From assembly GCF_008362905.1 (NCBI RefSeq), contig NZ_VFJB01000010.1, positions 85,655-149,654 of the forward strand: DNA of 64,000 nucleotides, given 5' to 3'. The DNA comes from Deferribacter autotrophicus (GTDB lineage: Bacteria > Chrysiogenota > Deferribacteres > Deferribacterales > Deferribacteraceae). Positions within the stretch are counted from its first letter, which is position 1; each line of letters begins with the position of its first letter. Shown here piece after piece: positions 1 to 64,000 of this stretch. The translations under genes and the position numbers were made by a program. Under the pieces are notes generated by a model. That model saw only the letters and a program-made list of their open reading frames with translations, had not been told where the DNA came from and did no database searches.

Positions 1-213
1 GTTTATTTTAAAAATTTAAATGATGATTTGATAGAATGGTATATAGAAAATGATGAACCTTTTGACAAAGCAGGAGCCTACGGAATTCAGGGTATGGGAT
101 GCTTACTCGTAGAAAAGATTGAAGGTAGCTACGAAAATGTGGTAGGTTTGCCTGTTTCAAAACTTTTTGATGTTTTTAAAGAAATAGGAATAAGTCCATA
201 TAGGGGGTTATAG
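1..213 (+). CDS. maf: Maf-family nucleotide pyrophosphatase, C-terminal part
   Basis: The reading frame is open from the first base, so this is the 3' end of a gene that starts outside the window. The visible 70 residues include the stretch AGAYGIQGMG and, near the end, ENVVGLPVSKL. Both are hallmarks of the C-terminal half of Maf/YhdE/YceF proteins, which hydrolyse non-canonical or pyrimidine nucleoside triphosphates in the cytoplasm and have been linked to septum control. The stop codon overlaps the GTG start of the next gene by one base (TAGTG), so the two are probably translated from one mRNA. Which Maf subfamily it belongs to cannot be told from this fragment. Confidence 0.88.
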   Translation, partial: VYFKNLNDDLIEWYIENDEPFDKAGAYGIQGMGCLLVEKIEGSYENVVGLPVSKLFDVFKEIGISPYRGL

Positions 214-1766
214 TGGAATTTAAAAATCTTGCTGATATGCTAACAAAAAATGCTAAAAGGTATAAAAACAAAAAATACATCTTTTTTGAAGATCAAAAAT
301 ACACATTTAACCAAGTAAATAAAATAACAAATAAACTTGCCAATGCTTTACTTCGTCTTGGTCTGAAAAAAGGTGACAGAGTAGCTATCCTCCTTGATAA
401 TTCTCCAGAGTTCATATTTTCATTTTTTGGAATTACAAAATGTGGTGCTGTGGCTGTACCTATAAATAATTTTTTGAAAGAAGAAGAAATTACATATATT
501 CTGAATGATTGTGAAGTAAAATTTTTAATTTCATCAGAGAATTATAAAGACTTTTTCCCGTACTTAAAAAGTAACACAAATTCTTTAGAGGAAATTTTGA
601 CCTACGATTTTTCCTCTTCTTACTCAGTAAATTTAAATGAATTAATGGCAAATGAATCAGACGAGAATTTGCCATGCGATTATGACATGGAAGAGTTAGC
701 TGTTCTCATATATACATCGGGAACAACCGGTAATCCAAAAGGCGCAATGTTAACCCATAAAAACCTTCTTTCAAATTGCCATAGTACAACTCAAGCTTTT
801 AAAGTCAAAAAAAGAGACAGATTTTTACTGTTCCTTCCTATGTTCCATTCCTACGCATTCACCACCTGTGTGCTACTTCCTACTTTTTTAGGTTGCTCAA
901 TCATTATTTTGCGCTCAGTATTGGAATTAAGAAGTAAAAAATTTAAAAATATACTCTTATTTAAAAGACCTACCTTTTTCTTAGGTGTTCCTCAGGTTTA
1001 TTCAGCCCTTGCAAAAGCAAAATTACCAAATTGGTTTATTAAGTTTCTTTATCCTGTAAGAATACATGCAAGTGGCGGTGCACCTTTACCTGAAGAGATT
1101 TTAAATGTTTTTAAAGAGAGATTTAAAAAACCTATTATTGAAGGATATGGACTTTCTGAAGCGTCCCCCGTTGTTTCTGTTAATAGATTAGAATGGCAAA
1201 AGCCTTATTCTGTGGGACTCCCTCTGCCAGGTGTTGAAGTGAAGGTGGTCAATGACGATGAAGAAGAGCTACCTGTTGGTGAGATAGGTGAGTTGATAGT
1301 AAAAGGCCCAAATATTATGAAAGGCTATTGGAATTTACCAGAAGCCACTACACAAGCAATCAGAAACGGATGGTTATTTACCGGAGATATGGCAAGATTG
1401 GATGAAGATGGTTTTATTTATATCGTTGATAGAAAAAAAGACTTGATAATTGTAAAAGGGATAAATGTATACCCAAGGGAAATAGAAGAGCTCCTTTATC
1501 AGTACCCAGGGGTTGAAGCAGCTGCAGTAATAGGAATACCAGATGAAGCAAGCGGAGAAGTTCCTGTTGCATATGTAATGCCAGCTGATGGTGCAGAACT
1601 AAAAGAAAAGGATATAAAAAACTATCTTAAAGAACACCTTGCAAATTATAAATTACCAAGGAAAATAATTTTCACTAAAGAATTACCTATGACAGCTACT
1701 GGAAAAGTGTTAAAGAGAAAACTAAAAGAACTAGTTTTAAAAGACTATCAAAATAAAAAAAGTTGA
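213..1766 (+). CDS. AMP-dependent acyl-CoA synthetase (long-chain fatty-acid--CoA ligase type)
   Basis: This 517-residue protein belongs to the ANL adenylating superfamily, which activates a carboxylic acid with ATP and joins it to CoA. The P-loop-like motif YTSGTTGNPKGAM lies near residue 167, GYGLSEASP near 311, TGDMARLDEDG near 395 and the C-terminal lysine motif PMTATGKVLKRKL near 495. These are the family's A3, A5, A7 and A10 motifs in the right order, and the length is normal. It starts at a GTG that overlaps the maf stop. Chain-length preference cannot be read from the sequence; the overall look is of medium/long-chain ligases. A strong hairpin terminator follows about 80 bases after the stop. 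Confidence 0.9.
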   Translation: MEFKNLADMLTKNAKRYKNKKYIFFEDQKYTFNQVNKITNKLANALLRLGLKKGDRVAILLDNSPEFIFSFFGITKCGAVAVPINNFLKEEEITYILNDCEVKFLISSENYKDFFPYLKSNTNSLEEILTYDFSSSYSVNLNELMANESDENLPCDYDMEELAVLIYTSGTTGNPKGAMLTHKNLLSNCHSTTQAFKVKKRDRFLLFLPMFHSYAFTTCVLLPTFLGCSIIILRSVLELRSKKFKNILLFKRPTFFLGVPQVYSALAKAKLPNWFIKFLYPVRIHASGGAPLPEEILNVFKERFKKPIIEGYGLSEASPVVSVNRLEWQKPYSVGLPLPGVEVKVVNDDEEELPVGEIGELIVKGPNIMKGYWNLPEATTQAIRNGWLFTGDMARLDEDGFIYIVDRKKDLIIVKGINVYPREIEELLYQYPGVEAAAVIGIPDEASGEVPVAYVMPADGAELKEKDIKNYLKEHLANYKLPRKIIFTKELPMTATGKVLKRKLKELVLKDYQNKKS

Positions 1767-1843
1767 AAAATTCAGAATACCAAAGGAAATAAGTGCAAGT
1801 AGCTGTTGTTGCAAATTTAACAGACGATAAATTTAAATTCAAT

Positions 1844-1880
1844 AAAAAAATGGGGGAGCGAAATGCTCCCCCATTTTTTT
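1844..1880. terminator. Bidirectional rho-independent terminator
   Basis: A perfect 10-bp stem (atgggggagc / gctcccccat) with a 5-base loop is flanked by an A run on the left and a T run on the right. It can therefore end transcription from both convergent genes, the acyl-CoA ligase and the cytochrome. Confidence 0.92.
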
Positions 1881-1892
1881 AATTAGAAGATT

Positions 1893-2945
1893 TTACTTTA
1901 ATTTACTAGGTTTAACCCCATTCTTACCAAGGTATTCAATTATCTGATTCATCATCTCAAGATGCTGTTTTACATCCAATTGGCCATCTGTACTAACTTT
2001 CTTCCAGAGCTGCTCTTTACTCATGTTCTGATGGCAACCCATACATGTACCTGTTTTTAGTATAGTATCAATTTCTTTTTTATTAAAAGGTCTACTGAGT
2101 GGCCAGTGTGTACCTACAGTGGCAAGCTGTTTTCCATCTCTGGTTACAATCTGTGACCAGTCAAACTTAAGTTGTGGAATACCAGGTATTTGAACTTGGT
2201 ATTTCTTTGGTATAGGCTTAAATGTTTTTGCATCAATTAAATCTTCCACTATATCCTCATCATATTTACCAAATAGACCACCACCTATACCTAAACCAAC
2301 AGTTTTTGGATTTGTATGACAGCTCTCACAAGTTCTTGCTTTTCTTTGGGCTGTATGAGGTTGAACAGGTGCCATATCAATCGCTAACGGTGGCTCTTTC
2401 TGCCCTCGTTCTTTAGCTTCATCATAGCTGTATTCAATTCGATTATTTATTAACACCTTACCATCAGGTCCAATAACAGTATAAGTTACCTGACATCCTG
2501 GCATAAGTGGAGTTACACGATTCTCACCATTATAACCAAGTACAGGATCTTCCCATCTCAAATATGATCTTGATTCCATAGCTTTACCTGGTGATTTGAT
2601 TCCCGGTTTTCCTAATGGAGCATCCGCAGTTAAACCATTTTTATATCTTTCTGGTACATTACCGGATGCAACCCAGTCTATATTTGTTTTACCATTAGAT
2701 AAATCCACCTTCACGTGGCAGCCATAACATTGAGGTACCCATGAAGAATGACATGCATAACATTCCATCTTATCCATGTGTTTTTGAACAGATTTCATTG
2801 CCACTTTACCTTCATAGTTACCATAAGGTTCCTTATGGTAACTATCTTCAAAAATATTTTTAAACTTGGTGTAAAATTTACACAATTGTGTAAATTTTAC
2901 ACAGCTTCCAAGTAACGCTATTCTAGCTATTCCCTTAAATATCAA
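1893..2945 (-). CDS. Multiheme cytochrome c, probably truncated at the N terminus
   Basis: The frame encodes four CXXCH heme sites (CYACH, CYGCH, CESCH, CMGCH), so the product would be a c-type cytochrome of the respiratory multiheme kind, normally exported. The annotated N terminus is not credible. It has no signal peptide, and its first 35 or so residues are encoded by two perfect palindromes (32-34 bp and 2 x 15 bp), while the cytochrome-like sequence begins only near YGNYEGKVAMKSVQ. This suggests that the real gene lost its 5' part, including signal peptide and possibly further heme sites, and is now a remnant. An alternative is that the palindromes are an assembly or fold-back artefact that replaced the true start. 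The redox partner is unknown. Confidence 0.7.
   Translation of the reverse strand: MIFKGIARIALLGSCVKFTQLCKFYTKFKNIFEDSYHKEPYGNYEGKVAMKSVQKHMDKMECYACHSSWVPQCYGCHVKVDLSNGKTNIDWVASGNVPERYKNGLTADAPLGKPGIKSPGKAMESRSYLRWEDPVLGYNGENRVTPLMPGCQVTYTVIGPDGKVLINNRIEYSYDEAKERGQKEPPLAIDMAPVQPHTAQRKARTCESCHTNPKTVGLGIGGGLFGKYDEDIVEDLIDAKTFKPIPKKYQVQIPGIPQLKFDWSQIVTRDGKQLATVGTHWPLSRPFNKKEIDTILKTGTCMGCHQNMSKEQLWKKVSTDGQLDVKQHLEMMNQIIEYLGKNGVKPSKLK
2814..2845. repeat. Perfect inverted repeat, 15-bp arms, 2-base loop
   Basis: atagttaccataagg is followed by tt and then its exact reverse complement. It lies inside the 5' part of the truncated cytochrome frame, 24 bases from a second perfect palindrome. A near loop-less hairpin inside a coding frame is unusual and marks a breakpoint or an artefact. 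Confidence 0.9.
2864..2913. repeat. 34-bp perfect palindrome with extended arms (two 13-bp operator-like units)
   Basis: Bases 2869-2902 form a perfect palindrome. Inside it are two near-identical palindromic 13-mers, tgtaaaatttaca (2870-2882) and tgtaaattttaca (2889-2901), separated by six bases. Outer arms acttgg / ccaagt (2864-2869 and 2908-2913) add a further 6-bp match, with five unpaired bases on one side. It could be a tandem operator between the two divergent genes, or a rearrangement scar at the cytochrome 5' end. Confidence 0.85.
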
Positions 2946-2967
2946 TCAGTTATCAACTTTTGGCATT

Positions 2968-2984
2968 CTGGCATCCTTTATGCT
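2968..2984 (+). promoter_or_regulatory. Candidate sigma-54 promoter
   Basis: CTGGCATCCTTTATGCT has the GG and GC doublets separated by exactly 10 bases, as in the -24/-12 consensus YTGGCAC-N5-TTGCW, with one departure in the -12 half (ATGC for TTGC). It would give a leader of about 35 bases before the ATG of the Gly/Met-rich protein. Confidence 0.4.
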
Positions 2985-3030
2985 CTAAATATAAATGTAA
3001 ACGTTGAAAAAAACATTAGGAGGTGCAGTT

Positions 3031-3474
3031 ATGAAAAAACTGTTAATTTTAGCAACAATAGTAGTTTTTGGAGCAACTTTAGCTTTTGCTCAAGGACCAG
3101 GATTCGGTAGAGGTTTTGGTTATGGATACGGAATGGGACCTGGAATGATGGGTCGTGGTATGATGGGACCAGGTTACAATCAAGGTTATGCCCCAGGTGC
3201 TGGCTATGGTCCAGGCTATTGCATGGGCTACGGTTACGGCGCAGGTTTTCAAGGCCCTGTAAAACAGATCACAGAAGAAGATGCAAAAAAAGCAGTGGAA
3301 AAAGTTTTGAAAGAAAATTTTAAAGGCTACACAATAAAAGAAGTTGAGAAATTCAGAGTGCCAATGGGAACAATGTATGAAGTTGATGTTGTAGATTCTG
3401 CAGGTAACAAATTTGAATTTCATGTAAACCCTTGGGGTTTTGTCAGAGGGCCTTTTCCTGACTACAATAATTAA
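3031..3474 (+). CDS. Exported Gly/Met/Tyr-rich protein with PepSY-like C-terminal domain
   Basis: The start is placed at the ATG preceded by AGGAGGTG rather than at a TTG 27 bases upstream. The 147-residue product begins with a clear signal peptide (MKKLLILATIVV...AFAQ). Residues 25-75 are a low-complexity segment rich in Gly, Met, Tyr and Pro (repeats such as GYGMGPGMMGRGMMGPG). The rest is a small alpha/beta domain whose motif TEEDAKKAVEKVLKE and strand pattern look like PepSY-type domains. Met/Gly-rich segments in exported proteins often bind Cu(I) or other soft metals, but that is inference. A terminator follows, then a small SHOCT membrane protein whose N terminus is also Gly/Phe-rich; the two may work together. 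No enzymatic role is apparent. Confidence 0.75.
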   Translation: MKKLLILATIVVFGATLAFAQGPGFGRGFGYGYGMGPGMMGRGMMGPGYNQGYAPGAGYGPGYCMGYGYGAGFQGPVKQITEEDAKKAVEKVLKENFKGYTIKEVEKFRVPMGTMYEVDVVDSAGNKFEFHVNPWGFVRGPFPDYNN

Positions 3475-3502
3475 AAGAGGGGCAACCTCCCCTCTTTTTT
3501 TA
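3473..3502 (+). terminator. Rho-independent terminator
   Basis: A stem aaaagagggg / cccctctttt is followed by a run of T. It lies directly after the Gly/Met-rich gene and ends only 16 bases before the next gene, so it may attenuate rather than fully stop transcription. Confidence 0.8.
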
Positions 3503-3517
3503 ACAAGGAGGTAAGCA

Positions 3518-3763
3518 ATGATTCACGGATTTGGTGGTGGATACGGATTTGGTTTTATGGGCATATTTAATATGATTATCTGGCTTGTTATATTAATTGC
3601 TATCATTTATGCATTAATTTATCTGATAAAAGGTTTTACATCACACTCAAATATCAAAGAGTCGAGCTCACATGAGGCTTTAAAAATATTAAATCAACGC
3701 TATGCAAAGGGTGAAATAACAAAAGAAGAATATATCGATATGAAAAGAGACATAGAAGATTAA
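3518..3763 (+). CDS. Small membrane protein with C-terminal SHOCT domain
   Basis: An 81-residue protein with one transmembrane helix (about residues 15-40, FNMIIWLVILIAIIYALIYL). The C-terminal segment LKILNQRYAKGEITKEEYIDMKRDIE is a textbook SHOCT motif, a short domain found at the ends of many bacterial proteins and thought to mediate oligomerisation or binding. AAGGAGGT stands 7 bases before the ATG. The first 15 residues are Gly/Phe-rich, echoing the exported protein upstream. The function is not known; in many genomes such small SHOCT proteins sit beside copper or heavy-metal genes. Confidence 0.8.
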   Translation: MIHGFGGGYGFGFMGIFNMIIWLVILIAIIYALIYLIKGFTSHSNIKESSSHEALKILNQRYAKGEITKEEYIDMKRDIED

Positions 3764-3833
3764 AAATTATTTTATTGATTACAGTTTAACCATAGAAAAT
3801 GGCCTTAAAAGTTTTATTAATCTAACTTTTTTA

Positions 3834-3862
3834 TTGACATATAACATTATTGCTTATATATA
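3834..3862 (+). promoter_or_regulatory. Sigma-70 promoter of the iron-uptake operon
   Basis: A perfect -35 TTGACA is separated by 17 bases from a -10 TATATA, about 25 bases before the FTR1 start codon. It is one of the best housekeeping promoters in the window. No clear Fur box is visible beside it. Confidence 0.75.
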
Positions 3863-3887
3863 ACCTCAAAATTCATAGGAGGTTGGT

Positions 3888-4697
3888 ATGATAAGTTTTG
3901 TTATAACTTTTAGGGAAACTTTAGAAGCAGCGCTTATTGTTGGTATAATCTGTGCTTATCTAACAAAAACAAAAAATCAGCATTACAAAAAACATGTAAA
4001 TATTGGAATAATATCTGGAATTTTTCTGAGCATTATTGGAGCTATAATTTTCAATGCAATAGCTGGTGGATTTGAAGGTAAAGCTGAAGAAATTTTTGAA
4101 GGCATAACAATGATTATTGGGGCACTTTTAATTGCTACAGTAATTTCATGGATGTCCACAAAGAAAAACATTACGCAGGAAATAACCAATAAAGTAGATC
4201 ATGCATTAAAAACAGGTACTGCCTTGGGAATACTATTTCTTGTAACCATATCAATACTTAGAGAAGGGATTGAAACTGTTATATTTTTAAACGCAGCAAT
4301 GACAAATTTAGATTTCAATCAAATAATCTTTGCTCTTTTAGGAATTATAATTGGGGCTTTTACTGGGTTTGTGGTATATAAAGGATTGTACAAAGTTAAT
4401 CTGAAAACACTTTTTAATATTTCCTCTGTTCTGTTAATTTTATTTTCTGCAGGACTTTTTGCTCATGGTATACATGAGCTTCAAGAAGCTGGAGTTATCC
4501 CTGTTATTATAGAACATGTATGGGATATAAATCCAGCAGACAAAACACATCCATTTCACGAAAACGGCTTAATTGGCAGTTTTCTAAAAACTCTTTTTGG
4601 ATACAACGGTAACCCATCTTTGTTGGAAGTGCTTAGTTATATTTTTATGCTTCTTTCCACTATTTTTATATGGAAAAGAAAAAATCTCAGAAGTTGA
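3888..4697 (+). CDS. FTR1-family iron permease
   Basis: A 269-residue polytopic inner-membrane protein. The N-terminal FRETLEAALIVGI and the mid-protein REGIETVIFL contain the paired RExxE motifs that bind iron in yeast Ftr1p and bacterial EfeU-type permeases. The length and roughly seven hydrophobic segments fit the family. It moves ferric or ferrous iron across the cytoplasmic membrane together with periplasmic partners. Here it begins an operon with a DUF2318 lipoprotein, an FtsX-type permease and an ABC ATPase. That set matches the iron system next to P19 in Campylobacter (Cj1658-Cj1663), although no P19 gene is present. AGGAGG precedes the ATG. Confidence 0.9.
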   Translation: MISFVITFRETLEAALIVGIICAYLTKTKNQHYKKHVNIGIISGIFLSIIGAIIFNAIAGGFEGKAEEIFEGITMIIGALLIATVISWMSTKKNITQEITNKVDHALKTGTALGILFLVTISILREGIETVIFLNAAMTNLDFNQIIFALLGIIIGAFTGFVVYKGLYKVNLKTLFNISSVLLILFSAGLFAHGIHELQEAGVIPVIIEHVWDINPADKTHPFHENGLIGSFLKTLFGYNGNPSLLEVLSYIFMLLSTIFIWKRKNLRS

Positions 4698-4768
4698 ACT
4701 CTTATAAAATAACTGAACTTTTAAAAATAATTCATATCAAACCAATATGATATAAAAGGAGGATAAAA

Positions 4769-5203
4769 ATGCTAAAAATTAGAAATCTTGTTTTAAGCCT
4801 TTTAGTACTGTTTATATTAATTTCATGTGGTGGCGGTAAATACAAAAATGTCACCGCTGAAAATGGTATTGTAAAAATCCCTGTTAATGAAGTTAATGAT
4901 GGGAAAATTCATTATTATGTTTACAAAACGCCTAATAAAGAAATAAAATTTTTTATTCTTGCAGACAACCATGGTACAATCAGGGCAGCTTTTGACGCAT
5001 GCGATGTTTGTTATCCAGAAAAAAAAGGATACCGTCAGGAAGGTGATTTTGTAATATGTAATAATTGTGGTCAACGATTTCATGAATCTAAAATAAATGA
5101 AGTGAAAGGCGGTTGCAATCCAGCTCCATTAAAAAGAAACTATGACAAAAATTTTATTTACATAAAAGTTAACGACATCTTGCAAGGTTCATTTTATTTT
5201 TAA
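4769..5203 (+). CDS. DUF2318 lipoprotein of the iron-uptake operon
   Basis: A 144-residue exported lipoprotein with the lipobox LILISC ending at about residue 20. The mature part carries CDVC (near residue 74), CNNC (near 92) and a further Cys at about 112 in GGCNPAP, the conserved cysteine set of DUF2318 proteins. These are described as Fe-S or metal-binding membrane-anchored proteins and accompany FTR1 or ABC iron systems. It probably handles iron or electrons on the periplasmic face for the adjacent permeases. AAAGGAGG stands 7 bases before the ATG. Confidence 0.85.
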   Translation: MLKIRNLVLSLLVLFILISCGGGKYKNVTAENGIVKIPVNEVNDGKIHYYVYKTPNKEIKFFILADNHGTIRAAFDACDVCYPEKKGYRQEGDFVICNNCGQRFHESKINEVKGGCNPAPLKRNYDKNFIYIKVNDILQGSFYF

Positions 5204-5235
5204 TCAATTTTGATTTAAAGCTAAGAGTTTGAACA

Positions 5236-6399
5236 ATGAATTTGTTAACAATACCATTACGCAATCTGAAAAGAAAATTATTAAGAACGATATTATTAAT
5301 TACCGTATTTACTTTTGGAATAACATCAATTGTTACATTAAACAATATTTCAAAAGTAGTAGGAAAAAGTTTAGAAAAAAAATTAAATGAGTTTGGTGCA
5401 AATATTATTATTTATCCCAAAACAGAAAAATTAAAAATTTCTTATGGAGGATTTGATCTGGGAAACCTTTCTTACACTGTAAAATATTTACCAGTGAAAG
5501 AAAGTGTTGAAAAAATTAAAAATATCGAATTGAACCGAAACATTAGCTCTATTGCACCAAAACTTATTACCCTTTATAAAATAAATGATAAACATGTAGG
5601 AGTAATAGGTATAAAATGGTCTGAAGAAAAAAAAATTAAAAGTTACTGGAGTATTAATGGAAAATTTCCTGAAAACAAAAATGAAATTCTTATAGGCAAA
5701 AACGTCGCAAAAACCTTAAATTTAACGCTTGGCAGCATAGTCGAATTAAAAAATACCAAATACAAAATATCGGGTATCCTGAATAATACTGGGACAGATG
5801 ATGATAATGTTATTTTTATGGATATCGATGAACTTCAGAAAATCTCTGGATTAGAAAATTTAGCAAACTTTATTGAAGTCTCAGCTCTTTGCTCAGGTTG
5901 TCCCATTGATGATATAGTAAAACAAATATCTGAAAAACTTCCTAATACTGATATTAAAGCACTTCAAAGCATAGTAAAACAACGTATGTCAGCGATCAAA
6001 TTTGTAGAAAAATTAGCATATTCTGTCAGCGTAGTGATTTTGGTTATTGCTTGTTTTATGATTGCAATGTTTATGTTTGCATCTGTAAATGAAAGAAAAA
6101 AAGAAGTTGGATTATTAAGATCACTAGGTTATTCGAAATTTAATATTTTCAACATTTTTAGCTTTGAAGCGATGCTGATGGGATCAATTTCAGGTATTTG
6201 CGGATATATATTAGGCTATTTATTCACCTTTTATGGATTATCTATACTAAAAATTAACAACGTTGCTCCTGAAAAATTCAATTTTGTCGAATTTCTATTA
6301 GTAGTAATTGGTGTTATTATCATTTCTACGGTATCTGCTTCTTTTCCAGCACTTAAAGCCTCTAAAATTGAACCATCAGAAGCTCTGATACAATTATAA
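5236..6399 (+). CDS. FtsX/MacB-type ABC transporter permease
   Basis: A 387-residue protein with the typical layout: an N-terminal membrane helix (residues 15-35), a large periplasmic domain (about 40-255), then three helices (about 260-385). The C terminus holds the FtsX-family signature NERKKEVGLLRSLGYSKFNIF and ends with the characteristic PALKASKIEPSEAL. The periplasmic domain carries a CSGC pair near residue 220, which could bind metal or form a disulfide. The ATPase is encoded 15 bases downstream. Campylobacter has two permeases in the related locus; here there is one. It is likely the energised partner of the FTR1/DUF2318 pair, not a macrolide exporter. Confidence 0.87.
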   Translation: MNLLTIPLRNLKRKLLRTILLITVFTFGITSIVTLNNISKVVGKSLEKKLNEFGANIIIYPKTEKLKISYGGFDLGNLSYTVKYLPVKESVEKIKNIELNRNISSIAPKLITLYKINDKHVGVIGIKWSEEKKIKSYWSINGKFPENKNEILIGKNVAKTLNLTLGSIVELKNTKYKISGILNNTGTDDDNVIFMDIDELQKISGLENLANFIEVSALCSGCPIDDIVKQISEKLPNTDIKALQSIVKQRMSAIKFVEKLAYSVSVVILVIACFMIAMFMFASVNERKKEVGLLRSLGYSKFNIFNIFSFEAMLMGSISGICGYILGYLFTFYGLSILKINNVAPEKFNFVEFLLVVIGVIIISTVSASFPALKASKIEPSEALIQL

Positions 6400-6414
6400 A
6401 GTAGGAGTAGTAAA

Positions 6415-7086
6415 ATGTTAGTTGCAAAAAATATATATAAATCATACAGTTCTAACGGTATTAAAAATTTAGTTTTAAAAAACATATCCATAGAAATAAA
6501 TAGCAGTGATTTTGTATGTATTGTTGGTAGATCTGGATCAGGTAAAAGTACTTTGATTAACGTTTTATCAACTCTTCTAAAACCAGACGAGGGTACTATT
6601 TTATACAACAACATTGATATCACTTCACTTTCAGAAAAAGAGTTAAACAATCTAAGACTTAAAGATTTTTCAATAGTATTCCAATTCCATCATTTAATGC
6701 CTTATCTCACTGCCATCGAGAATGTGTTGTTACCTTTTATGAGCAATTTTAAACCTGTCACTAAAAAACAATATGAAAAAGCAAAAGAAGCACTTGCTAA
6801 AGTAGGCTTAGCGGGAAAAGAAAACAGATTACCTGGGCAACTCTCTGGAGGTGAGCAACAAAGAGTTGCAATTGCAAGAGCTATTGTAAAATCACCTAAA
6901 GTTCTGTTTGCTGATGAACCTACTGGAAGTCTCGATAAAGCCAATGGTGATGAAGTCATAAAAATTTTACATAACTTAAATGATGAAGGAATCGCTGTAG
7001 TTATGGTAACCCATGAAATTAATTACGCAAAAAACTGTTCAAAAGTAATCGAAATGGAAGATGGGATTATCAAATCTATAAATTAG
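6415..7086 (+). CDS. ABC transporter ATP-binding protein (MacB/LolD type)
   Basis: A 223-residue nucleotide-binding protein with Walker A GRSGSGKST (about residues 38-46), Q-loop FQFHHLMPYLTA, ABC signature LSGGEQQRVAIARA, Walker B VLFADEPTGSLD and a switch histidine in VTHEINYA. The HHLMPYLTAIENVLLPF segment is typical of the LolD/MacB/FtsE branch that works with FtsX-type permeases such as the gene just upstream. AGTAGGAG precedes the start. It closes the iron-uptake operon and is followed at once by a terminator. Confidence 0.9.
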   Translation: MLVAKNIYKSYSSNGIKNLVLKNISIEINSSDFVCIVGRSGSGKSTLINVLSTLLKPDEGTILYNNIDITSLSEKELNNLRLKDFSIVFQFHHLMPYLTAIENVLLPFMSNFKPVTKKQYEKAKEALAKVGLAGKENRLPGQLSGGEQQRVAIARAIVKSPKVLFADEPTGSLDKANGDEVIKILHNLNDEGIAVVMVTHEINYAKNCSKVIEMEDGIIKSIN

Positions 7087-7100
7087 TTAAACTTTACTTA

Positions 7101-7134
7101 AATAACCTGGACTAGATGTCCAGGTTATTTTTCA
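7101..7134 (+). terminator. Rho-independent terminator of the iron operon
   Basis: The stem aataacctggac / gtccaggttatt with a 5-base loop is followed by TTTTTC, just after the ATPase stop codon. Confidence 0.88.
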
Positions 7135-7517
7135 AACAATTATCCTTTTAAGTGCAAACAAATCAAGTGCTATAAATCTAGCTTACCCCTATTTCATTAA
7201 TATTTTCAAAGACCATTACATCGTAATTGATGCTAACTTTTTGATATTACAAAAAAACTCAGTTCTTGTTATTATGACATTCTGAACTCATTTCAGAATC
7301 TACTTATTTAACAGACAGTTAGATCCTAAAAACTAGTTCAGGTTAATTTGCCATACTGAAATTTTTCAAAAAAATAAAAAAATTCTGAAAAGATAATAAA
7401 AATATGTTATAATTTTTTATCAAGGCAATCTTAATAAAGGAATAATCATACAATCTTTAAGGTATAATTATTCCGTTAGCTAAAAATAATGTAAGATATC
7501 ATTAAAAGGAGAACAAT
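7135..7517. other. AT-rich intergenic region with a decayed palindromic element
   Basis: No gene is supported here. It contains an imperfect inverted repeat at 7279-7303 / 7320-7342. The left arm includes attctgaactcatttcagaat, itself an 8-bp-arm hairpin. It also holds an 8-bp inverted repeat, ggaataat / attattcc (7439-7446 / 7467-7474), about 45 bases before the next start codon, and a possible -10 box TATAAT at 7408-7413. Confidence 0.6.
7279..7342. repeat. Degenerate REP-like inverted repeat
   Basis: The left arm ends in cagaatcta and the right arm starts with tagatcctaa. The reverse complement of the right arm shares ctgaact and gatcta/aatcta blocks with the left. It resembles an eroded copy of the dispersed palindromes that begin with GTCATTCTGAAC in many bacterial genomes. 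Confidence 0.5.
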
Positions 7518-8074
7518 ATGAAAAAAATATTTATATTTGTTACTTTGCTTATCATACTAAGTTACAATGTTTATCCATTAGACGAAATGGCAGCTGCATC
7601 TGCTGATCAATTAAAAGTTATAGACAATATTATAAATGCTTTGGAGGTCACACCAAAATACAAATCTAAAGCAAAAGAAAATATAATATAACTAAAACCT
7701 CTTTCACAAATGATTGGTTTGCTAAGTGGATTACAAACAAAACTCCTGCTAAAAGTAAATTTGCCAATGATGAAACAAGGATTATAAATTTAATTATTGT
7801 AAATAACAAAAGAACCGTTAATTATCATCTTATTTACTTTAAAAAAGCAGAACAAATCTTTTTATTTATGAGCGATATTATAGAAGGTTCATCTTCAGAA
7901 ATCATCAATATTTACAAAAAAAGAAAAGAAAATAATAAATATGAAATACTTTCAGAAGGTAACAATTATGCCTTCATAGGAGAAAAAGGCTTTATGTCAT
8001 ACCAAATTATCCATATAACTCCTCCAGTTGGATTGATCGATTATATAGATGCTATGGTGTTAGATCTAAAATAA
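7518..8074 (+). pseudogene. Small exported protein of unknown function, frameshifted
   Basis: AAAGGAGAAC precedes an ATG that opens a frame with a clear signal peptide (MKKIFIFVTLLIILSYNVYP). This frame stops after 57 codons at 7689-7691. Another frame, open from about 7670, continues in the same style (YNITKTSFTNDWFAKW...) to a stop at 8074. Joining them at the A-rich stretch around 7675-7690 gives one plausible protein of about 185 residues with a lysine-rich, mixed alpha/beta mature part. I do not recognise the family; the size and layout would suit a small ABC1-type toluene-tolerance or lipid-binding periplasmic protein, but no motif supports that. It may be a pseudogene or a base miscall. 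No terminator follows. Confidence 0.6.
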
Positions 8075-8218
8075 AAAATAACTTTTTATCAGCTCTATAA
8101 CTTGTTTAAACATACAGCAAATTTAACTACTTACTAAAAGAGATTTGCATCAAGTTGTCCCTACAAATAAAATTCTAGATAATTTCTGATGAATTATAAA
8201 TAAGATATAGATGCTTTT

Positions 8219-8565
8219 TGGTGGAGGCGGCGGGATTCGAACCCGCGTCCGAGGAAACTTCAGCTTAAGGCACTACATGCTTAGCCTGTGTTTTGAAGTC
8301 CTGCTGATGTGCCCACAGGCAGGCCCAATCAGCAGCAAGCCTCTAAATTCTCGTCCAAAGCTTAGAGGCGTCACTTTGGACCAGCCTGCTAAGTTGGCGC
8401 CCATCACAGAGCCGCAGGCAAACCCTGTGTGGACGTCGCTGCATTAATTAAGCAGCGAGTGCAAGTTCGTCGTTTGCAACTATTTTTGTCTGGCTGTTTT
8501 ACGAGGTGCCAGACCTCGGCATGCGCCTTAAACCTACATTTTCCCCGTCGAAACCTTACGCCCCC
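8219..8565 (-). ncRNA. ssrA: Transfer-messenger RNA (tmRNA)
   Basis: The minus strand begins GGGGGCGUAAGGUUUCGACG and ends with a T-arm and GCCUCCACCA. The two ends pair as a 7-bp acceptor stem (GGGGGCG with CGCCUCC) and CCA is encoded. The internal tag frame (8448-8477) reads ANDELALAA followed by UAA, preceded by aaatagtt, the usual context of the GCA resume codon. The tag is one residue shorter than the E. coli tag and keeps the degradation signal ALAA. It rescues ribosomes stalled on broken mRNA. smpB, encoding its protein partner, lies 46 bases upstream on the same strand. Confidence 0.97.
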
Positions 8566-8611
8566 TCGACATATTAAAATTTATACCAAATTTACTACTT
8601 TTCAAGTTATT

Positions 8612-9067
8612 TTATTTTATTTTGTATTTATTTTTCAAAGTGCGTGAAATTTCTCTTTCTAAATCTTTTTTCTTGATTGTTTCACGCTTATCATACAACT
8701 TTTTACCTTTAGCAAGTGCTATTTCTATTTTCACTAAGTTATTTTTCAAATACACTTTAAGGGGAACAAGTGTTAATCCCTTTTCCTGCACTTTACCAGC
8801 TAAACGCTCAATTTCTCTTTTATGTAAAAGCAGTTTCCTTGTTCTTGTAGGGTCATGATTCATAATATTCCCTTGCTCATACGGGGATATATGACAATTC
8901 AATAAAAAAGCTTCACCATCCTTTATCCTGATAAATGAATCACGTAAATTAATTCGCCCATTCTTAGCAGACTTTACTTCTGTCCCCTTTAAAACTATCC
9001 CTGCTTCATATTTTTCAATAATTTCATAATCATGAAATGCTTTTTTATTTGTAGCCAAAACTTTCAT
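8612..9067 (-). CDS. smpB: tmRNA-binding protein SmpB
   Basis: A 151-residue basic protein of standard length. It carries the conserved N-terminal [20 protein letters not shown], the central [14 protein letters not shown] and the [10 protein letters not shown] helix. The C-terminal tail [16 protein letters not shown] is the segment that enters the decoding centre. SmpB binds tmRNA and delivers it to stalled ribosomes. The gene is directly followed by ssrA on the same strand, and the two are probably co-transcribed. Confidence 0.97.
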
Positions 9068-9107
9068 AAAACCAATATACCTCTAGGAACAAGTTTTGTA
9101 AATAAAA

Positions 9108-9138
9108 AAAGCCATCTCGTTTTTACCGAGATGGCTTT
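9108..9138 (-). terminator. Terminator of the tRNA operon
   Basis: The stem aaagccatctcg / cgagatggcttt has a 7-base loop. On the minus strand it is followed by a T run, between tRNA-Asp and smpB. Confidence 0.85.
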
Positions 9139-9143
9139 CCCAA

Positions 9144-9218
9144 CGGGGACGACGAGACTCGAACTCGCGACCTCCGGCTCGACAGGCCGGCGTTCTAACC
9201 AAACTGAACTACGCCCCC
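9144..9218 (-). tRNA. tRNA-Asp (anticodon GUC)
   Basis: A complete cloverleaf: acceptor GGGGGCG with CGUCCCC, anticodon loop CUGUCGA, T-loop UUCGAGU. CCA is not encoded. It is the last gene of a four-tRNA operon read leftward. Confidence 0.97.
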
Positions 9219-9226
9219 ATAAAAAA

Positions 9227-9299
9227 TGGGCGGTGCAGGGATTGAACCTACGACCCCCGGCTTGTAAGGCCGGTGCTCTCCCAGCTGAGCTAACCGCCC
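9227..9299 (-). tRNA. tRNA-Val (anticodon UAC)
   Basis: Acceptor GGGCGGU pairs with ACCGCCC, the anticodon loop is CUUACAA and the T-loop is UUCAAUC. CCA is not encoded. Confidence 0.97.
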
Positions 9300-9307
9300 A
9301 TGATTTA

Positions 9308-9382
9308 CGTCCCCAGGGGGATTTGAACCCCCGTTACCGGCTCGAAAGGCCGGTGTCCTAGGCCAGGCTAGACGATGGGGAC
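9308..9382 (-). tRNA. tRNA-Glu (anticodon UUC)
   Basis: Acceptor GUCCCCA pairs with UGGGGAC, the anticodon loop is CUUUCGA and the T-loop is UUCAAAU. The D-loop is long, as usual for tRNA-Glu. CCA is not encoded. Confidence 0.97.
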
Positions 9383-9386
9383 TTAA

Positions 9387-9462
9387 TGGTGAGCCGTGCA
9401 GGCTTCGAACCTGCGACCCACTGCTTAAAAGGCAGTTGCTCTACCTACTGAGCTAACGGCTC
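9387..9462 (-). tRNA. tRNA-Lys (anticodon UUU)
   Basis: Acceptor GAGCCGU pairs with ACGGCUC, the anticodon loop is CUUUUAA and the T-loop is UUCGAAG. CCA is encoded, unlike the other three tRNAs of this operon. It is the first gene of the leftward operon Lys-Glu-Val-Asp. Confidence 0.97.
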
Positions 9463-9474
9463 ACTCTCTTTTTT

Positions 9475-9498
9475 CCGTCTGGCCTCATCGCCCGACGG
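9475..9498 (-). promoter_or_regulatory. 5' leader hairpin of the tRNA operon
   Basis: ccgtc / gacgg and ggc / gcc form a two-part stem with one mismatch and a 6-base loop, just inside the start of the predicted tRNA transcript. On the minus strand an A run, not a T run, follows it, so it is not a terminator. Confidence 0.5.
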
Positions 9499-9505
9499 GA
9501 TTGAA

Positions 9506-9534
9506 CATATAACAAAACAAATGAATAAAGTCAA
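9506..9534 (-). promoter_or_regulatory. Promoter of the tRNA operon
   Basis: On the minus strand, TTGACT (9534-9529) and TATATG (9511-9506) are separated by 17 bases, placing the start of transcription at about 9499, just before the leader hairpin. Confidence 0.6.
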
Positions 9535-10323
9535 CTAGTTTTTTCAAAATTTTTAATTTTTTTTACATATTTTTTTTCTTTTGATTACAAACCCTTTAAA
9601 ATCAACATCCAACAACATTTTTTTCATAGGGAGAACTCACAAAAAGCATTGCCCAACCTGGTAGCAGCTATCCAAATTAATGTTGGAAACAAACTAAAAA
9701 TATCTCCTTGGAAGTTTCCAGGTAGTTATTTGGTAAATAGCCGTGAATGTATGTAAAGCACTTACTAAGACATTATAGAATCTATTCTCTGATACTCGCT
9801 CTTATAACTATCTCATTACACATTTTTTTCAGTTTAATTTTAACCCAGCTTTGCCAAAAAATATGAAGATATTTTCAAAAGTAATAGGGGTTATAATGGT
9901 TGTGAGAGAAAGAGGGAAGATAGGGAAATGGTAAGAGAGGAAAAGTTCAAAGTTCAACACGTGTAATAATACCGTACGCATTGTAATTTCCGAACAATAA
10001 AACTTGAGTTGTGCGTAGCCAATATACTATACAAATGCTTTATTACACGTGTTCAAGGTTCAATGTTCAAGGTTCAACCCTTGGAATACTAAATTGCAAA
10101 TTTTAGCTTACAAGTAATGAACCTTATACTTATATCTCAAAAAAACATATGCAAAAACCTTATTCCACGAGTTCAAAATTCATCATTTATCATTTTTCTA
10201 TCCCCTTAATCTAAACCTAAGCCTTAACCTGAATTTTCAATAAGTTACATTAAAAGATGGAAAACTTGGATTAAAACAATAAAGTTTAAAATGAATCTAC
10301 AAGTTGATAACTAAAAGGAATTA
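9535..10323. other. Gene-poor intergenic region with repeats
   Basis: No convincing protein or RNA gene was found in about 790 bases. All frames are short and the composition changes to AG-rich near 9900-9950. The region contains an inverted repeat with acacgtgt cores at 9956-9969 and 10040-10053. It also has degenerate direct copies of aggttcaa / atgttcaa around 10050-10077 and a related cttattccacgagttcaaaa at about 10160. It lies between two tRNA loci, a common site of insertion and decay. Confidence 0.6.
9956..10053. repeat. Inverted repeat, 14-bp arms around a 70-base spacer
   Basis: aacacgtgtaataa (9956-9969) is the exact reverse complement of ttattacacgtgtt (10040-10053). Inside the spacer a smaller pair, tacgca and tgcgta, points the same way, so the whole segment could fold. 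Tandem variants of ggttcaa flank it on both sides. Confidence 0.7.
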
Positions 10324-10412
10324 TGGTGCCCAAGGGGGGACTCGAACCCCCACGGGATATTACTCCCACAGGATCCTGAATCCTGCGTGTCTACCAATTC
10401 CACCACTTGGGC
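10324..10412 (-). tRNA. tRNA-Leu (anticodon CAG)
   Basis: An 89-base class II tRNA. Acceptor GCCCAAG pairs with CUUGGGC, the anticodon stem CAGGA/UCCUG holds the loop UUCAGGA, and there is a long variable arm (GGGAGUAAUAUCCC). The CCA end is encoded. It stands alone, read leftward. Confidence 0.96.
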
Positions 10413-10610
10413 AATAGAACTATTTTACTAATACAGAAAGAGGTTTAAGCTTTTTGCCAAATTTTGTCAAGTGCAAAAAAGTAGATAGATACAAAGATTT
10501 ATCAAGAAAAAATTAATTAAAGTGGTAAACATCTATCTACTATTTACCGTAATTAAAATATACTTCAAACGATAAAAAACAATTAAAAGGATTTAACAAA
10601 GAAATTTTAT

Positions 10611-10637
10611 TTGAATAGCAAAATTATATGCTATAAT
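10611..10637 (+). promoter_or_regulatory. Candidate extended -10 promoter of the sensor kinase
   Basis: TGCTATAAT is an extended -10 box (TGnTATAAT) at 10629-10637. A weak -35 TTGAAT lies 15 bases upstream. Transcription would start only about 10 bases before the ATG, leaving almost no leader and no ribosome-binding site. Confidence 0.5.
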
Positions 10638-10653
10638 AGTTTATATAATAATT

Positions 10654-13641
10654 ATGTTATATTTATTGAATAACTGTTTAAAAAATAAGATTATTTTCAT
10701 TGTAATTTTATTTTTTGCATTTAGTATCTTAGCGTTTGCAGAACATAAAAATATTTTGATTTTACATTCATATCATCCGGAATACACATGGACATCTACA
10801 ATTGATTCAAAGATAAAAGAGGTATTATCAAAATATAATGATATTGAATATTTTACAGAATATTTAGACACAAAAAGGTTTAACTCTCCACAATATCTTA
10901 AATTAATTAAAAACAATCTGATTTTTAAATATCAAAACAAAAAAATTGATTTGATAATTGTAGCAGATAATACTGCTCTAAATATTATCGTGGATTTAAA
11001 AGATAAAATTTTCAAAAATATACCTGTAATCTTTTGCGGAATTAATCATTTTAAAAAATCCTTATTGAGAAATTACAGGGATATCACCGGTGTTAGAGAA
11101 GATCTCAGTGTGGATGAAACAATTAATATTATTAATAAACTTCATCCAGAAATTAAAAAAATCCTGTTTTTAGGAGATACTCACTTTTTGGTTTATAAAT
11201 ATTACAATAAAGGTGTTGTTCAGGATTACATAAAAAACTCAACTCAAAAAGAATTAAAATTAGAAATCGTTGAAAATAAATTTTTAGATGATTTAGTTAA
11301 AGAATATAAAAATGTTAAAAATGTTGCTTTTATTGTTATTTCTGGTCTGCGTTTAAAGAATGGTGAATTTCTTTTAATTAATAAAGCATCAAAATATTTG
11401 GCTGATAAAATTCCTGCTCCATTTTATACGCTATGGGATATTGTAGTTTATAGTGATGGTGCAGTAGGAGGAAAAGTTGTAAATGCAAGTGAACAAGGAA
11501 GGTTAGCTGCTCAATATGCAATTAAGATATTAAAAGATAATATCTCACCTGAAAATTTGGATATTATTACATCAACAAAAGCAAATCGCTGGTTATTTAA
11601 TTATAAATATCTGGAAAAATTTGGCATTAAACTTACATCACTGCCAGAAAATAGCATAATCATTAACAAGCCGAATAACTTTATAAAAATACCAAAGAAG
11701 AATATTTATATCATAATTTCACTATTATTAACCATTACCGCTGTCTTGACAACAATAACTCTCTATAAAATAAGGACTGAGACCATTTTACAAAGGTATA
11801 AAATAATTACTGATAATACCTTTGATATAATAATCGAAACCGATGAGAAAGGTAACATTCATAATATAAATGGTAAGTTTAAAGAAATTTTAGGTTTTGA
11901 TAAAGATGAACTTTTACAATTGAATATAAAATTCTTTTATGATGACGAAAAAGAAAGAGATAAGTTTATCAATGACATTTTACTAAACAGACAAATAAAT
12001 AATTATCTTAGAGTTCTAAAAAATAGAAATAATGAGAAAAGATATTTTTTACTATCCGCCACACTATTTAAAAAAGGTCGAAATTTTAGAATCTTGAGCG
12101 TTTTAAAAGATATAACTAATGAGTTTATTCATAAAGAGGAATTATCTTTTTTTGAATATATAATTGAAAACTCTCCTTTGATTATTGTTATTACTGATAT
12201 GCAAGGTAAAATTTTAAAAGTTAACAAATTTGCTGCTGACAAAATGGGATTTAAAAAAGATGAACTAATAGGCAAAGATATTAGGGAGTTTAGAAGCAAA
12301 GAACATAATGAAGAATTTTATAATGATTTATGGAATTCTTTGAAAGAAAAAGGATTCTGGCAGGGAGAGTTTATAAACAAAAGAAAAGATGGAACAATCT
12401 TTTATGAAAATGCGGTTATAACAAAAATGAAGTATAAAAATCAAGATATTGTAATTAAATTTGGTACAGATATTACCGAGTTGAAAAAGTATGAAAAACA
12501 GATGATGGCGAATCAGAAATTTGAATTATTAGGGAAGTTTTCCAGTAGTATCGCTCACGATTTTAATAATATTTTAGCTGTAAATTCAAATTACACCCAA
12601 TACTTAAAAATGAAACTAACTGATGAAAAAGACCAAATAATATTAAAAAAGATACTTGATAGTATCAACAGAGGTTCTCAGTTTATCTCCCAACTACTAG
12701 CATTTAGTAGACAAAGTGAAAGTAAAACTATTCAGTTAAATATTTCTAGATATGTGGAAGATGAAAAAGATACATTTAGGAGAATCATAAACGACTCAAT
12801 TGATTTATCAGTAGAGGTAAAACAGAAAAAATTGTTTATTAATACCGATCTCATTCTTTTAGAACAAATGTTTTTAAATTTATTAAAAAACGCAGAGTAT
12901 GCTTTGCTTAACGACAATAAAAAGGAAAAAAAATTAAAGCTTACTTTAGATAAAAAATGTTTTAGTGAAAATGTCAAAATTGAAGATTTTACAATAAAAA
13001 AAGGTTGTTATGTTGAAATAACCATAGAAGACAATGGAATAGGAATAAAAGAAAAAGATAAAAGTAAAATTTTTGAACCATTTTTCACTACAAAGCCATC
13101 TGGGGAAGGAACAGGACTTGGATTATCATCGGTTTATGGTTTTATAAAAAGATTTAATGGATACATTATTGTTAAAAGTGAATATAAAAAGTATACTAAA
13201 TTCATAATTTATTTACCTCTGCTTAATGATGCTTCTGAAGATAATTATGAACAATCAAAAGAAAACAATAAAATAAGTGGTAACAATATTAAAAAGATAG
13301 TATTTATCGATGATAATATAGATATCCTTGAAGGTGTCAAAATAAGCTGCGAAGCTCTTAATATAGACGTTGTACCATTTTCAGATGGTAATGAAGCTGT
13401 AAAATATATTGTAAACCATAAAGATAAAATTGATTTAGTAGCCACAGATATAAGCATGCCAGGTTTTTCAGGTAATGATGTTGTTAGAATTTTATTAAGT
13501 AAAGGTTTTAATAAACCTATTATTATGATTTCAGGTTACGGAATTAATGCAGCAGATAGCGATTTATTAAATTACGATAATGTAAAATTTTACAGAAAAC
13601 CATTCAAGCTGATTGACATATTAGAAACTCTAAATAATTAA
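10654..13641 (+). CDS. Hybrid sensor histidine kinase with ABC-substrate-binding-like sensor, two PAS domains and receiver
   Basis: A 995-residue membrane sensor. Residues 1-30 are a signal sequence. About 30-310 form a periplasmic ABC_sub_bind domain (ILILHSYHPEYTWT and GVREDLSVDETINII are typical), which senses a small ligand. One membrane helix lies at about 350-372. PAS1 covers about 375-490 and PAS2 500-610. The HisKA helix has the phospho-acceptor His635 in SIAHDFNNILAV, followed by an ATPase domain with DNGIGI, FFTTKPSGEGTGLGLS, and a C-terminal receiver with acceptor Asp932 (ATDISMPGFSG). It should pass phosphate within itself or to an unlinked partner; no response regulator gene is adjacent. 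The ligand is unknown. There is no Shine-Dalgarno sequence before the ATG. Confidence 0.9.
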   Translation: MLYLLNNCLKNKIIFIVILFFAFSILAFAEHKNILILHSYHPEYTWTSTIDSKIKEVLSKYNDIEYFTEYLDTKRFNSPQYLKLIKNNLIFKYQNKKIDLIIVADNTALNIIVDLKDKIFKNIPVIFCGINHFKKSLLRNYRDITGVREDLSVDETINIINKLHPEIKKILFLGDTHFLVYKYYNKGVVQDYIKNSTQKELKLEIVENKFLDDLVKEYKNVKNVAFIVISGLRLKNGEFLLINKASKYLADKIPAPFYTLWDIVVYSDGAVGGKVVNASEQGRLAAQYAIKILKDNISPENLDIITSTKANRWLFNYKYLEKFGIKLTSLPENSIIINKPNNFIKIPKKNIYIIISLLLTITAVLTTITLYKIRTETILQRYKIITDNTFDIIIETDEKGNIHNINGKFKEILGFDKDELLQLNIKFFYDDEKERDKFINDILLNRQINNYLRVLKNRNNEKRYFLLSATLFKKGRNFRILSVLKDITNEFIHKEELSFFEYIIENSPLIIVITDMQGKILKVNKFAADKMGFKKDELIGKDIREFRSKEHNEEFYNDLWNSLKEKGFWQGEFINKRKDGTIFYENAVITKMKYKNQDIVIKFGTDITELKKYEKQMMANQKFELLGKFSSSIAHDFNNILAVNSNYTQYLKMKLTDEKDQIILKKILDSINRGSQFISQLLAFSRQSESKTIQLNISRYVEDEKDTFRRIINDSIDLSVEVKQKKLFINTDLILLEQMFLNLLKNAEYALLNDNKKEKKLKLTLDKKCFSENVKIEDFTIKKGCYVEITIEDNGIGIKEKDKSKIFEPFFTTKPSGEGTGLGLSSVYGFIKRFNGYIIVKSEYKKYTKFIIYLPLLNDASEDNYEQSKENNKISGNNIKKIVFIDDNIDILEGVKISCEALNIDVVPFSDGNEAVKYIVNHKDKIDLVATDISMPGFSGNDVVRILLSKGFNKPIIMISGYGINAADSDLLNYDNVKFYRKPFKLIDILETLNN

Positions 13642-13644
13642 ACA

Positions 13645-13663
13645 GGTGGTATATAATACCACC
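13645..13663. terminator. Hairpin between convergent genes
   Basis: ggtggtat and ataccacc form a perfect 8-bp stem with a 3-base loop, between the sensor kinase stop and the CoA-transferase stop. No strong T run follows, so its activity as a terminator is uncertain. Confidence 0.5.
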
Positions 13664-13677
13664 CTTAAAATGTTAAA

Positions 13678-15042
13678 TTAATTTGTCTTCAAATTATCAG
13701 AAACCTTGAATTCGCAACCGGTATATTTTCTAATATCAGTCAAATTAGAAAATGGAGAAATCTCTATTAATGTTAGTCCACCTTTATCTATGGTAAATAC
13801 CCCTTTATCAGTAACAAGCATATCCACAACTTCTTTGCCTGTAATAGGCAAACTACATTCCTCTAAAATTTTCGGAGATCCATTCTTGGTCACATGCTCC
13901 ATCATTACAATAACCTTTTTAACACCATTAACAAGATCCATAGCACCACCAGGCCCTTTGACCATCTTTCCAGGTATCATCCAGTTTGCAAGATCCCCTT
14001 TTTTGCTCACCTGCATACCACCAAGAACAGTCAAATCTATATGACCACCTCTCACCATGGCAAAAGATTCTGAAGAATCAAAGAAACATGCACCTTTTTT
14101 ATATGTAATGGTCTGTTTCCCGGCATTAATTAAATCTGCATCTGCCTCGGCCGCAGTCTCCGGAAATGGTCCTATTCCAAGTAAACCGTTTTCCGAATGC
14201 AAAGTTATATCCATATCATCCGTAATAAAGTTTGCTACCAAAGTAGGCATACCAATACCAAGGTTTACATACATCCCCTTTCTAAGTTCCTGGGCAACCC
14301 TTTTTGCCATCCACTCCCTTTTCTCATTAAATTTGGCTTCTTTCATATTTTCCAAAGTTGTAAGCTGTTCAATTCTCTTTTCGTACTGCTCACCCACAAC
14401 TAATCTATCCACATAAATACTTGGCAGATGAATATAATGAGGATCAAGCTCACCAGTTTCTACTATCTCTTCCACCTCAACCACTGTAAATTTTGCCGCC
14501 TTTGCACACACTGCATTAAAGTTATTTGCCGTATATCTGAAAACCACATTCCCTTTTTTATCTGCCTTCCACCCCTTTACAATGGCCAAATCTACCACAA
14601 TACTCTTCTCTAAAACATATTCTTTACCATTAAAAATCTTTATTTCTTTACCCTTTGTTAAAATTGTACCATATCCTGTTCTGACATAAAAAGCAGGTAT
14701 GCCTGCTCCTCCAGCTCTCAGTCTTTCAGCCAATGTACCTTGGGGAACAAGCTCTAACTCAAGTTCTCCATTTAAATACAGTTGTTCAAAAATTTTGTTC
14801 TCACCCACATATGAGGAAATCATCTTCTTTATTTGTCTTGTTTGAAGCAGTAACCCCAGACCAAAATCATCAACTCCTGCATTATTACTTACAAAGGTCA
14901 AATTTTTGACACCAGACTCTTTAATGGCGTTAATTAAATTTTCCGGGATACCACACAAGCCGAACCCACCTGCAGCAATCACCATTCCATCTTTTAGAAC
15001 ATCTCTTAAAGCTTCTTTTACCGAATTGCAAATCTCAGCCAT
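13678..15042 (-). CDS. Fused A+B 3-oxoacid/acetate CoA-transferase
   Basis: A 454-residue family I CoA-transferase with both subunits in one chain. Residues 1-220 are the A part, with the CoA-binding loop [13 protein letters not shown]. Residues 233-454 are the B part, with the catalytic glutamate at about 284 in [10 protein letters not shown]. The order and length match mammalian SCOT and fused bacterial homologues, whereas many bacteria use two genes (scoA/scoB or atoDA). The enzyme moves CoA between succinyl-CoA or acetyl-CoA and another acid. It starts after GGAGGAAACA, 12 bases downstream of an aldehyde ferredoxin oxidoreductase gene. Together they could convert aldehydes to acids and then to acyl-CoA. 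The acid substrate cannot be read from the sequence. Confidence 0.9.
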
Positions 15043-15053
15043 TGTTTCCTCCT

Positions 15054-16817
15054 TTAATCTTTTGGTACCCCGTCTTTATCCCACCCTCTCAATGCATAGT
15101 AATCCTGCAATAATCTATTAAACTCATCTTCTTTTAAAACTTTGCCACTTTCCAAAGGCTCTTCAAAAAGCCTCTTTGGTAGTTTATCAAGAGAAAAAAT
15201 CTTGTCAGGATTTTCCCTTATATTAAACTTTTTTGCTAATGAAATAATTTTATTTGCACGCTGTTTTAACTCTTCTTTTGTTACGCTATTATCTCCATAC
15301 AACATTTGCCAGAGTTTCAAAGTCTCATCCCATAAGTAAGTATCTCTGAAAAACCTACACAAAATAAACGTATCGAAAATACAAAACCTATCTTCCCAAT
15401 CAACAAGCAATTCGGCCTTACCCTCAAGCACATCAGGATCTATTACGCCACTCAACTCCGCTTTGTAAAATCCGCTTCTCAAATGGCAGGCACCTCTGCA
15501 AGATACGGCATAACCAAGAGCAGTCCCTTTCAAAGCCCTCGGATCATATCCTGCCGGCTCAAGCCCTTTGTTATGGATAGCAAGATCTTCTGCATCAAAA
15601 TATCTAGCCGCATACTCTATTCCGTGGCTCAATATCTCTCCCACACCATCCCCATAAACAATCTTTTCAATCAGTTCAATGACATGATTTACATTTCCAT
15701 ATTCATATCTCTCTTTTATTTTACCTATAGCTGATAGTTCCATAGCAAAAGCAACAATGTTTCCTGCTGTAATTGTATCAATTCCTAATCTGTCACATTT
15801 ATCATTAATATAAATAATATCTTCTATGTCTCTAATACAGCAAAGACCTCCAAAAGCATAAAGAGTTTCGTATTCGGGACCTTCCAAAATAATGCCAGGA
15901 TATTTACTGTCAGGTCTTGTTTTTGTAAGATTTCCACAAGAAATAAAACATGCTGGACAAGCTTTAGGTACAACATCACAAATCTCTTTCTGCCTTTCAA
16001 TGGTAATATTTTCAAAACCATCCAATTTCCCTTTATGCCAATATCTGGTAGGAAACGCTCCCACTTCATTTAATAAAGACACCCCCATGGCAGTACCAAA
16101 TTCTTTATATTTCAATGAGATAGGATCATTTTTACCTTTTTCACCAATCAACTTAAAAAACTCTTCCAGCTCATCCGGAAAACCTATCTCTCTTTTTGCA
16201 TTACCATGAAAAACTATCCCTTTTATCTTCTTACTTCCAAAAACGGCACCAATACCACCTCTACCAATACTTCTCCAATAATCATTCTCCACCAAAGCAA
16301 ACTTAACAAGATTTTCTCCGGCAGGCCCAATCACTATGGCACCAGCCCCTTTTACCCCCACTCTTCTCTTCAGTTCATCTTCCGTATAATAGGTATCTTT
16401 ACCCCACAAATCAGAGGCATCATGAAACTTCACTTCTTTATCGGAAATCTCAAGAAAAATAGGAGCGTTGCTTTTTCCTCTTATCACAATGGCATCATAA
16501 CCTGTCCTGGAAATCGGTTTTGCAAGTTTACCACCTGCAGTACTATCCACATAACAGTTGGTAAGAGGACTTTTTGTGTAAACACCAAAACGATAGCTCC
16601 CCCAAACCTTCTGATCAGCAGCCGGTCCCACATTTATTATCAGATGATTATCTTCCGAGAAAGGATCCACACCTTCCGGATTCAATTCATAAAGAAGATA
16701 CGTACCTATCCCTTTGCCCCCACCATAACTATCCAATACATCATCAGACAAATCTCTAACTTCATAACTTTTAGAATTTAAATCGATAAAGAGATATTTT
16801 TTGTAAAATGGTAACAT
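15054..16817 (-). CDS. Aldehyde ferredoxin oxidoreductase (tungsten enzyme)
   Basis: A 587-residue member of the AOR family, which oxidises aldehydes to acids, or the reverse, using tungstopterin and a [4Fe-4S] cluster with ferredoxin as partner. The N-terminal [11 protein letters not shown], the pterin-binding [19 protein letters not shown] and [20 protein letters not shown] are clear. CPACFISC near residue 285 supplies three cluster cysteines and a later Cys (FILC) may be the fourth. The length is slightly below the Pyrococcus enzyme (605). It is the first gene of a two-gene unit with the fused CoA-transferase and has a strong GGGAGGTGG ribosome-binding site. Cytoplasmic. Confidence 0.92.
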
Positions 16818-16989
16818 CTTCCACCTCCCAGTTAAATTATAACATTATTTCATCTTTAAATTCAACAAAGGATCTGAAAATGTTTAATGATGGATGTATC
16901 TTATAAAGTATAAAGATTTAGGCAGATTTAAAAATTGACTTTTATATGACTTTACAAAAATATATCATTAAAATTACTAGGGGGATGAA

Positions 16990-18714
16990 ATGATCACATC
17001 AGATTTAATAAAATTTTTAAAACGTATTAATCATAAAGGCTATTTAAATTACCAGATGTTAAAAAATTACCCACTAATATCAGATAATTACTCTCTACAT
17101 TTTCTCAAAATTCAAAAAGATCCATTTGCCTCTCCATCTCTGTTGGAGCTAACTATAAATTTAGATTTTCTAGGGTATCCATCTTTCTTCTTTGAAAATG
17201 ACCATAGAAAAATTGCATTTCAGGATTATCTTTTGAGAATACTAAAAACAACAGCTGACAAATTTAGAGGTTTTATTAAAGGATCAGGCAAAAGTGGCGT
17301 GATTTTTGTAAACTCAGGTGGACAAAAAATTATTGAGCGTTCTAGTTTGAAATTCACAGATAACCAACTCAAATTTTTGTTCAACATTGGGCTTCCTGCA
17401 TCTGGTCGCTCCATCCTATCAGATGAATGTGCTAAAATATTCAATAAAATCACACCATCATTTATAGAGACAATCCTATGGAAAAACCTAAATAAAGAAG
17501 CATGTTATTTACATGTAAAAACATACGAAAACTTTTTTTATATAAGAAATCAGCTTGATAAACTCGGTCTAATTGCATTTATAAAAAACGGCTCCATACT
17601 TCCAAGAGAATCTTCAATCAGTGATAAACCCAAAAAAAATGCTTTGAAATTTCAATCCCCTAATACTTTAGAGATTAAAGTAAAACTACTTCATCCCATT
17701 ATTGAAGATAATATAGAAAAAAATGAAATCACAGGTATGGGGATAAAAAAAGGGATTACAGTAATCGTTGGTGGTGGATATCATGGTAAATCAACCTTGT
17801 TAAATGCTTTAAGTCATGCTGTTTATCCACATATTCCTGGCGACGGTAGAGAATATGTTGTAGTAAAAGAGTCAACAATGAAAATCAGAGCAGAAGATGG
17901 AAGATTTGTTGAAAAAACAGACATAACCCCTTTTATTAACAACTTACCTGATAAAAACAATACAAAGGAATTTTCCACACTAAATGCAAGTGGCAGCACA
18001 TCCCAAGCAGCAAACATCATAGAAGCTATTGAAATGGGTGGTGAAGTTTTTCTCATAGATGAAGATACATCAGCCACCAACTTTATGATAAGAGATTACA
18101 AAATGCAAAAACTTATTCCAAAAGAAATCGAACCCATAACACCATTCATTGACAGAGTAAAACAATTAAAAAATGAATACAACATTTCCACTATCCTTGT
18201 CACTGGCGGAAATGGCGATTATTTAGATGTGGCGGATACTGTAATTCTCATGAAAAATTATACACCTTACGATTTCACAGAGAAAGCAAAAGAAATTATA
18301 AAGCAATTTGATAGTAAAAGATTAAATGAATCCTCACCCCATTTTGATGTCACCTTCCAAAGAACAGTCCAATCCTCTACCTTTAACTTTATTTATAAAA
18401 GCAAACGATTGAAAATAAAAACATTAAAAAAAGATCGTCTTTATATTTGCAGAGAAGAAATTGATTTAAAAATGATTGAACAAATTGCAGAAGAGTTGCA
18501 GGCTGAAACTATCGGCTATTACATCAACTACATTGCAAATAATTTCACAGGCCTAACCATTGAAGAAATAACCTCAAGACTTAAAAAAGAACTTGCTTCT
18601 TATGGCTTTAAACACCTTGAAAATAAGAATAATAGGTTAGTAAAACCCAGAGTTTACGAAATTATTTCCGCATTAAACAGATTGAGAACCTTAAAAATCA
18701 AAAAAGGGGGCTAA
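16990..18714 (+). CDS. Predicted ABC-class ATPase (COG3044 type)
   Basis: A 574-residue soluble protein matching the poorly understood ABC_ATPase family. The nucleotide-binding loop is GGGYHGKSTLLNAL at about residue 259, a variant of Walker A with His in place of the usual Gly. LNASGSTSQAANIIEAIEMG resembles an ABC signature and VFLIDEDTSATNFM is Walker B. The first 200 residues are an N-terminal domain found only in this family, with no transmembrane segments and no partner permease nearby. The function is unknown; some members have been linked to RNA or translation processes, which is not shown here. It starts after AGGGGGATG and is followed by a strong terminator. Confidence 0.85.
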   Translation: MITSDLIKFLKRINHKGYLNYQMLKNYPLISDNYSLHFLKIQKDPFASPSLLELTINLDFLGYPSFFFENDHRKIAFQDYLLRILKTTADKFRGFIKGSGKSGVIFVNSGGQKIIERSSLKFTDNQLKFLFNIGLPASGRSILSDECAKIFNKITPSFIETILWKNLNKEACYLHVKTYENFFYIRNQLDKLGLIAFIKNGSILPRESSISDKPKKNALKFQSPNTLEIKVKLLHPIIEDNIEKNEITGMGIKKGITVIVGGGYHGKSTLLNALSHAVYPHIPGDGREYVVVKESTMKIRAEDGRFVEKTDITPFINNLPDKNNTKEFSTLNASGSTSQAANIIEAIEMGGEVFLIDEDTSATNFMIRDYKMQKLIPKEIEPITPFIDRVKQLKNEYNISTILVTGGNGDYLDVADTVILMKNYTPYDFTEKAKEIIKQFDSKRLNESSPHFDVTFQRTVQSSTFNFIYKSKRLKIKTLKKDRLYICREEIDLKMIEQIAEELQAETIGYYINYIANNFTGLTIEEITSRLKKELASYGFKHLENKNNRLVKPRVYEIISALNRLRTLKIKKGG

Positions 18715-18724
18715 CGGCCCCCTT
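18704..18724 (+). terminator. Rho-independent terminator
   Basis: The stem aagggggc / gccccctt with a 5-base loop overlaps the stop region of the ABC-class ATPase gene. It also faces the end of the convergent glutamate dehydrogenase gene. Confidence 0.8.
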
Positions 18725-18728
18725 ATTG

Positions 18729-21700
18729 TTAATGTAGTAAATTATAAAACATTTCCAAAATAACATTAAACGGTACAAGGGTTGTAACCTTGTTCTCCAT
18801 AATATCATCAAGGAAATTCTTGTAATTTTCAAAGAATGTTTCTTCTTTTGTATGTAGTGACTTGATATAAAATTTATCCATACAACTTTTTTCAGTAAGT
18901 AATTTTTGAAGTAATTTTAAGCGATTAAGTAGATTTTCTCTATTAATTCTATCCCACTCACTTGTAATGACAATCTCTTTAATAGCATTTTTAATTTCTA
19001 AGAATTTAAAAGTTTCACCCACTTTGAAATAGCTGTTAATTGCAACATCTATATCATAACCCTTGCTTACAATTAATTCAAATATATCAAAAGCAGGCTT
19101 AGAATATTTTATTCCAGCTATCTGCTTCGCTAAACCACCTGGAATTCCACCATCCTTTAAAGAATCTCCAAACTGCTTCATCATATCTTTTACTTTGCCT
19201 GTAACTTTTGCAGGTATTCTTTCCATAATTTTCAAAAATAATTCTTTATTATCTATAAGCGCTTTAAAATTATCCTTATTAATAAGCCATTGTACTCCCA
19301 CTTTTAATGTTTTTTCCAGTTCAATTAAAGCATTGTATTGAGCTTCCGCAGTTGCTTTATTATCCAGAGCAAAAATTCTTTCTCTAACATTATTTATGTC
19401 CAATAATTCTTCTATAAACATATAATTACTAATCAAAGTTGAAAAATCCTGATTAGTATTTTTAAATAATTCTATAAAAAATGTTATCCCGGTCTGGTTC
19501 ACCACTTTGTTAACAATAACCGTAGCTGCAATCTCCTTTGCTAGTTTGTGTTCAAACAAGTGTTCTCCAAATCTTTTCTTCATATAATCTGGATAATAAC
19601 TCATATAATTCTTTCTAACTAAAGGATCATTCATATCAATATTTTTCTCTATTTCGTTATATAAAAAGATTTTCACATAAGAAAGAAGAACAGCAAGCTC
19701 GGGTCTTGTCACATTCCTTTTTTCTTTTATGAAGCTTATATTTTCAAGTTTAAAATCAAGTAACCCCACTTCTTTTAAAAACTTAGCAGTCTCTTCAAAA
19801 AGAATCTGATTTGTCTTAGATCTTATCAAATCACAACTTACAGCAAGAGATTGCATATAATTATCTTTTAAAACAAGCTTTTCAACCTCTTTGGTTAAGT
19901 CTAAAATAAGTTTATTTCTCTCTTTTATATCTTTCACAAGTTTTTTCTTAATAAACTGGTCAAGTATAATCTTAAGGTTAACCTCGTGGTCAGAAATATC
20001 TACACCACCGGAGTTATCCAAAGCATCAGTATTTATCTTACCGCCTAAAAGCGCATACTTTATACGTGCTTTTTGAGTTAAACCAAGATTACCACCTTCA
20101 CCAACTACCTTAACCTTCAAATCTTCTGCATTAATCCTTACGTTATCATTAGCATGATCACCTACATCAGCATTAGTTTCTGATGAATCCTTTACATATG
20201 TTCCAATTCCACCATTCCATAAAAGCTCAGCATCAAGCTGCAATATCATTCTGATTAGCTCTTCACCTGACACTTCATCTTTTGTAGTTTTGAATAACTC
20301 TTTCATCTGCTTGGTCAACTTGATACTTTTTGCAGACCTGTCAAAAACACCACCACCTTCTGAAATTACCTTGTCGCTATAATCTTTCCAGGTAGATCTT
20401 GGCAATTTAAAAAGTCTCATTCTTTCAATATAACTTACATCTGCATCTGGATTTGGATCCACAAAGATATGCATATGGTTAAAAGCTGCAAGTAGTCTCG
20501 TCTTCCCAGACAAAAGCATACCATTTCCAAAGACATCACCTGACATATCTCCAATACCAACCGCAGTAAATTCCTCTTTTTGAATATCTTTTCCAAGCTC
20601 TCTGAAATGCCTTTTAACACATTCCCATGCCCCTTTAGCAGTAATACCAATCTTTTTATGGTCATAACCTGTTTTACCACCTGAAGCAAAAGCATCACCT
20701 AGCCAAAAACCGTATTCCATGGAAATTTCATTTGCAATATCACTAAATGTGGCAGTCCCTTTATCAGCAGCAACTACAAGATATGGATCCTTTTCATCAT
20801 AGACAACCACATTGTCTGGATGAACAATCTTTCTGCCATGATAATTATCAGTAATATCAAGAAGCCCTCTAATAAATGTTTTGTACTGATCTATTACATG
20901 CTGCAGATCTTTCTGTTTATCAGAGAAACGTTTTTTTACAATAAATCCGCCTTTAGAACCCACAGGAACAATTACCGCATTCTTCACCATCTGTGTTTTC
21001 ATAAGCCCAAGTATCTCTGTCCTAAAGTCATCAGGTCTATCACTAAACCTCAATCCACCCCTTGCAACTTTTCCGCCTCTCAAGTGAACCCCTTCCATCT
21101 GAGGGCTATGGACATATATTTCATACAGTGGTTTTGGATCAGGGATAAAATCCAGATTTCTACTTGAAATTTTTATTGAGATATAATTTCTTTCTGGCAC
21201 TTTATAAAAATTCGTTCTTACAATAGCATCAATAAGTTTTAAAATTTTTCTAAAAACTGAGTCTTCCACAAGTGTCTGAACCTTATCAAGGTTTTCCCAA
21301 ACATCTCTTTTTATTTCTTCGTAAGCCTTAACCTCTTTTGAAATATTAAATTTTTCTTCAAACAATTTTACTATTTTCTTTGTAATATCAGGATATTTGA
21401 GCAATGTCTGACTTATTGTAGCCCTGCCCAATCCAGTATCTACCTGCGCAATATAATTTCTCAAAGTTCTTAAAATTTCCACTTCTCTGTAATTGAGTTG
21501 CTCCTTTAGCAATAAACTGTTTAACTTATCATTTTCACACTTTTCTTTAACAACTGCTACCACCATTTCAGGTAATATTTTACCAAAAGTGTTTACAAAC
21601 TTTTCACATTCACCTACATCATCCAGTAAAATACTGCTTAAGTATAGAGAATCTTTACCTGTTTTTACTTCATAAATTTCATCTTCAATAACTTTCAATC

Positions 21701-23417
21701 CCATATTATCAATTACAGGCATGATATCAGTAAGTAGTATCCTTGCTTTAGAATAAATTTTTAAATACACTTTATTATTGTAAGTAGAGAGTCTTGCATA
21801 AATATCTTTCAAATCATATAAAATTTTCACATCTACTGCTGCTTCTGACGGCGGGGTTTTAGACTTATAACTTTCACTCAAATTATTAGCAAAAATATTA
21901 TAAAGATCATCAGCAATACGTCCTGTATATTTATATGATAACACATCATGAAGTAAATCATTCCAATCCTTGATTTCATTTATCACAATATCTTTAAGAC
22001 CTGTTTCATCTTTTTGTTCTATTACTTTTACCTCTTTTGCAAGTACATGAAGGTGTAAAAATACATAACCATGCTCATCATGCCTTACAGAGATATCCAA
22101 AGTTTTACCACCATAATATTCAGCTACTTTTTCGCTTATACTGTTAACCACTTCTGTAGAATAACGGTCAGATGGAAATACAATAAGAGCATAAAGATGC
22201 TTACTGGGTAGAAAATGTTTTGTGTAAATCCTTATCTGATTTTTCCCCTGGATTGTTAGTAAGAGTCTAATAACCTCAACCAATGAATCTTTATCCAGAT
22301 TAAATATTTCTGTTTTCGGATAATTATTTAATGTATCTTGCACCCACTTAAAATCATGTGAGCCTTTAACAAATTTAAAATAATTAAACAGGTTATCAAT
22401 CTTCTTTCTCAAAAGAGAAATTTTATGAGGAGGAGTGGCAATACCAATTTTACCAAAAACTCCTAAGATTGTTACAGCTCTACACTTCCCATTATCATAT
22501 TCCACAAACATTATACGATCATAATTTTTTCTTTTTTTAATTTTCGATTTATATAATGCTTTATCTATAATTACTGGATACCCTTCCACAAACTTTAATC
22601 TTTTTTCTCTTATTGCATCCACAAGCTTTGGGATAATATTTGTAGTCCTATTAAGCTTATACACTCCTAGTTGATCAGCTTTAAACTCTCCTTTTTGAAG
22701 ATCCGTAACATCTAAAATTCTTATTCCCTGCAGTATAAAAGCCCCATCAATAAGCCAATCTATAAAATCTGCCACCTCAGGATTCTTGTTTCTATAATCC
22801 TCAGATAAATTGGATAAAACGGTTTTCATTTTTGGATAATCATCTACGGCAAGTATAATTTCATCATAAATTTGTTCTATTTCACTTGAAATCTCATGGA
22901 GCTTTTCTTCATCAATCTCTTCTAGAAATATAATTACAAAAGATTCATTGTTAAAACCAAGATCAGGATCACCTATCTCAACAATATTCCCCCTCTTATC
23001 TCTTTTTACATTAAAAATGGGGTGCAATAAAAACTGCTGATTGTATTTTATCTCATAAAAATACTCTCTTATGCTATCCACTATAAAAGGTCTATCATCT
23101 GTTACGACAGAAAGAATGGAAAAATTACCTATAAAAAACTTTGATTCTAAAGCATGTATTTTATCCATATAATATTTTTTTCTTTTTCTGTTATTTAGCA
23201 CATCGTAAAGATAGTTTAAAAAACTTAACAAATCATTATCACTCAAGATTTCAATTAAATTTTGAGGTAAATGAGAAAAAATAAGCTTTGCAAAACTAAA
23301 TTTTGGACTACTTTCACCGTATTCCTTTGTTATCAATTTTAAAAACTTCTTAAAATTCTCCTCTTGCTTAAAATCTTTTAAGATTTCTTTGCCTGTTAAA
23401 CATGAGATGTTGAGCAT
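18729..23417 (-). CDS. NAD-specific glutamate dehydrogenase, large (GDH-180) type
   Basis: A 1562-residue protein of the class first described in Streptomyces and Pseudomonas, deaminating glutamate to 2-oxoglutarate with NAD+. The first 650 residues or so are the family's regulatory ACT-like region (RPFIVDSIREYFYE, HDEHGYVFLHLHVLAKE). The catalytic part starts near 750, with GGKVARGGLRFSDRPDDFR, MKTQMVKNAVIVPVGSKGGF and GIGDMSGDVFGNGML for substrate and NAD binding. The C terminus of about 300 residues is helical. The normal range is 1550-1650 residues, so it appears complete. It probably feeds amino-acid nitrogen and carbon into the TCA cycle. It is monocistronic, with its own terminator region at the 3' side. 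Confidence 0.95.
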   Translation of the reverse strand: MLNISCLTGKEILKDFKQEENFKKFLKLITKEYGESSPKFSFAKLIFSHLPQNLIEILSDNDLLSFLNYLYDVLNNRKRKKYYMDKIHALESKFFIGNFSILSVVTDDRPFIVDSIREYFYEIKYNQQFLLHPIFNVKRDKRGNIVEIGDPDLGFNNESFVIIFLEEIDEEKLHEISSEIEQIYDEIILAVDDYPKMKTVLSNLSEDYRNKNPEVADFIDWLIDGAFILQGIRILDVTDLQKGEFKADQLGVYKLNRTTNIIPKLVDAIREKRLKFVEGYPVIIDKALYKSKIKKRKNYDRIMFVEYDNGKCRAVTILGVFGKIGIATPPHKISLLRKKIDNLFNYFKFVKGSHDFKWVQDTLNNYPKTEIFNLDKDSLVEVIRLLLTIQGKNQIRIYTKHFLPSKHLYALIVFPSDRYSTEVVNSISEKVAEYYGGKTLDISVRHDEHGYVFLHLHVLAKEVKVIEQKDETGLKDIVINEIKDWNDLLHDVLSYKYTGRIADDLYNIFANNLSESYKSKTPPSEAAVDVKILYDLKDIYARLSTYNNKVYLKIYSKARILLTDIMPVIDNMGLKVIEDEIYEVKTGKDSLYLSSILLDDVGECEKFVNTFGKILPEMVVAVVKEKCENDKLNSLLLKEQLNYREVEILRTLRNYIAQVDTGLGRATISQTLLKYPDITKKIVKLFEEKFNISKEVKAYEEIKRDVWENLDKVQTLVEDSVFRKILKLIDAIVRTNFYKVPERNYISIKISSRNLDFIPDPKPLYEIYVHSPQMEGVHLRGGKVARGGLRFSDRPDDFRTEILGLMKTQMVKNAVIVPVGSKGGFIVKKRFSDKQKDLQHVIDQYKTFIRGLLDITDNYHGRKIVHPDNVVVYDEKDPYLVVAADKGTATFSDIANEISMEYGFWLGDAFASGGKTGYDHKKIGITAKGAWECVKRHFRELGKDIQKEEFTAVGIGDMSGDVFGNGMLLSGKTRLLAAFNHMHIFVDPNPDADVSYIERMRLFKLPRSTWKDYSDKVISEGGGVFDRSAKSIKLTKQMKELFKTTKDEVSGEELIRMILQLDAELLWNGGIGTYVKDSSETNADVGDHANDNVRINAEDLKVKVVGEGGNLGLTQKARIKYALLGGKINTDALDNSGGVDISDHEVNLKIILDQFIKKKLVKDIKERNKLILDLTKEVEKLVLKDNYMQSLAVSCDLIRSKTNQILFEETAKFLKEVGLLDFKLENISFIKEKRNVTRPELAVLLSYVKIFLYNEIEKNIDMNDPLVRKNYMSYYPDYMKKRFGEHLFEHKLAKEIAATVIVNKVVNQTGITFFIELFKNTNQDFSTLISNYMFIEELLDINNVRERIFALDNKATAEAQYNALIELEKTLKVGVQWLINKDNFKALIDNKELFLKIMERIPAKVTGKVKDMMKQFGDSLKDGGIPGGLAKQIAGIKYSKPAFDIFELIVSKGYDIDVAINSYFKVGETFKFLEIKNAIKEIVITSEWDRINRENLLNRLKLLQKLLTEKSCMDKFYIKSLHTKEETFFENYKNFLDDIMENKVTTLVPFNVILEMFYNLLH

Positions 23418-23598
23418 GACCCACTCCTAAAGGTTTATTTTATCTGGTTATAAATATTATAACTTTTTTAATAATACAAGTATTTTCACAAATAATTAAA
23501 AAATTATTTTTTGCCCTACTAAATTTGTAAATTATAATTTTTATACACTGTTTTAGTTTTTTTTATTACACATTTGTTAAGAAACTTCTTACTTTCAA

Positions 23599-24180
23599 TT
23601 AGATTAAACATTTTTTAATGATATTTAAAAACTTAAAAACAATTCTCCCAGTTAGCCCCCAGATAATCAAATCTTCAAACTTATAAAAATAAACTATTCT
23701 CTTCTCTCCATCTTTCACCCAATTTTCAGTCCAAAACACTGATTCATCAAAAAAATATCTAACAGGAACAGCAAAAACCCTCTCCACTTCTATATCATCA
23801 CAATTAAAAGATATATCATTCAAATTTTTTACAATAAACCCCACATAGGGTGTCACTTTATACCCTGTTATGGAATATTCATCATCAAGTTTTCCAAGGA
23901 TTTTTATATACTCGGGAGGTATACCTATTTCCTCTGAGGTCTCACGTAATGCCGTAATTCTTAAGGTATCATCAGAGTTTTCACAGCTGCCACCAGGAAA
24001 AGATACTTCACCACTATGATTATTCAATCGTTTATGTCTTTTGGTAAAAATGATTTTTAAAATATTTTCTTCATATATTAGAGGAACAAGAACAGCAGCA
24101 GTCTTGCCTACAGGCTTTTTTTTCTCTCTAAGATATCCTTTTAGTACATATGAAATACAATCAAGTTCATTACTTGTCAG
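23599..24180 (-). CDS. Nudix hydrolase, CoA pyrophosphatase (NudL) type
   Basis: The conserved frame runs well upstream of the only internal TTG (24027). The extension MTSNELDCISYVLKGYL... KKPVGKTAAVLVPLIYE contains the expected N-terminal strand, and then comes the UPF0035 signature FTKRHKRLNNHSGEVSFPGG. The Nudix box follows, ending in RETSEEIGI. The only in-frame codon near a ribosome-binding site is CTG at 24180-24178, 9 bases after AGGAG, with a stop just upstream, so I infer a CTG start. That gives 193 residues, normal for NudL. The enzyme cleaves CoA or acyl-CoA to phosphopantetheine and 3',5'-ADP. It sits 15 bases after the phasin-like gene, in one operon with it. Confidence 0.8.
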   Translation of the reverse strand: MTSNELDCISYVLKGYLREKKKPVGKTAAVLVPLIYEENILKIIFTKRHKRLNNHSGEVSFPGGSCENSDDTLRITALRETSEEIGIPPEYIKILGKLDDEYSITGYKVTPYVGFIVKNLNDISFNCDDIEVERVFAVPVRYFFDESVFWTENWVKDGEKRIVYFYKFEDLIIWGLTGRIVFKFLNIIKKCLI

Positions 24181-24195
24181 ACTTTATTTCTCCTC

Positions 24196-24492
24196 TTACA
24201 AAGATTCTATTTTAGCTTCTAATTCAGCTAACTTTGCTTCCAATTTTTTCAAATCATCTTTGCTTACCAAATTCATTTTATCTAATACAGTTTTTATCAT
24301 TTTTTCCATAAAGTCTTCAAGTTCTTTTGTATTACTTTCAAGCCCTTCGATAATATCCTTCACAAGCTTATAATCTTTAGCAGAATCTTCTCCTTTTTTT
24401 ATAAGTGATTCATAAAACTCTTTCGCTTTCTCTTCTGTGAGACTTGCAAGACCTATACCTGCAAAAATCAGCTTCTTTGCCAGTTCATTCAT
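24196..24492 (-). CDS. Phasin-like coiled-coil protein
   Basis: A 98-residue almost wholly helical protein. LIFAGIGLASLTEEKAKEFYESLIKKGE resembles small phasin-superfamily proteins that open with a short hydrophobic helix followed by a Glu/Lys-rich coiled coil (KKLEAKLAELEAKIESL at the C terminus). Such proteins coat polyhydroxyalkanoate granules or act as small scaffold proteins; no PHA synthase gene is in the window, so the PHA link is untested. It lies between a sigma-70 family gene (9 bases upstream) and the Nudix gene, all on one strand. Confidence 0.65.
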   Translation of the reverse strand: MNELAKKLIFAGIGLASLTEEKAKEFYESLIKKGEDSAKDYKLVKDIIEGLESNTKELEDFMEKMIKTVLDKMNLVSKDDLKKLEAKLAELEAKIESL

Positions 24493-24501
24493 TATTCCCT
24501 C

Positions 24502-25401
24502 CTAATTCAAGAAATCGTTTAATTTTCTTTTTAAAGCTTTTTTACGCAACTTTCCTAATGCTCTTGCCTCTATCTGACGAACCCTCTCCCTACTAATATT
24601 CAGAATTTCTCCTATCTCCTCAAGGGTTTTTGGAGCCCCACCATCAAGTCCAAATCTCCATTTAATAATCTGTGCTTCTCTATCATTTAATTCCGAAACT
24701 ATCTCTTCTATATTGTTTTTCAGTGTATTTAAGAAAATCTCTTCTTCAACACTTTTCCCGCCAGATTCTAGTAAGTCGATAAAAGATTTATCCTCACCCT
24801 CCTTTATCGGAGCTTCAAGGGAAAGATAGTTTCTTGAGACTCTCAAAACATTTTCCACATCCTTCTCATCCATATTCAAATAAAGGGCAATTTCATCAGG
24901 TGTAGGCTCACGCCCAAGCTCTTTACTTAAAGTTTCAATGGCTTCATTGATTTTATAAAGGATGCTTGCCTGTTTTAAAGGAAGTTTTACAGTTCCCGAC
25001 TGCTCGGCCAAAGCCTGAATGATAGCTTGTCTTATCCACCAAACAGCATAAGAGATAAATTTTACACCTCGTTCAGGATCAAAACGTTTTGCTGCTTCAA
25101 GTAATCCAAGATTACCCTGATTTATTATATCAGCAAGTGGCAAACCTGTATTTTTATACCTGTTAGCAATGGAAACTACAAATTTGAGATTTGATAAAAC
25201 AAGCTTCTCCAGTGCTTTCATATCACCTTGCTGAATTTTTTTACCAAGCTCATATTCTTCTTCTTTACTTAGAGGTTTAAACTGAGAAATCCTGTTAAGA
25301 TAATTCTTTAGTCCATCTTCAGAAATATCATCAATCAAAGGTATCTCTAAAAATTCTTCTTCTTTTTTTTCTATATCAGCTTTCTCCATAACCCCTTCCA
25401 T
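24502..25401 (-). CDS. RNA polymerase sigma factor, RpoD/RpoS family (group 2 type)
   Basis: A 299-residue sigma-70 factor with region 1.2 (LKNYLNRISQFKPLSKEEEYELGKKI), region 2 (NLKFVVSIANRYKNTGLPLADIINQGNLGLLEAAKRFDPERG and the -10-recognition helix FISYAVWWIRQAI), region 3 and region 4 with the helix-turn-helix TLEEIGEILNISRERVRQIEARAL. It lacks the long region 1.1 and non-conserved spacer of primary RpoD, so it is probably an alternative group 2 factor rather than the housekeeping one. A second ATG 12 bases in, preceded by GGAAGGGG, is an equally good start. The first 20 residues are unusually acidic. Confidence 0.88.
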   Translation of the reverse strand: MEGVMEKADIEKKEEEFLEIPLIDDISEDGLKNYLNRISQFKPLSKEEEYELGKKIQQGDMKALEKLVLSNLKFVVSIANRYKNTGLPLADIINQGNLGLLEAAKRFDPERGVKFISYAVWWIRQAIIQALAEQSGTVKLPLKQASILYKINEAIETLSKELGREPTPDEIALYLNMDEKDVENVLRVSRNYLSLEAPIKEGEDKSFIDLLESGGKSVEEEIFLNTLKNNIEEIVSELNDREAQIIKWRFGLDGGAPKTLEEIGEILNISRERVRQIEARALGKLRKKALKRKLNDFLN

Positions 25402-25493
25402 ATTATCCCTTGATTAATATGATATATATCCTCTCCACTTGTTCAATTATTATAACATAAATTTTATCTTTTGCATAATCAGAAATTAAAAAT

Positions 25494-25518
25494 AAAAAAA
25501 GGGGGAAACTCCCCCTTT
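25494..25518 (-). terminator. Terminator of clpB
   Basis: The stem aaaggggg / cccccttt with a 5-base loop is followed, on the minus strand, by a T run just after the clpB stop codon. Confidence 0.88.
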
Positions 25519-25523
25519 AAATT

Positions 25524-28127
25524 TTAATTTTTCTCAATTACCAATTCTTCATTCTGAAACTTAATCTTAACCTTATCTCCAGATTTAATATTTCCTTTAA
25601 TTATTTCTTCAGCAATCTTGTTTTCTATCAACCTCTGGATAGCCCTCTTCATTGGTCTCGCACCAAATTTTGGATCATATCCAGCTTTAACCACCATATC
25701 TACCGCACTCTCATCAAATTCAATTTCAATATTATTCTCTTTCAATCTCCTAGCAAAATTATTCAACAAGAGTCTAGCAACCTCTCTCAAGTGTTCATCA
25801 CCCAATGGATGGAACACTATTATATCATCTACTCTGTTAAGAAACTCAGGTTTAAAGTAATTGTTCAACTGTTGAAACACAAGCGACTGAATTCTTTCAT
25901 AATTTTCTTCCCAATTACCACCTTTTTGAAACTCTTCCTGTATCAAACTGCTACCAATATTAGAAGTCATTATGATTACTGTATTTCTAAAATTAACTGT
26001 CCTACCTTTAGAATCTGTTAATCGTCCGTCATCTAAAATCTGAAGCAACAGGTTAAACACGTCTGGATGAGCCTTTTCAATTTCATCAAGCAATATTACA
26101 CTATAAGGTCTTCTCCTTACTCTTTCTGTAAGCTGACCACCTTCTTCATATCCCACATATCCTGGAGGAGCACCTATCAATTTTGCCACAGCATGCTTTT
26201 CCATATATTCACTCATATCAATCCTTATCATCGCATCTTCCGAATCAAAGAGAAACTCAGCCAAAGCTTTTGCAAGCTCAGTCTTACCAACACCTGTAGG
26301 CCCTAAGAAAATAAATGAGCCTATAGGTCTATTAGGATCATTAAGTCCTGCACGACTTCTTCTAATCGCTTCACTTACCGCTTTAATTGCTCTATCTTGA
26401 CCTATAACACGCTTGTGGAGATACTCTTCCATTTTGATAAGTTTATCAGCTTCTTCCTCCAGCAATTTATTCACAGGAATACCGGTCCATTTTGATACAA
26501 TAGCAGCAATATCTTCTTCATCTACTTCTTCTTTAAGCATCTTTTTATTCTTTTGAACCTCTTTCAATTTATTATTTACTTCTTCAAGTTTTTGCTGCAA
26601 TTCGATTAATTTGCCATATTTAATCTGAGACGCAAGCTCAAGATTACCTTCCCTTTCTGCTCTCTGCATCTCTATTTTCGCTTGCTCAATCTCTTCTTTA
26701 ATTTTCCTTGATTCCATAATCAGGTTCTTTTCATTTTGCCAATGTGTTCTCAATTCATGTATCTTTTCCTGCAAATTACTAATCTCCTCTTCAAGCTTCT
26801 GCAATCTTGTTTTACTTGCCTCATCTTTTTCTCGTCTTAATGCCTGTCTTTCTATCTCAAGCTGTCTCAATTTCCTTTCAAGTTCATCCAATTCACTTGG
26901 CAGACTATCAATCTCCATTCTCAATTTTGCTGCAGCCTCATCAATCAGGTCAATTGCTTTGTCAGGCATCTGTCTATCACTAATATATTTATTTGCAAGA
27001 TACGCAGCAGCAACAATAGCTGAGTCTTTAATCTTAACCCCATGATGCACTTCATACCTTTCCTTCAATCCTCGTAATATGGAAATGGTATCTTCCACTG
27101 AAGGTTCATCAACAAACACAGGTTGAAACCTTCTTTCAAGAGCTGCATCTTTTTCTATATATTTTTTATACTCGTCTAAAGTTGTGGCTCCTATACAATG
27201 CAACTCTCCTCTTGCAAGTGCTGGCTTTAAAATGTTCGCTGCATCCATCGCCCCTTCAGCAGCACCGGCACCAACCAGAGTATGAAGTTCATCGATAAAT
27301 AGAATTATTTCACCTTCACTTTCCCTTATCTCTTTTAAAATAGCTTTTAACCTTTCTTCAAATTCTCCACGAAACTTTGTCCCTGCTATCAATGCCCCCA
27401 TATCAAGGGCAAGAACTTTTTTATTCTTCAAAGAATCAGGCACATCACCATTTGCAATTCTTTGTGCTAAACCTTCTACAATGGCAGTTTTACCAACCCC
27501 AGGCTCACCTATCAATACAGGGTTGTTCTTGGTCCTTCTTGAAAGAACATGTATAACCCTTCTAATTTCTTCATCTCTACCAATTACGGGATCTAATTTT
27601 CCATTTCTTGCCGCTTCAGTCAGATCTATTGTATATTTTTCCAAAACGTTCATCTTCTCTTCTGGATTCTGGTCAGTTACTCTACTAGAACCTCTAATCT
27701 CCTTAATTGCTTTTTCTACAACTTTTCTATCAAGGCCATATTTTGTTATTATCTGTCTAAGACCATACCCAGCATTCTCTATTACACCCAAAAGCAAATG
27801 CTCTGTGGAAACATACTCGTCCTTAAACTCCTTTATCACTTCAAATGCAAAATCGATTGCCTTCTTTGCATCTGATGACATATAAACCTGTTCAGAACCA
27901 CTAACTTTGGGCAAGCCATCAATAGCTTTTTCCACTTCCTCTTTCAGTGCAGCCACATTAACACCGATTTTTTGCAGTAAAGGAACTATTAATCCATCTT
28001 CCTGAGTGATCAATGCATATAAGATATGATCCGGCAACAGCTGTTGTTGTTGTTTATCTTCTACAAGCTTTATTGCATTTTGCAATGCATCACTTGCTTT
28101 TATTGTAAGTTTGTTCCAATTTATCAT
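25524..28127 (-). CDS. clpB: Chaperone ClpB (AAA+ disaggregase)
   Basis: An 867-residue hexameric disaggregase that works with DnaK to rescue aggregated proteins. It has a Clp N domain at residues 1-145, the first AAA module with Walker [14 protein letters not shown] near 205 and Walker [23 protein letters not shown]. The ClpB-specific middle coiled coil spans about 400-530. The second AAA module has [14 protein letters not shown] near 605. Full length. It is the last gene of the hsp20-dnaJ-hspR-clpB heat-shock cluster. The 168 bases upstream contain REP-like hairpins, so clpB may be partly separated from the operon promoter or use its own. Confidence 0.97.
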
Positions 28128-28173
28128 AGTTACCTCCTAATTTATAAATTTTATTTCAAACTATTATGTTTTT

Positions 28174-28237
28174 CCGCCTTTGCCCGTTCATGAGCGGTTG
28201 AGGCGGATCGCAATGACAATTTTTTGCGTCATTGCGA
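28174..28237. repeat. REP-like double hairpin between hspR and clpB
   Basis: Two hairpins stand in tandem: ccgcct / aggcgg (28174-28179 / 28201-28206), containing an inner ccg...cgg arm, and tcgcaatgac / gtcattgcga (28208-28217 / 28228-28237). The gtcattgcga core is typical of dispersed palindromic repeats in many bacterial genomes. It is GC-richer than its surroundings. Confidence 0.7.
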
Positions 28238-28295
28238 AAAAATGAGCACCCAATGTGTTAGATGCTCCCTTCTAAAATTACATATAATTCATACT

Positions 28296-28679
28296 TCACT
28301 CTTCTTTCTCTATTTTCACTTTAATAATATTCGTTTGATTTGAGGGAACAATGGCCCCCTCTTTCATACTTTTTTCAAACTCTTCACCAAGCCTGCTTTT
28401 TATAAAATTAAGCAAGAAATTCATCTGAGATTGCAACTCTTCTATCTGCTTTCGCATATTCAAAATTACTTCAACCCCTGCCAGATTTACCCCTAAATCT
28501 TTAGTCAAAGTTATTATAAACTTTAACCTTTCAATATCTTCATCAGAGTAAAGCCTTGTATTACCCTCCGTCCTTGTAGGTTTGACAAATCCCAATCTCT
28601 CATACTGTCTTAAAGTTTGAGGGTGAATATTTAACATTTCCGACACAATGCTTATTACATACAAAGGTTTCTTCCTCAT
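28296..28679 (-). CDS. hspR: MerR-family heat-shock repressor HspR
   Basis: A 127-residue regulator with an N-terminal MerR winged helix: YVISIVSEMLNIHPQTLRQYERLGFVKPTRTEGNTRLYSDEDIERL. The motif MLNIHPQTLRQYERLGFVKP is the HspR version of the HTH. A leucine-rich helix follows. HspR proteins bind HAIR elements (CTTGAGT-N7-ACTCAAG) as repressors of dnaK, hsp20 and clpB operons and are helped by DnaK. Its place between dnaJ and clpB, and a HAIR-like site in front of the operon, support autoregulation. GAGGTGG precedes the ATG. Confidence 0.92.
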   Translation of the reverse strand: MRKKPLYVISIVSEMLNIHPQTLRQYERLGFVKPTRTEGNTRLYSDEDIERLKFIITLTKDLGVNLAGVEVILNMRKQIEELQSQMNFLLNFIKSRLGEEFEKSMKEGAIVPSNQTNIIKVKIEKEE

Positions 28680-28690
28680 AATCCACCTCT

Positions 28691-29806
28691 TTATAATCTA
28701 CCCTTTGCAAGCAATTTCTCTCTATCAGTTATATGATACCGCTTTTTCATCTCTTTCAGTACATTTCTATCAGATTCAATCGCCACAGCAGGGATTTTAA
28801 CATTTATCACAATATAAAGATCACCATTTCCCCCACCTTTTAAGTGAGGCACTCCTTTTCCTCTTATCCTAAATTTTTGCCCAGGCTGTGTACCTGCTGG
28901 GATATTTATATTAACAGCACCGTATGGTGTTGGCACTGTAATTTTCTCACCCAAAGCAGCTTCAAACATATCAATATCAACGTTTACATACAGGTTATCC
29001 CCTTCACGTTTATATACCTCATGTGGGATAACCTTAGTGACAATATAAAGGTCTCCACTTGGGCCACCATTTATGCCATCATTACCTTTTCCTGGTACTC
29101 TAATCTTTGAGTTGTTATCCACACCCGCAGGAATCTTAACCTTAATACGCTCACTTACGTAAAATCTACCTTTACCACCGCACTTTTCACAAGGTTTGTA
29201 AACTATCTCTCCTTCACCTTTACACTGAGGACACGTTGTAGATATTGAGAAAAATCCAGAACCTTGCCTTACAGTCCCTTTACCACCACACACTCCACAA
29301 ACAGACCTCTCTCCACCTTTTCCTTTGCACACATCACAATTTTTCAACCTGTTGACAGATAGTTCTATTGTATTACCAAAAATAACATCTCTAAAAGGTA
29401 TTTGAACTGTATAATACAAATCCTCCCCTTTTTGAGCGTAAGAAGAGGTAGTTCTTCTTTTACCATTGGTTGAAGCTCTACCAAAAAGATCTTCAAATAT
29501 ATCTTTGAAAATATCAAAATCTTCAAAAGTTGTTCTAAAGTTTTCAAAATTCATATTTGAGAAGTCATAACCCTGTCCACTTGATGTAAACGCATCATGA
29601 CCCAACGTATCATACTGTTTTCTTTTTTCAGGATCTGATAATACTGCATAAGCCTCGGATATTTTCTTAAACTTTTCTTCAGCCTCTTTATTCCCAGGGT
29701 TCAAATCCGGATGGTATTTTCTGGCCAGTTTTCTGTATGCTTTTTTAATCTCTTCCTGAGTTGCGTTCCTGCTTACGCCCAATATATCATAATATGTCTC
29801 TGCCAT
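28691..29806 (-). CDS. dnaJ: Co-chaperone DnaJ (type I)
   Basis: A 371-residue Hsp40. The J domain (residues 1-70) carries HPD in [12 protein letters not shown] rather short G/F-like linker follows, with fewer glycines than in E. coli. Four CxxCxGxG zinc motifs ([32 protein letters not shown]) lie at about 145-205, then the substrate-binding beta domains. The usual function is to deliver unfolded clients to DnaK and stimulate its ATPase. No dnaK or grpE is in this cluster, so this is probably a second, heat-shock-linked DnaJ or dnaK lies elsewhere. Confidence 0.94.
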
Positions 29807-29860
29807 ATCATTCCCTCTTAATTCGATATTTTAATCAAAGAGGGGCATAAATCTGCCCCA

Positions 29861-30298
29861 TTAATCTTCTTTTACCACCTCAATTACCTTTGGTTTTGAT
29901 TTTTCAATCTTCTCAAGTATAATTTTTAAAATACCGTCTTTCAAATTGGCTTTAACCTTATTCACATCAATATTTTCTGGTAATTGAAAAGATCTGGAAA
30001 ATTTACCATATGGTCTTTCAAGCCTGTAATAACTTTCTTTATTAACATCAGGTAGTTTTCTTTCCCCTTTAATTGTGAGGATGTTGTCAGATATCTGAAT
30101 ATCTATATCACCTTCTTTTAAACCAGGAACCTCCACTATCAATAAAACTTCTTTATCTGTCTCCAACACATCAACGGGAGGTATCCAGTCATTTTGAATC
30201 CCACCTTTCCTAGAGGACAAAGTGTCGTCAAATAATCTGTTAATTCTTTCCTGGATAGTCATCAAATCTTTTAATGGATCCCATCTAACTATTGCCAT
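29861..30298 (-). CDS. Small heat-shock protein, Hsp20/alpha-crystallin family
   Basis: A 145-residue holdase. The alpha-crystallin domain (about 40-135) includes WIPPVDVLETDKEVLLIVEVPGLKEGDI and the conserved motif LPENIDVNKVKANLKDGILKI. A basic C-terminal tail ends in a KPKVIEV segment, which contains the I/V-x-I/V-type motif used for oligomer assembly. First gene of the heat-shock operon; AAAGGAGG stands before the ATG. Confidence 0.95.
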   Translation of the reverse strand: MAIVRWDPLKDLMTIQERINRLFDDTLSSRKGGIQNDWIPPVDVLETDKEVLLIVEVPGLKEGDIDIQISDNILTIKGERKLPDVNKESYYRLERPYGKFSRSFQLPENIDVNKVKANLKDGILKIILEKIEKSKPKVIEVVKED

Positions 30299-30327
30299 TT
30301 CAACCTCCTTTTATTTTAGTCGATTAT

Positions 30328-30357
30328 TAAAATATATTTGAGTCGATTTATGTCAAG
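30328..30357 (-). promoter_or_regulatory. Heat-shock operon promoter overlapped by a HAIR-like HspR site
   Basis: On the minus strand, TTGACA (30356-30351) with TATTTT 16 bases downstream forms a sigma-70 promoter. Overlapping it on the plus strand, TTTGAGT-N7-TGTCAAG (30337-30357) matches the HAIR consensus CTTGAGT-N7-ACTCAAG at 11 of 14 positions with the exact 7-base spacing. Confidence 0.6.
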
Positions 30358-30502
30358 TCCTTTTATTAAATTTCACTCACATTTTTTAAAAATTATTCTA
30401 TACCTTAATTATCAATAGGTTAAAAATTATAACTTAAAACAATATCAAGCTCTTTCATAAAAATTTTAGGGATTTAATAGCAAATTGGAGGCAGTTACTA
30501 AG

Positions 30503-31936
30503 CTATCTCTTTCTGAATTTTTTCAGTATACCAAAACCTTTCTGTTTTGCTTTAGCATAAAGTATTCCATCATCCCCCTTAAAAACATCAAGACTCATCC
30601 CAATCTTAGGGGATTTTTTGTCCACGTATCTTGCCAAAAACTTTTTCTGCTTTCTCTTTACCATAATAAGATCTAATGGTGCTTCAACACCTTCTGGAGT
30701 TACGTACAATCTTGTAAATGAGTGAATTCTAGGTGTCTTACTTAACCTTTCTTTTTTAACCCGATTATTTTTTGACAAATTGTATTGAGATTTTACAGTT
30801 TTACTTCTTCTTTTCAAGATTATTACAAAGTTATTAGTGGCAATTCCTCCTATACTTTGAGTCAATGCCACATCACATCTAGATGGGGTTATTTCATCAG
30901 AATAATCACCCATCATTATCCTAAAAACTTCTACTACTTGTGCTAATCCTGAAGCACCCACCGGATGCCCTCTCGATTTTAAACCTCCAGAAATATTGAC
31001 TGGCAATAATCCGTTGTGATACCCCTGTTTCTCATCATAAAACTTTAATATCTTATCCCTTGGAACCAATCCGATGTCTACAAGTCCGGTAATTTCAAAC
31101 GGAGTAAAGGCATCATGAATCTCAGCAAATTCAATATCTTTAGGAGATATATCAGACATTTTAAAAGCCTGATTTGCCGCAACTTTTGTAGATTCAAATG
31201 AAGTAATTATACTCCTCTCACTAAGTGCTTGTCTATCTGTTCCCTGACCAACACCTAATACTTCCACTTCCCCCTTTTCACTGGAAAGGTAAATGACAGC
31301 AGCCCCATCACTTATCGGCGCACAATCATATAGACATAATGGAGAAGAAATCATTTTGCTGTTACTGTATGTTTCAAAATCAATCTCCTTTTTAAAATGT
31401 GCAAAAACATTAAATTTGCCGTAAAAATGATTCTTCTCTGCCACAGCAAAAAGCAGCTTTTTCAAATCTTCCTTTTTCAATTTATTTTCATAGGCAAACC
31501 TGGTTGTCACAAGAGCTGCAAGAGCAGGCATAGAAGCCCCTGTTTTCCTTTCAAGGGGATGAATTACTTCCGATAATATTTTTGTAACTTTAGATGTAGG
31601 CATATCAGTCATCTTTTCAGCAGCAATAACAAGTACATTTTTATAAATACCTGATTTTATAGCCGAGTACGCATAATACAAAACAGCAGCTCCTGTGGAA
31701 GATGCTGTCTCAATCCTTACTGCAGGTATTTTATAAAGTCCGAGTTTATCTGTTATATAAGAAGCAATATTTCCTACACCTGTAAACTCTTCAGGATTCA
31801 TAAGACCTATAAAAAGGGCATCCACATCTGTTACATCCACATTCAAATTGTAAACAGCTTCTTTAATTAGATTTATGATATTTTTTTTAGAGTTACCAAA
31901 ATGACTTAATGCCGCTTTATAAATATAGACTGACAT
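30503..31936 (-). CDS. Thiolase-like protein with C-terminal OB-fold (DUF35-like) extension
   Basis: The start is placed at the ATG 45 bases inside the longest frame, behind GGGGGAG, giving 477 residues. Residues 1-385 follow the SCP2/archaeal thiolase pattern, with EIHDAFTPFE and the catalytic histidine in SRGHPVGASG. The position of the nucleophilic cysteine (usually a CASG-type motif) reads TASSTGAA, with serine instead, and the C-terminal Cys-Gly motif is QSIGGIA. From about 400 a basic domain (TRLYVTPEGVEAPLDLIMVKRKQKKF) resembles DUF35/OB acyl-CoA-associated domains. It may be a non-condensing acyl-CoA protein or may need an adaptor. It lies between two convergent units without an obvious partner. 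Confidence 0.75.
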   Translation of the reverse strand: MSVYIYKAALSHFGNSKKNIINLIKEAVYNLNVDVTDVDALFIGLMNPEEFTGVGNIASYITDKLGLYKIPAVRIETASSTGAAVLYYAYSAIKSGIYKNVLVIAAEKMTDMPTSKVTKILSEVIHPLERKTGASMPALAALVTTRFAYENKLKKEDLKKLLFAVAEKNHFYGKFNVFAHFKKEIDFETYSNSKMISSPLCLYDCAPISDGAAVIYLSSEKGEVEVLGVGQGTDRQALSERSIITSFESTKVAANQAFKMSDISPKDIEFAEIHDAFTPFEITGLVDIGLVPRDKILKFYDEKQGYHNGLLPVNISGGLKSRGHPVGASGLAQVVEVFRIMMGDYSDEITPSRCDVALTQSIGGIATNNFVIILKRRSKTVKSQYNLSKNNRVKKERLSKTPRIHSFTRLYVTPEGVEAPLDLIMVKRKQKKFLARYVDKKSPKIGMSLDVFKGDDGILYAKAKQKGFGILKKFRKR

Positions 31937-32093
31937 ATGACAACTCCCCCACCAAAAAACCTTAAAAACTTTATATATCAAATTGTTAAAAATTTCTACA
32001 TATTAGTTATTGAGTATTTATCAATTTTAACTTATAAAGACTCCCGTATGTATGTAAACATATTGTCTAAAAAACTCTACTTCGAGGGGTAAA

Positions 32094-33749
32094 ATGCATC
32101 AGCTTAATGTAGTAGTATTAATCTCCGGTTTAGTAGGTGGCCTCGGAATGTTTTTGTTTGGTATGAAAATGATGTCCGAAGGCCTCCAAAAAACTGCTGG
32201 CAACAGTTTAAGAAAAATCCTGGAAAAGCTTACTTCAAACAGAGTCATTGGTACACTTGTGGGGCTTGTGGTCACAGCTATTATTCAGAGTAGCTCTGCC
32301 ACCACAGTTATGGTAGTAGGATTTGTAAATGCAGGTCTGATGAACCTTATGCAGGCACTCAGTATTGTTCTCGGTGCAAATATTGGAACAACCGTCACTG
32401 CCCAGCTGATCGCCTTTAAAATTAGCAAATTCGCCTTGCCTGCAATAGGTATTGGTGCATTCATGCGACTTTTTTCAAAGAAAAAGAAAAGGCAATATTT
32501 AGGTGAGATTTTGATAGGTTTTGGCCTTCTCTTTTTAGGATTAGATACAATGAAACATGCCTTTGTTCCATTAAGAGAATTGGAACAGTTTAAAAACGCT
32601 TTTATTGTTTTTTCTAAAAATCCTGTATTAGGTGTAATGGCTGGTGCTCTTCTTACTATGATCGTTCAAAGTAGCTCAGCTACTATAGGTATTACAATAG
32701 CCCTTGCCACCACCGGTTTAATAGATTTTTACGGAGCCGCATCATTGATTCTTGGTGAAAACATAGGTACCACCATCACTGCAAATCTTGCGGCTATTGG
32801 TACAAATTCTACGGCAAAAAAAGCAGCTCTTGGTCATTTGCTCTTTAATATTTTCGGTGTTTTATACATGCTAATTTTCTTAAAATATTTTGTTCATTTT
32901 ATCGATATCATAACTCCAGGAAATCCGGACTTTATTGCTGCTGATGGTTCTAAACCATACATAGCAAGACATATGGCTAATATTCATACAATGTTCAATA
33001 TTATCAATACCATAATATTTCTACCTTTTCTTCATATTCTTGCAAAAATATGCGATAAATTAATAAAATCGGATGACGCCGAAGAAGCTTATAAACTGGT
33101 TTATATTGATGATAGATTAATAGAAACTCCACCTATCGCAGTTGCTCAAGCTCGTAAAGAAACTGAAAGGATGAGCCAAATTGCCCTTGATATGTTAAAG
33201 CTCTCCAAAGAAGCTTTTAATAAACGAGATTTAAAAATAATTAATGAAATTTATAAAATGGAAGAAAAGGTTGATTTGTTGGAAAGGGACATTTCACAAT
33301 TCCTTGTAAAACTTTTCCAAAAACCGATCAGTGAAGCAAATTCTCAGGTTATAAACAACATCTTACATGTTTTACATGATATTGAAAAAATTGCAGATCA
33401 CGCAGAAAATATCGGCAAATTTATGGAAAGATGCATTGAGCAAAACATAACATTTTCTAAACAGGCAATGGATGAAGCTAATCAACTCTTTGATGTGGTT
33501 ATAAGATTCTGTTCTTACGTTTTTGAAGAATACAACAGTGGTGATCTACCAAAACAGATTGATACCGAAGATGAAAACCTTATAGATCAGCTTAGAAAAG
33601 AATTTAAAAATAACCATATGCAAAGACTTAACGAAGGTGCATGTAGTGTAAAAGCAGGTATTATGTACGTAGATATTTTAAACAATCTGGAAAAAGCAGG
33701 AGACCATGCTTTTAATATTGCACAAGTTATTATGGGTATCACTAAATGA
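32094..33749 (+). CDS. Na+/phosphate cotransporter, NptA type with PhoU-like C terminus
   Basis: A 551-residue inner-membrane transporter. The two inverted repeats carry the type II Na/Pi signature QSSSATT (around residue 60) and QSSSATI (around 195), each with a GANIGTT or GENIGTT loop. The C-terminal 200 residues are two PhoU-like helical bundles (HVLHDIEKIADHAENIG, YVDILNNLEKAGDHAFNIA). It imports phosphate with sodium; the PhoU part probably senses or gates. AGGGG precedes the ATG. The last four bases overlap the Ppx/GppA start (ATGA), linking phosphate uptake to polyphosphate/ppGpp turnover. Confidence 0.93.
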   Translation: MHQLNVVVLISGLVGGLGMFLFGMKMMSEGLQKTAGNSLRKILEKLTSNRVIGTLVGLVVTAIIQSSSATTVMVVGFVNAGLMNLMQALSIVLGANIGTTVTAQLIAFKISKFALPAIGIGAFMRLFSKKKKRQYLGEILIGFGLLFLGLDTMKHAFVPLRELEQFKNAFIVFSKNPVLGVMAGALLTMIVQSSSATIGITIALATTGLIDFYGAASLILGENIGTTITANLAAIGTNSTAKKAALGHLLFNIFGVLYMLIFLKYFVHFIDIITPGNPDFIAADGSKPYIARHMANIHTMFNIINTIIFLPFLHILAKICDKLIKSDDAEEAYKLVYIDDRLIETPPIAVAQARKETERMSQIALDMLKLSKEAFNKRDLKIINEIYKMEEKVDLLERDISQFLVKLFQKPISEANSQVINNILHVLHDIEKIADHAENIGKFMERCIEQNITFSKQAMDEANQLFDVVIRFCSYVFEEYNSGDLPKQIDTEDENLIDQLRKEFKNNHMQRLNEGACSVKAGIMYVDILNNLEKAGDHAFNIAQVIMGITK

Positions 33750-34654
33750 GAGCAGCCGGTATTGATATTGGCACAAATACTATTAGGCTTATTATTGCTG
33801 ATATAAAAGACAGCAAAATCGACAGAATAATTTACCAAGATAGAAAAATAACAAGACTTGGGGAAGGTATTATCCATACTAACGAACTGGATGAACAAGC
33901 CATTTTAAGAACTATTTTAGCATTAAAAACATTCAAAGAGACAATAGACCATTTTTTTATAAACAAATATTATGCAGTAGCAACAAGCGCTGTAAGAGAA
34001 GCAAAAAACGGTAACAAATTTATAAAGCTTTGCAATGAAATTGGCTTAAATGTCGATATAATAGATGGTAACGAAGAAGCAAAACTTATTTATTTGGGAG
34101 TTACGTCATCTTTAGATATCGATAATAAAAACCCTTTAATTTTTGATATAGGAGGAGGTTCCACAGAGTTTATCCTCAATAAAGACGACAAAATAAATTA
34201 CAAAAGTATTAAACTCGGTGTAGTAAAACTTGCTGATGAGATAAACTTCTTTGATATAATAACAGATGAGGTTATTGAAAAAACAAATTCAATTATTGAA
34301 AATAAATTGAATGAGATCCCTTTCTTGAAAGAAGCCGACACTCTTATAGCAACAGCCGGCACTCCAACCACTTTAGCAGCAATCGATTTGGAGCTTGAAG
34401 ATTATGATTACAGAAAAGTCCATGGTTATGAGTTAACCAAAGAAGAGATTCTGAATATTTTCGAAAAATTAAGATCTATGACCTCCAAAGAGAGAAAAGA
34501 AATCAAAGGGCTTGAAGAAGGCAGAGAAGACCTTATTATCCCTGGCACCCTTATAATACTCAAAATAATGGAACTTACAGGTTGTGAAAAGTTAATTGTA
34601 AGTGATTTTGGGTTGAGGGAAGGTATAGTAATCCATGCAGCAACAGTTAATTAG
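33746..34654 (+). CDS. Ppx/GppA exopolyphosphatase family protein
   Basis: A 302-residue actin-fold phosphatase with phosphate loops GIDIGTNTIRLIIADI at the N terminus and FDIGGGSTEFI near residue 134, and the conserved ATSAVREAKNG and TAGTPTTLAA. The length fits the short two-domain form without the C-terminal HD part, so it may hydrolyse polyphosphate or pppGpp. It overlaps the Na/Pi transporter by four bases and the next gene by 20, so the three are one translational unit. Confidence 0.92.
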   Translation: MRAAGIDIGTNTIRLIIADIKDSKIDRIIYQDRKITRLGEGIIHTNELDEQAILRTILALKTFKETIDHFFINKYYAVATSAVREAKNGNKFIKLCNEIGLNVDIIDGNEEAKLIYLGVTSSLDIDNKNPLIFDIGGGSTEFILNKDDKINYKSIKLGVVKLADEINFFDIITDEVIEKTNSIIENKLNEIPFLKEADTLIATAGTPTTLAAIDLELEDYDYRKVHGYELTKEEILNIFEKLRSMTSKERKEIKGLEEGREDLIIPGTLIILKIMELTGCEKLIVSDFGLREGIVIHAATVN

Positions 34655-36146
34655 CCTCTTCACTACCCCACTTCTTACAGGATTTGTTGGTTATTTTACA
34701 AACTATCTTGCCATAAAAATGCTCTTTAGACCCTATAAAAAAAGATGGTATTCTTTTGGTTGGCAAGGCGTTATTCCCAAAAATAGGAAAAAATTAGCCT
34801 CTGAAATAGGTAAACTTGTAGGTGAAGAATTAATCACGGAAGAAGAACTACAAAAGGCCATTGAATCAGAAAGATTTCAATATGTCTTAGAACACACTGT
34901 AAACAATGAAATTAAAAACTTCTTAAAAAAAGATTTTGGCACATTAGCCGATATAATAGACCGTTTCGGCCTTGATACTGAAAAACTTTTAAAAAGGATT
35001 TTTCACTCGGAAAAAACAAAAGAAACTATAAACAAATTGTTAAATAACCTTATTAACGGCTTAATCGAAAACCTATCAAATAAAAAAATCAAAGATATAG
35101 ATACATTAAAACCATTATTACTTAATACAATTAATAATTTGTTTGAAAACAAAAAAATTAAAGATTACCTGGCCAATGAATTTATCTCACTTATCAATAA
35201 CTTCATACTTTCAGGTAAAAGTATATCAGATTTGCTCACCACAAAACAAAAAGATACCATTATAGAAAAAGGGAAAGAATTTTCGGAAAAATTTCTCAAC
35301 TTTATTGATAACCTTTTGAAAGATGAAAAAATCAAAAAAAATATTGCTAAAAGAATTATTGAAATAAAAAATCAGTATTTTGGTGAAGGCTTTTTTGATC
35401 AGTTAAAATTGGGTGTTTTGAATATTTTTCTCAACGAAGATACGATAAATGAACTTGTATCAAATGAGTTGCCAAAAATAATATATTCAATCAAAAATGA
35501 TAAAGAGATAAAAGAAAAAATTGACAATATCATCGAAGAAAAGATAGAGCAGTTTTTATCAACACCTATTTACAAACATGCTGAAAAAATAGGTATAGAA
35601 AACCTATACGCCACTTACACAAAGTTCATCGATTGGTTTAAAGAGAGTTTTTTCTCTCATACTTTAAAAAACAAAGTGCATGATAAAGTAGAAGTATTTT
35701 TTGAGCAAAATTCAGAATATACTCTCAAAGGAGTTCTAGACTCTTTTGGATTTAAAATAGAAAATCTGAGCCACATATTTAACAGAACAGATCATTCAGT
35801 GGAAAATATAATACACTATATCATAAAAGGTTTTCAAGAAACCTTGCAAGGTATTAAAATTGATAATCTGTATGATAAAATACCAGAAACCACTTTTGAA
35901 AATGTAAAAACTACAATAATAAACAGTATCAACAGTATTTTAAAATCAAACATCGACAAAATCGTCTATTCGCTAAACATTGACAAACTTGTTGAAGAAA
36001 AAATAAATTCTTTGGACCTTTATAAGCTAGAAAATCTAATTTTCTCATTTATGAAAGATCAGTTTAAGTGGATCAACATCTTAGGTTTTGTTTTAGGATT
36101 CATTTTCGGTTTTATCCAATCGATAGTCTTATTACTTATTTCATAA
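34635..36146 (+). CDS. DUF445 family membrane protein
   Basis: A 503-residue protein with a membrane helix at each end and a long, mostly helical, Lys/Asn-rich middle. The N terminus TPLLTGFVGYFTNYLAIKMLFRPY and the following WGVIPKNR-like segment (FGWQGVIPKNRKKLASEIG) are the signature of DUF445/YheB proteins, whose role is unknown. Family members are inner-membrane proteins with a large soluble part. The start overlaps the Ppx/GppA gene by 20 bases. A strong bidirectional terminator follows. Confidence 0.85.
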   Translation: MQQQLISLFTTPLLTGFVGYFTNYLAIKMLFRPYKKRWYSFGWQGVIPKNRKKLASEIGKLVGEELITEEELQKAIESERFQYVLEHTVNNEIKNFLKKDFGTLADIIDRFGLDTEKLLKRIFHSEKTKETINKLLNNLINGLIENLSNKKIKDIDTLKPLLLNTINNLFENKKIKDYLANEFISLINNFILSGKSISDLLTTKQKDTIIEKGKEFSEKFLNFIDNLLKDEKIKKNIAKRIIEIKNQYFGEGFFDQLKLGVLNIFLNEDTINELVSNELPKIIYSIKNDKEIKEKIDNIIEEKIEQFLSTPIYKHAEKIGIENLYATYTKFIDWFKESFFSHTLKNKVHDKVEVFFEQNSEYTLKGVLDSFGFKIENLSHIFNRTDHSVENIIHYIIKGFQETLQGIKIDNLYDKIPETTFENVKTTIINSINSILKSNIDKIVYSLNIDKLVEEKINSLDLYKLENLIFSFMKDQFKWINILGFVLGFIFGFIQSIVLLLIS

Positions 36147-36173
36147 AAAAAAGGCGGCCTAAGCCGCCTTATC
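36144..36173. terminator. Bidirectional terminator
   Basis: The stem aaggcggc / gccgcctt with a 4-base loop is preceded by a run of A, serving the rightward DUF445 gene and the leftward dctM gene, whose stop codons lie next to it. Confidence 0.85.
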
Positions 36174-37454
36174 TTATCTATATATCAGATTTGGTAAAAA
36201 CAGTGAGATCTGTGGCACGTAGGTAATAATTATCAAACCGATTAGCAGAGCAAAAAACCACGGCATGGAAGCTCGAATCACTTCCTGAAGATTCATCCCT
36301 GATACACCACTTGCCACAAACAGGTTTAACCCTACCGGTGGAGTAAGCATACCGATTTCCATATTTACTGTAATAATCACACCAAGATGAATCGGATCGA
36401 TCCCCAATTTAACTGCAGCAGGAAATATAAGTGGTGCCACAATCATAATAAGGCTAGATGGCTCCATGAAATTACCACCAATGAGCAACAAAATATTTAC
36501 GAATATCAAAAATACAACCTTATTAAAATTCATATCGATAATCCATTGAGCAAGTGCTTGAGGAATTTGCTGAATAGTTAAGAAATAAGCAAACAACATA
36601 GCATTAGCAATAATAAACAGAATCATTGCAGAAGTGGCAGCAGAAGTCATTATAACCCTAGGAATCATAGACCATTTCAAATCTTTGTATATGAATTTAA
36701 CCACGAAGAAACCGTAAACAGCAGAAACAGCAGCAGCCTCTGTAGGAGTAAAAATACCACCATAAATACCACCAATTACGATAACTATTACAAATAATCC
36801 CCAGGACGCCTCTTTGAAAGATGACCAAATCTCTTTAAAAGGTGCTCTTTTTTCTTTCTTAAACCCTGCTCTTCTTGCTGCAATATATGTCACAATCATA
36901 AGCATTGTACCCAAAAATACACCAGGAACAAAACCGGCCATAAAAAGCTTACCAATGGATTGATCTACTGTAACACCGTATACTATCAATACTATAGATG
37001 GAGGAATCAAAATACCAAGGGAACCAGCACAAACAATGGAACCCACAGAAAATTTTGGAGAATACCCTGCCTGTTGAATTGCTCCAATCATAATAGAACC
37101 GATAGCAGCCACAGTTGCAGGAGAAGAACCACTAACAGCAGCAAAAATGATACAGGCAAAAATGGCACTCATAGGAAGTCCGCCTGGTAAATGACCAACC
37201 ACTGCTTTGGCAAATTTAATAATTCTCTCTGCTGCACCACCTTGAGAAAGAAAATTACCGGCAAGTACAAATAGAGGAATAGCCATCAATGCAAACTTAT
37301 CTATAGATGTAAACATTTTTTGAGCAATAACCAATGTCGGCTGATCTGTAAAAATTAACATAGAAATTGTAGTGGAAAGCCCCAGGGAAACGGCTATAGG
37401 GATCCCCATTATCAAAAATAGAAATAATAGTCCAAATAATGTAATCGTAACCAT
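36174..37454 (-). CDS. dctM: TRAP transporter large permease (DctM)
   Basis: A 426-residue integral protein of the DctM/SiaM family with 12 or so hydrophobic segments. It carries the conserved GIPIAVSLGLS start, ANFLSQGGAAERIIKFA-like loop (residues about 70-85), VSGSSPATVAAIGSIM and the late GMLTPPVGLNLFVASG. TRAP systems use an ion gradient to import dicarboxylates or other organic acids captured by DctP. The ATG overlaps the dctQ stop (TGATG), so the two are translationally coupled. Confidence 0.93.
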   Translation of the reverse strand: MVTITLFGLLFLFLIMGIPIAVSLGLSTTISMLIFTDQPTLVIAQKMFTSIDKFALMAIPLFVLAGNFLSQGGAAERIIKFAKAVVGHLPGGLPMSAIFACIIFAAVSGSSPATVAAIGSIMIGAIQQAGYSPKFSVGSIVCAGSLGILIPPSIVLIVYGVTVDQSIGKLFMAGFVPGVFLGTMLMIVTYIAARRAGFKKEKRAPFKEIWSSFKEASWGLFVIVIVIGGIYGGIFTPTEAAAVSAVYGFFVVKFIYKDLKWSMIPRVIMTSAATSAMILFIIANAMLFAYFLTIQQIPQALAQWIIDMNFNKVVFLIFVNILLLIGGNFMEPSSLIMIVAPLIFPAAVKLGIDPIHLGVIITVNMEIGMLTPPVGLNLFVASGVSGMNLQEVIRASMPWFFALLIGLIIITYVPQISLFLPNLIYR

Positions 37455-37978
37455 CAGTGCTGCTCCTTCATAATCATGTCATAACTAAATTTATCGGAAG
37501 GTATTCTAATTGTCGCAATTATCTTTAATAAAACCTGATAAGCCGCAATAGACATAGTAATTGGTACACAAAGATAAATTATCCAAAAAGGCATATGTAA
37601 GTCTATGGATACTTGCTCTAATTCATAATTAAACAGAACAAAATCATATCCCCATTTAACTAAGCAACATAGATATATGAAAATTATAACCAATGATATG
37701 GTTAAAACAACTTTTGCAACCTTTGGCCTCAATGCCTGAATAACCGCCGTCACACCTATATGCAAACCTATCTTAAAACCGTATGCTGCACCGAAAAGAG
37801 CCGACCATATGAACAGATATGAAGTAAGCTCACCAGCCCAAACCATTGATGTATTAAAAATATATCTTAATACCACATTGATAAAAGCTACTAACGTAGC
37901 TGCAGCCATCATTACGGTCATTACTGTCATATTCAAATAATCTAACCATTTATCCAACAATTTAAAAAGCTTCTTCAT
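37454..37978 (-). CDS. dctQ: TRAP transporter small permease (DctQ)
   Basis: A 174-residue protein with four transmembrane helices. The loop RYIFNTSMVWAGELTSYLFIWSALFGAAYG is the family signature, with the conserved W..E pair. It forms the small subunit of the TRAP complex with DctM, just downstream and overlapping. It follows dctP after a hairpin that may lower its expression. Confidence 0.92.
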   Translation of the reverse strand: MKKLFKLLDKWLDYLNMTVMTVMMAAATLVAFINVVLRYIFNTSMVWAGELTSYLFIWSALFGAAYGFKIGLHIGVTAVIQALRPKVAKVVLTISLVIIFIYLCCLVKWGYDFVLFNYELEQVSIDLHMPFWIIYLCVPITMSIAAYQVLLKIIATIRIPSDKFSYDMIMKEQH

Positions 37979-38000
37979 ACTTTGCTCTCCCCATAAAAAT

Positions 38001-38025
38001 AACCCGGCTTTTAAAAAGCCGGGTT
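38001..38025 (-). terminator. Intra-operon hairpin between dctP and dctQ
   Basis: A perfect 10-bp stem (aacccggctt / aagccgggtt) with a 5-base loop is followed on the minus strand by ATTTTTAT. This is probably an attenuator that keeps permease mRNA lower than binding-protein mRNA. Confidence 0.7.
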
Positions 38026-38049
38026 TACTGGTTTAAAAATTTATCTTCT

Positions 38050-39039
38050 CTATTTTGTATTCAATGCTGCCTCAATGAATTCTTTACCGATTACATCATA
38101 GAATTTTGGATAAATTGTCATCATAGTTTTTTTCCAGATAGCTCTTTCTTCAGGTGTCAACACATGGATTTGAATTCTACCGTACTCTTTAACCTTGTTG
38201 TAGTAATATTCATCAAGTTCTTTAGCAAGTTTTCTTTCATACTCGGTAGCTTCTTTAACTGCATCCATGAACACTTTATCTAAGCCAGCTTTTTTCAATT
38301 TTTTCATGAATATTTTATTACTTACAAGCATATAACCAAGATATCCATGATAACTTACTGTCAAATATTTTTGCACTTCATAAAACTTCTTTGTATAAAA
38401 GTTAGACCATGGGTTTTCAGCACCATCCACTACACCTTGCTGAAGAGCTGAGTATACTTCAGAGAATGGTAAAACGTGAGGAATAGCACCTATAACCTTA
38501 AACTGCTCTTCAAGCACCTTAGAAGACATAATTCTAAACTTGATACCTTTTGCGTCTTCAGGCTTGATTATTGGTCTTATACTGTTTGATAATACTTTAA
38601 ATCCGTTGTCCCAGTAAGCAAGACCTACAAGACCTCTTTTCTCAACAAGTTTTAAAATCTTTTCACCATATTCGCTATCCATAAATTTGTGAAGATGTTC
38701 TACAGAATCGAAAAGGAATGGAAGGTCAAAAAGCTGTAACTGAGGCACAAACCCTGTAAATTTAGAGAAACTTGGACATGCAAGCTGAATAGCATTCATT
38801 TTCAATGCTTCAACAGCCTCTCTGTCACCATAAAGAGAAGCATTAGGATAAACTTCTACTTTAATTTTACCATTTGTTCTTTCTTCAAGAATCTTCTTTA
38901 AGTATTCAGCTGCTTTCCCCTTAGGTGTTTCCACAGCAACCACGTGACTAAATTTAACCTTAATAGGCTTTGCAAAAACAGGTGTTACTAAAAGACTAAC
39001 CATAACCAAGATAAAAAAGATGTTTCTTAAAGACTTCAT
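38050..39039 (-). CDS. dctP: TRAP transporter substrate-binding protein (DctP)
   Basis: A 329-residue exported protein with a signal peptide (residues 1-23, ending VFAKP). The mature part shows KFSHVVAVETPKGKAAEYL, the conserved arginine region GIKFRIMSSK, and NPWSNFYTKKFYEVQKYLT. These are typical of DctP-family extracytoplasmic receptors for C4-dicarboxylates or related acids. The exact ligand cannot be told. It has a candidate sigma-54 promoter upstream and leads the dctPQM operon. Confidence 0.93.
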   Translation of the reverse strand: MKSLRNIFFILVMVSLLVTPVFAKPIKVKFSHVVAVETPKGKAAEYLKKILEERTNGKIKVEVYPNASLYGDREAVEALKMNAIQLACPSFSKFTGFVPQLQLFDLPFLFDSVEHLHKFMDSEYGEKILKLVEKRGLVGLAYWDNGFKVLSNSIRPIIKPEDAKGIKFRIMSSKVLEEQFKVIGAIPHVLPFSEVYSALQQGVVDGAENPWSNFYTKKFYEVQKYLTVSYHGYLGYMLVSNKIFMKKLKKAGLDKVFMDAVKEATEYERKLAKELDEYYYNKVKEYGRIQIHVLTPEERAIWKKTMMTIYPKFYDVIGKEFIEAALNTK

Positions 39040-39083
39040 ACACTACCTCCACTTTTTATTGCATTTAAACGCATACTTATAAA

Positions 39084-39100
39084 AGCAATAATAATGCCAA
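39084..39100 (-). promoter_or_regulatory. Sigma-54 promoter of dctPQM
   Basis: The minus strand reads TTGGCATTATTATTGCT: the TTGGCA and TTGCT halves match the -24/-12 consensus, with the invariant GG and GC exactly 10 bases apart. It is about 45 bases before the dctP start codon. Confidence 0.65.
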
Positions 39101-39163
39101 AACCACAATGTTTAAGCATTGCAGTTTTTATAACGATTTTATGAAATAACCCACCTCTTGTTT

Positions 39164-39282
39164 TTGCAATTTTGCAATATTCATTTTATCATTTTTTAGC
39201 ACTTAAACTCAAATTATAGACATTTTATCTTTATTATTATATAGTTATCTACACATCCAAACGAATTGCATTTTTGCAATAT
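39164..39282. promoter_or_regulatory. Two 17-base TTGCA repeats, candidate enhancer sites
   Basis: ttgcaattttgcaatat (39164-39180) and ttgcatttttgcaatat (39266-39282) differ at one base and lie 102 bases apart. The second contains the palindrome attgca-tttt-tgcaat. They are about 65 and 165 bases upstream of the -24 box, where NtrC/DctD-type activators normally bind. Confidence 0.5.
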
Positions 39283-39384
39283 ATCTGCAAAAAGTTTTCA
39301 TTTTTATCTCGCTAAACATTTTTTGATTTGACTTTACCCAAAATTTCCAGTAAATAAATTATAAAATATTTTAAGAGGTGATGA

Positions 39385-40461
39385 ATGTATAAAATTGCTG
39401 TTTTGCCAGGCGATGGAATCGGACCTGAGGTAATGAAACAAGCAATAAAAGTATTAGACAAAATATCCCAAAAACATAACATCAGTTTGCAATATGAGTT
39501 TTCTGATGTTGGCGGTATAGCAATTGATAAATATGATACTCCCTTACCTGAACACACATTAAAAATATGTGAAAACTCCGATGCTATTCTTTTCGGCTCG
39601 GTTGGAGGGCCAAAATGGGAAAACTTACCTCCTGATAAACAACCTGAAAGAGGGGCTCTGCTCCCTCTAAGGAAACATTTTAATCTTTTTGCAAATATAA
39701 GACCTGTAAAAGTTTTTAAACCTTTAAAGGATTCCTGCAGTTTGAAAGACAATCTAATTGAAGATGGAATTGATATAGTCATTTTCAGAGAGCTTACCAG
39801 CGGGATCTATTTCGGACAACCAAAATATATAAGCAAAGATAAAACTTATGCCATAGATACAATGAAATATTCTGTCTCAGAAATAGAAAGAATAGCACGT
39901 CTTGCCTTTGAAGCTGCTAGGATTAGAAACAACCGTGTTACATCTGTAGATAAAGCAAATGTCTTAATGAGCAGCATCTTATGGCGTGAAACTGTAACAA
40001 AGTTACATGAAGCAGAATACTCAGATGTAGAGCTCAATCATATGTATGTGGACAATGCAGCCATGCAGTTAGTAAGAAATCCTAATCAATTTGATGTCAT
40101 TTTGACCGGTAACATGTTTGGTGACATTTTAAGTGATGAAGCGGCAATGCTCTCAGGTTCTCTTGGCATGCTTGCCTCCGCATCTATAAACGAATCAGGG
40201 TTTGGTCTTTATGAGCCGATAGGTGGCACAGCTCCTGATATTGCAGGACAAAACATTGCCAACCCAATTGCTCAAATTCTATCTGCAGCCTATATGCTTA
40301 GATATTCCTTAAAACATGATGTAGCTGCCACTGAAATAGAAAAAGCCATTGAAGAAGTTTTAAATAAGGGATATAGAACCAGAGATATATACACAGGCAA
40401 AGAAGGAGAAGTTCTTGTTAATACAGATGAAATGGGTGATCTGATTGTAGAAAATCTTTAA
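39385..40461 (+). CDS. leuB: 3-isopropylmalate dehydrogenase
   Basis: A 358-residue enzyme that oxidatively decarboxylates 3-isopropylmalate to 2-oxoisocaproate in leucine synthesis. PGDGIGPEV at the N terminus, the substrate loop [22 protein letters not shown], the [13 protein letters not shown] segment, the signature [21 protein letters not shown] and the NAD-binding [20 protein letters not shown] are all present. The glutamate-containing EPIGG and the LLPLRK motif favour LeuB over isocitrate dehydrogenase. It stands alone here, with leuA and leuCD elsewhere. Cytoplasmic dimer. Confidence 0.95.
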
Positions 40462-40515
40462 TAACCAAAAAAGTAATGAGGGGATATTCCCCTCTATCAT
40501 CAACAAGTTACTACA

Positions 40516-40542
40516 TAGTTGCCACTGAAAAAGTGGCAACTA
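40516..40542. terminator. Strong hairpin after leuB
   Basis: The perfect 11-bp stem tagttgccact / agtggcaacta has a 5-base loop gaaaa. There is little T run, so it may be an mRNA 3'-end stabiliser. Confidence 0.5.
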
Positions 40543-40642
40543 ATTAATAGTTAATATGTTTTTCCTTATTATACTGATTGTTATCCATCAATTACTAAAA
40601 TCTGTTATCTTATATAATTTATTGTAAACTCTAAACCTTTTC

Positions 40643-40786
40643 GGGGGTTCTAAAGGGGGCTTGCCCCCTAAATTAGTTTTCGTTAGAAAACTAATTTATG
40701 TAAAAAATAATAAATAAATAAATAATAAATAAATTCTTATCCATTTTATTTTCTTTATAGGGGGTTCTAAAGGGGGCTTGCCCCCT
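40643..40786. repeat. Two 27-base direct repeats, each carrying a GC-rich hairpin
   Basis: gggggttctaaagggggctt and the following gccccct occur identically at 40643-40669 and 40760-40786. Each copy folds as agggggc-tt-gccccct. The 117-base period includes an AT-rich part with taaa repeats and an unrelated 13-bp hairpin. Confidence 0.85.
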
Positions 40787-40861
40787 TTAAGTATCATTTT
40801 TGCAAATATCACAAATGAATAATTTTCCATTTATCAATAAAATACACTTTTTCAGCAGTAA

Positions 40862-41101
40862 CTACATATTTTCTTGAATAAGCTTTTTCACCTTTTCCAC
40901 ATCTGGCAAAGGTTTCCCTTCATGAACAACCTTTTCATTAATAACAAGTCCAGGTGTAAACATCACATACTTTGAGATTTCATTAATATCTTTCACATAT
41001 TCCACAGTAGAATCAACCTGGAGCTCTTCAAGGGCCTTTAAGACAACCTGATACAAATATTCGCAATTTCTACAACCTGTTCCCAATACCTTGACATTCA
41101 T
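40862..41101 (-). CDS. Thioredoxin-fold redox-active disulfide protein
   Basis: The start is placed at the ATG behind AGGAGGAAAAT, giving 79 residues. MNVKVLGTGCRNCEYL carries a CxxC active site near residue 10, and TPGLVINEKVVHEG ends with the cis-Pro region of thioredoxin folds. This is the small disulfide family (thioredoxin_3) often encoded beside a YraQ/DUF318 permease and an ArsR regulator, as it is here. It is downstream of the permease on the same strand. It may reduce or relay a metal or metalloid substrate to the permease; that is inference. Confidence 0.85.
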   Translation of the reverse strand: MNVKVLGTGCRNCEYLYQVVLKALEELQVDSTVEYVKDINEISKYVMFTPGLVINEKVVHEGKPLPDVEKVKKLIQENM

Positions 41102-41114
41102 AATTTTCCTCCTT

Positions 41115-42287
41115 CTAGTTTGTAATAAAGCCATAAATTAGACCTGCAAATGTAGACATAATAACAACAAGAAATACATACACCACAGTTTTCTTAGTAC
41201 CAATTACACTTCTGATTACCAGCATATTTGGTAAACTCAATGCAGGCCCACTCAGTAAAAGGGCAAGTGCAGGACCTTTGCCCATACCAGCACCAAGCAA
41301 TCCCTGCAAAATTGGAACTTCAGTAAGTGTGGCAAAATACATAAAAGCACCCACAATGGATGCAAAAAAATTTGCAAAGAAGCTGTTCCCACCTACAAGT
41401 TTTTCAATAAAGGAAGCAGGAATAATACCGTTTCCAGTATTTGGCCTTCCAAGTAAAAACCCTGCTATAACAACACCGATAAAAAGTAGAGGAATTATCT
41501 GCTTTGAATAACTCCATGTTTCTTCCAACCAATACAATCTCTCATTTTTATTAAACCATTTAAACACAATTACAATTAATCCTACAAAGGATGCAATCAC
41601 CAAGTACCATTTAATGGAATAAATAAAACTAAAAATTGTCCCGTACTTTTGTGGTTTTGCCCATGTAGCAAAAATTAATATACCAATCATAGAAAGAAAA
41701 AATAAGATATCCTTATAAAGCGGTCTCTCTCTATCAATTGTGGGAGTTGGAATATTATTCAACCTCTGATTATCCTCTTTACCAAAAAACATTTCCATCA
41801 AAAGTCCTATTATAACTGCAAAAAATACTGCTCCTAAACCCCTTGCCAAACCAAGCTCCCATCCCAAAATTCGAGCGGTTAAAACGATGGCAAGAATATT
41901 TATGGCAGGACCTGAATAAACAAAAGCTGTTGCCGGCCCAATACCGGCACCTCGAGCATAAATCCCTGCAAACAAAGGCAGAATCGTGCAGGAACACACA
42001 GCCAATATTGTCCCTGAAACAGAAGCCACAGAATAGGAAACAATCTTTTTAGCCCCTTGACCAAAGTATTTAATAACCGATGCTTGAGATACAAAACTTG
42101 ATATCCCACCAGCAATAAAAAGTGCAGGAATAAGGCAGGTAAGGGTATGTTCTCTCACATATTCCTGCAACATTAATACTGCTTCAAGTACAGCTTTCTG
42201 ATATTTTTCATGCTCAAAAGGTATGAAATAAAAAATAAAAAAAACAACTAGCAGTCCTATAAAGATATTTCGTTCCTTTTTCTCCAC
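41115..42287 (-). CDS. YraQ/DUF318 family permease (ArsP-like)
   Basis: A 390-residue protein with about nine membrane helices. CSCTILPLFAGIYARGAGIGPATAF in the first half and LTEVPILQGLLGAGMGKGPALALLLSGPALSLPNMLVI in the second are the inverted-repeat signature of the family. Members include ArsP, exporting trivalent organoarsenicals, and proteins of unknown substrate. The Cys pair in CSCT could bind As(III) or a heavy metal. It has a GTG start, AGGGGATG upstream, and is divergent from an ArsR gene. The thioredoxin-like gene follows 14 bases after the stop. The substrate is not established. Confidence 0.85.
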   Translation of the reverse strand: MEKKERNIFIGLLVVFFIFYFIPFEHEKYQKAVLEAVLMLQEYVREHTLTCLIPALFIAGGISSFVSQASVIKYFGQGAKKIVSYSVASVSGTILAVCSCTILPLFAGIYARGAGIGPATAFVYSGPAINILAIVLTARILGWELGLARGLGAVFFAVIIGLLMEMFFGKEDNQRLNNIPTPTIDRERPLYKDILFFLSMIGILIFATWAKPQKYGTIFSFIYSIKWYLVIASFVGLIVIVFKWFNKNERLYWLEETWSYSKQIIPLLFIGVVIAGFLLGRPNTGNGIIPASFIEKLVGGNSFFANFFASIVGAFMYFATLTEVPILQGLLGAGMGKGPALALLLSGPALSLPNMLVIRSVIGTKKTVVYVFLVVIMSTFAGLIYGFITN

Positions 42288-42299
42288 AATTCATCCCCT

Positions 42300-42323
42300 A
42301 TATTTTTATGAACGTAAAAATAT
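42300..42323. promoter_or_regulatory. Inverted repeat, candidate ArsR operator
   Basis: atattttta and taaaaatat form a perfect 9-bp inverted repeat around tgaacg, in the gap between the divergent permease and ArsR genes. Confidence 0.5.
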
Positions 42324-42373
42324 GGTTATCATTTTTCCTTGTCAATGATTTTATTTTTCTATATATTTTGTCT

Positions 42374-42712
42374 ATGGATAAAATTTCAGAAATTTTTAAA
42401 TCACTAGGTGAAAAAAACAGGTTAAGAATTGTTCTCCTTTTATCCGAACGTCCTATGTGTGTATGTGAAATTAATGAAGTTCTACACATAGCTCTCTCCA
42501 CCATATCCGCACATCTGAAAAACCTTAAATATGCCGGATTAATCAAAGATGAAAAAGAAGGAAGATGGGTAATTTATAGACTTTCTGACGACCATTTTGT
42601 TCAAGATCTTATTAAAAAAATTAAAGATACATTAAAAAACGACCCGATATTTCTTAAAGATAAAGAAAAAGCACTAAAAGTATCAAGAGAAGACCTATCC
42701 TCTTGTTCTTAA
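42374..42712 (+). CDS. ArsR/SmtB-family repressor
   Basis: The start is placed at MDKISEIFKSLGEKNRLRIV; a longer frame opening 66 bases upstream would add a hydrophobic tail that no ArsR protein has. The 112 residues contain the winged helix: RPMCVCEINEVLHIALSTISAHLKNLKYAGLIKDEKEGRWVIYRL. CVC in the helix matches the As/Cd-sensing ELCVC motif, and another Cys ends the protein (SSCS). It should repress the divergent permease until metalloid binds. No good ribosome-binding site is seen. Confidence 0.85.
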   Translation: MDKISEIFKSLGEKNRLRIVLLLSERPMCVCEINEVLHIALSTISAHLKNLKYAGLIKDEKEGRWVIYRLSDDHFVQDLIKKIKDTLKNDPIFLKDKEKALKVSREDLSSCS

Positions 42713-42767
42713 TAAATCAAGTTCATTTATAATTATAATTATTTTTATAATAATTATAATTTTATTC

Positions 42768-42796
42768 TTGACAAAAATTTTTTGCGTTTATATTGT
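42768..42796 (+). promoter_or_regulatory. Promoter of the Rrf2-cydAB operon
   Basis: TTGACA (42768-42773) is followed after 17 bases by TATTGT (42791-42796). The -10 box runs directly into a perfect inverted repeat, so a regulator bound there would block RNA polymerase. Confidence 0.6.
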
Positions 42797-42816
42797 TTAC
42801 TTATGAGGTAAACAAT
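42792..42816 (+). promoter_or_regulatory. Perfect operator-like palindrome before the Rrf2 gene
   Basis: attgtttac-ttatgag-gtaaacaat has exact 9-bp arms and a 7-base centre. It overlaps the -10 region and the ribosome-binding site and ends at the base before the ATG. The size fits Rrf2-family operators. Confidence 0.7.
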
Positions 42817-43244
42817 ATGGGCGAATACATCACAAGAGAAGTTGATTATGCAATCAGAATTGTGGCTTACCGGAAAAAAAAGATAAAACCAAAATAGCAG
42901 AAATTTGTGAAAAACTTTATTTAAAACGCCCCTTCGTCATCAAAATCATTCATATATTAAACAAATGCGGCATTGTCAAAACAACTACCGGTAAAAACGG
43001 TGGAATAATATTAAACAAGGATACTTCCAAACTCAGCCTTTATGATATCTTTACCTGTCTTGATTTTAATACATCAATAAATATCTGCGTTAATAAACCT
43101 GAACATTGTGAATTAAATCCAATTTGCAATATTACCACTTTTTTCGCTGGTCTTCAAAACTCCATCATTACAAAACTGAAAAACGCAAACATAGAACAAT
43201 TTATCTTCAGCGATGAAGATTTAGATAAAATTAATCTATCATAG
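42817..43244 (+). pseudogene. Rrf2-family Fe-S regulator, frameshifted
   Basis: The ATG frame reads MGEYITREVDYAIRIVAYRKKK and stops at 42895-42897. Dropping one base in the run of eight A at about 42874-42881 joins it to a frame (DKTKIAEICEKLYLKRPFVIKII...) that continues to 43244. The joined 141-residue protein is a clear Rrf2 winged-helix regulator with three cysteines (spacing C-x6-C-x5-C) in ICVNKPEHCELNPIC. That is the pattern that holds an Fe-S cluster in NsrR/IscR-type sensors. It lies 10 bases before cydA, so it probably controls the bd oxidase in response to NO, O2 or Fe-S status. Whether it is a real frameshift, a sequencing error or slippage cannot be decided. Confidence 0.75.
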
Positions 43245-43254
43245 GAGGTAAAAA

Positions 43255-44610
43255 ATGGATGTAGTAGCACTATCAAGGCTACAGTTTGCCTTGACAGCCA
43301 TGTTTCACTTTATCTTCGTTCCTTTAACCCTTGGTCTTTCTATCTTAGTTGCCATTATGGAAACCCTTTATGTCAAAACTAACAATGAAATGTATTTGAG
43401 AATGACCAAATTCTGGGGAAAACTTTTTTTAATCAATTTCGCTCTCGGTGTTGTAACCGGTATTACTATGGAATTTCAGTTCGGAATGAACTGGGCAGAA
43501 TATTCCAGATATGTCGGTGATATTTTCGGAGCACCCCTTGCTATTGAAGCAACAGTGGCATTCTTCCTTGAATCCACATTTTTAGGGATCTGGATTTTCG
43601 GATGGAAAAAAATATCTAAGAGAGCTCATGCCTTTGCAATCTGGATGGTGGCAATCGGCTCAAACCTATCCGCATTATGGATACTAATTGCAAATGCTTG
43701 GATGCAAAATCCGGTGGGATATGTTTTACGAAACGGTAGAGCAGAGATGGTGGATTTTGTTGCAGTAGTTTTTTCTAGCTATGCCATTTTCAAGTTTTTA
43801 CACCAAATATTAGCTGGTTACATCGTCGGATCATTTTTCGTAATGGGAGTATCCGCATACCATTTGCTAAAACAAGCAAATGTGGAGTTTTTCAAAAAAT
43901 CTTTTAAAATCGCTGCTCTTTTTGCATTAATTGTAAGCTTTGCAGAGTTCTTCATAGGTGACTGGCATGCCCATGAAGTAGCCAAAGTTCAACCTACAAA
44001 ATTGGCAGCAATGGAATCTTTATGGGAAACACAAAAAGGTGCCCCAATATATCTTTTTACAATCCCAAATGAAGCAAAAGAAGAAAATTTAATCGAAATT
44101 TTACCGCTACCAAAATTGCTCAGTTTTTTAGCTTATCATGACTTCAATGCTGAAGTAAAAGGTTTGAAAGCTTTTCCAAAAGAGGAAAGGCCTCCTGTTA
44201 TGCCTGTATTTTTAAGTTTTAGGTTAATGGTAGTTTTAGGTACACTTTTTATGCTCCTGGCATTGTTAGCATATTATTATAGCAAAAAAGATGTTTTATT
44301 AGACAAACAATGGTTTTTGAAAATCATGCTCTACATGATACCTATTCCTTATATAGCAAATTTTCTTGGTTGGATTGTGGCTGAAGTGGGAAGACAGCCT
44401 TGGATTGTTTACGGGCTTATGAAAACCTCTGATGGTGTTTCAAAATCAGTTACCATCGATCAAGTATGGTTTTCACTTATAGGTTTTACTCTATTTTACG
44501 GATTACTTGGTATAATTGATATTTATTTAATTACAAAATACGCAAAAAAAGGGCCTAAATTGACTGAAGCAAAACAAAAAGTAATTCAGGCATCAACAGT
44601 ATCAGCATAG
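43255..44610 (+). CDS. cydA: Cytochrome bd quinol oxidase subunit I
   Basis: A 451-residue protein with nine membrane helices. LSRLQFALTAMFHFIFVPLTLG holds the heme b595 histidine near residue 19. FLESTFLGIWIFGWKK includes the conserved glutamate, HQILAGYIVGSFFVMGVSAYHLL the b558 ligand, and EVGRQPWIVYGLMKTSDGVS the quinol oxidase signature. The Q-loop is of the short type. It reduces O2 to water with quinol at high affinity and without pumping, which allows an anaerobe to survive oxygen. It starts after AGGAGG and is followed by cydB. Confidence 0.96.
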   Translation: MDVVALSRLQFALTAMFHFIFVPLTLGLSILVAIMETLYVKTNNEMYLRMTKFWGKLFLINFALGVVTGITMEFQFGMNWAEYSRYVGDIFGAPLAIEATVAFFLESTFLGIWIFGWKKISKRAHAFAIWMVAIGSNLSALWILIANAWMQNPVGYVLRNGRAEMVDFVAVVFSSYAIFKFLHQILAGYIVGSFFVMGVSAYHLLKQANVEFFKKSFKIAALFALIVSFAEFFIGDWHAHEVAKVQPTKLAAMESLWETQKGAPIYLFTIPNEAKEENLIEILPLPKLLSFLAYHDFNAEVKGLKAFPKEERPPVMPVFLSFRLMVVLGTLFMLLALLAYYYSKKDVLLDKQWFLKIMLYMIPIPYIANFLGWIVAEVGRQPWIVYGLMKTSDGVSKSVTIDQVWFSLIGFTLFYGLLGIIDIYLITKYAKKGPKLTEAKQKVIQASTVSA

Positions 44611-44619
44611 GAGGGAACC

Positions 44620-45648
44620 ATGATATATCAAATTATATGGTTTGCACTTTGGGGACTTTTATGGGCCGTTTATTTTATGCTAGATGGATTTGATCTTGGT
44701 GCTGGTATATTGCATCCGTTTGTTGCAAAAACAGATGAAGAAAAGAGAATAGTAATTAATACATTAGGACCTGTATGGGACGGTAATGAGGTATGGTTAA
44801 TTACTGCAGGTGGAGCAACTTTTGCTGCATTCCCTACAACTTATGCTTATATGTTTAGCTACCTTTACACCCCTCTTTTGATACTTTTGTTTGCACTTAT
44901 TTTTAGAGGAGTTTCTTTTGAGTTTAGAGGTAAAAAAGATAGCCCTGCCTGGAAAAAAGGTTGGGACATTGCTATCTTTGCAGGAAGTTTAATTCCTGCC
45001 CTTCTTTTTGGTGTAGCTTTTGGTAATATATTTGCCGGTTTACCAATAGACGAACAAGGATACCATGGAAGTCTTGCCTATCTCTTAAACCCCTATGGAA
45101 TTTTAACAGGTATACTTTTCGTACTATTATTCATAAATCATGGAGCTTTATGGCTATCCATTAAAACAACCGGTGATCTTTCTAAAAGGGCAAGAAGTAT
45201 TGCAGTAAAAATATGGCCTTTATTGGTGGCCGTCGCAGTATTATTTTTGATCTTCTCAGCCTTTAAAACTCATCTTTATGATAATTACATCAAAAATCCT
45301 GTGTGGTTCATTGTACCTGCCATTGCTGTACTAAGTTTACTCTCTATTTTTGTCCTGATTAAAAACTCACCTGTAAAAGCATTTTTTGCCTCATGCATTA
45401 CTATTTTAACAGTGATATTTACAGGTATTATTGGTCTGTATCCAAACCTTATTCCATCCAATATTGATCCAAAATACAGCTTAACAGCATTTAACTCATC
45501 CTCAAGCACATATACTCTAAAAATTATGACCCTCGTGGTAATAATGTTTGTACCGATTGTTATTTTTTATCAGATTTGGACTTACAAAATATTTAAAGAT
45601 CCAGTAACACCGGAAGATTTAAAAGATCCAGAAACAGAAGCCTATTAA
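44620..45648 (+). CDS. cydB: Cytochrome bd quinol oxidase subunit II
   Basis: A 342-residue protein with eight helices. The N-terminal FMLDGFDLGAGILHPF and VWDGNEVWLITAGGATFAAFP are family signatures. It pairs with CydA to form the hemes b595/d active complex. AGGAGGGAACC stands before the ATG, 9 bases after cydA. No cydX-like small gene is seen before the terminator. CydDC assembly genes are not in the window. Confidence 0.96.
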   Translation: MIYQIIWFALWGLLWAVYFMLDGFDLGAGILHPFVAKTDEEKRIVINTLGPVWDGNEVWLITAGGATFAAFPTTYAYMFSYLYTPLLILLFALIFRGVSFEFRGKKDSPAWKKGWDIAIFAGSLIPALLFGVAFGNIFAGLPIDEQGYHGSLAYLLNPYGILTGILFVLLFINHGALWLSIKTTGDLSKRARSIAVKIWPLLVAVAVLFLIFSAFKTHLYDNYIKNPVWFIVPAIAVLSLLSIFVLIKNSPVKAFFASCITILTVIFTGIIGLYPNLIPSNIDPKYSLTAFNSSSSTYTLKIMTLVVIMFVPIVIFYQIWTYKIFKDPVTPEDLKDPETEAY

Positions 45649-45676
45649 AAAAGAGGGCAGTAACGCCCTCTTTTTT
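45649..45676. terminator. Bidirectional terminator between cydB and lexA
   Basis: The stem aaagagggc / gccctcttt with a 6-base loop is flanked by A on the left and T on the right. It overlaps the lexA stop region. Confidence 0.87.
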
Positions 45677-46271
45677 ATATAACAGTCCGCATCACATAAA
45701 CCACTTTTCCAATTATCTCAAAATCGTCATTATCTCTCACTATTATATCTTCATACGCTTTGTTCTCAGGTCTTAATATGAAATAGCCGTTTTCTTTAAT
45801 ATATGTTTTTACCGTTACTTCACCGTTTAACCTGAAAACGCCTATCTCACCGTTTGCTAGCTCTTTTGTTAGCTCCACTAAAATATAATCACCGTCAAAA
45901 ATCTTCTTTTCAATCATACTGTCGCCAAAAACCTTTAAAAAGAAAAACCTTTCTTTATTATTAAACCTGGTCAGGTCTATGTATTCAATAACATTTTCTT
46001 CAGATATTACGGGATACCCTGCCACCACTTTGCCTAATACAGGCAATCCTTTATTATCAAAAAAATCATCAACTATCTCTATACTTCTTGCCTGTTGAGG
46101 ATTTTTTCTAATCACCCCCTTTGCTTCAAGTCTATCAAGCATCTTTTTTACAGATGCTGTGGATGATAAGTTGAGTCCCTTGCATATCTCTCTTACAGAG
46201 GGTACATAGCCATTTTTATCCTTAAATTCTTTGATGTACCCAAGCATCTTCTTTTGCTTATCTGTCAGCAT
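45675..46271 (-). CDS. lexA: LexA repressor
   Basis: The start is placed at the ATG behind AAGGAGAAA, giving 198 residues; a longer frame adds seven. The N-terminal winged HTH is QKKMLGYIKEFKDKNGYVPSVREICKGLNLSS. The self-cleavage site is Ala84-Gly85 in VVAGYP, the catalytic Ser118 lies in FGDSM and the Lys155 partner in EVTVKTY. RecA-ssDNA triggers cleavage and SOS genes are expressed. It is divergent from dinB, and a perfect Gram-positive-type LexA box lies in the shared promoter. Confidence 0.96.
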   Translation of the reverse strand: MLTDKQKKMLGYIKEFKDKNGYVPSVREICKGLNLSSTASVKKMLDRLEAKGVIRKNPQQARSIEIVDDFFDNKGLPVLGKVVAGYPVISEENVIEYIDLTRFNNKERFFFLKVFGDSMIEKKIFDGDYILVELTKELANGEIGVFRLNGEVTVKTYIKENGYFILRPENKAYEDIIVRDNDDFEIIGKVVYVMRTVI

Positions 46272-46289
46272 AAAATTTCTCCTTGAAAA

Positions 46290-46303
46290 CAAACATTTGT
46301 TCG
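46290..46303. promoter_or_regulatory. LexA (SOS) box shared by lexA and dinB
   Basis: The minus strand reads CGAACAAATGTTTG, a perfect match to the Bacillus-type consensus CGAACRNRYGTTYG. It sits 19 bases before the lexA start and 43 before dinB, with a TATAAT -10 candidate (46306-46311) directly beside it. Confidence 0.85.
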
Positions 46304-46346
46304 CCTATAATATGCCATTATAAGTTTTAAAAATCAAGAGGTTTTA

Positions 46347-47549
46347 ATGATACTCTGTATAGATATGGATGCATTTTTTGCCTCTGTAGAACAGGCTTCA
46401 AACCCAAATTTGAGAGGAAAACCGATAGCCATAATAGGTGCAAAAGAGCGCACAGTAGTAACCACAGCATCCTACGAAGCAAGAAAATACGGCGTAAAAA
46501 CAGGCATGACAAAATATGAAGCCATGAAAATGTGCCCACATATTACCTTTATTGTGGGAAATAACCCTAAATATACCTACATCTCCAAACAAATTCACAA
46601 CTTTCTCCTTACCATTACTTACGATGTAGAAATGTATTCGGTAGACGAGGCTTTTTTAGATATATCACAGGTAAAAATGCCACCTGAAGACATAGCATCT
46701 CTTATAAAAAATTATATAAAAAAGAATTTTGGAATTACATGCTCCATAGGAGTAGGAAAAAATAAACTCATTGCAAAAATGGCAAGCGGTGTTAACAAAC
46801 CTGATGGTTATCTTTTTGTCCCACCTGAAAAATCCACAAGCTTCATAGATCAGTTTCAACTCTATGATATATGGGGGATAGGCAGGAGACTTTCAAAGAA
46901 ATTTGCAAATATGGGGATATTTACACCAAAAGATTTAAGAAAGCTAGGACTGACAAATCTGGTAAAAATGTTTGGGAAAAACGGTTATAAACTTTTTGCC
47001 ATGGCCCATGGCGATTATATCGGCAATATCAACGTTGAAGAAGAACCAGTCAAATCCATAGGTCACAGTATGACTTTACCCCATGATATATACTCTGAAA
47101 AAGAAGCTCTCCCCTATCTTTTGCAGCTTTGCGAAATGGTATCTGCAAGGGCAAGAAAAAATCGAGTATCCGGCAAAACAATATCAATATATTTGCGAGA
47201 TATACATATGAATACCTTTGGCAAAAGACATACACTCCCCTTTCTCACCTGTGCTACTCATCACATCTTTGAAGTTGCAAAACTCTTATTGAAAGAATAC
47301 GACCTATCTATAGGAATAAGACTTCTAGGTGTATCCCTTTCCAATCTGGTGCACAACTCGGTTCATCTAACCACCATAATGGAAAGCAACAAAAAAGAAA
47401 AAATCTACAAAGCAATAGATGAGATCAACAGCCGCTATGGAGACTTTACCATATCTTATGCTGCAATATTAAAATGCAAAAGAAAAGGTTCTCTTACTAT
47501 ATCACCAGCATGGAAACCATCAGGCATCAGAAACATAAACGTAAAATAA
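46347..47549 (+). CDS. dinB: DNA polymerase IV (DinB, Y-family)
   Basis: A 400-residue translesion polymerase. Metal-binding carboxylates lie in ILCIDMDAFFASVEQ and YSVDEAFLDIS (near residue 103), the steric-gate region in FASVEQ, and ARKYGVKTGMTKYEAMKMCP and GVGKNKLIAKMASGVNKPDG are typical. The little-finger domain follows from about 240. The C terminus lacks an obvious QxxLxLF clamp-binding motif. It copies damaged DNA with low fidelity during SOS. Divergent from lexA. Confidence 0.94.
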   Translation: MILCIDMDAFFASVEQASNPNLRGKPIAIIGAKERTVVTTASYEARKYGVKTGMTKYEAMKMCPHITFIVGNNPKYTYISKQIHNFLLTITYDVEMYSVDEAFLDISQVKMPPEDIASLIKNYIKKNFGITCSIGVGKNKLIAKMASGVNKPDGYLFVPPEKSTSFIDQFQLYDIWGIGRRLSKKFANMGIFTPKDLRKLGLTNLVKMFGKNGYKLFAMAHGDYIGNINVEEEPVKSIGHSMTLPHDIYSEKEALPYLLQLCEMVSARARKNRVSGKTISIYLRDIHMNTFGKRHTLPFLTCATHHIFEVAKLLLKEYDLSIGIRLLGVSLSNLVHNSVHLTTIMESNKKEKIYKAIDEINSRYGDFTISYAAILKCKRKGSLTISPAWKPSGIRNINVK

Positions 47550-47658
47550 AAAATTTCTTTTTACCTCTTACATTATACTTATAACAACCCTCTCGACAAA
47601 TAACATCCCCTTTGTTTTTATATCATTTGCTGCAACAATCATACTAACAAACTATTTG

Positions 47659-47674
47659 ATAATAGTACTATTAT
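47659..47674. repeat. 16-bp perfect palindrome
   Basis: ataatagtactattat lies in the 210-base AT-rich gap between dinB and the potassium channel, where no gene or terminator is seen. It could be an operator or chance in AT-rich DNA. Confidence 0.4.
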
Positions 47675-47759
47675 TAAACTTATTTATCAATAAAATGATT
47701 TACAGATATCATATATTTTGGGATAAGATAATGTAACTACTGCTGGAATAAAAATTTTA

Positions 47760-48581
47760 TCACTTTTTCAGGTTATAACCACAATTTTGGCAATAATTCG
47801 CATCAATATCGCTAATATCATAACCACACGATGGGCAGGCAAAAAAAACCATTTTATCGGCACGACGAGCCTTTGACATCTCCACAGCAAAAATCCCTGT
47901 AGGAACAGCCACAATGGCATAACCTATTATCATTGCCAAAGAAGCAATAAACTGTCCCACAGGGGTTTTAGGGGAAATATCACCGTAACCTACAGTAGTT
48001 AAAGTCACAATTGCCCAATAGATACTTTTTGGAATACTTGTGAATCCGTTTGCTTCCCCTTCCACCACATACATTATCGAACCTAAGATGATAACGAGAT
48101 TAAAAACCGCAAAAAGGAAAATCAAAATTTTAGCTCTACTGGCCTTTAATGCCTGCAACAAAGCATCAGCCTGATTTAAATATTGAATCAATTTTAAAAT
48201 CCTAAAAATTCTCAGTAATCTCAATATTCTGATAACAATGAAGTAATGACTGGTTGCAAAGATAATGGTCAAATATGTGGGTAAAACCGACAATAAATCC
48301 ACAACGCCAAAAAAACTTGTGGCGTATTTCAAAGGCCTTTTCACAACATACAATCTCAAAATATATTCAACTGTAAAAACAATTGTAAAAAACCATTCTA
48401 ACAGTTTAAAGATACCTGCAAATTTACTATGAACCTGCAAAATACTATCCAGCATAACAACCAAAACACTCATTAAAATAAAAATTATCAAAATCACATC
48501 GAACAGTTTACCCGCAAAAGTATCCGTCCCAAAAATAATTCTGTGAAGTTTCTCTCTATTTGGATGATAATACTCGGGCAT
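47760..48581 (-). CDS. Voltage-gated-type potassium channel with C-terminal zinc ribbon
   Basis: A 273-residue six-helix channel of the Kv/KvAP type. The S4 voltage-sensor helix has repeating arginines (RILRLLRIFRILKLIQYL, about residues 118-135), and the selectivity filter is TLTTVGYGD near residue 195. After S6 the cytoplasmic tail ends with CPSCGYDISDIDANYCQNCG, a two-CxxC zinc ribbon not usual for these channels. Such a ribbon might help tetramer assembly or bind a regulator. It moves K+ across the inner membrane. It is monocistronic. Confidence 0.9.
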   Translation of the reverse strand: MPEYYHPNREKLHRIIFGTDTFAGKLFDVILIIFILMSVLVVMLDSILQVHSKFAGIFKLLEWFFTIVFTVEYILRLYVVKRPLKYATSFFGVVDLLSVLPTYLTIIFATSHYFIVIRILRLLRIFRILKLIQYLNQADALLQALKASRAKILIFLFAVFNLVIILGSIMYVVEGEANGFTSIPKSIYWAIVTLTTVGYGDISPKTPVGQFIASLAMIIGYAIVAVPTGIFAVEMSKARRADKMVFFACPSCGYDISDIDANYCQNCGYNLKK

Positions 48582-48716
48582 AGTCTCTCCGTCTTATATA
48601 ATTTAGATTTATTTTACATTACAAAAAATCATTGCGTCAATGAAAACTACGTCTCTTATAAAATATTCCTTGCTTTTTTAAAAATTGAAGCATAAAAGCG
48701 TGAAAAAGGAGATATC

Positions 48717-50309
48717 ATGAAATCAGAAAATTCTCAATTCGACATAATTGTAATCGGAGGTGGTGCTACAGGGTGTGGTGTAGCCCTTGATGCTGCAAGC
48801 AGAGGGTTCAAAACACTGCTTTTGGAAAAAAACGACTTTGCATCAGGCACAAGTAGTAGAAGTACAAAACTGCTACATGGCGGTGTAAGATATTTGGAAT
48901 CAGCTATAAAACATCTTGATAAAGAGCAATACAACCTTGTTAAAAGTAGTTTGAGAGAAAGATATCTGCTCATTCAAAATGCACCCCATCTATGTCATAA
49001 AATCGCTCTACTCACACCATTGTACAAATGGTATGAAATCCCTTACATATTTACTGGGCTTACAATCTATGACCTTTTATCAGGTAAAAAGACCCTTGGA
49101 AGAAGTAAAATAATAAGCAAAAAACGTGCAATCAAAGAGTTCCCGTCCTTGAAAAAAGATGGTTTAAAAGGGTGTGTCCAATACTACGATGGACAGTTTA
49201 ATGATATGCGAATGAATATTACAATAGCCAAGACAGCAGAGAGGTACGGTGCAAAATTACTGAATTATACAGAAGTTAAAGATTTTATTAAAGAAAACGG
49301 TAAAATCAAAGGGGTAATATTTTACGATAAAATAGAAGATAAAAACAAAGAAGCTTTCGCAAAGGTGGTAATCAACGCCACAGGCCCTTTTACCGACACT
49401 ATCAGAAAACTCGATAACCCCCATTGTGAAGAGATAATGCAGGTTTCATCGGGGATACATATCGCCGTTGATAAATCCTATGCTCCAAGAAATGAGGGGT
49501 TGTTAATACCAAAAACTGAAGACGGCAGAGTTCTTTTTATACTTCCCTGGGAAGATGCATGCATAATCGGTACCACGGACGAACCTGCTGAAGTGGACGA
49601 GTACCCCAAGGCAAAAGAAAAAGAGATTGATTACTTAATAAGACATATAAACATGTATTTTGATGTAAAAGTAACAAAAGACGATATAAAATCCGTATGG
49701 TCAGGATTAAGACCCCTTGTCAAAAACTCTTCCACGAATGATACAGCTTCAATCGTAAGAGACCATTATATTAAAATCTCTGAATCAAATCTTGTGACAA
49801 TTACTGGCGGGAAATGGACAACCTTCAGGAAAATGGCAGAAGATACTATTAACTATATCATACCTCACTTCAAGTTATCACCAAAAAATCGATGTATAAC
49901 CGAAGAAATTATCTATTATGGAAGTGAAGGTTTTGATGAAAATTATAAGAACAAGCTATTGGAATCAAATTATTTCGATAAAGAGATTTTAAATCATCTT
50001 ATTAAAAATTACGGCACAAAAACGGAAGAAATAATCCATATTGCCCAAAAAGAAAATCTCGGCGATAAATTACTGGAAAGCAAACCTATCATATTGGCTG
50101 AAATCATATATGCCATCAGAAAAGAATACGCACGGAAACCTCTTGATTTTCTTGTAAGAAGAACCTCCCTTGCAGAAACCGATTTAAATAGTGCAAAGAA
50201 AGCTCTGGATACAACTGTTGAAATCTTTTCAAAAGAATTAGACTGGGACAATGAGACAAAAAATAATGTAAAAGCGGAAGCTTTAAAGATTTTAAGTGAC
50301 GCAATATGA
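48717..50309 (+). CDS. glpD: Aerobic-type glycerol-3-phosphate dehydrogenase
   Basis: A 530-residue FAD enzyme on the inner-membrane face, oxidising glycerol 3-phosphate to dihydroxyacetone phosphate and passing electrons to quinone. FAD binding shows in IIVIGGGATGCGVALDAASRG at the N terminus, the family motif in FASGTSSRSTKLLHGGVRYLE, and the later IIGTTDEPAE and TGGKWTTFRKMAED. The C-terminal helical DAO_C domain is present. AAAAGGAGAT precedes the ATG. It is followed by a glycerophosphodiesterase 10 bases downstream, so the pair recycles glycerophosphodiesters from lipids. Confidence 0.95.
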   Translation: MKSENSQFDIIVIGGGATGCGVALDAASRGFKTLLLEKNDFASGTSSRSTKLLHGGVRYLESAIKHLDKEQYNLVKSSLRERYLLIQNAPHLCHKIALLTPLYKWYEIPYIFTGLTIYDLLSGKKTLGRSKIISKKRAIKEFPSLKKDGLKGCVQYYDGQFNDMRMNITIAKTAERYGAKLLNYTEVKDFIKENGKIKGVIFYDKIEDKNKEAFAKVVINATGPFTDTIRKLDNPHCEEIMQVSSGIHIAVDKSYAPRNEGLLIPKTEDGRVLFILPWEDACIIGTTDEPAEVDEYPKAKEKEIDYLIRHINMYFDVKVTKDDIKSVWSGLRPLVKNSSTNDTASIVRDHYIKISESNLVTITGGKWTTFRKMAEDTINYIIPHFKLSPKNRCITEEIIYYGSEGFDENYKNKLLESNYFDKEILNHLIKNYGTKTEEIIHIAQKENLGDKLLESKPIILAEIIYAIRKEYARKPLDFLVRRTSLAETDLNSAKKALDTTVEIFSKELDWDNETKNNVKAEALKILSDAI

Positions 50310-50319
50310 GGTAATAGAT

Positions 50320-51057
50320 ATGAAAATTATTGCTCATAGAGGCGCTTCATTTTATGCGCCTGAAAATACAATGTCTGCATTTGATCTGGCCATGACCTTT
50401 GGAGTTGATGGACTTGAAATGGATGTTCACATGACAAAGGATAAAAAGATTGTTATAATTCATGATGACTCCACCGGTCGTACAGGTACAAGAAATTATA
50501 AAGTCAAGAATAGCAAATTTGAAACATTGAACAAAATAGATGTCGGCAGTTGGTTTGATCCCAAATTCAAAGGTGAAAAAATACCCCTTCTTGAAAATTT
50601 GATAGATAAAACCCCTGATTATCTGGATCTATATATTGAAATTAAATCAGGAATCGAAATTACCGAAGTTTTTTATGAATTTATAAAAGGTTATGAATTT
50701 AGGAAAAATCAGATTATTATTATCAGTTTCAACTATGAGCTGGTATCAAAACTAAAATCCCTATTACCTGATTTTAAAGTGTTGTGGATAGTGGAATACG
50801 GATACAATGTAACCATCGAAAAAAATATGTATAAAAATGTATTTAAAAAGATTGAAGAGGCAAATTTGGACGGTATCTCAACCCTTGCCGATCTAACCCA
50901 CTGTATTCGTATGGCAAAAGAAATCAAAAAAAATAAATGGCTTTGGAATGTCTGGACAGTAGATAATCCCCATCTTGCAAAACAGCTCATGAACCTTGGA
51001 GTTACTTCATTATCCACAAACAGGCCGGATTGGATAATAAAACATTTATCAAATTAG
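50320..51057 (+). CDS. Glycerophosphodiester phosphodiesterase
   Basis: The start is placed at the ATG behind GAGGTAATAG, giving 245 residues; a GTG 24 bases upstream would overlap glpD. The GDPD TIM barrel shows KIIAHRGASFYAPENTMSAFDLA with the first catalytic His, then GLEMDVHMTKDKKIVIIHDD with Glu, Asp and the second His, and WTVDNPHLAKQLMNLGVTSLSTNRPDWI at the end. No signal peptide, so it is cytoplasmic (UgpQ type). It hydrolyses glycerophosphodiesters to glycerol 3-phosphate, the substrate of GlpD just upstream. Confidence 0.93.
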   Translation: MKIIAHRGASFYAPENTMSAFDLAMTFGVDGLEMDVHMTKDKKIVIIHDDSTGRTGTRNYKVKNSKFETLNKIDVGSWFDPKFKGEKIPLLENLIDKTPDYLDLYIEIKSGIEITEVFYEFIKGYEFRKNQIIIISFNYELVSKLKSLLPDFKVLWIVEYGYNVTIEKNMYKNVFKKIEEANLDGISTLADLTHCIRMAKEIKKNKWLWNVWTVDNPHLAKQLMNLGVTSLSTNRPDWIIKHLSN

Positions 51058-51266
51058 TTAATGCTAATAAGGTATTAACTAATTAAAAATAAATAAATTC
51101 ATCCAGTTTTTGCTTATTTTACCCAAAAATCGGAAACAATAAAAAATAATTTTGGTCAGATTGCTTTTTCGTCTAAGGTCGAATCGCTATGATAATTTCA
51201 CACATATTATTACAGCAAGGATACTAAATTTTATTGAGAAGGATTCTATCGTGGAAATCAAAATAA

Positions 51267-52124
51267 CTATTCATCCTTTTTATTGCTAAAGTATAAATTT
51301 ATCAGAGCAAGCGTAGATGTAAACACAATCATTAAAAATGATATTGCATTTATCACAGGTGTACTTCCATCCCTTACCTGCAAATAAAGATTAATTGGCA
51401 AAGTAGGCTCAGAACCTACTAAAAACAAAGTAGTATTAAAGTTTTCAAAACTCATCAGAAATGCTACTGAACCACCCCCCAATAATGCAGGCTTTAGATA
51501 TCTCAAAGTAATATGCCATATAACTTCGAACCTGTTGGCACCAAGATTTAAAGCAGCCTCTTCCAACGTCCTATCGAATTTTTTTAATCTTGCAGAAACA
51601 ACCAGCACCACAAATGTTGTGATAAATGAAAACTGACCAAGTACCACTAACCAGAAACCGGGCGCAAACAATGGGGTATCAATACCTAAATGCTCTTCAA
51701 GAAAAGCACCCACAGAATTGCTGGCAAGTAAAATCGAAATACCCAAAATAACACCCGGAATTACAAGAGGTGCAAGGGTTAGAAAATATAAAGCCTGCTT
51801 AAATTTAAATTCTTCTTGCTCAAATAAAAATGCACCCATTGTGCCCACAATCAATGATAAAATGGACACTATGAATGCTGTTTTTATACTAATCCAAATA
51901 CTTCTCAAGTTATTCACATCATGAAAAAGCCCTACTCTATGCTCATTATTCGCAAAAAACCAGTCCAGCGTAAATCCTTTCCATGGCAAACTTGGAAAAT
52001 CGGAATTATTAAATGCTAGAATGCAGGTTATTACTAGTGGAGCAAACAAAAATACATAAAAAAGTATAATGTACATTTTAAGACTGATATTATATTTTTT
52101 ACTGCGAGGCAAAGTCCTAATCAT
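51267..52124 (-). CDS. potC: Spermidine/putrescine ABC transporter permease PotC
   Basis: A 285-residue protein with six helices. The EAA loop EEAALNLGANRFEVIWHITLRYLKPALLGG contacts PotA. The ATG overlaps the potB stop by four bases (ATGA). Family and operon context support polyamine uptake, but the ligand of PotD would decide the substrate. It ends the potDABC operon; no strong terminator follows. Confidence 0.92.
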   Translation of the reverse strand: MIRTLPRSKKYNISLKMYIILFYVFLFAPLVITCILAFNNSDFPSLPWKGFTLDWFFANNEHRVGLFHDVNNLRSIWISIKTAFIVSILSLIVGTMGAFLFEQEEFKFKQALYFLTLAPLVIPGVILGISILLASNSVGAFLEEHLGIDTPLFAPGFWLVVLGQFSFITTFVVLVVSARLKKFDRTLEEAALNLGANRFEVIWHITLRYLKPALLGGGSVAFLMSFENFNTTLFLVGSEPTLPINLYLQVRDGSTPVINAISFLMIVFTSTLALINLYFSNKKDE

Positions 52125-52975
52125 TGAACCACCTTACTCAAGTTTTGTCTTGTAATTTTCAGAGCTATCCAAATAATCAATGTGGACAAGATCAACAGTA
52201 AAAATCCGAAGGCTGCACCTTGATTCCAGTTAAAACTAGCAATAAATTGCGTATAAATCTGCTCGGTAAACCAGAGTGAATTTTTCCCACCGATTAAGTT
52301 TGGAGTAAGATAATTACCAAGGGTTAACATAAAAACCACAATGGAACCAGATGTTAACCCTGGCTTTGCATGCGGTATAATTATCTTAAAAACAATATCT
52401 TTTGTTGAAGCACCGAGGTCATAAGCTGCCTCTATTAAATGATCATCCAGACTCTCCATTACAGAAATGAGAGGCACCACCATAAAAAGCATCGATGTAT
52501 AAACAAGCACCATTATCATCGAAATATCATTGTACAAAAACTCAATCGGTCTATTGAGAATACCAAGTTTAACCAAAAAATGATTAATCACACCACTTTC
52601 TCTCAACAATATCATCCATCCATATACCCTAACAAGCTCACTGACCCAAAAAGGCATAAGTAGTAAAATAGATAAAAAATTACTGAATCTCGGATTAACA
52701 ACTTTTGTTATAAAAAAAGACACTGGCAACGCTATTATCGCGGTAATTATAGTTACAAGTATGGAATAAACTGCTGTTCTTACAAACGTAACCCAATAAA
52801 TTGGCTCTGTAAAAAAATTTTTATAGTTTTGTAAACTCCATACAAGCTCACCCAAATCATTTTCTGCCCTTAAAGACATAATGAGCAAATCGATATGAGG
52901 AATCACAATTAAAAGAAAAAGCCATAAAACCACAGGTATTAAAAAAATATAAAACCCCAATTTTGCATGTTTCAT
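52121..52975 (-). CDS. potB: Spermidine/putrescine ABC transporter permease PotB
   Basis: A 284-residue, six-helix permease with the EAA motif EAAYDLGASTKDIVFKIIIPHAKPGLTSG. It pairs with PotC in the membrane and starts 5 bases after potA. The length is typical. Confidence 0.92.
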   Translation of the reverse strand: MKHAKLGFYIFLIPVVLWLFLLIVIPHIDLLIMSLRAENDLGELVWSLQNYKNFFTEPIYWVTFVRTAVYSILVTIITAIIALPVSFFITKVVNPRFSNFLSILLLMPFWVSELVRVYGWMILLRESGVINHFLVKLGILNRPIEFLYNDISMIMVLVYTSMLFMVVPLISVMESLDDHLIEAAYDLGASTKDIVFKIIIPHAKPGLTSGSIVVFMLTLGNYLTPNLIGGKNSLWFTEQIYTQFIASFNWNQGAAFGFLLLILSTLIIWIALKITRQNLSKVVQ

Positions 52976-52980
52976 AAGCT

Positions 52981-54063
52981 TTACTCTCTCTCAAAGGCTA
53001 TACAATTTTCAGGATGCCATCCCAACTCAATAACATCACCTGGCTTGATATAATCAAACTGTTTATTTTGGGGTAATGCCACAATAATTTCCTTTTCGCT
53101 ATTTTCAACAACGGTTAAAAGTCTACTGTTTGCGCCGTCAAATAAAATAGTCTTAACTCTTACTTTTAATCTATTTAAATCGTCTATTTTATTATCAGGT
53201 TTAATGATAAAGGCTTCCGGCCTCACAAAAAAAATGCAATTTTTTTTATTCAAATGATCCAGTGTTTTCACATGGAATTGGTACCCTTCGGAAGTTTGAA
53301 CCAAAGCCGTGCCTTTGTCTTGTGAAACAACTTCCGCTTCCCATCCATTATTATCCCCCACAAACTGAGCCACAAAAGCAGTCTGAGGATATTTGTAAAG
53401 ATTTTGTGGTGTATCCACCTGCTCAAATTTACCAGCATTCATCACCGCCACATAATCAGACATTACAAGAGCTTCAGATTGGTCATGAGTTATATAAACA
53501 AAAGTTGTTCCCACTTCAGTTTGCAATTTTTTAAGTTCTACTTTCATCTGTTCTCTCAACTTTAAATCAAGAGCACCCAAAGGTTCATCAAGGAGCAAAA
53601 CGGAAGGCTCCAATACAAGACATCTTGCAATGGCAATTCTCTGTTTCTGTCCACCTGACAATTGACTGATTGCCTTTTTTTCAAATCCTGGCAACCCCAC
53701 TCTTTCTAATATATCTTTTACTTTTTTCTTAATCTCATTATTTGGAACTTTTCTTCGTCTAAGTCCAAAGGCAATATTTTCTTCAACATTCATCATCGGA
53801 AACAGAGCAAGATTCTGAAAAACAAGATTAACAGGCCTTTTATTTGGCGGCAAACCGTTAACAAGATTCCCTCTAATGTAAATTTCACCTGAAGTTGGCT
53901 CTAAAAACCCGGCAATCATCCTTAACAAAGTCGTTTTACCACATCCGGAAGGACCTAAAATGGAAAAAAACTTACCCTGCTCTACCTTAAAACTTACACC
54001 CTTTACCGCAGTAAAATCTCCGAATTTTTTAACAACACTTCTCACATCAAGATCAAATCGCAT
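52981..54063 (-). CDS. potA: Spermidine/putrescine ABC transporter ATPase PotA
   Basis: A 360-residue ATPase. Walker A GPSGCGKTTLLRMI (near residue 37), signature LSGGQKQRIAIARCL, Walker B VLLLDEPLGALD and H-loop THDQSEAL are all seen. The C-terminal TOBE-type domain (about 280-360) fits the PotA/MalK group. It powers PotBC. It follows potD after a 53-base gap with a weak GC hairpin. Confidence 0.93.
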   Translation of the reverse strand: MRFDLDVRSVVKKFGDFTAVKGVSFKVEQGKFFSILGPSGCGKTTLLRMIAGFLEPTSGEIYIRGNLVNGLPPNKRPVNLVFQNLALFPMMNVEENIAFGLRRRKVPNNEIKKKVKDILERVGLPGFEKKAISQLSGGQKQRIAIARCLVLEPSVLLLDEPLGALDLKLREQMKVELKKLQTEVGTTFVYITHDQSEALVMSDYVAVMNAGKFEQVDTPQNLYKYPQTAFVAQFVGDNNGWEAEVVSQDKGTALVQTSEGYQFHVKTLDHLNKKNCIFFVRPEAFIIKPDNKIDDLNRLKVRVKTILFDGANSRLLTVVENSEKEIIVALPQNKQFDYIKPGDVIELGWHPENCIAFERE

Positions 54064-54088
54064 TTATAACCCCTTAATGAAAATAAGG

Positions 54089-54108
54089 AAAGGGGTAACC
54101 CCCCCCTT
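54089..54108 (-). terminator. Weak intra-operon hairpin between potD and potA
   Basis: ggggt / acccc with extra pairing stands in an AT-rich gap. On the minus strand it is followed by TTTCCTTATTTT, so it may lower expression of potABC relative to potD. Confidence 0.4.
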
Positions 54109-54116
54109 ACTTTTGC

Positions 54117-55181
54117 CTATCTTGCTGATTTTACTTTATCAAGAATCTTTGCTTCAATTGATTCTATTTTGGCAGGTACAGGTGGATACCATTTGATATT
54201 ATCTATATCTGCTTTAGAAAAAGAGCGATTTAAATTATCTTTTACATCCGGTTTTAAATATTTTTCTGCATCTTTAGATGCTGTAAAATACCCTTCAGTG
54301 TTTGTGAAATAAGCAGCGTTTTCAGGTCTTAACATAAAGTTGATCCACTTGTAAGCAGCATCAATATTTTTTGCTTTAGCAGGAATTGCAAAAGTATCTA
54401 TCCAGCCCAACGCACCACTTTTTGGAGCTACAAAATCTATATTCGGATTCTCTTTATGAAGTCTCCAACCTCCACCGTCCCAACCCATGGCAACATAAAC
54501 CTCTTCTGATCTAAGAAGCTGAAGCAATGCATCACCATTTGTCCAATAATTTTTTACTAAGTCTTTAGCATCTATTAATTTCTGTCCAATCTTTTCCATC
54601 AACACTTTATACTCTTTGGGATTGCTATAAAGCTCAAAAGGATTATAACCGAGTGCAAATGCCAAACCTATCAAAGTAGGCCTCTTTAATCTATAACTTA
54701 TTCTACCTTTATATTTTGGATTTAAAAGATCGGTGTAATCTTTTGCATCCGCAGCATATTTTTTATTTACAATTAAACCTGATGTCCCCCAGCAAAATGG
54801 TACAGCATAAGATTTACCCTTCACTAAGGTATTTTTCTTTACAGCCTCCAACATGGAAGGGATAAAAAGTTCTGTTTTAATTTTTGAATAATCCATAGGT
54901 CTATAAATTTTGTATTTTGCCTGTACAGATGAAATTCTATCCTGGCTTGGTTGGGCAAGGTCAAACCCGCCACCACGTGTTGCTCTAAGCTTTGCAATCA
55001 TCTCTTCATTATTAGAATAGGTAACTTCTACTTTAATACCTGTCTCTTTTTCAAATTTATCTACAAGTTTCTTCGGAGCATACCCTTTCCAGGTAAGCAG
55101 TCTAAGTGTGCCACCGGCAAACACATCCGTTACACAAAACGCAACCAACACCAAAACAAGCAACAAAAACCTTTTCATCAC
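54117..55181 (-). CDS. potD: Polyamine-binding periplasmic protein PotD
   Basis: A 354-residue exported protein with a signal peptide (residues 1-22, ending DVFAGG). LRLLTWKGYAPKKLVDKFEKETGIKVEV is the typical opening of the PotD/PotF family. Conserved WGTSGLIVNKKY and GWIDTFAIPAKAKNIDAAYKWINFMLRPE follow. It captures spermidine or putrescine, or a related cation, for PotABC. Encoded first in the operon, as suits a protein needed in excess. GAGGAGGATG precedes the ATG. Confidence 0.92.
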   Translation of the reverse strand: MMKRFLLLVLVLVAFCVTDVFAGGTLRLLTWKGYAPKKLVDKFEKETGIKVEVTYSNNEEMIAKLRATRGGGFDLAQPSQDRISSVQAKYKIYRPMDYSKIKTELFIPSMLEAVKKNTLVKGKSYAVPFCWGTSGLIVNKKYAADAKDYTDLLNPKYKGRISYRLKRPTLIGLAFALGYNPFELYSNPKEYKVLMEKIGQKLIDAKDLVKNYWTNGDALLQLLRSEEVYVAMGWDGGGWRLHKENPNIDFVAPKSGALGWIDTFAIPAKAKNIDAAYKWINFMLRPENAAYFTNTEGYFTASKDAEKYLKPDVKDNLNRSFSKADIDNIKWYPPVPAKIESIEAKILDKVKSAR

Positions 55182-55638
55182 ATCCTCCTCTAAAAAGTTT
55201 TAAAAAAATTTAACTCCCCTTACCTTTTTTTTTCTACGTTTCTATTTCAATTTAGTCAAGCATTACTTAATTCTCACCAAAAACTTATTTACAAAATCTT
55301 TTTCAAATAACTGACGTCACTCCAAAATTTACAAAACAATGTTTTAAAATACAGTGAAAAATATTTTTTGAGAAACCTGCCTCGCAAGCGGCACTGGACA
55401 TGCCACGAAAATGAGAAAAATATTTTTCCTTTGTTTTTAGTATGTAATCTACTAATAATACTCAATAATTACTATTCCTTTACAAAAAATGGGGTGACGC
55501 CAGTCAAATAAAGGTTGCATAAATTTTTAAAAGGTGCATAATAGGCAAAGTTGTTCTGTTACAGTTCGAGTTTATCAGAGTTATCTCTTTAAACGTCACT
55601 GCAGTAAACAACAAAACAAAATAATACGAGGTATAGTT
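55182..55638. other. Divergent regulatory region of potD and csp
   Basis: No gene is supported. On the minus strand TTGACT (55259-55254) and TAGAAA (55236-55231), 17 bases apart, may be the potD promoter. Near 55356-55428 two copies of the palindrome aaaaatattttt flank a short GC-richer part (gcctcgcaagcggcac). On the right lie the csp promoter and a leader of about 90 bases. Confidence 0.6.
55515..55542 (+). promoter_or_regulatory. Promoter of the cold-shock gene
   Basis: TTGCAT and CATAAT are separated by 16 bases, with TG just before the -10. Transcription would start near 55549 and leave a leader of about 90 bases, as is common for csp genes whose leader folds as a thermosensor. Confidence 0.5.
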
Positions 55639-55839
55639 ATGAGAGAAGGAACTGTTAAGTGGTTTAACGATTCAAAAGGTTATGGTTTTATAACCGAAGA
55701 TGGCGGACAAGATGTATTTGTACATCACACTTCCATTCAAAAAGATGGATTTAAGTCATTATCTGAAGGTGAAAGGGTAAAATTCCAAGTAGAAAAAAGC
55801 CCAAAAGGCTTAGCTGCAATAAATGTAGTTTCCCTTTAA
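55639..55839 (+). CDS. Cold-shock domain protein (CspA family)
   Basis: The start is placed at the ATG after ACGAGGTATAG, giving 66 residues; a longer frame from 55534 is in the leader. [31 protein letters not shown] contains RNP1 (KGYGFI) and RNP2 (VFVHH). It binds single-stranded RNA and DNA and helps translation in the cold or in general growth. A strong terminator follows. Confidence 0.95.
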
Positions 55840-55849
55840 ATTTTCAAAA

Positions 55850-55883
55850 AAAATAAAAAGCCGCTCTTAAGAGCGGCTTTTTT
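55850..55883. terminator. Bidirectional terminator between csp and the selenoprotein gene
   Basis: aaaagccgctctt / aagagcggctttt is a near loop-less 13-bp palindrome with A on the left and T on the right. It ends csp and the leftward GntR-pur operon. Confidence 0.88.
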
Positions 55884-56238
55884 ATTTTACTTGGCTATTA
55901 ACAAAGTTTGTTATTTTTATAAATATTTCTTCTGGGTCATCCAATCCCCAAGCAACAGGTTTTTTATTAACCGATACATAGGGAAGAGGGAATCTGTTTT
56001 CCACAATATTATTCACATCATCGATATAATCTAAAACTTCAGGTGATGAAATATCAACATACTTGAAATCCACACTTTCAAGGCCAAACTCTTTCGTCAA
56101 TTTTGCATCTAAAGTCTTTGCTATTTCAAAATAAGGATCATCAACTACCCCACAACCTGAGGGGAAATAAGATGGGCTTCACCCAGAAACAAATTCCATA
56201 CTTGAACCAAATAATCTGATTATAAGCTTATCTTCCAT
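55882..56238 (-). CDS. Probable new selenoprotein with thioredoxin-like fold (in-frame UGA at codon 20)
   Basis: The ATG lies 2 bases after the purF stop, with GAGGT inside the end of purF. The frame then stays open for 118 codons except TGA at codon 20 (56181-56179). Reading it as selenocysteine gives ...MEFVSGU-SPSYFPSGCGVVDD... and a C-terminal half with YVDISSPEVLDYI, RFPLPYVSVNKKPVAWG and a final helix, which looks like the cis-Pro end of a thioredoxin fold. A Cys follows Sec after eight residues. Fourteen bases after the TGA, CCCCUCAGGUUGUGGGG folds as a 17-nt stem-loop with an AGGUU loop, like the fdhF SECIS core. Whether selABCD exist in this genome is not seen. The alternative is a nonsense mutation; a shorter frame from TTG at 56100 would lack the active site. 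Confidence 0.75.
56148..56164 (-). promoter_or_regulatory. Candidate bacterial SECIS stem-loop
   Basis: On the minus strand CCCCUCAGGUUGUGGGG has four C-G pairs, a U-U mismatch, a C-G pair and the loop AGGUU. It starts 14 bases after the UGA (11 in E. coli fdhF). The GGU apical motif and the 17-nt size match what SelB needs. Confidence 0.7.
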
Positions 56239-56240
56239 TT

Positions 56241-57641
56241 TTATACCTCACTTTTTGGATTATAGCCGTTACCGTCTTTATGCAAAGTGGGGTATGCCCC
56301 ACTAAAACAAGCATGACAAAAACTGCTGTTTTCAACACAGTCAAGCATCCCTTCCAAGCTTAAATAAGCAAGGCTATCTGCTGTAATATATTTTCTTATC
56401 TCCTCTATAGTATGAGTAGAAGCAATAAGCTCACTCCTTGTAGGTGTATCAATCCCATAAAAACATGGAAATTTCGTAGGTGGCGAAGATATTCTCATAT
56501 GCACTTCTTTTGCACCGGCTTCTTTCAACATCTTTACAATCTTTCTACTGGTAGTCCCCCTTACGATAGAATCATCCACCACCACTATCCTTTTACCTGC
56601 AATCACACTTTTAACAGGATTGAGCTTAAGCTTTACTCCGAAATGCCTTATGGACTGGGCTGGCTCTATAAAAGTTCTTCCCACATAATGATTTCTTATC
56701 AATCCCATTTCATAAGGAATTCCACTGTATTCAGAATATCCAAGGGTCGCAACAATACCTGAATCAGGTACAGGGATAACAATATCAGCATCAACAGGAC
56801 TCTCTTCTGCAAGCTTCCTACCAAATGCCTTTCTTATCTCATAAACATCTCTATTAAAAATTCTACTATCAGGCCTTGCAAAATAAATAAACTCAAAAAT
56901 ACATGGATGAATTTCCACCTTCTCAAATGGGTAGTAAGAAACTATCCCTTCATCTGTAATAATAATCATTTCTCCAGGCTCTATCTCACGAATAAATTCA
57001 CCATCTATCAAATCAAGAGCACATGTTTCACTTACTAGTACATGGCTTGAGCGAATCCTTCCAAGTATCAAAGGCCTGAAACCAAAAGGATCCCTTAACC
57101 CTATCATCATATTTTCTGTCATAAAAATTAGAGAAAAAGCCCCTTTTAACCTTTGGACACTTTTGGAAATAGCATCAATAATATTTTTCTCATTCGACTT
57201 TGCCATCAGGTGAATTATTATTTCACTATCTGAAGTTGAGGTAAAAATTGCACCATCTGAAACAAGCTCATTACGTAAAACATCAGCATTTACAATATTC
57301 CCATTATGCACTAATGCAACAGACCCCAGATTAATATCAGCCACAATAGGTTGGGTATTTTTTAAATGATTCTCCCCTGCTGTTGAATACCTGTTGTGTC
57401 CAATGGCAATATCCCCACTTAAACGTTCAAGGATACTTCTCTTAAATATATCCGCAACAAGCCCAAGCCCCTTTTCTACCCTCAAACTTCTTCTGTCCGA
57501 ACAGGCAATTCCAGCACCTTCCTGCCCCCTATGCTGCAAAGCATAAAGAGCAAGATAAACTAGATTAGCAGCATCTTTATCACCGAAAACACCAGCTATT
57601 CCACATTCTTCATGGAATTTGTCAAAAACTATTTCATCCAT
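56241..57641 (-). CDS. purF: Amidophosphoribosyltransferase
   Basis: A 466-residue enzyme for the first step of purine synthesis, PRPP and glutamine to phosphoribosylamine. [10 protein letters not shown] has the nucleophilic cysteine after a 12-residue propeptide, followed by the glutaminase motif [11 protein letters not shown]. The PRPP loop is [17 protein letters not shown]. The cysteines HPCIFEF, FPCFYG and SSFCHACF correspond to the [4Fe-4S] ligands of the Bacillus-type enzyme, which is oxygen-sensitive. It overlaps purL by 13 bases and is followed at once by the selenoprotein gene. Confidence 0.96.
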
Positions 57642-59854
57642 CTTTCAATTTCCCTTTCATACTGGTAAATTAAATCTTCAAGGTCATATAAAAGCACAAC
57701 TCTTCTACCTTTTTTCACTTTAAATTCTTTCCCTCCGGTAACTCCAACTCTTTCAGTGCGTAAACCGTATTTATTCGCATATAAAAGAAATTTTTCTTCT
57801 TTAGCAGGATTAACTTCCACAAAGGCAAGTCCCTGAGTTTCACTGAAAAGATATCTAAAATCATTCATTTTATAATCAAACTGAACTTGAGCACCTATCT
57901 TATTTTTAACACACATTTCAAAAAGTGTAATAACAAGCCCACCCAATGAAACATCATGGGCACTAAGTAACAGTTCATTTTTAACAGCATCAATCATAAA
58001 GTTTATAAGTTTTATATTTTCTTCAATTTTTGGTTCAGGAACAACACCTTCATCCATATCAAGGCAATATGATAAAAACTCACTTCCTCCAATTTCACCT
58101 TTGTTCTCACCAATTAAATAAATTAAGTTCCCTTCTCCAACAAAATGGGATTCAATTCTTTTTTCCACATCATCAATAACTCCTACCATAACCACAGTAG
58201 GTGTAGGATATATCCCTTTACCATCCGTTTCATTGTAAAAACTCACATTTCCACTTACGACAGGAGTATTCAATTTTTCGCAAGCAAAACTCATCCCCTC
58301 TATAGCTTTTACAAACTGCCACATTACTTCAGGCTTTTCAGGATTACCAAAGTTTAAACAGTCTGTAATTGCAAGAGGGCGACCACCACTCATCGCTACA
58401 TTTCTGGCAGCTTCAATTACAGCTATCTGACCGCCTTTATATGGATCTAGATAACAATATCTACTATTACAATCCATTGAAAGAACAATACCTTTTTTTG
58501 ACCCTTTCAATCTCAAAACAGTTGCATCAGATCCAGGTAAAACAGCAGTGTTCGTTCTTACCATGTGATCATATTGCTCAAAAATCCATCTTTTAGAAGC
58601 AATATTAGGATTTGAAATCATCATTTCAAATGTTTTATCAAGATCCAAATTGGCAAAAGCAAAGTCATCATGTTTCAACTCTCTATAATATGAAGGCTCT
58701 TTATAAGGTCTATCATACACTGGGGCCTCATCACCCAGAGGTTTTGCAGGAAGTTCAGCCACCTGTTCATCTTTCCAAAACAATCTTACATAACCATCAT
58801 CAGTAACCTTTCCTATAATTTCAGCATCAAGATCCCATTTATCAAATATTTCTAGTACTTTATCCTCATACCCTTTTTTTGCAACAATCAGCATCCTTTC
58901 CTGTGACTCAGAAAGCATTATTTCATAAGGTGTCATCCCTTCTTCACGACATGGAACTTTGTCAAGATAAAGCTCAACTCCAGAACCAGCTCTTGAGGCC
59001 ATCTCAAAGGATGAACTTGTGAGGCCAGCAGCTCCCATATCCTGTATTCCTACAATAAAATCATTCTTCATCAATTCGAGACAAGCTTCTAAAAGTAGTT
59101 TTTCTTTAAAAGGATCCCCTATCTGCACATTTGGTCTCTTTTTTTCTGAATCTTCACCAAACTCTTCACTGGCCATCGTAGCCCCATGTATACCATCTCG
59201 ACCAGTTTTTGCACCGACATAAATTACAGGATTACCAACACCTTCTGCTTTTGCTTTAAAAATCCTATCTTTTTTTACAACCCCTAAGGCAAATGCATTT
59301 ACTAGAGGATTGTTCTTAAAAGAATCATGGAAAAATGTTTCACCACCAACTGTAGGAACTCCAAAACAGTTACCATACCCTGCAATTCCAGAAACAACAC
59401 CTTCAAAAATATATCTGCTTTTATCATCTTTTATATTGCCAAACCTCAACCCATCCATGCAGGCAATCGGCCTTGCACCCATGGTAAAAACATCTCTCAA
59501 TATACCACCAACTCCTGTAGCAGCCCCCTGATAAGGCTCAATATAAGAAGGGTGATTATGACTCTCAACCTTAAAACAAGCACATAGATCACCATCAATT
59601 TCAATTATTCCTGCATTTTCACCAGGTCCCTGAACTACCCATTCAGCCTCGGTGGGAAACTTTTTCAAATGAATTCTACTGCTTTTATAACTGCAATGTT
59701 CACTCCACATTGCAGCAAATATCCCAAGCTCAATATAATTTGGTACTCGTCCTAGTATTTCTACAGCTTTTTCGAACTCTTCTTCAGTAAGCCCCATCTC
59801 TTTCGCAACATCTACATTCACTTCTGGATAGTTAAAACTTTCATAAATTCTCAT
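57629..59854 (-). CDS. purL: Phosphoribosylformylglycinamidine synthase subunit PurL
   Basis: A 741-residue small-type PurL that works with separate PurQ and PurS. N-terminal [20 protein letters not shown], the ATP-binding [41 protein letters not shown] and [20 protein letters not shown] are all in order. It makes FGAM from FGAR with ATP and ammonia channelled from PurQ. It overlaps purF and starts 2 bases after purQ. Confidence 0.96.
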
Positions 59855-59856
59855 TT

Positions 59857-60552
59857 TTAACCCTCTTTGATAAAATCAATAATACTTTTAAAAAGATACA
59901 AACCATCTTTACTGCTAAGAATATCTTCAGCTGCTCTTTCAGGATGAGGCATCATTCCTAGCACATTACCCCTTTTATTGATTATCCCTGCAATATTCTC
60001 AATCGATCCATTTGGATTGCTCTCTTTATTGATTTCTCCATATTCATCACAATATTTGAAAACTATCTGAGAATTATTTTTTAATTCTTTCAAACCATCT
60101 TCATCTATATAATAATTCCCTTCCATGTGAGCTATAGGTATTTTTACTATTTCTCCTATAGAATATAGGCTTGTAAATGGAGTAAAACTATTTTCAACCC
60201 TTAAATATACATTTTTACATATAAACTTAAGACTTCTATTTTTTAACAGTGCACCTGGTAAAAGACCACTTTCAGTTAAAATCTGAAAACCATTACATAT
60301 ACCAATTACATAGCCACCCTTTTCAGCAAAATCTATAATAGTGTCCATAATGGGAGACTTACTAGCAATTGCTCCACATCTAAGATAATCACCATAAGAA
60401 AAACCGCCTGGCAAAACAATTAAATCATAATCATTAATTTCCGTATCTTTATGCCAAATAAAAGAGGTTTCTATACCGCAAACATGTTTTAACACATGAT
60501 AACAATCATGGTCACAATTAGAACCGGGAAAAACTACAACTCCAGCTTTCAT
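59857..60552 (-). CDS. purQ: FGAM synthase glutaminase subunit PurQ
   Basis: A 231-residue class I glutamine amidotransferase. [17 protein letters not shown] starts the protein, the catalytic Cys is in [21 protein letters not shown] and the His/Glu pair is in [11 protein letters not shown]. It supplies ammonia to PurL. Adjacent purS and purL complete the complex. Confidence 0.96.
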
Positions 60553-60553
60553 C

Positions 60554-60799
60554 TTAATCCTCTACAATCTCATAAGAAAACTCTTCAACAATAGGATTTA
60601 CCAGCAACTTATTACAAAACTCTTCAATTTTTTCATTTATATTTTCAACATTATCATCCATTTCTATCTCAAATATTTTGCCAACTCTGACATTTTTAAC
60701 AAATTTATAACCAAGTTTATGCAAAGAACTACAAATTGTTTGGCCTTCTGGGTCTAAAACAGTATCCTTTAATTTTACATAGACTTTCACTTTAGACAT
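60554..60799 (-). CDS. purS: FGAM synthase structural subunit PurS
   Basis: The start is placed at the ATG behind GAGGGGTG, giving 81 residues; a longer frame adds seven residues. [20 protein letters not shown] and the later [11 protein letters not shown] are typical of PurS, which joins PurL and PurQ. It is the first of the pur genes, 55 bases after a GntR gene; no purine riboswitch is visible in that gap. Confidence 0.94.
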
Positions 60800-60853
60800 T
60801 ATGCACCCCTCAAAATTCAAGTTATGGTTTTAAATATTATTTTTATGAAAAAA

Positions 60854-61528
60854 TCAACTAGTTTTTTTCTTTGCAACCTTAGATTTGATGAATTTCCACC
60901 CGTTTTGAATATGTCTTTCTACTAGCTTTTCAACAAGATTAACGTCTCGTTTCTCAAAAGCTTCAACTATCTCTTTATGCTCCTCAATTACACTAACTAT
61001 TCTTCCAGCTTCTGTAAAAGAATATGCAGTAGCTCTTTTAAACTGAGATTGCAAACTTTCAAGAAACTTTATTAATCTTTGATTTTCAGATTTTCTGATA
61101 AAAAAATCGTGGAAATCACTATTAGCTTTTATCAACCCTGCAACATTTTTATTTTCATTAAATCTCTCAAGCTTAGCATTAATATCTCTCAATTTATCAA
61201 TATCAGCATCCAACATATTCTCCACCGCAAGCCTTGCAGCCAAAGATTCTAATCTTATCTTTAAAACAAAAATTTCATCCACGTCTTTATCTGTAACATC
61301 AGTAACTACTGCCCCTCTACGAGGAATTATAGTAACAAAACCATCCATCTCTAAAATTCTGAGAGCTTCTCTTATCGGAGTTCTACTAATCCCTAAAATG
61401 TCAGAAAGTTTAGGTTCTGTTAAGCGTTCACCAGGTTTTAATACACCTTTTAATATATAATCTCTTATAGTCTCAGCTATTTTTTCACTTAAAGGAGCAT
61501 TATCAATACTAATATCTCTAATGGCCAT
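60854..61528 (-). CDS. GntR-family regulator, FadR subfamily (second of a pair)
   Basis: A 224-residue regulator. The winged HTH is LKPGERLTEPKLSDILGISRTPIREALRILEMDGFVTIIPRRGAVV, followed by the helical FCD effector domain from about 85 to 215, with the conserved metal-binding His in NSDFHDFFI and in ERHIQNGW. It overlaps the upstream paralogue by 11 bases and is 55 bases before purS. FCD proteins usually sense small organic acids; the ligand and target are unknown. Confidence 0.88.
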   Translation of the reverse strand: MAIRDISIDNAPLSEKIAETIRDYILKGVLKPGERLTEPKLSDILGISRTPIREALRILEMDGFVTIIPRRGAVVTDVTDKDVDEIFVLKIRLESLAARLAVENMLDADIDKLRDINAKLERFNENKNVAGLIKANSDFHDFFIRKSENQRLIKFLESLQSQFKRATAYSFTEAGRIVSVIEEHKEIVEAFEKRDVNLVEKLVERHIQNGWKFIKSKVAKKKTS

Positions 61529-62186
61529 AGCTAGTCATCCTTTCTTTTATATAATTCCAACTATTTTCAATATGCCATCTAACTTTTAACTCCACCAACT
61601 CTGCATTCTTTGACTTAAATGCTTTTATTATCTCATTATGTTCTTCATAAGCCTTTAATGCTCTATCAGACTTAGTAATCAACATACCTTTAATCCTTTG
61701 GAAATTTTTTGAAAGTCCCTCTAAAATTTCAACAAGTTTTTCATTATGAGATAATTTTATAAAAATATTATGAAAATCAATATTATACTTCAAATATTCC
61801 TCCACTATATCACTACTTTTATTTGCAATATAAAGAAATCTCTGATTAATTTTTGACATCTCTTCAATATCTTCATCTTTAATATATTTTACAGCTTGGC
61901 GAGCAGCCAAACCTTCTAAGCTAGCTTTAATCACATAAAGATTATCCACATCTTCAAGTGTCATCGTTTTAACAATTGCACCTTTCCTAGGGATAATCTC
62001 AACAAACCCCTCACTCTCAAGCTGTCTAAGGGCTTCTCTAATTGGAGTCCTACTTATTCCAAGTATTTCAGCTAGTTTTGGTTCTACAAGACGATCACCA
62101 TCTTTATACACACCTTTAATAATATCAGTCCTAATCTTATCAGCTATTTTTTCCCTTAAAGGCTTTGTTTCCAACAACTCTTCCAC
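61518..62186 (-). CDS. GntR-family regulator, FadR subfamily (first of a pair)
   Basis: A 222-residue paralogue of the next gene with the same HTH (EPKLAEILGISRTPIREALRQLESEGFVEIIPRKGAIV) and FCD domain (NIDFHNIFIKL, RWHIENSW). It has a GTG start, with a near-perfect palindrome 11-29 bases upstream. The pair probably arose by tandem duplication and may act as hetero-oligomers. It leads the operon that runs into the pur genes. Confidence 0.88.
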   Translation of the reverse strand: MEELLETKPLREKIADKIRTDIIKGVYKDGDRLVEPKLAEILGISRTPIREALRQLESEGFVEIIPRKGAIVKTMTLEDVDNLYVIKASLEGLAARQAVKYIKDEDIEEMSKINQRFLYIANKSSDIVEEYLKYNIDFHNIFIKLSHNEKLVEILEGLSKNFQRIKGMLITKSDRALKAYEEHNEIIKAFKSKNAELVELKVRWHIENSWNYIKERMTSYGH

Positions 62187-62196
62187 ACCAACCCCA

Positions 62197-62247
62197 ATTG
62201 TATACAGTATGCAATTAAATTTTAATATATAATTTTAAACTAGTCAA
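62197..62247 (-). promoter_or_regulatory. Promoter and GntR operator of the GntR-pur operon
   Basis: On the minus strand TTGACT (62247-62242) and TAAAAT (62224-62219) are 17 bases apart. Just after them, attgtatac-a-gtatgcaat (62197-62215) is a palindrome with a single mismatch, close to the TTGTATACAA sites bound by FadR-type GntR proteins. It lies at the start of transcription, so it suits autorepression. Confidence 0.65.
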
Positions 62248-62277
62248 ATATAATTTTTTTTGTTATAAGATTTTCTA

Positions 62278-63057
62278 ATGTTTATAACAAATAAAAATCT
62301 TGCATTATCATTAGGCAGCGGTTCTGCGAAGGGTTTAGCACATATTGGTGTAATAAAATTCTTACTAGAACGTGGTTATAATATTCAAGCTGTTGCTGGT
62401 TCAAGCATTGGTGCAATAATTGCTTCCTATTTTGCTTTTAATAAATTGAATGTATATGAAGAATTTGTTCTTTCCCTTAACAAAACAAAAGTGTTTTCTC
62501 TCTTTAGCATAAACTTTCTCCCTAATAAAGGACTAATGGATGGAGACAAGATTTGTGAATTCTTTATGAAAAATCTTGGTGACGTAAATATTGAAGATGC
62601 CCATATACCTCTCTATATAGTTGCAACAGATTTAGAAACAGGCAAACCTGTTGTTTTTAGTAAAGGTAGCCTTTTTAAAGCTGTAAGAGCCAGTATTTCT
62701 ATACCTGGAATTTTTTCACCTTTTAGAATCAATGGACAAGTTTTAGTTGACGGTGGTGTATCAAATCCTCTTCCAATAGATATATTACATAAAAAAGGTT
62801 ATAAAAGAATCTGTGCTATCGATTTAAATGGAAAAGTAAAAGAAACGGTTTACGACAAAATACCAAACATAATATCAACTCTTTATAGATCATTTACAAT
62901 TATGAATTACTTTCAAACAAAATATATTTTATCAGAGTATAAACCAAATATTTTATTATCACCACCACTTGATCATATTGGGATGCTTGACTACCACCTT
63001 GCTGATGAAATAATTAACATTGGTTATGAATTCACTTCCAAAATCCTCAAATATTAA
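62278..63057 (+). CDS. Patatin-like phospholipase
   Basis: A 259-residue lipid acyl hydrolase of the patatin/RssA group. Oxyanion-hole LSLGSGSAKGLAHIGVI starts the protein, the nucleophilic serine is in the GxSxG motif AGSSIGAII and the catalytic aspartate in VDGGVSNPLPIDIL. The Ser-Asp dyad is intact. No signal peptide, so it is cytoplasmic or inner-membrane-associated. No ribosome-binding site precedes the ATG, and a TTATAAG -10-like box ends 8 bases before it, so the mRNA may be leaderless. Divergent from the GntR pair. Confidence 0.9.
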   Translation: MFITNKNLALSLGSGSAKGLAHIGVIKFLLERGYNIQAVAGSSIGAIIASYFAFNKLNVYEEFVLSLNKTKVFSLFSINFLPNKGLMDGDKICEFFMKNLGDVNIEDAHIPLYIVATDLETGKPVVFSKGSLFKAVRASISIPGIFSPFRINGQVLVDGGVSNPLPIDILHKKGYKRICAIDLNGKVKETVYDKIPNIISTLYRSFTIMNYFQTKYILSEYKPNILLSPPLDHIGMLDYHLADEIINIGYEFTSKILKY

Positions 63058-63074
63058 TAAATGAGGTTACTATA

Positions 63075-63866
63075 ATGTATATACTTATTACTGGAGCAAC
63101 TGATGGTATCGGCAAAACTACAGCCATTGAATTAGCAAAACTCGGTTATAACTTAATTATTCATGGAAGAACATCAGATAAGTTAATTAACCTTCAAAAG
63201 ACTATTATAAAAGATTTTCCAAATATTGATATAATAACAATCAAAGCAGATTTATCAGATTTAGCTGAAACATTTGAAGCATTCAATAAAATAAATAATT
63301 ATCCAATTAATGTATTAATCAACAATGCTGCTACATTTTCTAAAAATTTTAAATACACAATTGATGGATTTGAAGTTACTTATCAAGTAAATTATTTATC
63401 TCACTTTCTCATTACCCATATTCTTTTAGACAATTTGCTTTCAAACCAACCAGCTAAAATTATAAATGTATCATCTATGGCTCATTCAAACAGCATAAAT
63501 ATAACAGATATTAAAAATAAGCTATTTCCTTCAGGATACGAAGCATATTCACTTTCAAAACTTTGCAACATACTCTTTACTTTTAAATTACACGACATAT
63601 TAAAAAATAAAAATATTTCAGTAAACTGCTTACATCCTGGAGTAATCAATACAAAACTATTAATTGACAATTGGGGACCAATAGGTAGTGATACTTTTGA
63701 AGGTTATAAAATGATAAAATTTGTTTTTGATTTACCAATTGATATCAGTGGAAAATATTTTAGGAATTTCAAGGAAACTAAAGCTGCTGATGTAGTTTAT
63801 GATAAATTTATTCAAGATGAATTATACGATATTACGAAAGACTTCTTAAAAGATTACATTAAATAA
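63075..63866 (+). CDS. Short-chain dehydrogenase/reductase
   Basis: A 263-residue SDR. The NAD(P) loop is TGATDGIGKTTAIELA, NNAA follows near residue 89, the catalytic Ser lies in INVSSMAHS and Tyr/Lys in YEAYSLSKLCN. It resembles retinol-dehydrogenase-like SDRs (VNCLHPGVINTKL). The substrate is unknown. It lies 17 bases after the patatin gene, so they may be co-expressed in lipid turnover. The C terminus is Asp/Lys-rich. Confidence 0.9.
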   Translation: MYILITGATDGIGKTTAIELAKLGYNLIIHGRTSDKLINLQKTIIKDFPNIDIITIKADLSDLAETFEAFNKINNYPINVLINNAATFSKNFKYTIDGFEVTYQVNYLSHFLITHILLDNLLSNQPAKIINVSSMAHSNSINITDIKNKLFPSGYEAYSLSKLCNILFTFKLHDILKNKNISVNCLHPGVINTKLLIDNWGPIGSDTFEGYKMIKFVFDLPIDISGKYFRNFKETKAADVVYDKFIQDELYDITKDFLKDYIK

Positions 63867-63874
63867 AAAAAAAG

Positions 63875-63993
<119 letters not shown>

Positions 63994-64000
63994 CAGTCCT

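What the first reader, a model, noticed from the sequence alone, without database searches (positions are those of the whole stretch)
55882..56238. Probable undescribed selenoprotein after purF: in-frame UGA with a 17-nt SECIS-like hairpin
Seen directly: an ATG 2 bases after the purF stop, a Shine-Dalgarno inside purF, and 118 in-frame codons broken only by TGA at codon 20. Fourteen bases after it, CCCCUCAGGUUGUGGGG folds into a stem-loop. Known: the E. coli fdhF SECIS core is also 17 nt, starts 11 nt after UGA and has an AGGUCU loop. The protein sequence is continuous in character across the UGA (FVSGU-SPSYFPSGC), and the C-terminal half resembles a thioredoxin fold (LPYVSVNKKPVAWG). Inference: Sec20 with Cys29 is a redox pair. 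I do not recognise this family among classic selenoproteins.
Basis: partly seen in the sequence, partly recalled or inferred. Interest (0 to 1): 0.93.

Follow-up and report, generated by a model that had tools for sequence, protein, structure and literature searches.

The report
New YuzD-like selenoprotein family beside purF
A small gene right after purF in Deferribacter and its relatives carries a UGA codon that is kept in every copy found and is likely read as selenocysteine, which would make a thioredoxin-like selenoprotein that a 2026 catalogue of bacterial selenoproteins does not list; relatives that also carry one in-frame UGA occur in Chloroflexota.

Summary
The genome has selA, selB, tRNA-Sec and a selD with its own in-frame UGA. 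The gene occurs in 19 of 50 genomes of the phylum (Deferribacterota). All 21 copies have one UGA; the 20 main copies sit directly behind purF. Gene and selA co-occur (18 both, 1 gene only, 2 selA only, 29 neither). The hairpin fits the published bacterial SECIS model and covaries across species. A divergent relative led to 12 Chloroflexota homologues, again each with one UGA and a separately covarying hairpin. Three of the four most divergent have a thioredoxin-reductase-like gene downstream. Fold and profile comparison make it a distant relative of YuzD (DUF1462, thioredoxin fold). No full-length Cys form was found; 37 of 38 database hits are C-terminal fragments. DUF1462/YuzD is not in the 2026 table of 119 selenoprotein families. 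Most likely it is a new selenoprotein family of thiol/disulfide oxidoreductases. Selenium incorporation, activity and substrate are untested.

The parts
55882..56238 (-). Coding sequence of the predicted selenoprotein, 118 codons + TAA, UGA at codon 20
56179..56181 (-). In-frame UGA (codon 20), predicted selenocysteine
   Evidence: TGA in 19 of 19 aligned main-family rows; one TGA in 21 of 21 Deferribacterota loci and in 12 of 12 Chloroflexota homologues
56148..56164 (-). SECIS-like hairpin CCCCUCAGGUUGUGGGG, 14 nt after UGA, loop AGGUU
   Evidence: covariation; fits the published bSECIS model; the only R1 hit in the genome with E below 0.3 (R1 was built from rows that include it)
56152..56154 (-). 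Cys29 codon, candidate resolving Cys; its third base faces the first base of codon 27 in the hairpin (U against U in the window, paired in most relatives)
56246..56251 (-). Shine-Dalgarno-like GTGAGG inside the end of purF
   Evidence: sequence
56241..57641 (-). purF, upstream gene, directly before the selenoprotein gene in 20 of 20 main-family loci
55855..55882 (-). Intrinsic-terminator-like stem at the stop codon (it also scores on the + strand for the cold-shock gene)

Best explanation
This is a conserved protein-coding gene directly behind purF whose UGA codon 20 is predicted to be decoded as selenocysteine by the SelB/tRNA-Sec system that the genome encodes, likely directed by the covarying hairpin 14 nt downstream; the product would be a thioredoxin-fold selenoprotein distantly related to YuzD (DUF1462). 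Shown by sequence: the open frame with one UGA, the conservation of UGA and frame, the hairpin covariation, the Sec machinery, the purF linkage, and the profile link to YuzD. Predicted: the fold b-a-b-a-b-b-a, with the UGA residue in the loop between strand 1 and helix 1, where thioredoxins carry their active site (general knowledge), and the invariant Pro86 just before strand 3. Inferred: Sec20 attacks a disulfide or an oxidised thiol and is resolved by Cys29; in Chloroflexota the resolving Cys lies before the Sec instead (CxxxU or CxxxxU). Also inferred: electrons come from NADPH through thioredoxin reductase, because a thioredoxin-reductase-like gene lies downstream of three of the four most divergent Chloroflexota copies. 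In Deferribacterota the constant partner is purF with the Cys motifs of the iron-sulfur-cluster type (motifs recalled), so redox upkeep of that enzyme is a candidate role (inference).
Against: No selenium, peptide or readthrough data. The single-sequence fold of the window hairpin is not unusual (z -0.49). Scored alone, the model-conforming stem reaches -7.5 kcal/mol in only 16 of 34 predicted Sec UGAs (window -6.2), against 186 of 3,928 UGAs of any frame in the same loci; in L017, L018 and L029 the script preferred another stem. In A3 the pair 22-30 is unpaired in 6 of 17 distinct rows, the window among them. No full-length Cys homologue was found, so the usual Sec/Cys pairing test is missing at close range (these searches reach only relatives that share exact 5-residue words). 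One carrier, G013 (87% complete), has no selA match; among Chloroflexota carriers G410 (88%) has none, and selA is so common there (330 of 400) that co-occurrence says nothing (p 0.70). The window protein itself scores below Pfam's DUF1462 cut-off (21.8 vs 25). The fold model is middling (pLDDT 67.5; residues 15-33, the active loop, under 50). The profile alignments set the Chloroflexota Sec against Cys29, not Sec20, and L030 matches the Herpetosiphon-type profile only at prob 28.7. No thioredoxin reductase was recognised among the neighbours of the 13 Deferribacterota loci listed (1.5 kb each side).
Confidence: 0.92

Rival explanations
1. UGA is a true stop: a 19-codon leader peptide, or the wreck of a gene, followed by a separate downstream gene with an internal start, as the databases now annotate it.
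For: 37 of the 38 database hits begin after the UGA (28 aligned, 8, P0002); the other, P0008, has another reading frame before the join. Termination at UGA is the default, and UGA ends 7 of 40 long window frames.
Against: Residues 1-19 are conserved as protein (pN/pS 0.32) and in frame with the rest in the 33 homologous loci counted; no TAA or TAG at the codon in any of them; strand 1 of the predicted thioredoxin fold lies before the UGA.
Confidence: 0.04
2. UGA is read through without selenium, by a near-cognate tRNA or a local code change, giving Trp or Cys.
For: A hairpin 3' of a stop codon can promote readthrough in principle (general knowledge; no call tests it).
Against: Presence follows selA in the phylum, including the joint absence of both in genus g6 (G020-G022); a complete Sec system is present; the loop and spacing fit the bSECIS model; UGA is not reassigned genome-wide.
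Confidence: 0.03
3. It is a selenoprotein, but a metal or metalloid carrier (ArsD-like thioredoxin fold) rather than a thiol/disulfide oxidoreductase.
For: 2 of 10 Chloroflexota members match Pfam ArsD weakly (best 0.0083) and 1 of 10 NCBIfam ArsD (0.04); ArsD structures are among the Foldseek rows.
Against: Thioredoxin-reductase-like genes and a PDO-type disulfide oxidoreductase (below its cut-off) lie beside divergent copies; none of the ten neighbours scanned is an ars gene; DUF1462 scores far better (9 of 10, best 5.4e-11).
Confidence: 0.12

Closest known systems
YuzD / DUF1462 (PF07315; structure 1xg8, SA0789/SA0798)
   Same: Thioredoxin-like fold, size, the C-terminal two thirds in sequence, best fold hit. 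One source names a fragment 'disulfide oxidoreductase YuzD'.
   Different: YuzD carries Cys residues in the loop (a CxxC, recalled, not displayed by a call); here Sec is predicted. The window protein is below the Pfam cut-off, and 8 residues lie between Sec20 and Cys29.
Known thioredoxin-fold selenoproteins (Sec-thioredoxin, Sec-glutaredoxin, UXX-star, SELENOW-like, SaoT, HUIPC etc., in the table of PMC13188914)
   Same: Mostly small thioredoxin-fold proteins with a Sec in the active-site motif; UGA plus downstream bSECIS.
   Different: Those named here have motifs such as UxxC, CxxU, UxxT or GxGU; here U-x8-C (Deferribacterota) or C-x3/4-U (L030 and Chloroflexota). No NCBIfam selenoprotein model matches significantly (best E 0.17 and 0.13).
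E. coli fdhF SECIS (recalled)
   Same: 17-nt upper stem-loop, AGGU in the loop.
   Different: Starts 14 rather than 11 nt after the UGA; different stem sequence.

Membership tests
bacterial selenoprotein | in-frame UGA conserved among homologues, flanked by conserved coding sequence | tested here: met
   21 of 21 Deferribacterota and 12 of 12 Chloroflexota homologous loci (L105 and L106 dropped as unrelated); pN/pS 0.32 and 0.40
bacterial selenoprotein | bSECIS hairpin: loop 3-9 nt with G in its first two positions, stem 4-16 bp, 16-37 nt from UGA, MFE <= -7.5 (PMC13188914, section 5) | tested here: met
   window: loop AGGUU (or GGU), 20-21 nt from UGA, 48-nt MFE -11.9; the 17-nt stem alone only -6.2; covariation
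bacterial selenoprotein | selA, selB, tRNA-Sec, selD in the genome | tested here: met
bacterial selenoprotein | Cys-containing homologues aligned at the Sec position | tested here: inconclusive
   no full-length one at close range; only the distant YuzD family, whose Cys residues are recalled
bacterial selenoprotein | selenium in the purified protein | not testable with these tools
   needs experiment
DUF1462 / YuzD (PF07315) | score over Pfam gathering cut-off (25 bits) | tested here: not met
   window protein 21.8 bits; in a six-frame search one relative, G013, reaches 25.7
DUF1462 / YuzD (PF07315) | same fold as 1xg8 | tested here: met
thioredoxin-fold thiol/disulfide oxidoreductase | redox pair in the loop after strand 1 and a conserved Pro before strand 3 | tested here: met
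   Sec20/Cys29 in the loop, Pro86 invariant in A1; L030 lacks Cys29; cis geometry and activity not tested

The most novel reading that the evidence does not exclude
A whole clade of YuzD-like thioredoxins is selenocysteine-only: a selenium thioredoxin served by its own thioredoxin reductase in some Chloroflexota and tied to the oxygen-sensitive iron-sulfur PurF in Deferribacterota, with Sec and its resolving Cys having swapped sides between the two phyla.
Probability: 0.3. Interest if true: 0.78.

Novelty: new member of a known kind. Interest (0 to 1): 0.66.

Why it matters
It would add a selenoprotein family, spanning two phyla, to a table of 119 families or subfamilies that does not list it, and gives a clean case that annotation pipelines truncate: 37 of the 38 database hits lack the N-terminus and the Sec, so the active site is invisible. 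As far as the searches here show it would be the first selenium form of the YuzD lineage, and the thioredoxin-reductase and purF neighbours give direct, testable leads to its electron donor and target. The switch between U-x8-C and C-x3-U is a natural experiment on why Sec is used on one side of a redox pair.

Tried and rejected
Considered and rejected: plain stop codon or pseudogene; selenium-free readthrough; genome-wide UGA reassignment (7 of 40 long window frames end in TGA). Weak hits rejected after reading their frames: L079 and L080 (G367, G241) and L092. L091 (one TGA in the match) gave no small YuzD-like frame. L089 was not read. L105 and L106 (no TGA) are parts of 260-aa frames unlike the family and were not counted.

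Rows left out of counts: L030 and L028 (same as L027 over the stretch shown) from A3 and; L095 and L098 (close to others) from A7; L013, L015, L016, L018, L020, L028, L029 and L030 from A8; P0002 and P0008 from A4.

Led nowhere: viral contigs (0 relatives of 19 pattern matches), plasmids by tblastn with P0001 and P0032 (no match), NCBIfam on P0001 (none), Rfam on 55500-56700 (no SECIS family among 53 matches; the best, cspA thermoregulator, is below its cut-off), R1 against L030, L050, L090 and L099-L104 (only the window hit is significant), R1 in the own genome (next hit E 0.33). The nine molybdopterin-oxidoreductase frames of the own genome have no in-frame UGA in the match. Papers: YuzD + selenoprotein (0 papers), YuzD + Bacillus, DUF1462/YuzD (225 hold a term, 20 listed, mostly chance matches; only PMC3091736 relevant, passages), Deferribacter + selenoprotein (20 of 25 listed), Herpetosiphon + selenoprotein, Seleniivibrio (5 of 3,126 listed, uninformative), general (12; 92: 12 of 388 listed; 93: 20 of 34 listed). 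None of the listings points to this family. Read: PMC13188914 abstract, sections 5 and 7 (parts 1 and 2 of 3) and passages; PMC12013277, PMC9312934 and PMC3091736 passages only; the rest only as listings. Most subscription papers and all preprints are missing from the library, and supplements were not searched.

Full report
WHAT IS THERE. The feature lies on the minus strand, 56238 to 55882. Read with UGA as a residue it gives MEDKLIIRLFGSSMEFVSGUSPSYFPSGCGVVDDPYFEIAKTLDAKLTKEFGLESVDFKYVDISSPEVLDYIDDVNNIVENRFPLPYVSVNKKPVAWGLDDPEEIFIKITNFVNSQVK, stop TAA. The ATG follows the purF stop by 2 nt and a GTGAGG lies inside purF. Fourteen bases after the UGA stands CCCCUCAGGUUGUGGGG. A 12-pair terminator-like stem begins at the stop codon.

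THE GENOME CAN MAKE SELENOPROTEINS. The window's genome (2.5 Mb, 10 contigs) has selA, selB, a tRNA-Sec with anticodon tca and selD, the three proteins over their cut-offs. The selD has its own in-frame TGA (AAGUAAKIG) followed by a hairpin, an independent sign that UGA is read as Sec here. UGA is also an ordinary stop: 7 of 40 window frames longer than 200 codons end in it.

THE GENE IS CONSERVED WITH ITS UGA. Six-frame search of 50 genomes of the phylum: 19 have a match, 21 places, each with one TGA in the match (in L024 the match also runs past the real TAA stop). Names from other calls place the phylum as Deferribacterota: Deferribacter, Seleniivibrio, Denitrovibrio, Calditerrivibrio, Limisalsivibrio. 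Apart from the window's own, the main copies share 54-77% identity with it; all 20 have the UGA at codon 19 or 20 in SGU-(S/A/N/G)-P-S. The twenty-first, L030, is a divergent paralogue (26%) with CTSGUMP. In 19 aligned main rows the codon is TGA 19 of 19 times. Codons before and after it evolve under protein constraint (mean pN/pS 0.32 for 1-19, 0.30 for 21-31, 0.40 for 32-end, 171 pairs).

IT FOLLOWS THE SEC SYSTEM. selA is in 20 of the same 50 genomes. Both: 18; gene only: 1 (G013, 87% complete); selA only: 2 (G015, 88% complete, and G049, 96%); neither: 29; Fisher p 1.9e-10, without correction for shared ancestry. Three near-complete genomes of genus g6, inside a family (f5) whose other nine members have both, lack both.

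THE HAIRPIN COVARIES AND IS SECIS-LIKE. Taken alone the window hairpin is not unusually stable (z -0.49). Across 17 distinct rows of A3, 92.2% of cells pair, against 47-60% when the partner is slid by 1-3 columns; two pairs change on both sides, in 10 cells (0 of 500 shuffles reach 10 cells; 218 of 500 reach two pairs). Pair 18-34 occurs as CG, UA, UG and GU; pair 22-30 as GC and AU, with 6 of 17 distinct rows unpaired, always U against a pyrimidine. Several changes are synonymous in one partner (third base of Phe25 and of Cys29), so protein constraint alone does not explain them. The published bSECIS model asks for a loop of 3-9 nt with G in its first two positions, a 4-16 bp stem and 16-37 nt from the UGA, MFE at most -7.5 (PMC13188914 section 5). 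The window has AGGUU at 20 nt, or GGU at 21 nt if the A-U pair is closed. Scored as an isolated stem, 16 of 34 predicted Sec UGAs (selD included) reach -7.5 kcal/mol, against 186 of 3,928 UGAs of any frame in the same loci, those 34 included.

RELATIVES IN ANOTHER PHYLUM. Two close relatives of that genome encode proteins that end in the Herpetosiphon entries P0038 and P0039, so the phylum is Chloroflexota. Searching 400 of its genomes found 12 genomes and 14 places; 12 places are homologues and each has exactly one TGA (L093-L104), 99 to 21% identical to L090; the other two (L105, L106) are unrelated frames and were dropped. Their hairpin lies in one register without gaps and is 95.5% paired over 11 distinct rows, with 4 of 6 pairs changed on both sides (8 of 500 shuffles reach 4; 0 reach the 10 cells; further pair types are ordinary, 483 of 500). 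Profile comparison joins the two groups (13 main rows against 10 of the 12: prob 98, E 2.2e-13). Against the subgroups apart it gives 78 (Herpetosiphon type) and 96 (L101-L104), column-shuffled controls at most 1.1 and 3.4; L030 joins the main family at 98 but the Herpetosiphon type only at 28.7. selA is present in 11 of these 12 genomes, but also in 330 of all 400, so this adds nothing (p 0.70). L100 is short (82 aa) and may be damaged.

WHY IT WAS NOT ANNOTATED. In 5.8 billion proteins the family profile finds 30 entries. Twenty-eight were aligned and begin at window residue 31 or later; P0002, the window's own fragment, begins at residue 47; P0008 (142 aa) has another reading frame before the join. 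The Chloroflexota query finds 8, all starting at MPS after the UGA. No entry holds a full-length Cys form; the search reaches only proteins that share exact 5-residue words. Source names include hypothetical protein, Glutaredoxin and disulfide oxidoreductase YuzD.

MECHANISM (INFERRED). Sec20 with Cys29 would form the redox pair in Deferribacterota. In L030 and in Chloroflexota a Cys stands 4-5 residues before the Sec. Profile alignments set the Chloroflexota Sec against Cys29, while L030 aligns Sec with Sec20; so either the loop grew, or Sec and Cys changed places. Context: in L101 and L104 the next gene is thioredoxin-disulfide reductase over its cut-off (6 nt apart, and overlapping as TAATG); in L103 a reductase of the same type, below the cut-off, begins 264 nt downstream; L102 and L104 have a PDO-type disulfide oxidoreductase nearby, below its cut-off. 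In Deferribacterota purF is directly upstream in 20 of 20 main copies, 2-15 nt before the start except L025, where the frames seem to overlap. Its best solved relatives are 6lbp (chloroplast), 1ao0 and 1gph (the last two recalled as the Bacillus iron-sulfur enzyme), and it keeps the Cys motifs that I recall as the cluster ligands (20, 20 and 19 of 20 loci). Redox care of PurF is therefore a lead, not a result.

NOVELTY. The 2026 review lists 119 prokaryotic selenoprotein families or subfamilies; I read its table in full and DUF1462/YuzD is not in it; the words YuzD and PF07315 do not occur in the text. DUF1462 does not occur in PMC12013277 or PMC9312934, nor YuzD in the latter (term searches). 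The paper searches listed nothing on this family, within an open-licence library. It is a new family of a known kind. What is not shown is selenium in the protein, its activity, its partner and its substrate.

On rereading the calls I corrected the L101 spacing to 6 nt, added the shuffles and stem scores that speak against, and narrowed several 'all' statements; the odds did not need changing.

Noticed in passing
L050:1531-1533 (G000:C3, selD): selD of the window's genome is itself a predicted selenoprotein (in-frame TGA, AAGUAAKIG) with a hairpin whose GGA loop lies 17 nt after the UGA.
   Followed up: partly
L030 (G023:C2): A second, divergent paralogue with its own UGA (CTSGUMP, Cys before Sec, no Cys29), with no purF upstream; by P0031 in Limisalsivibrio acetivorans.
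   Followed up: partly
   Followed up: no
G049 and G013: G049 (96% complete) has selA but no copy of this gene; G013 (87% complete) has the gene but no selA match.
   Followed up: no
window 55550-55885, +: The cold-shock gene region downstream matches the Rfam cspA thermoregulator at 66.3 bits (cut-off 78).
   Followed up: no
window 56241-57641, -: PurF has a short prosegment before Cys and the Cys motifs recalled as iron-sulfur ligands.
   Followed up: partly
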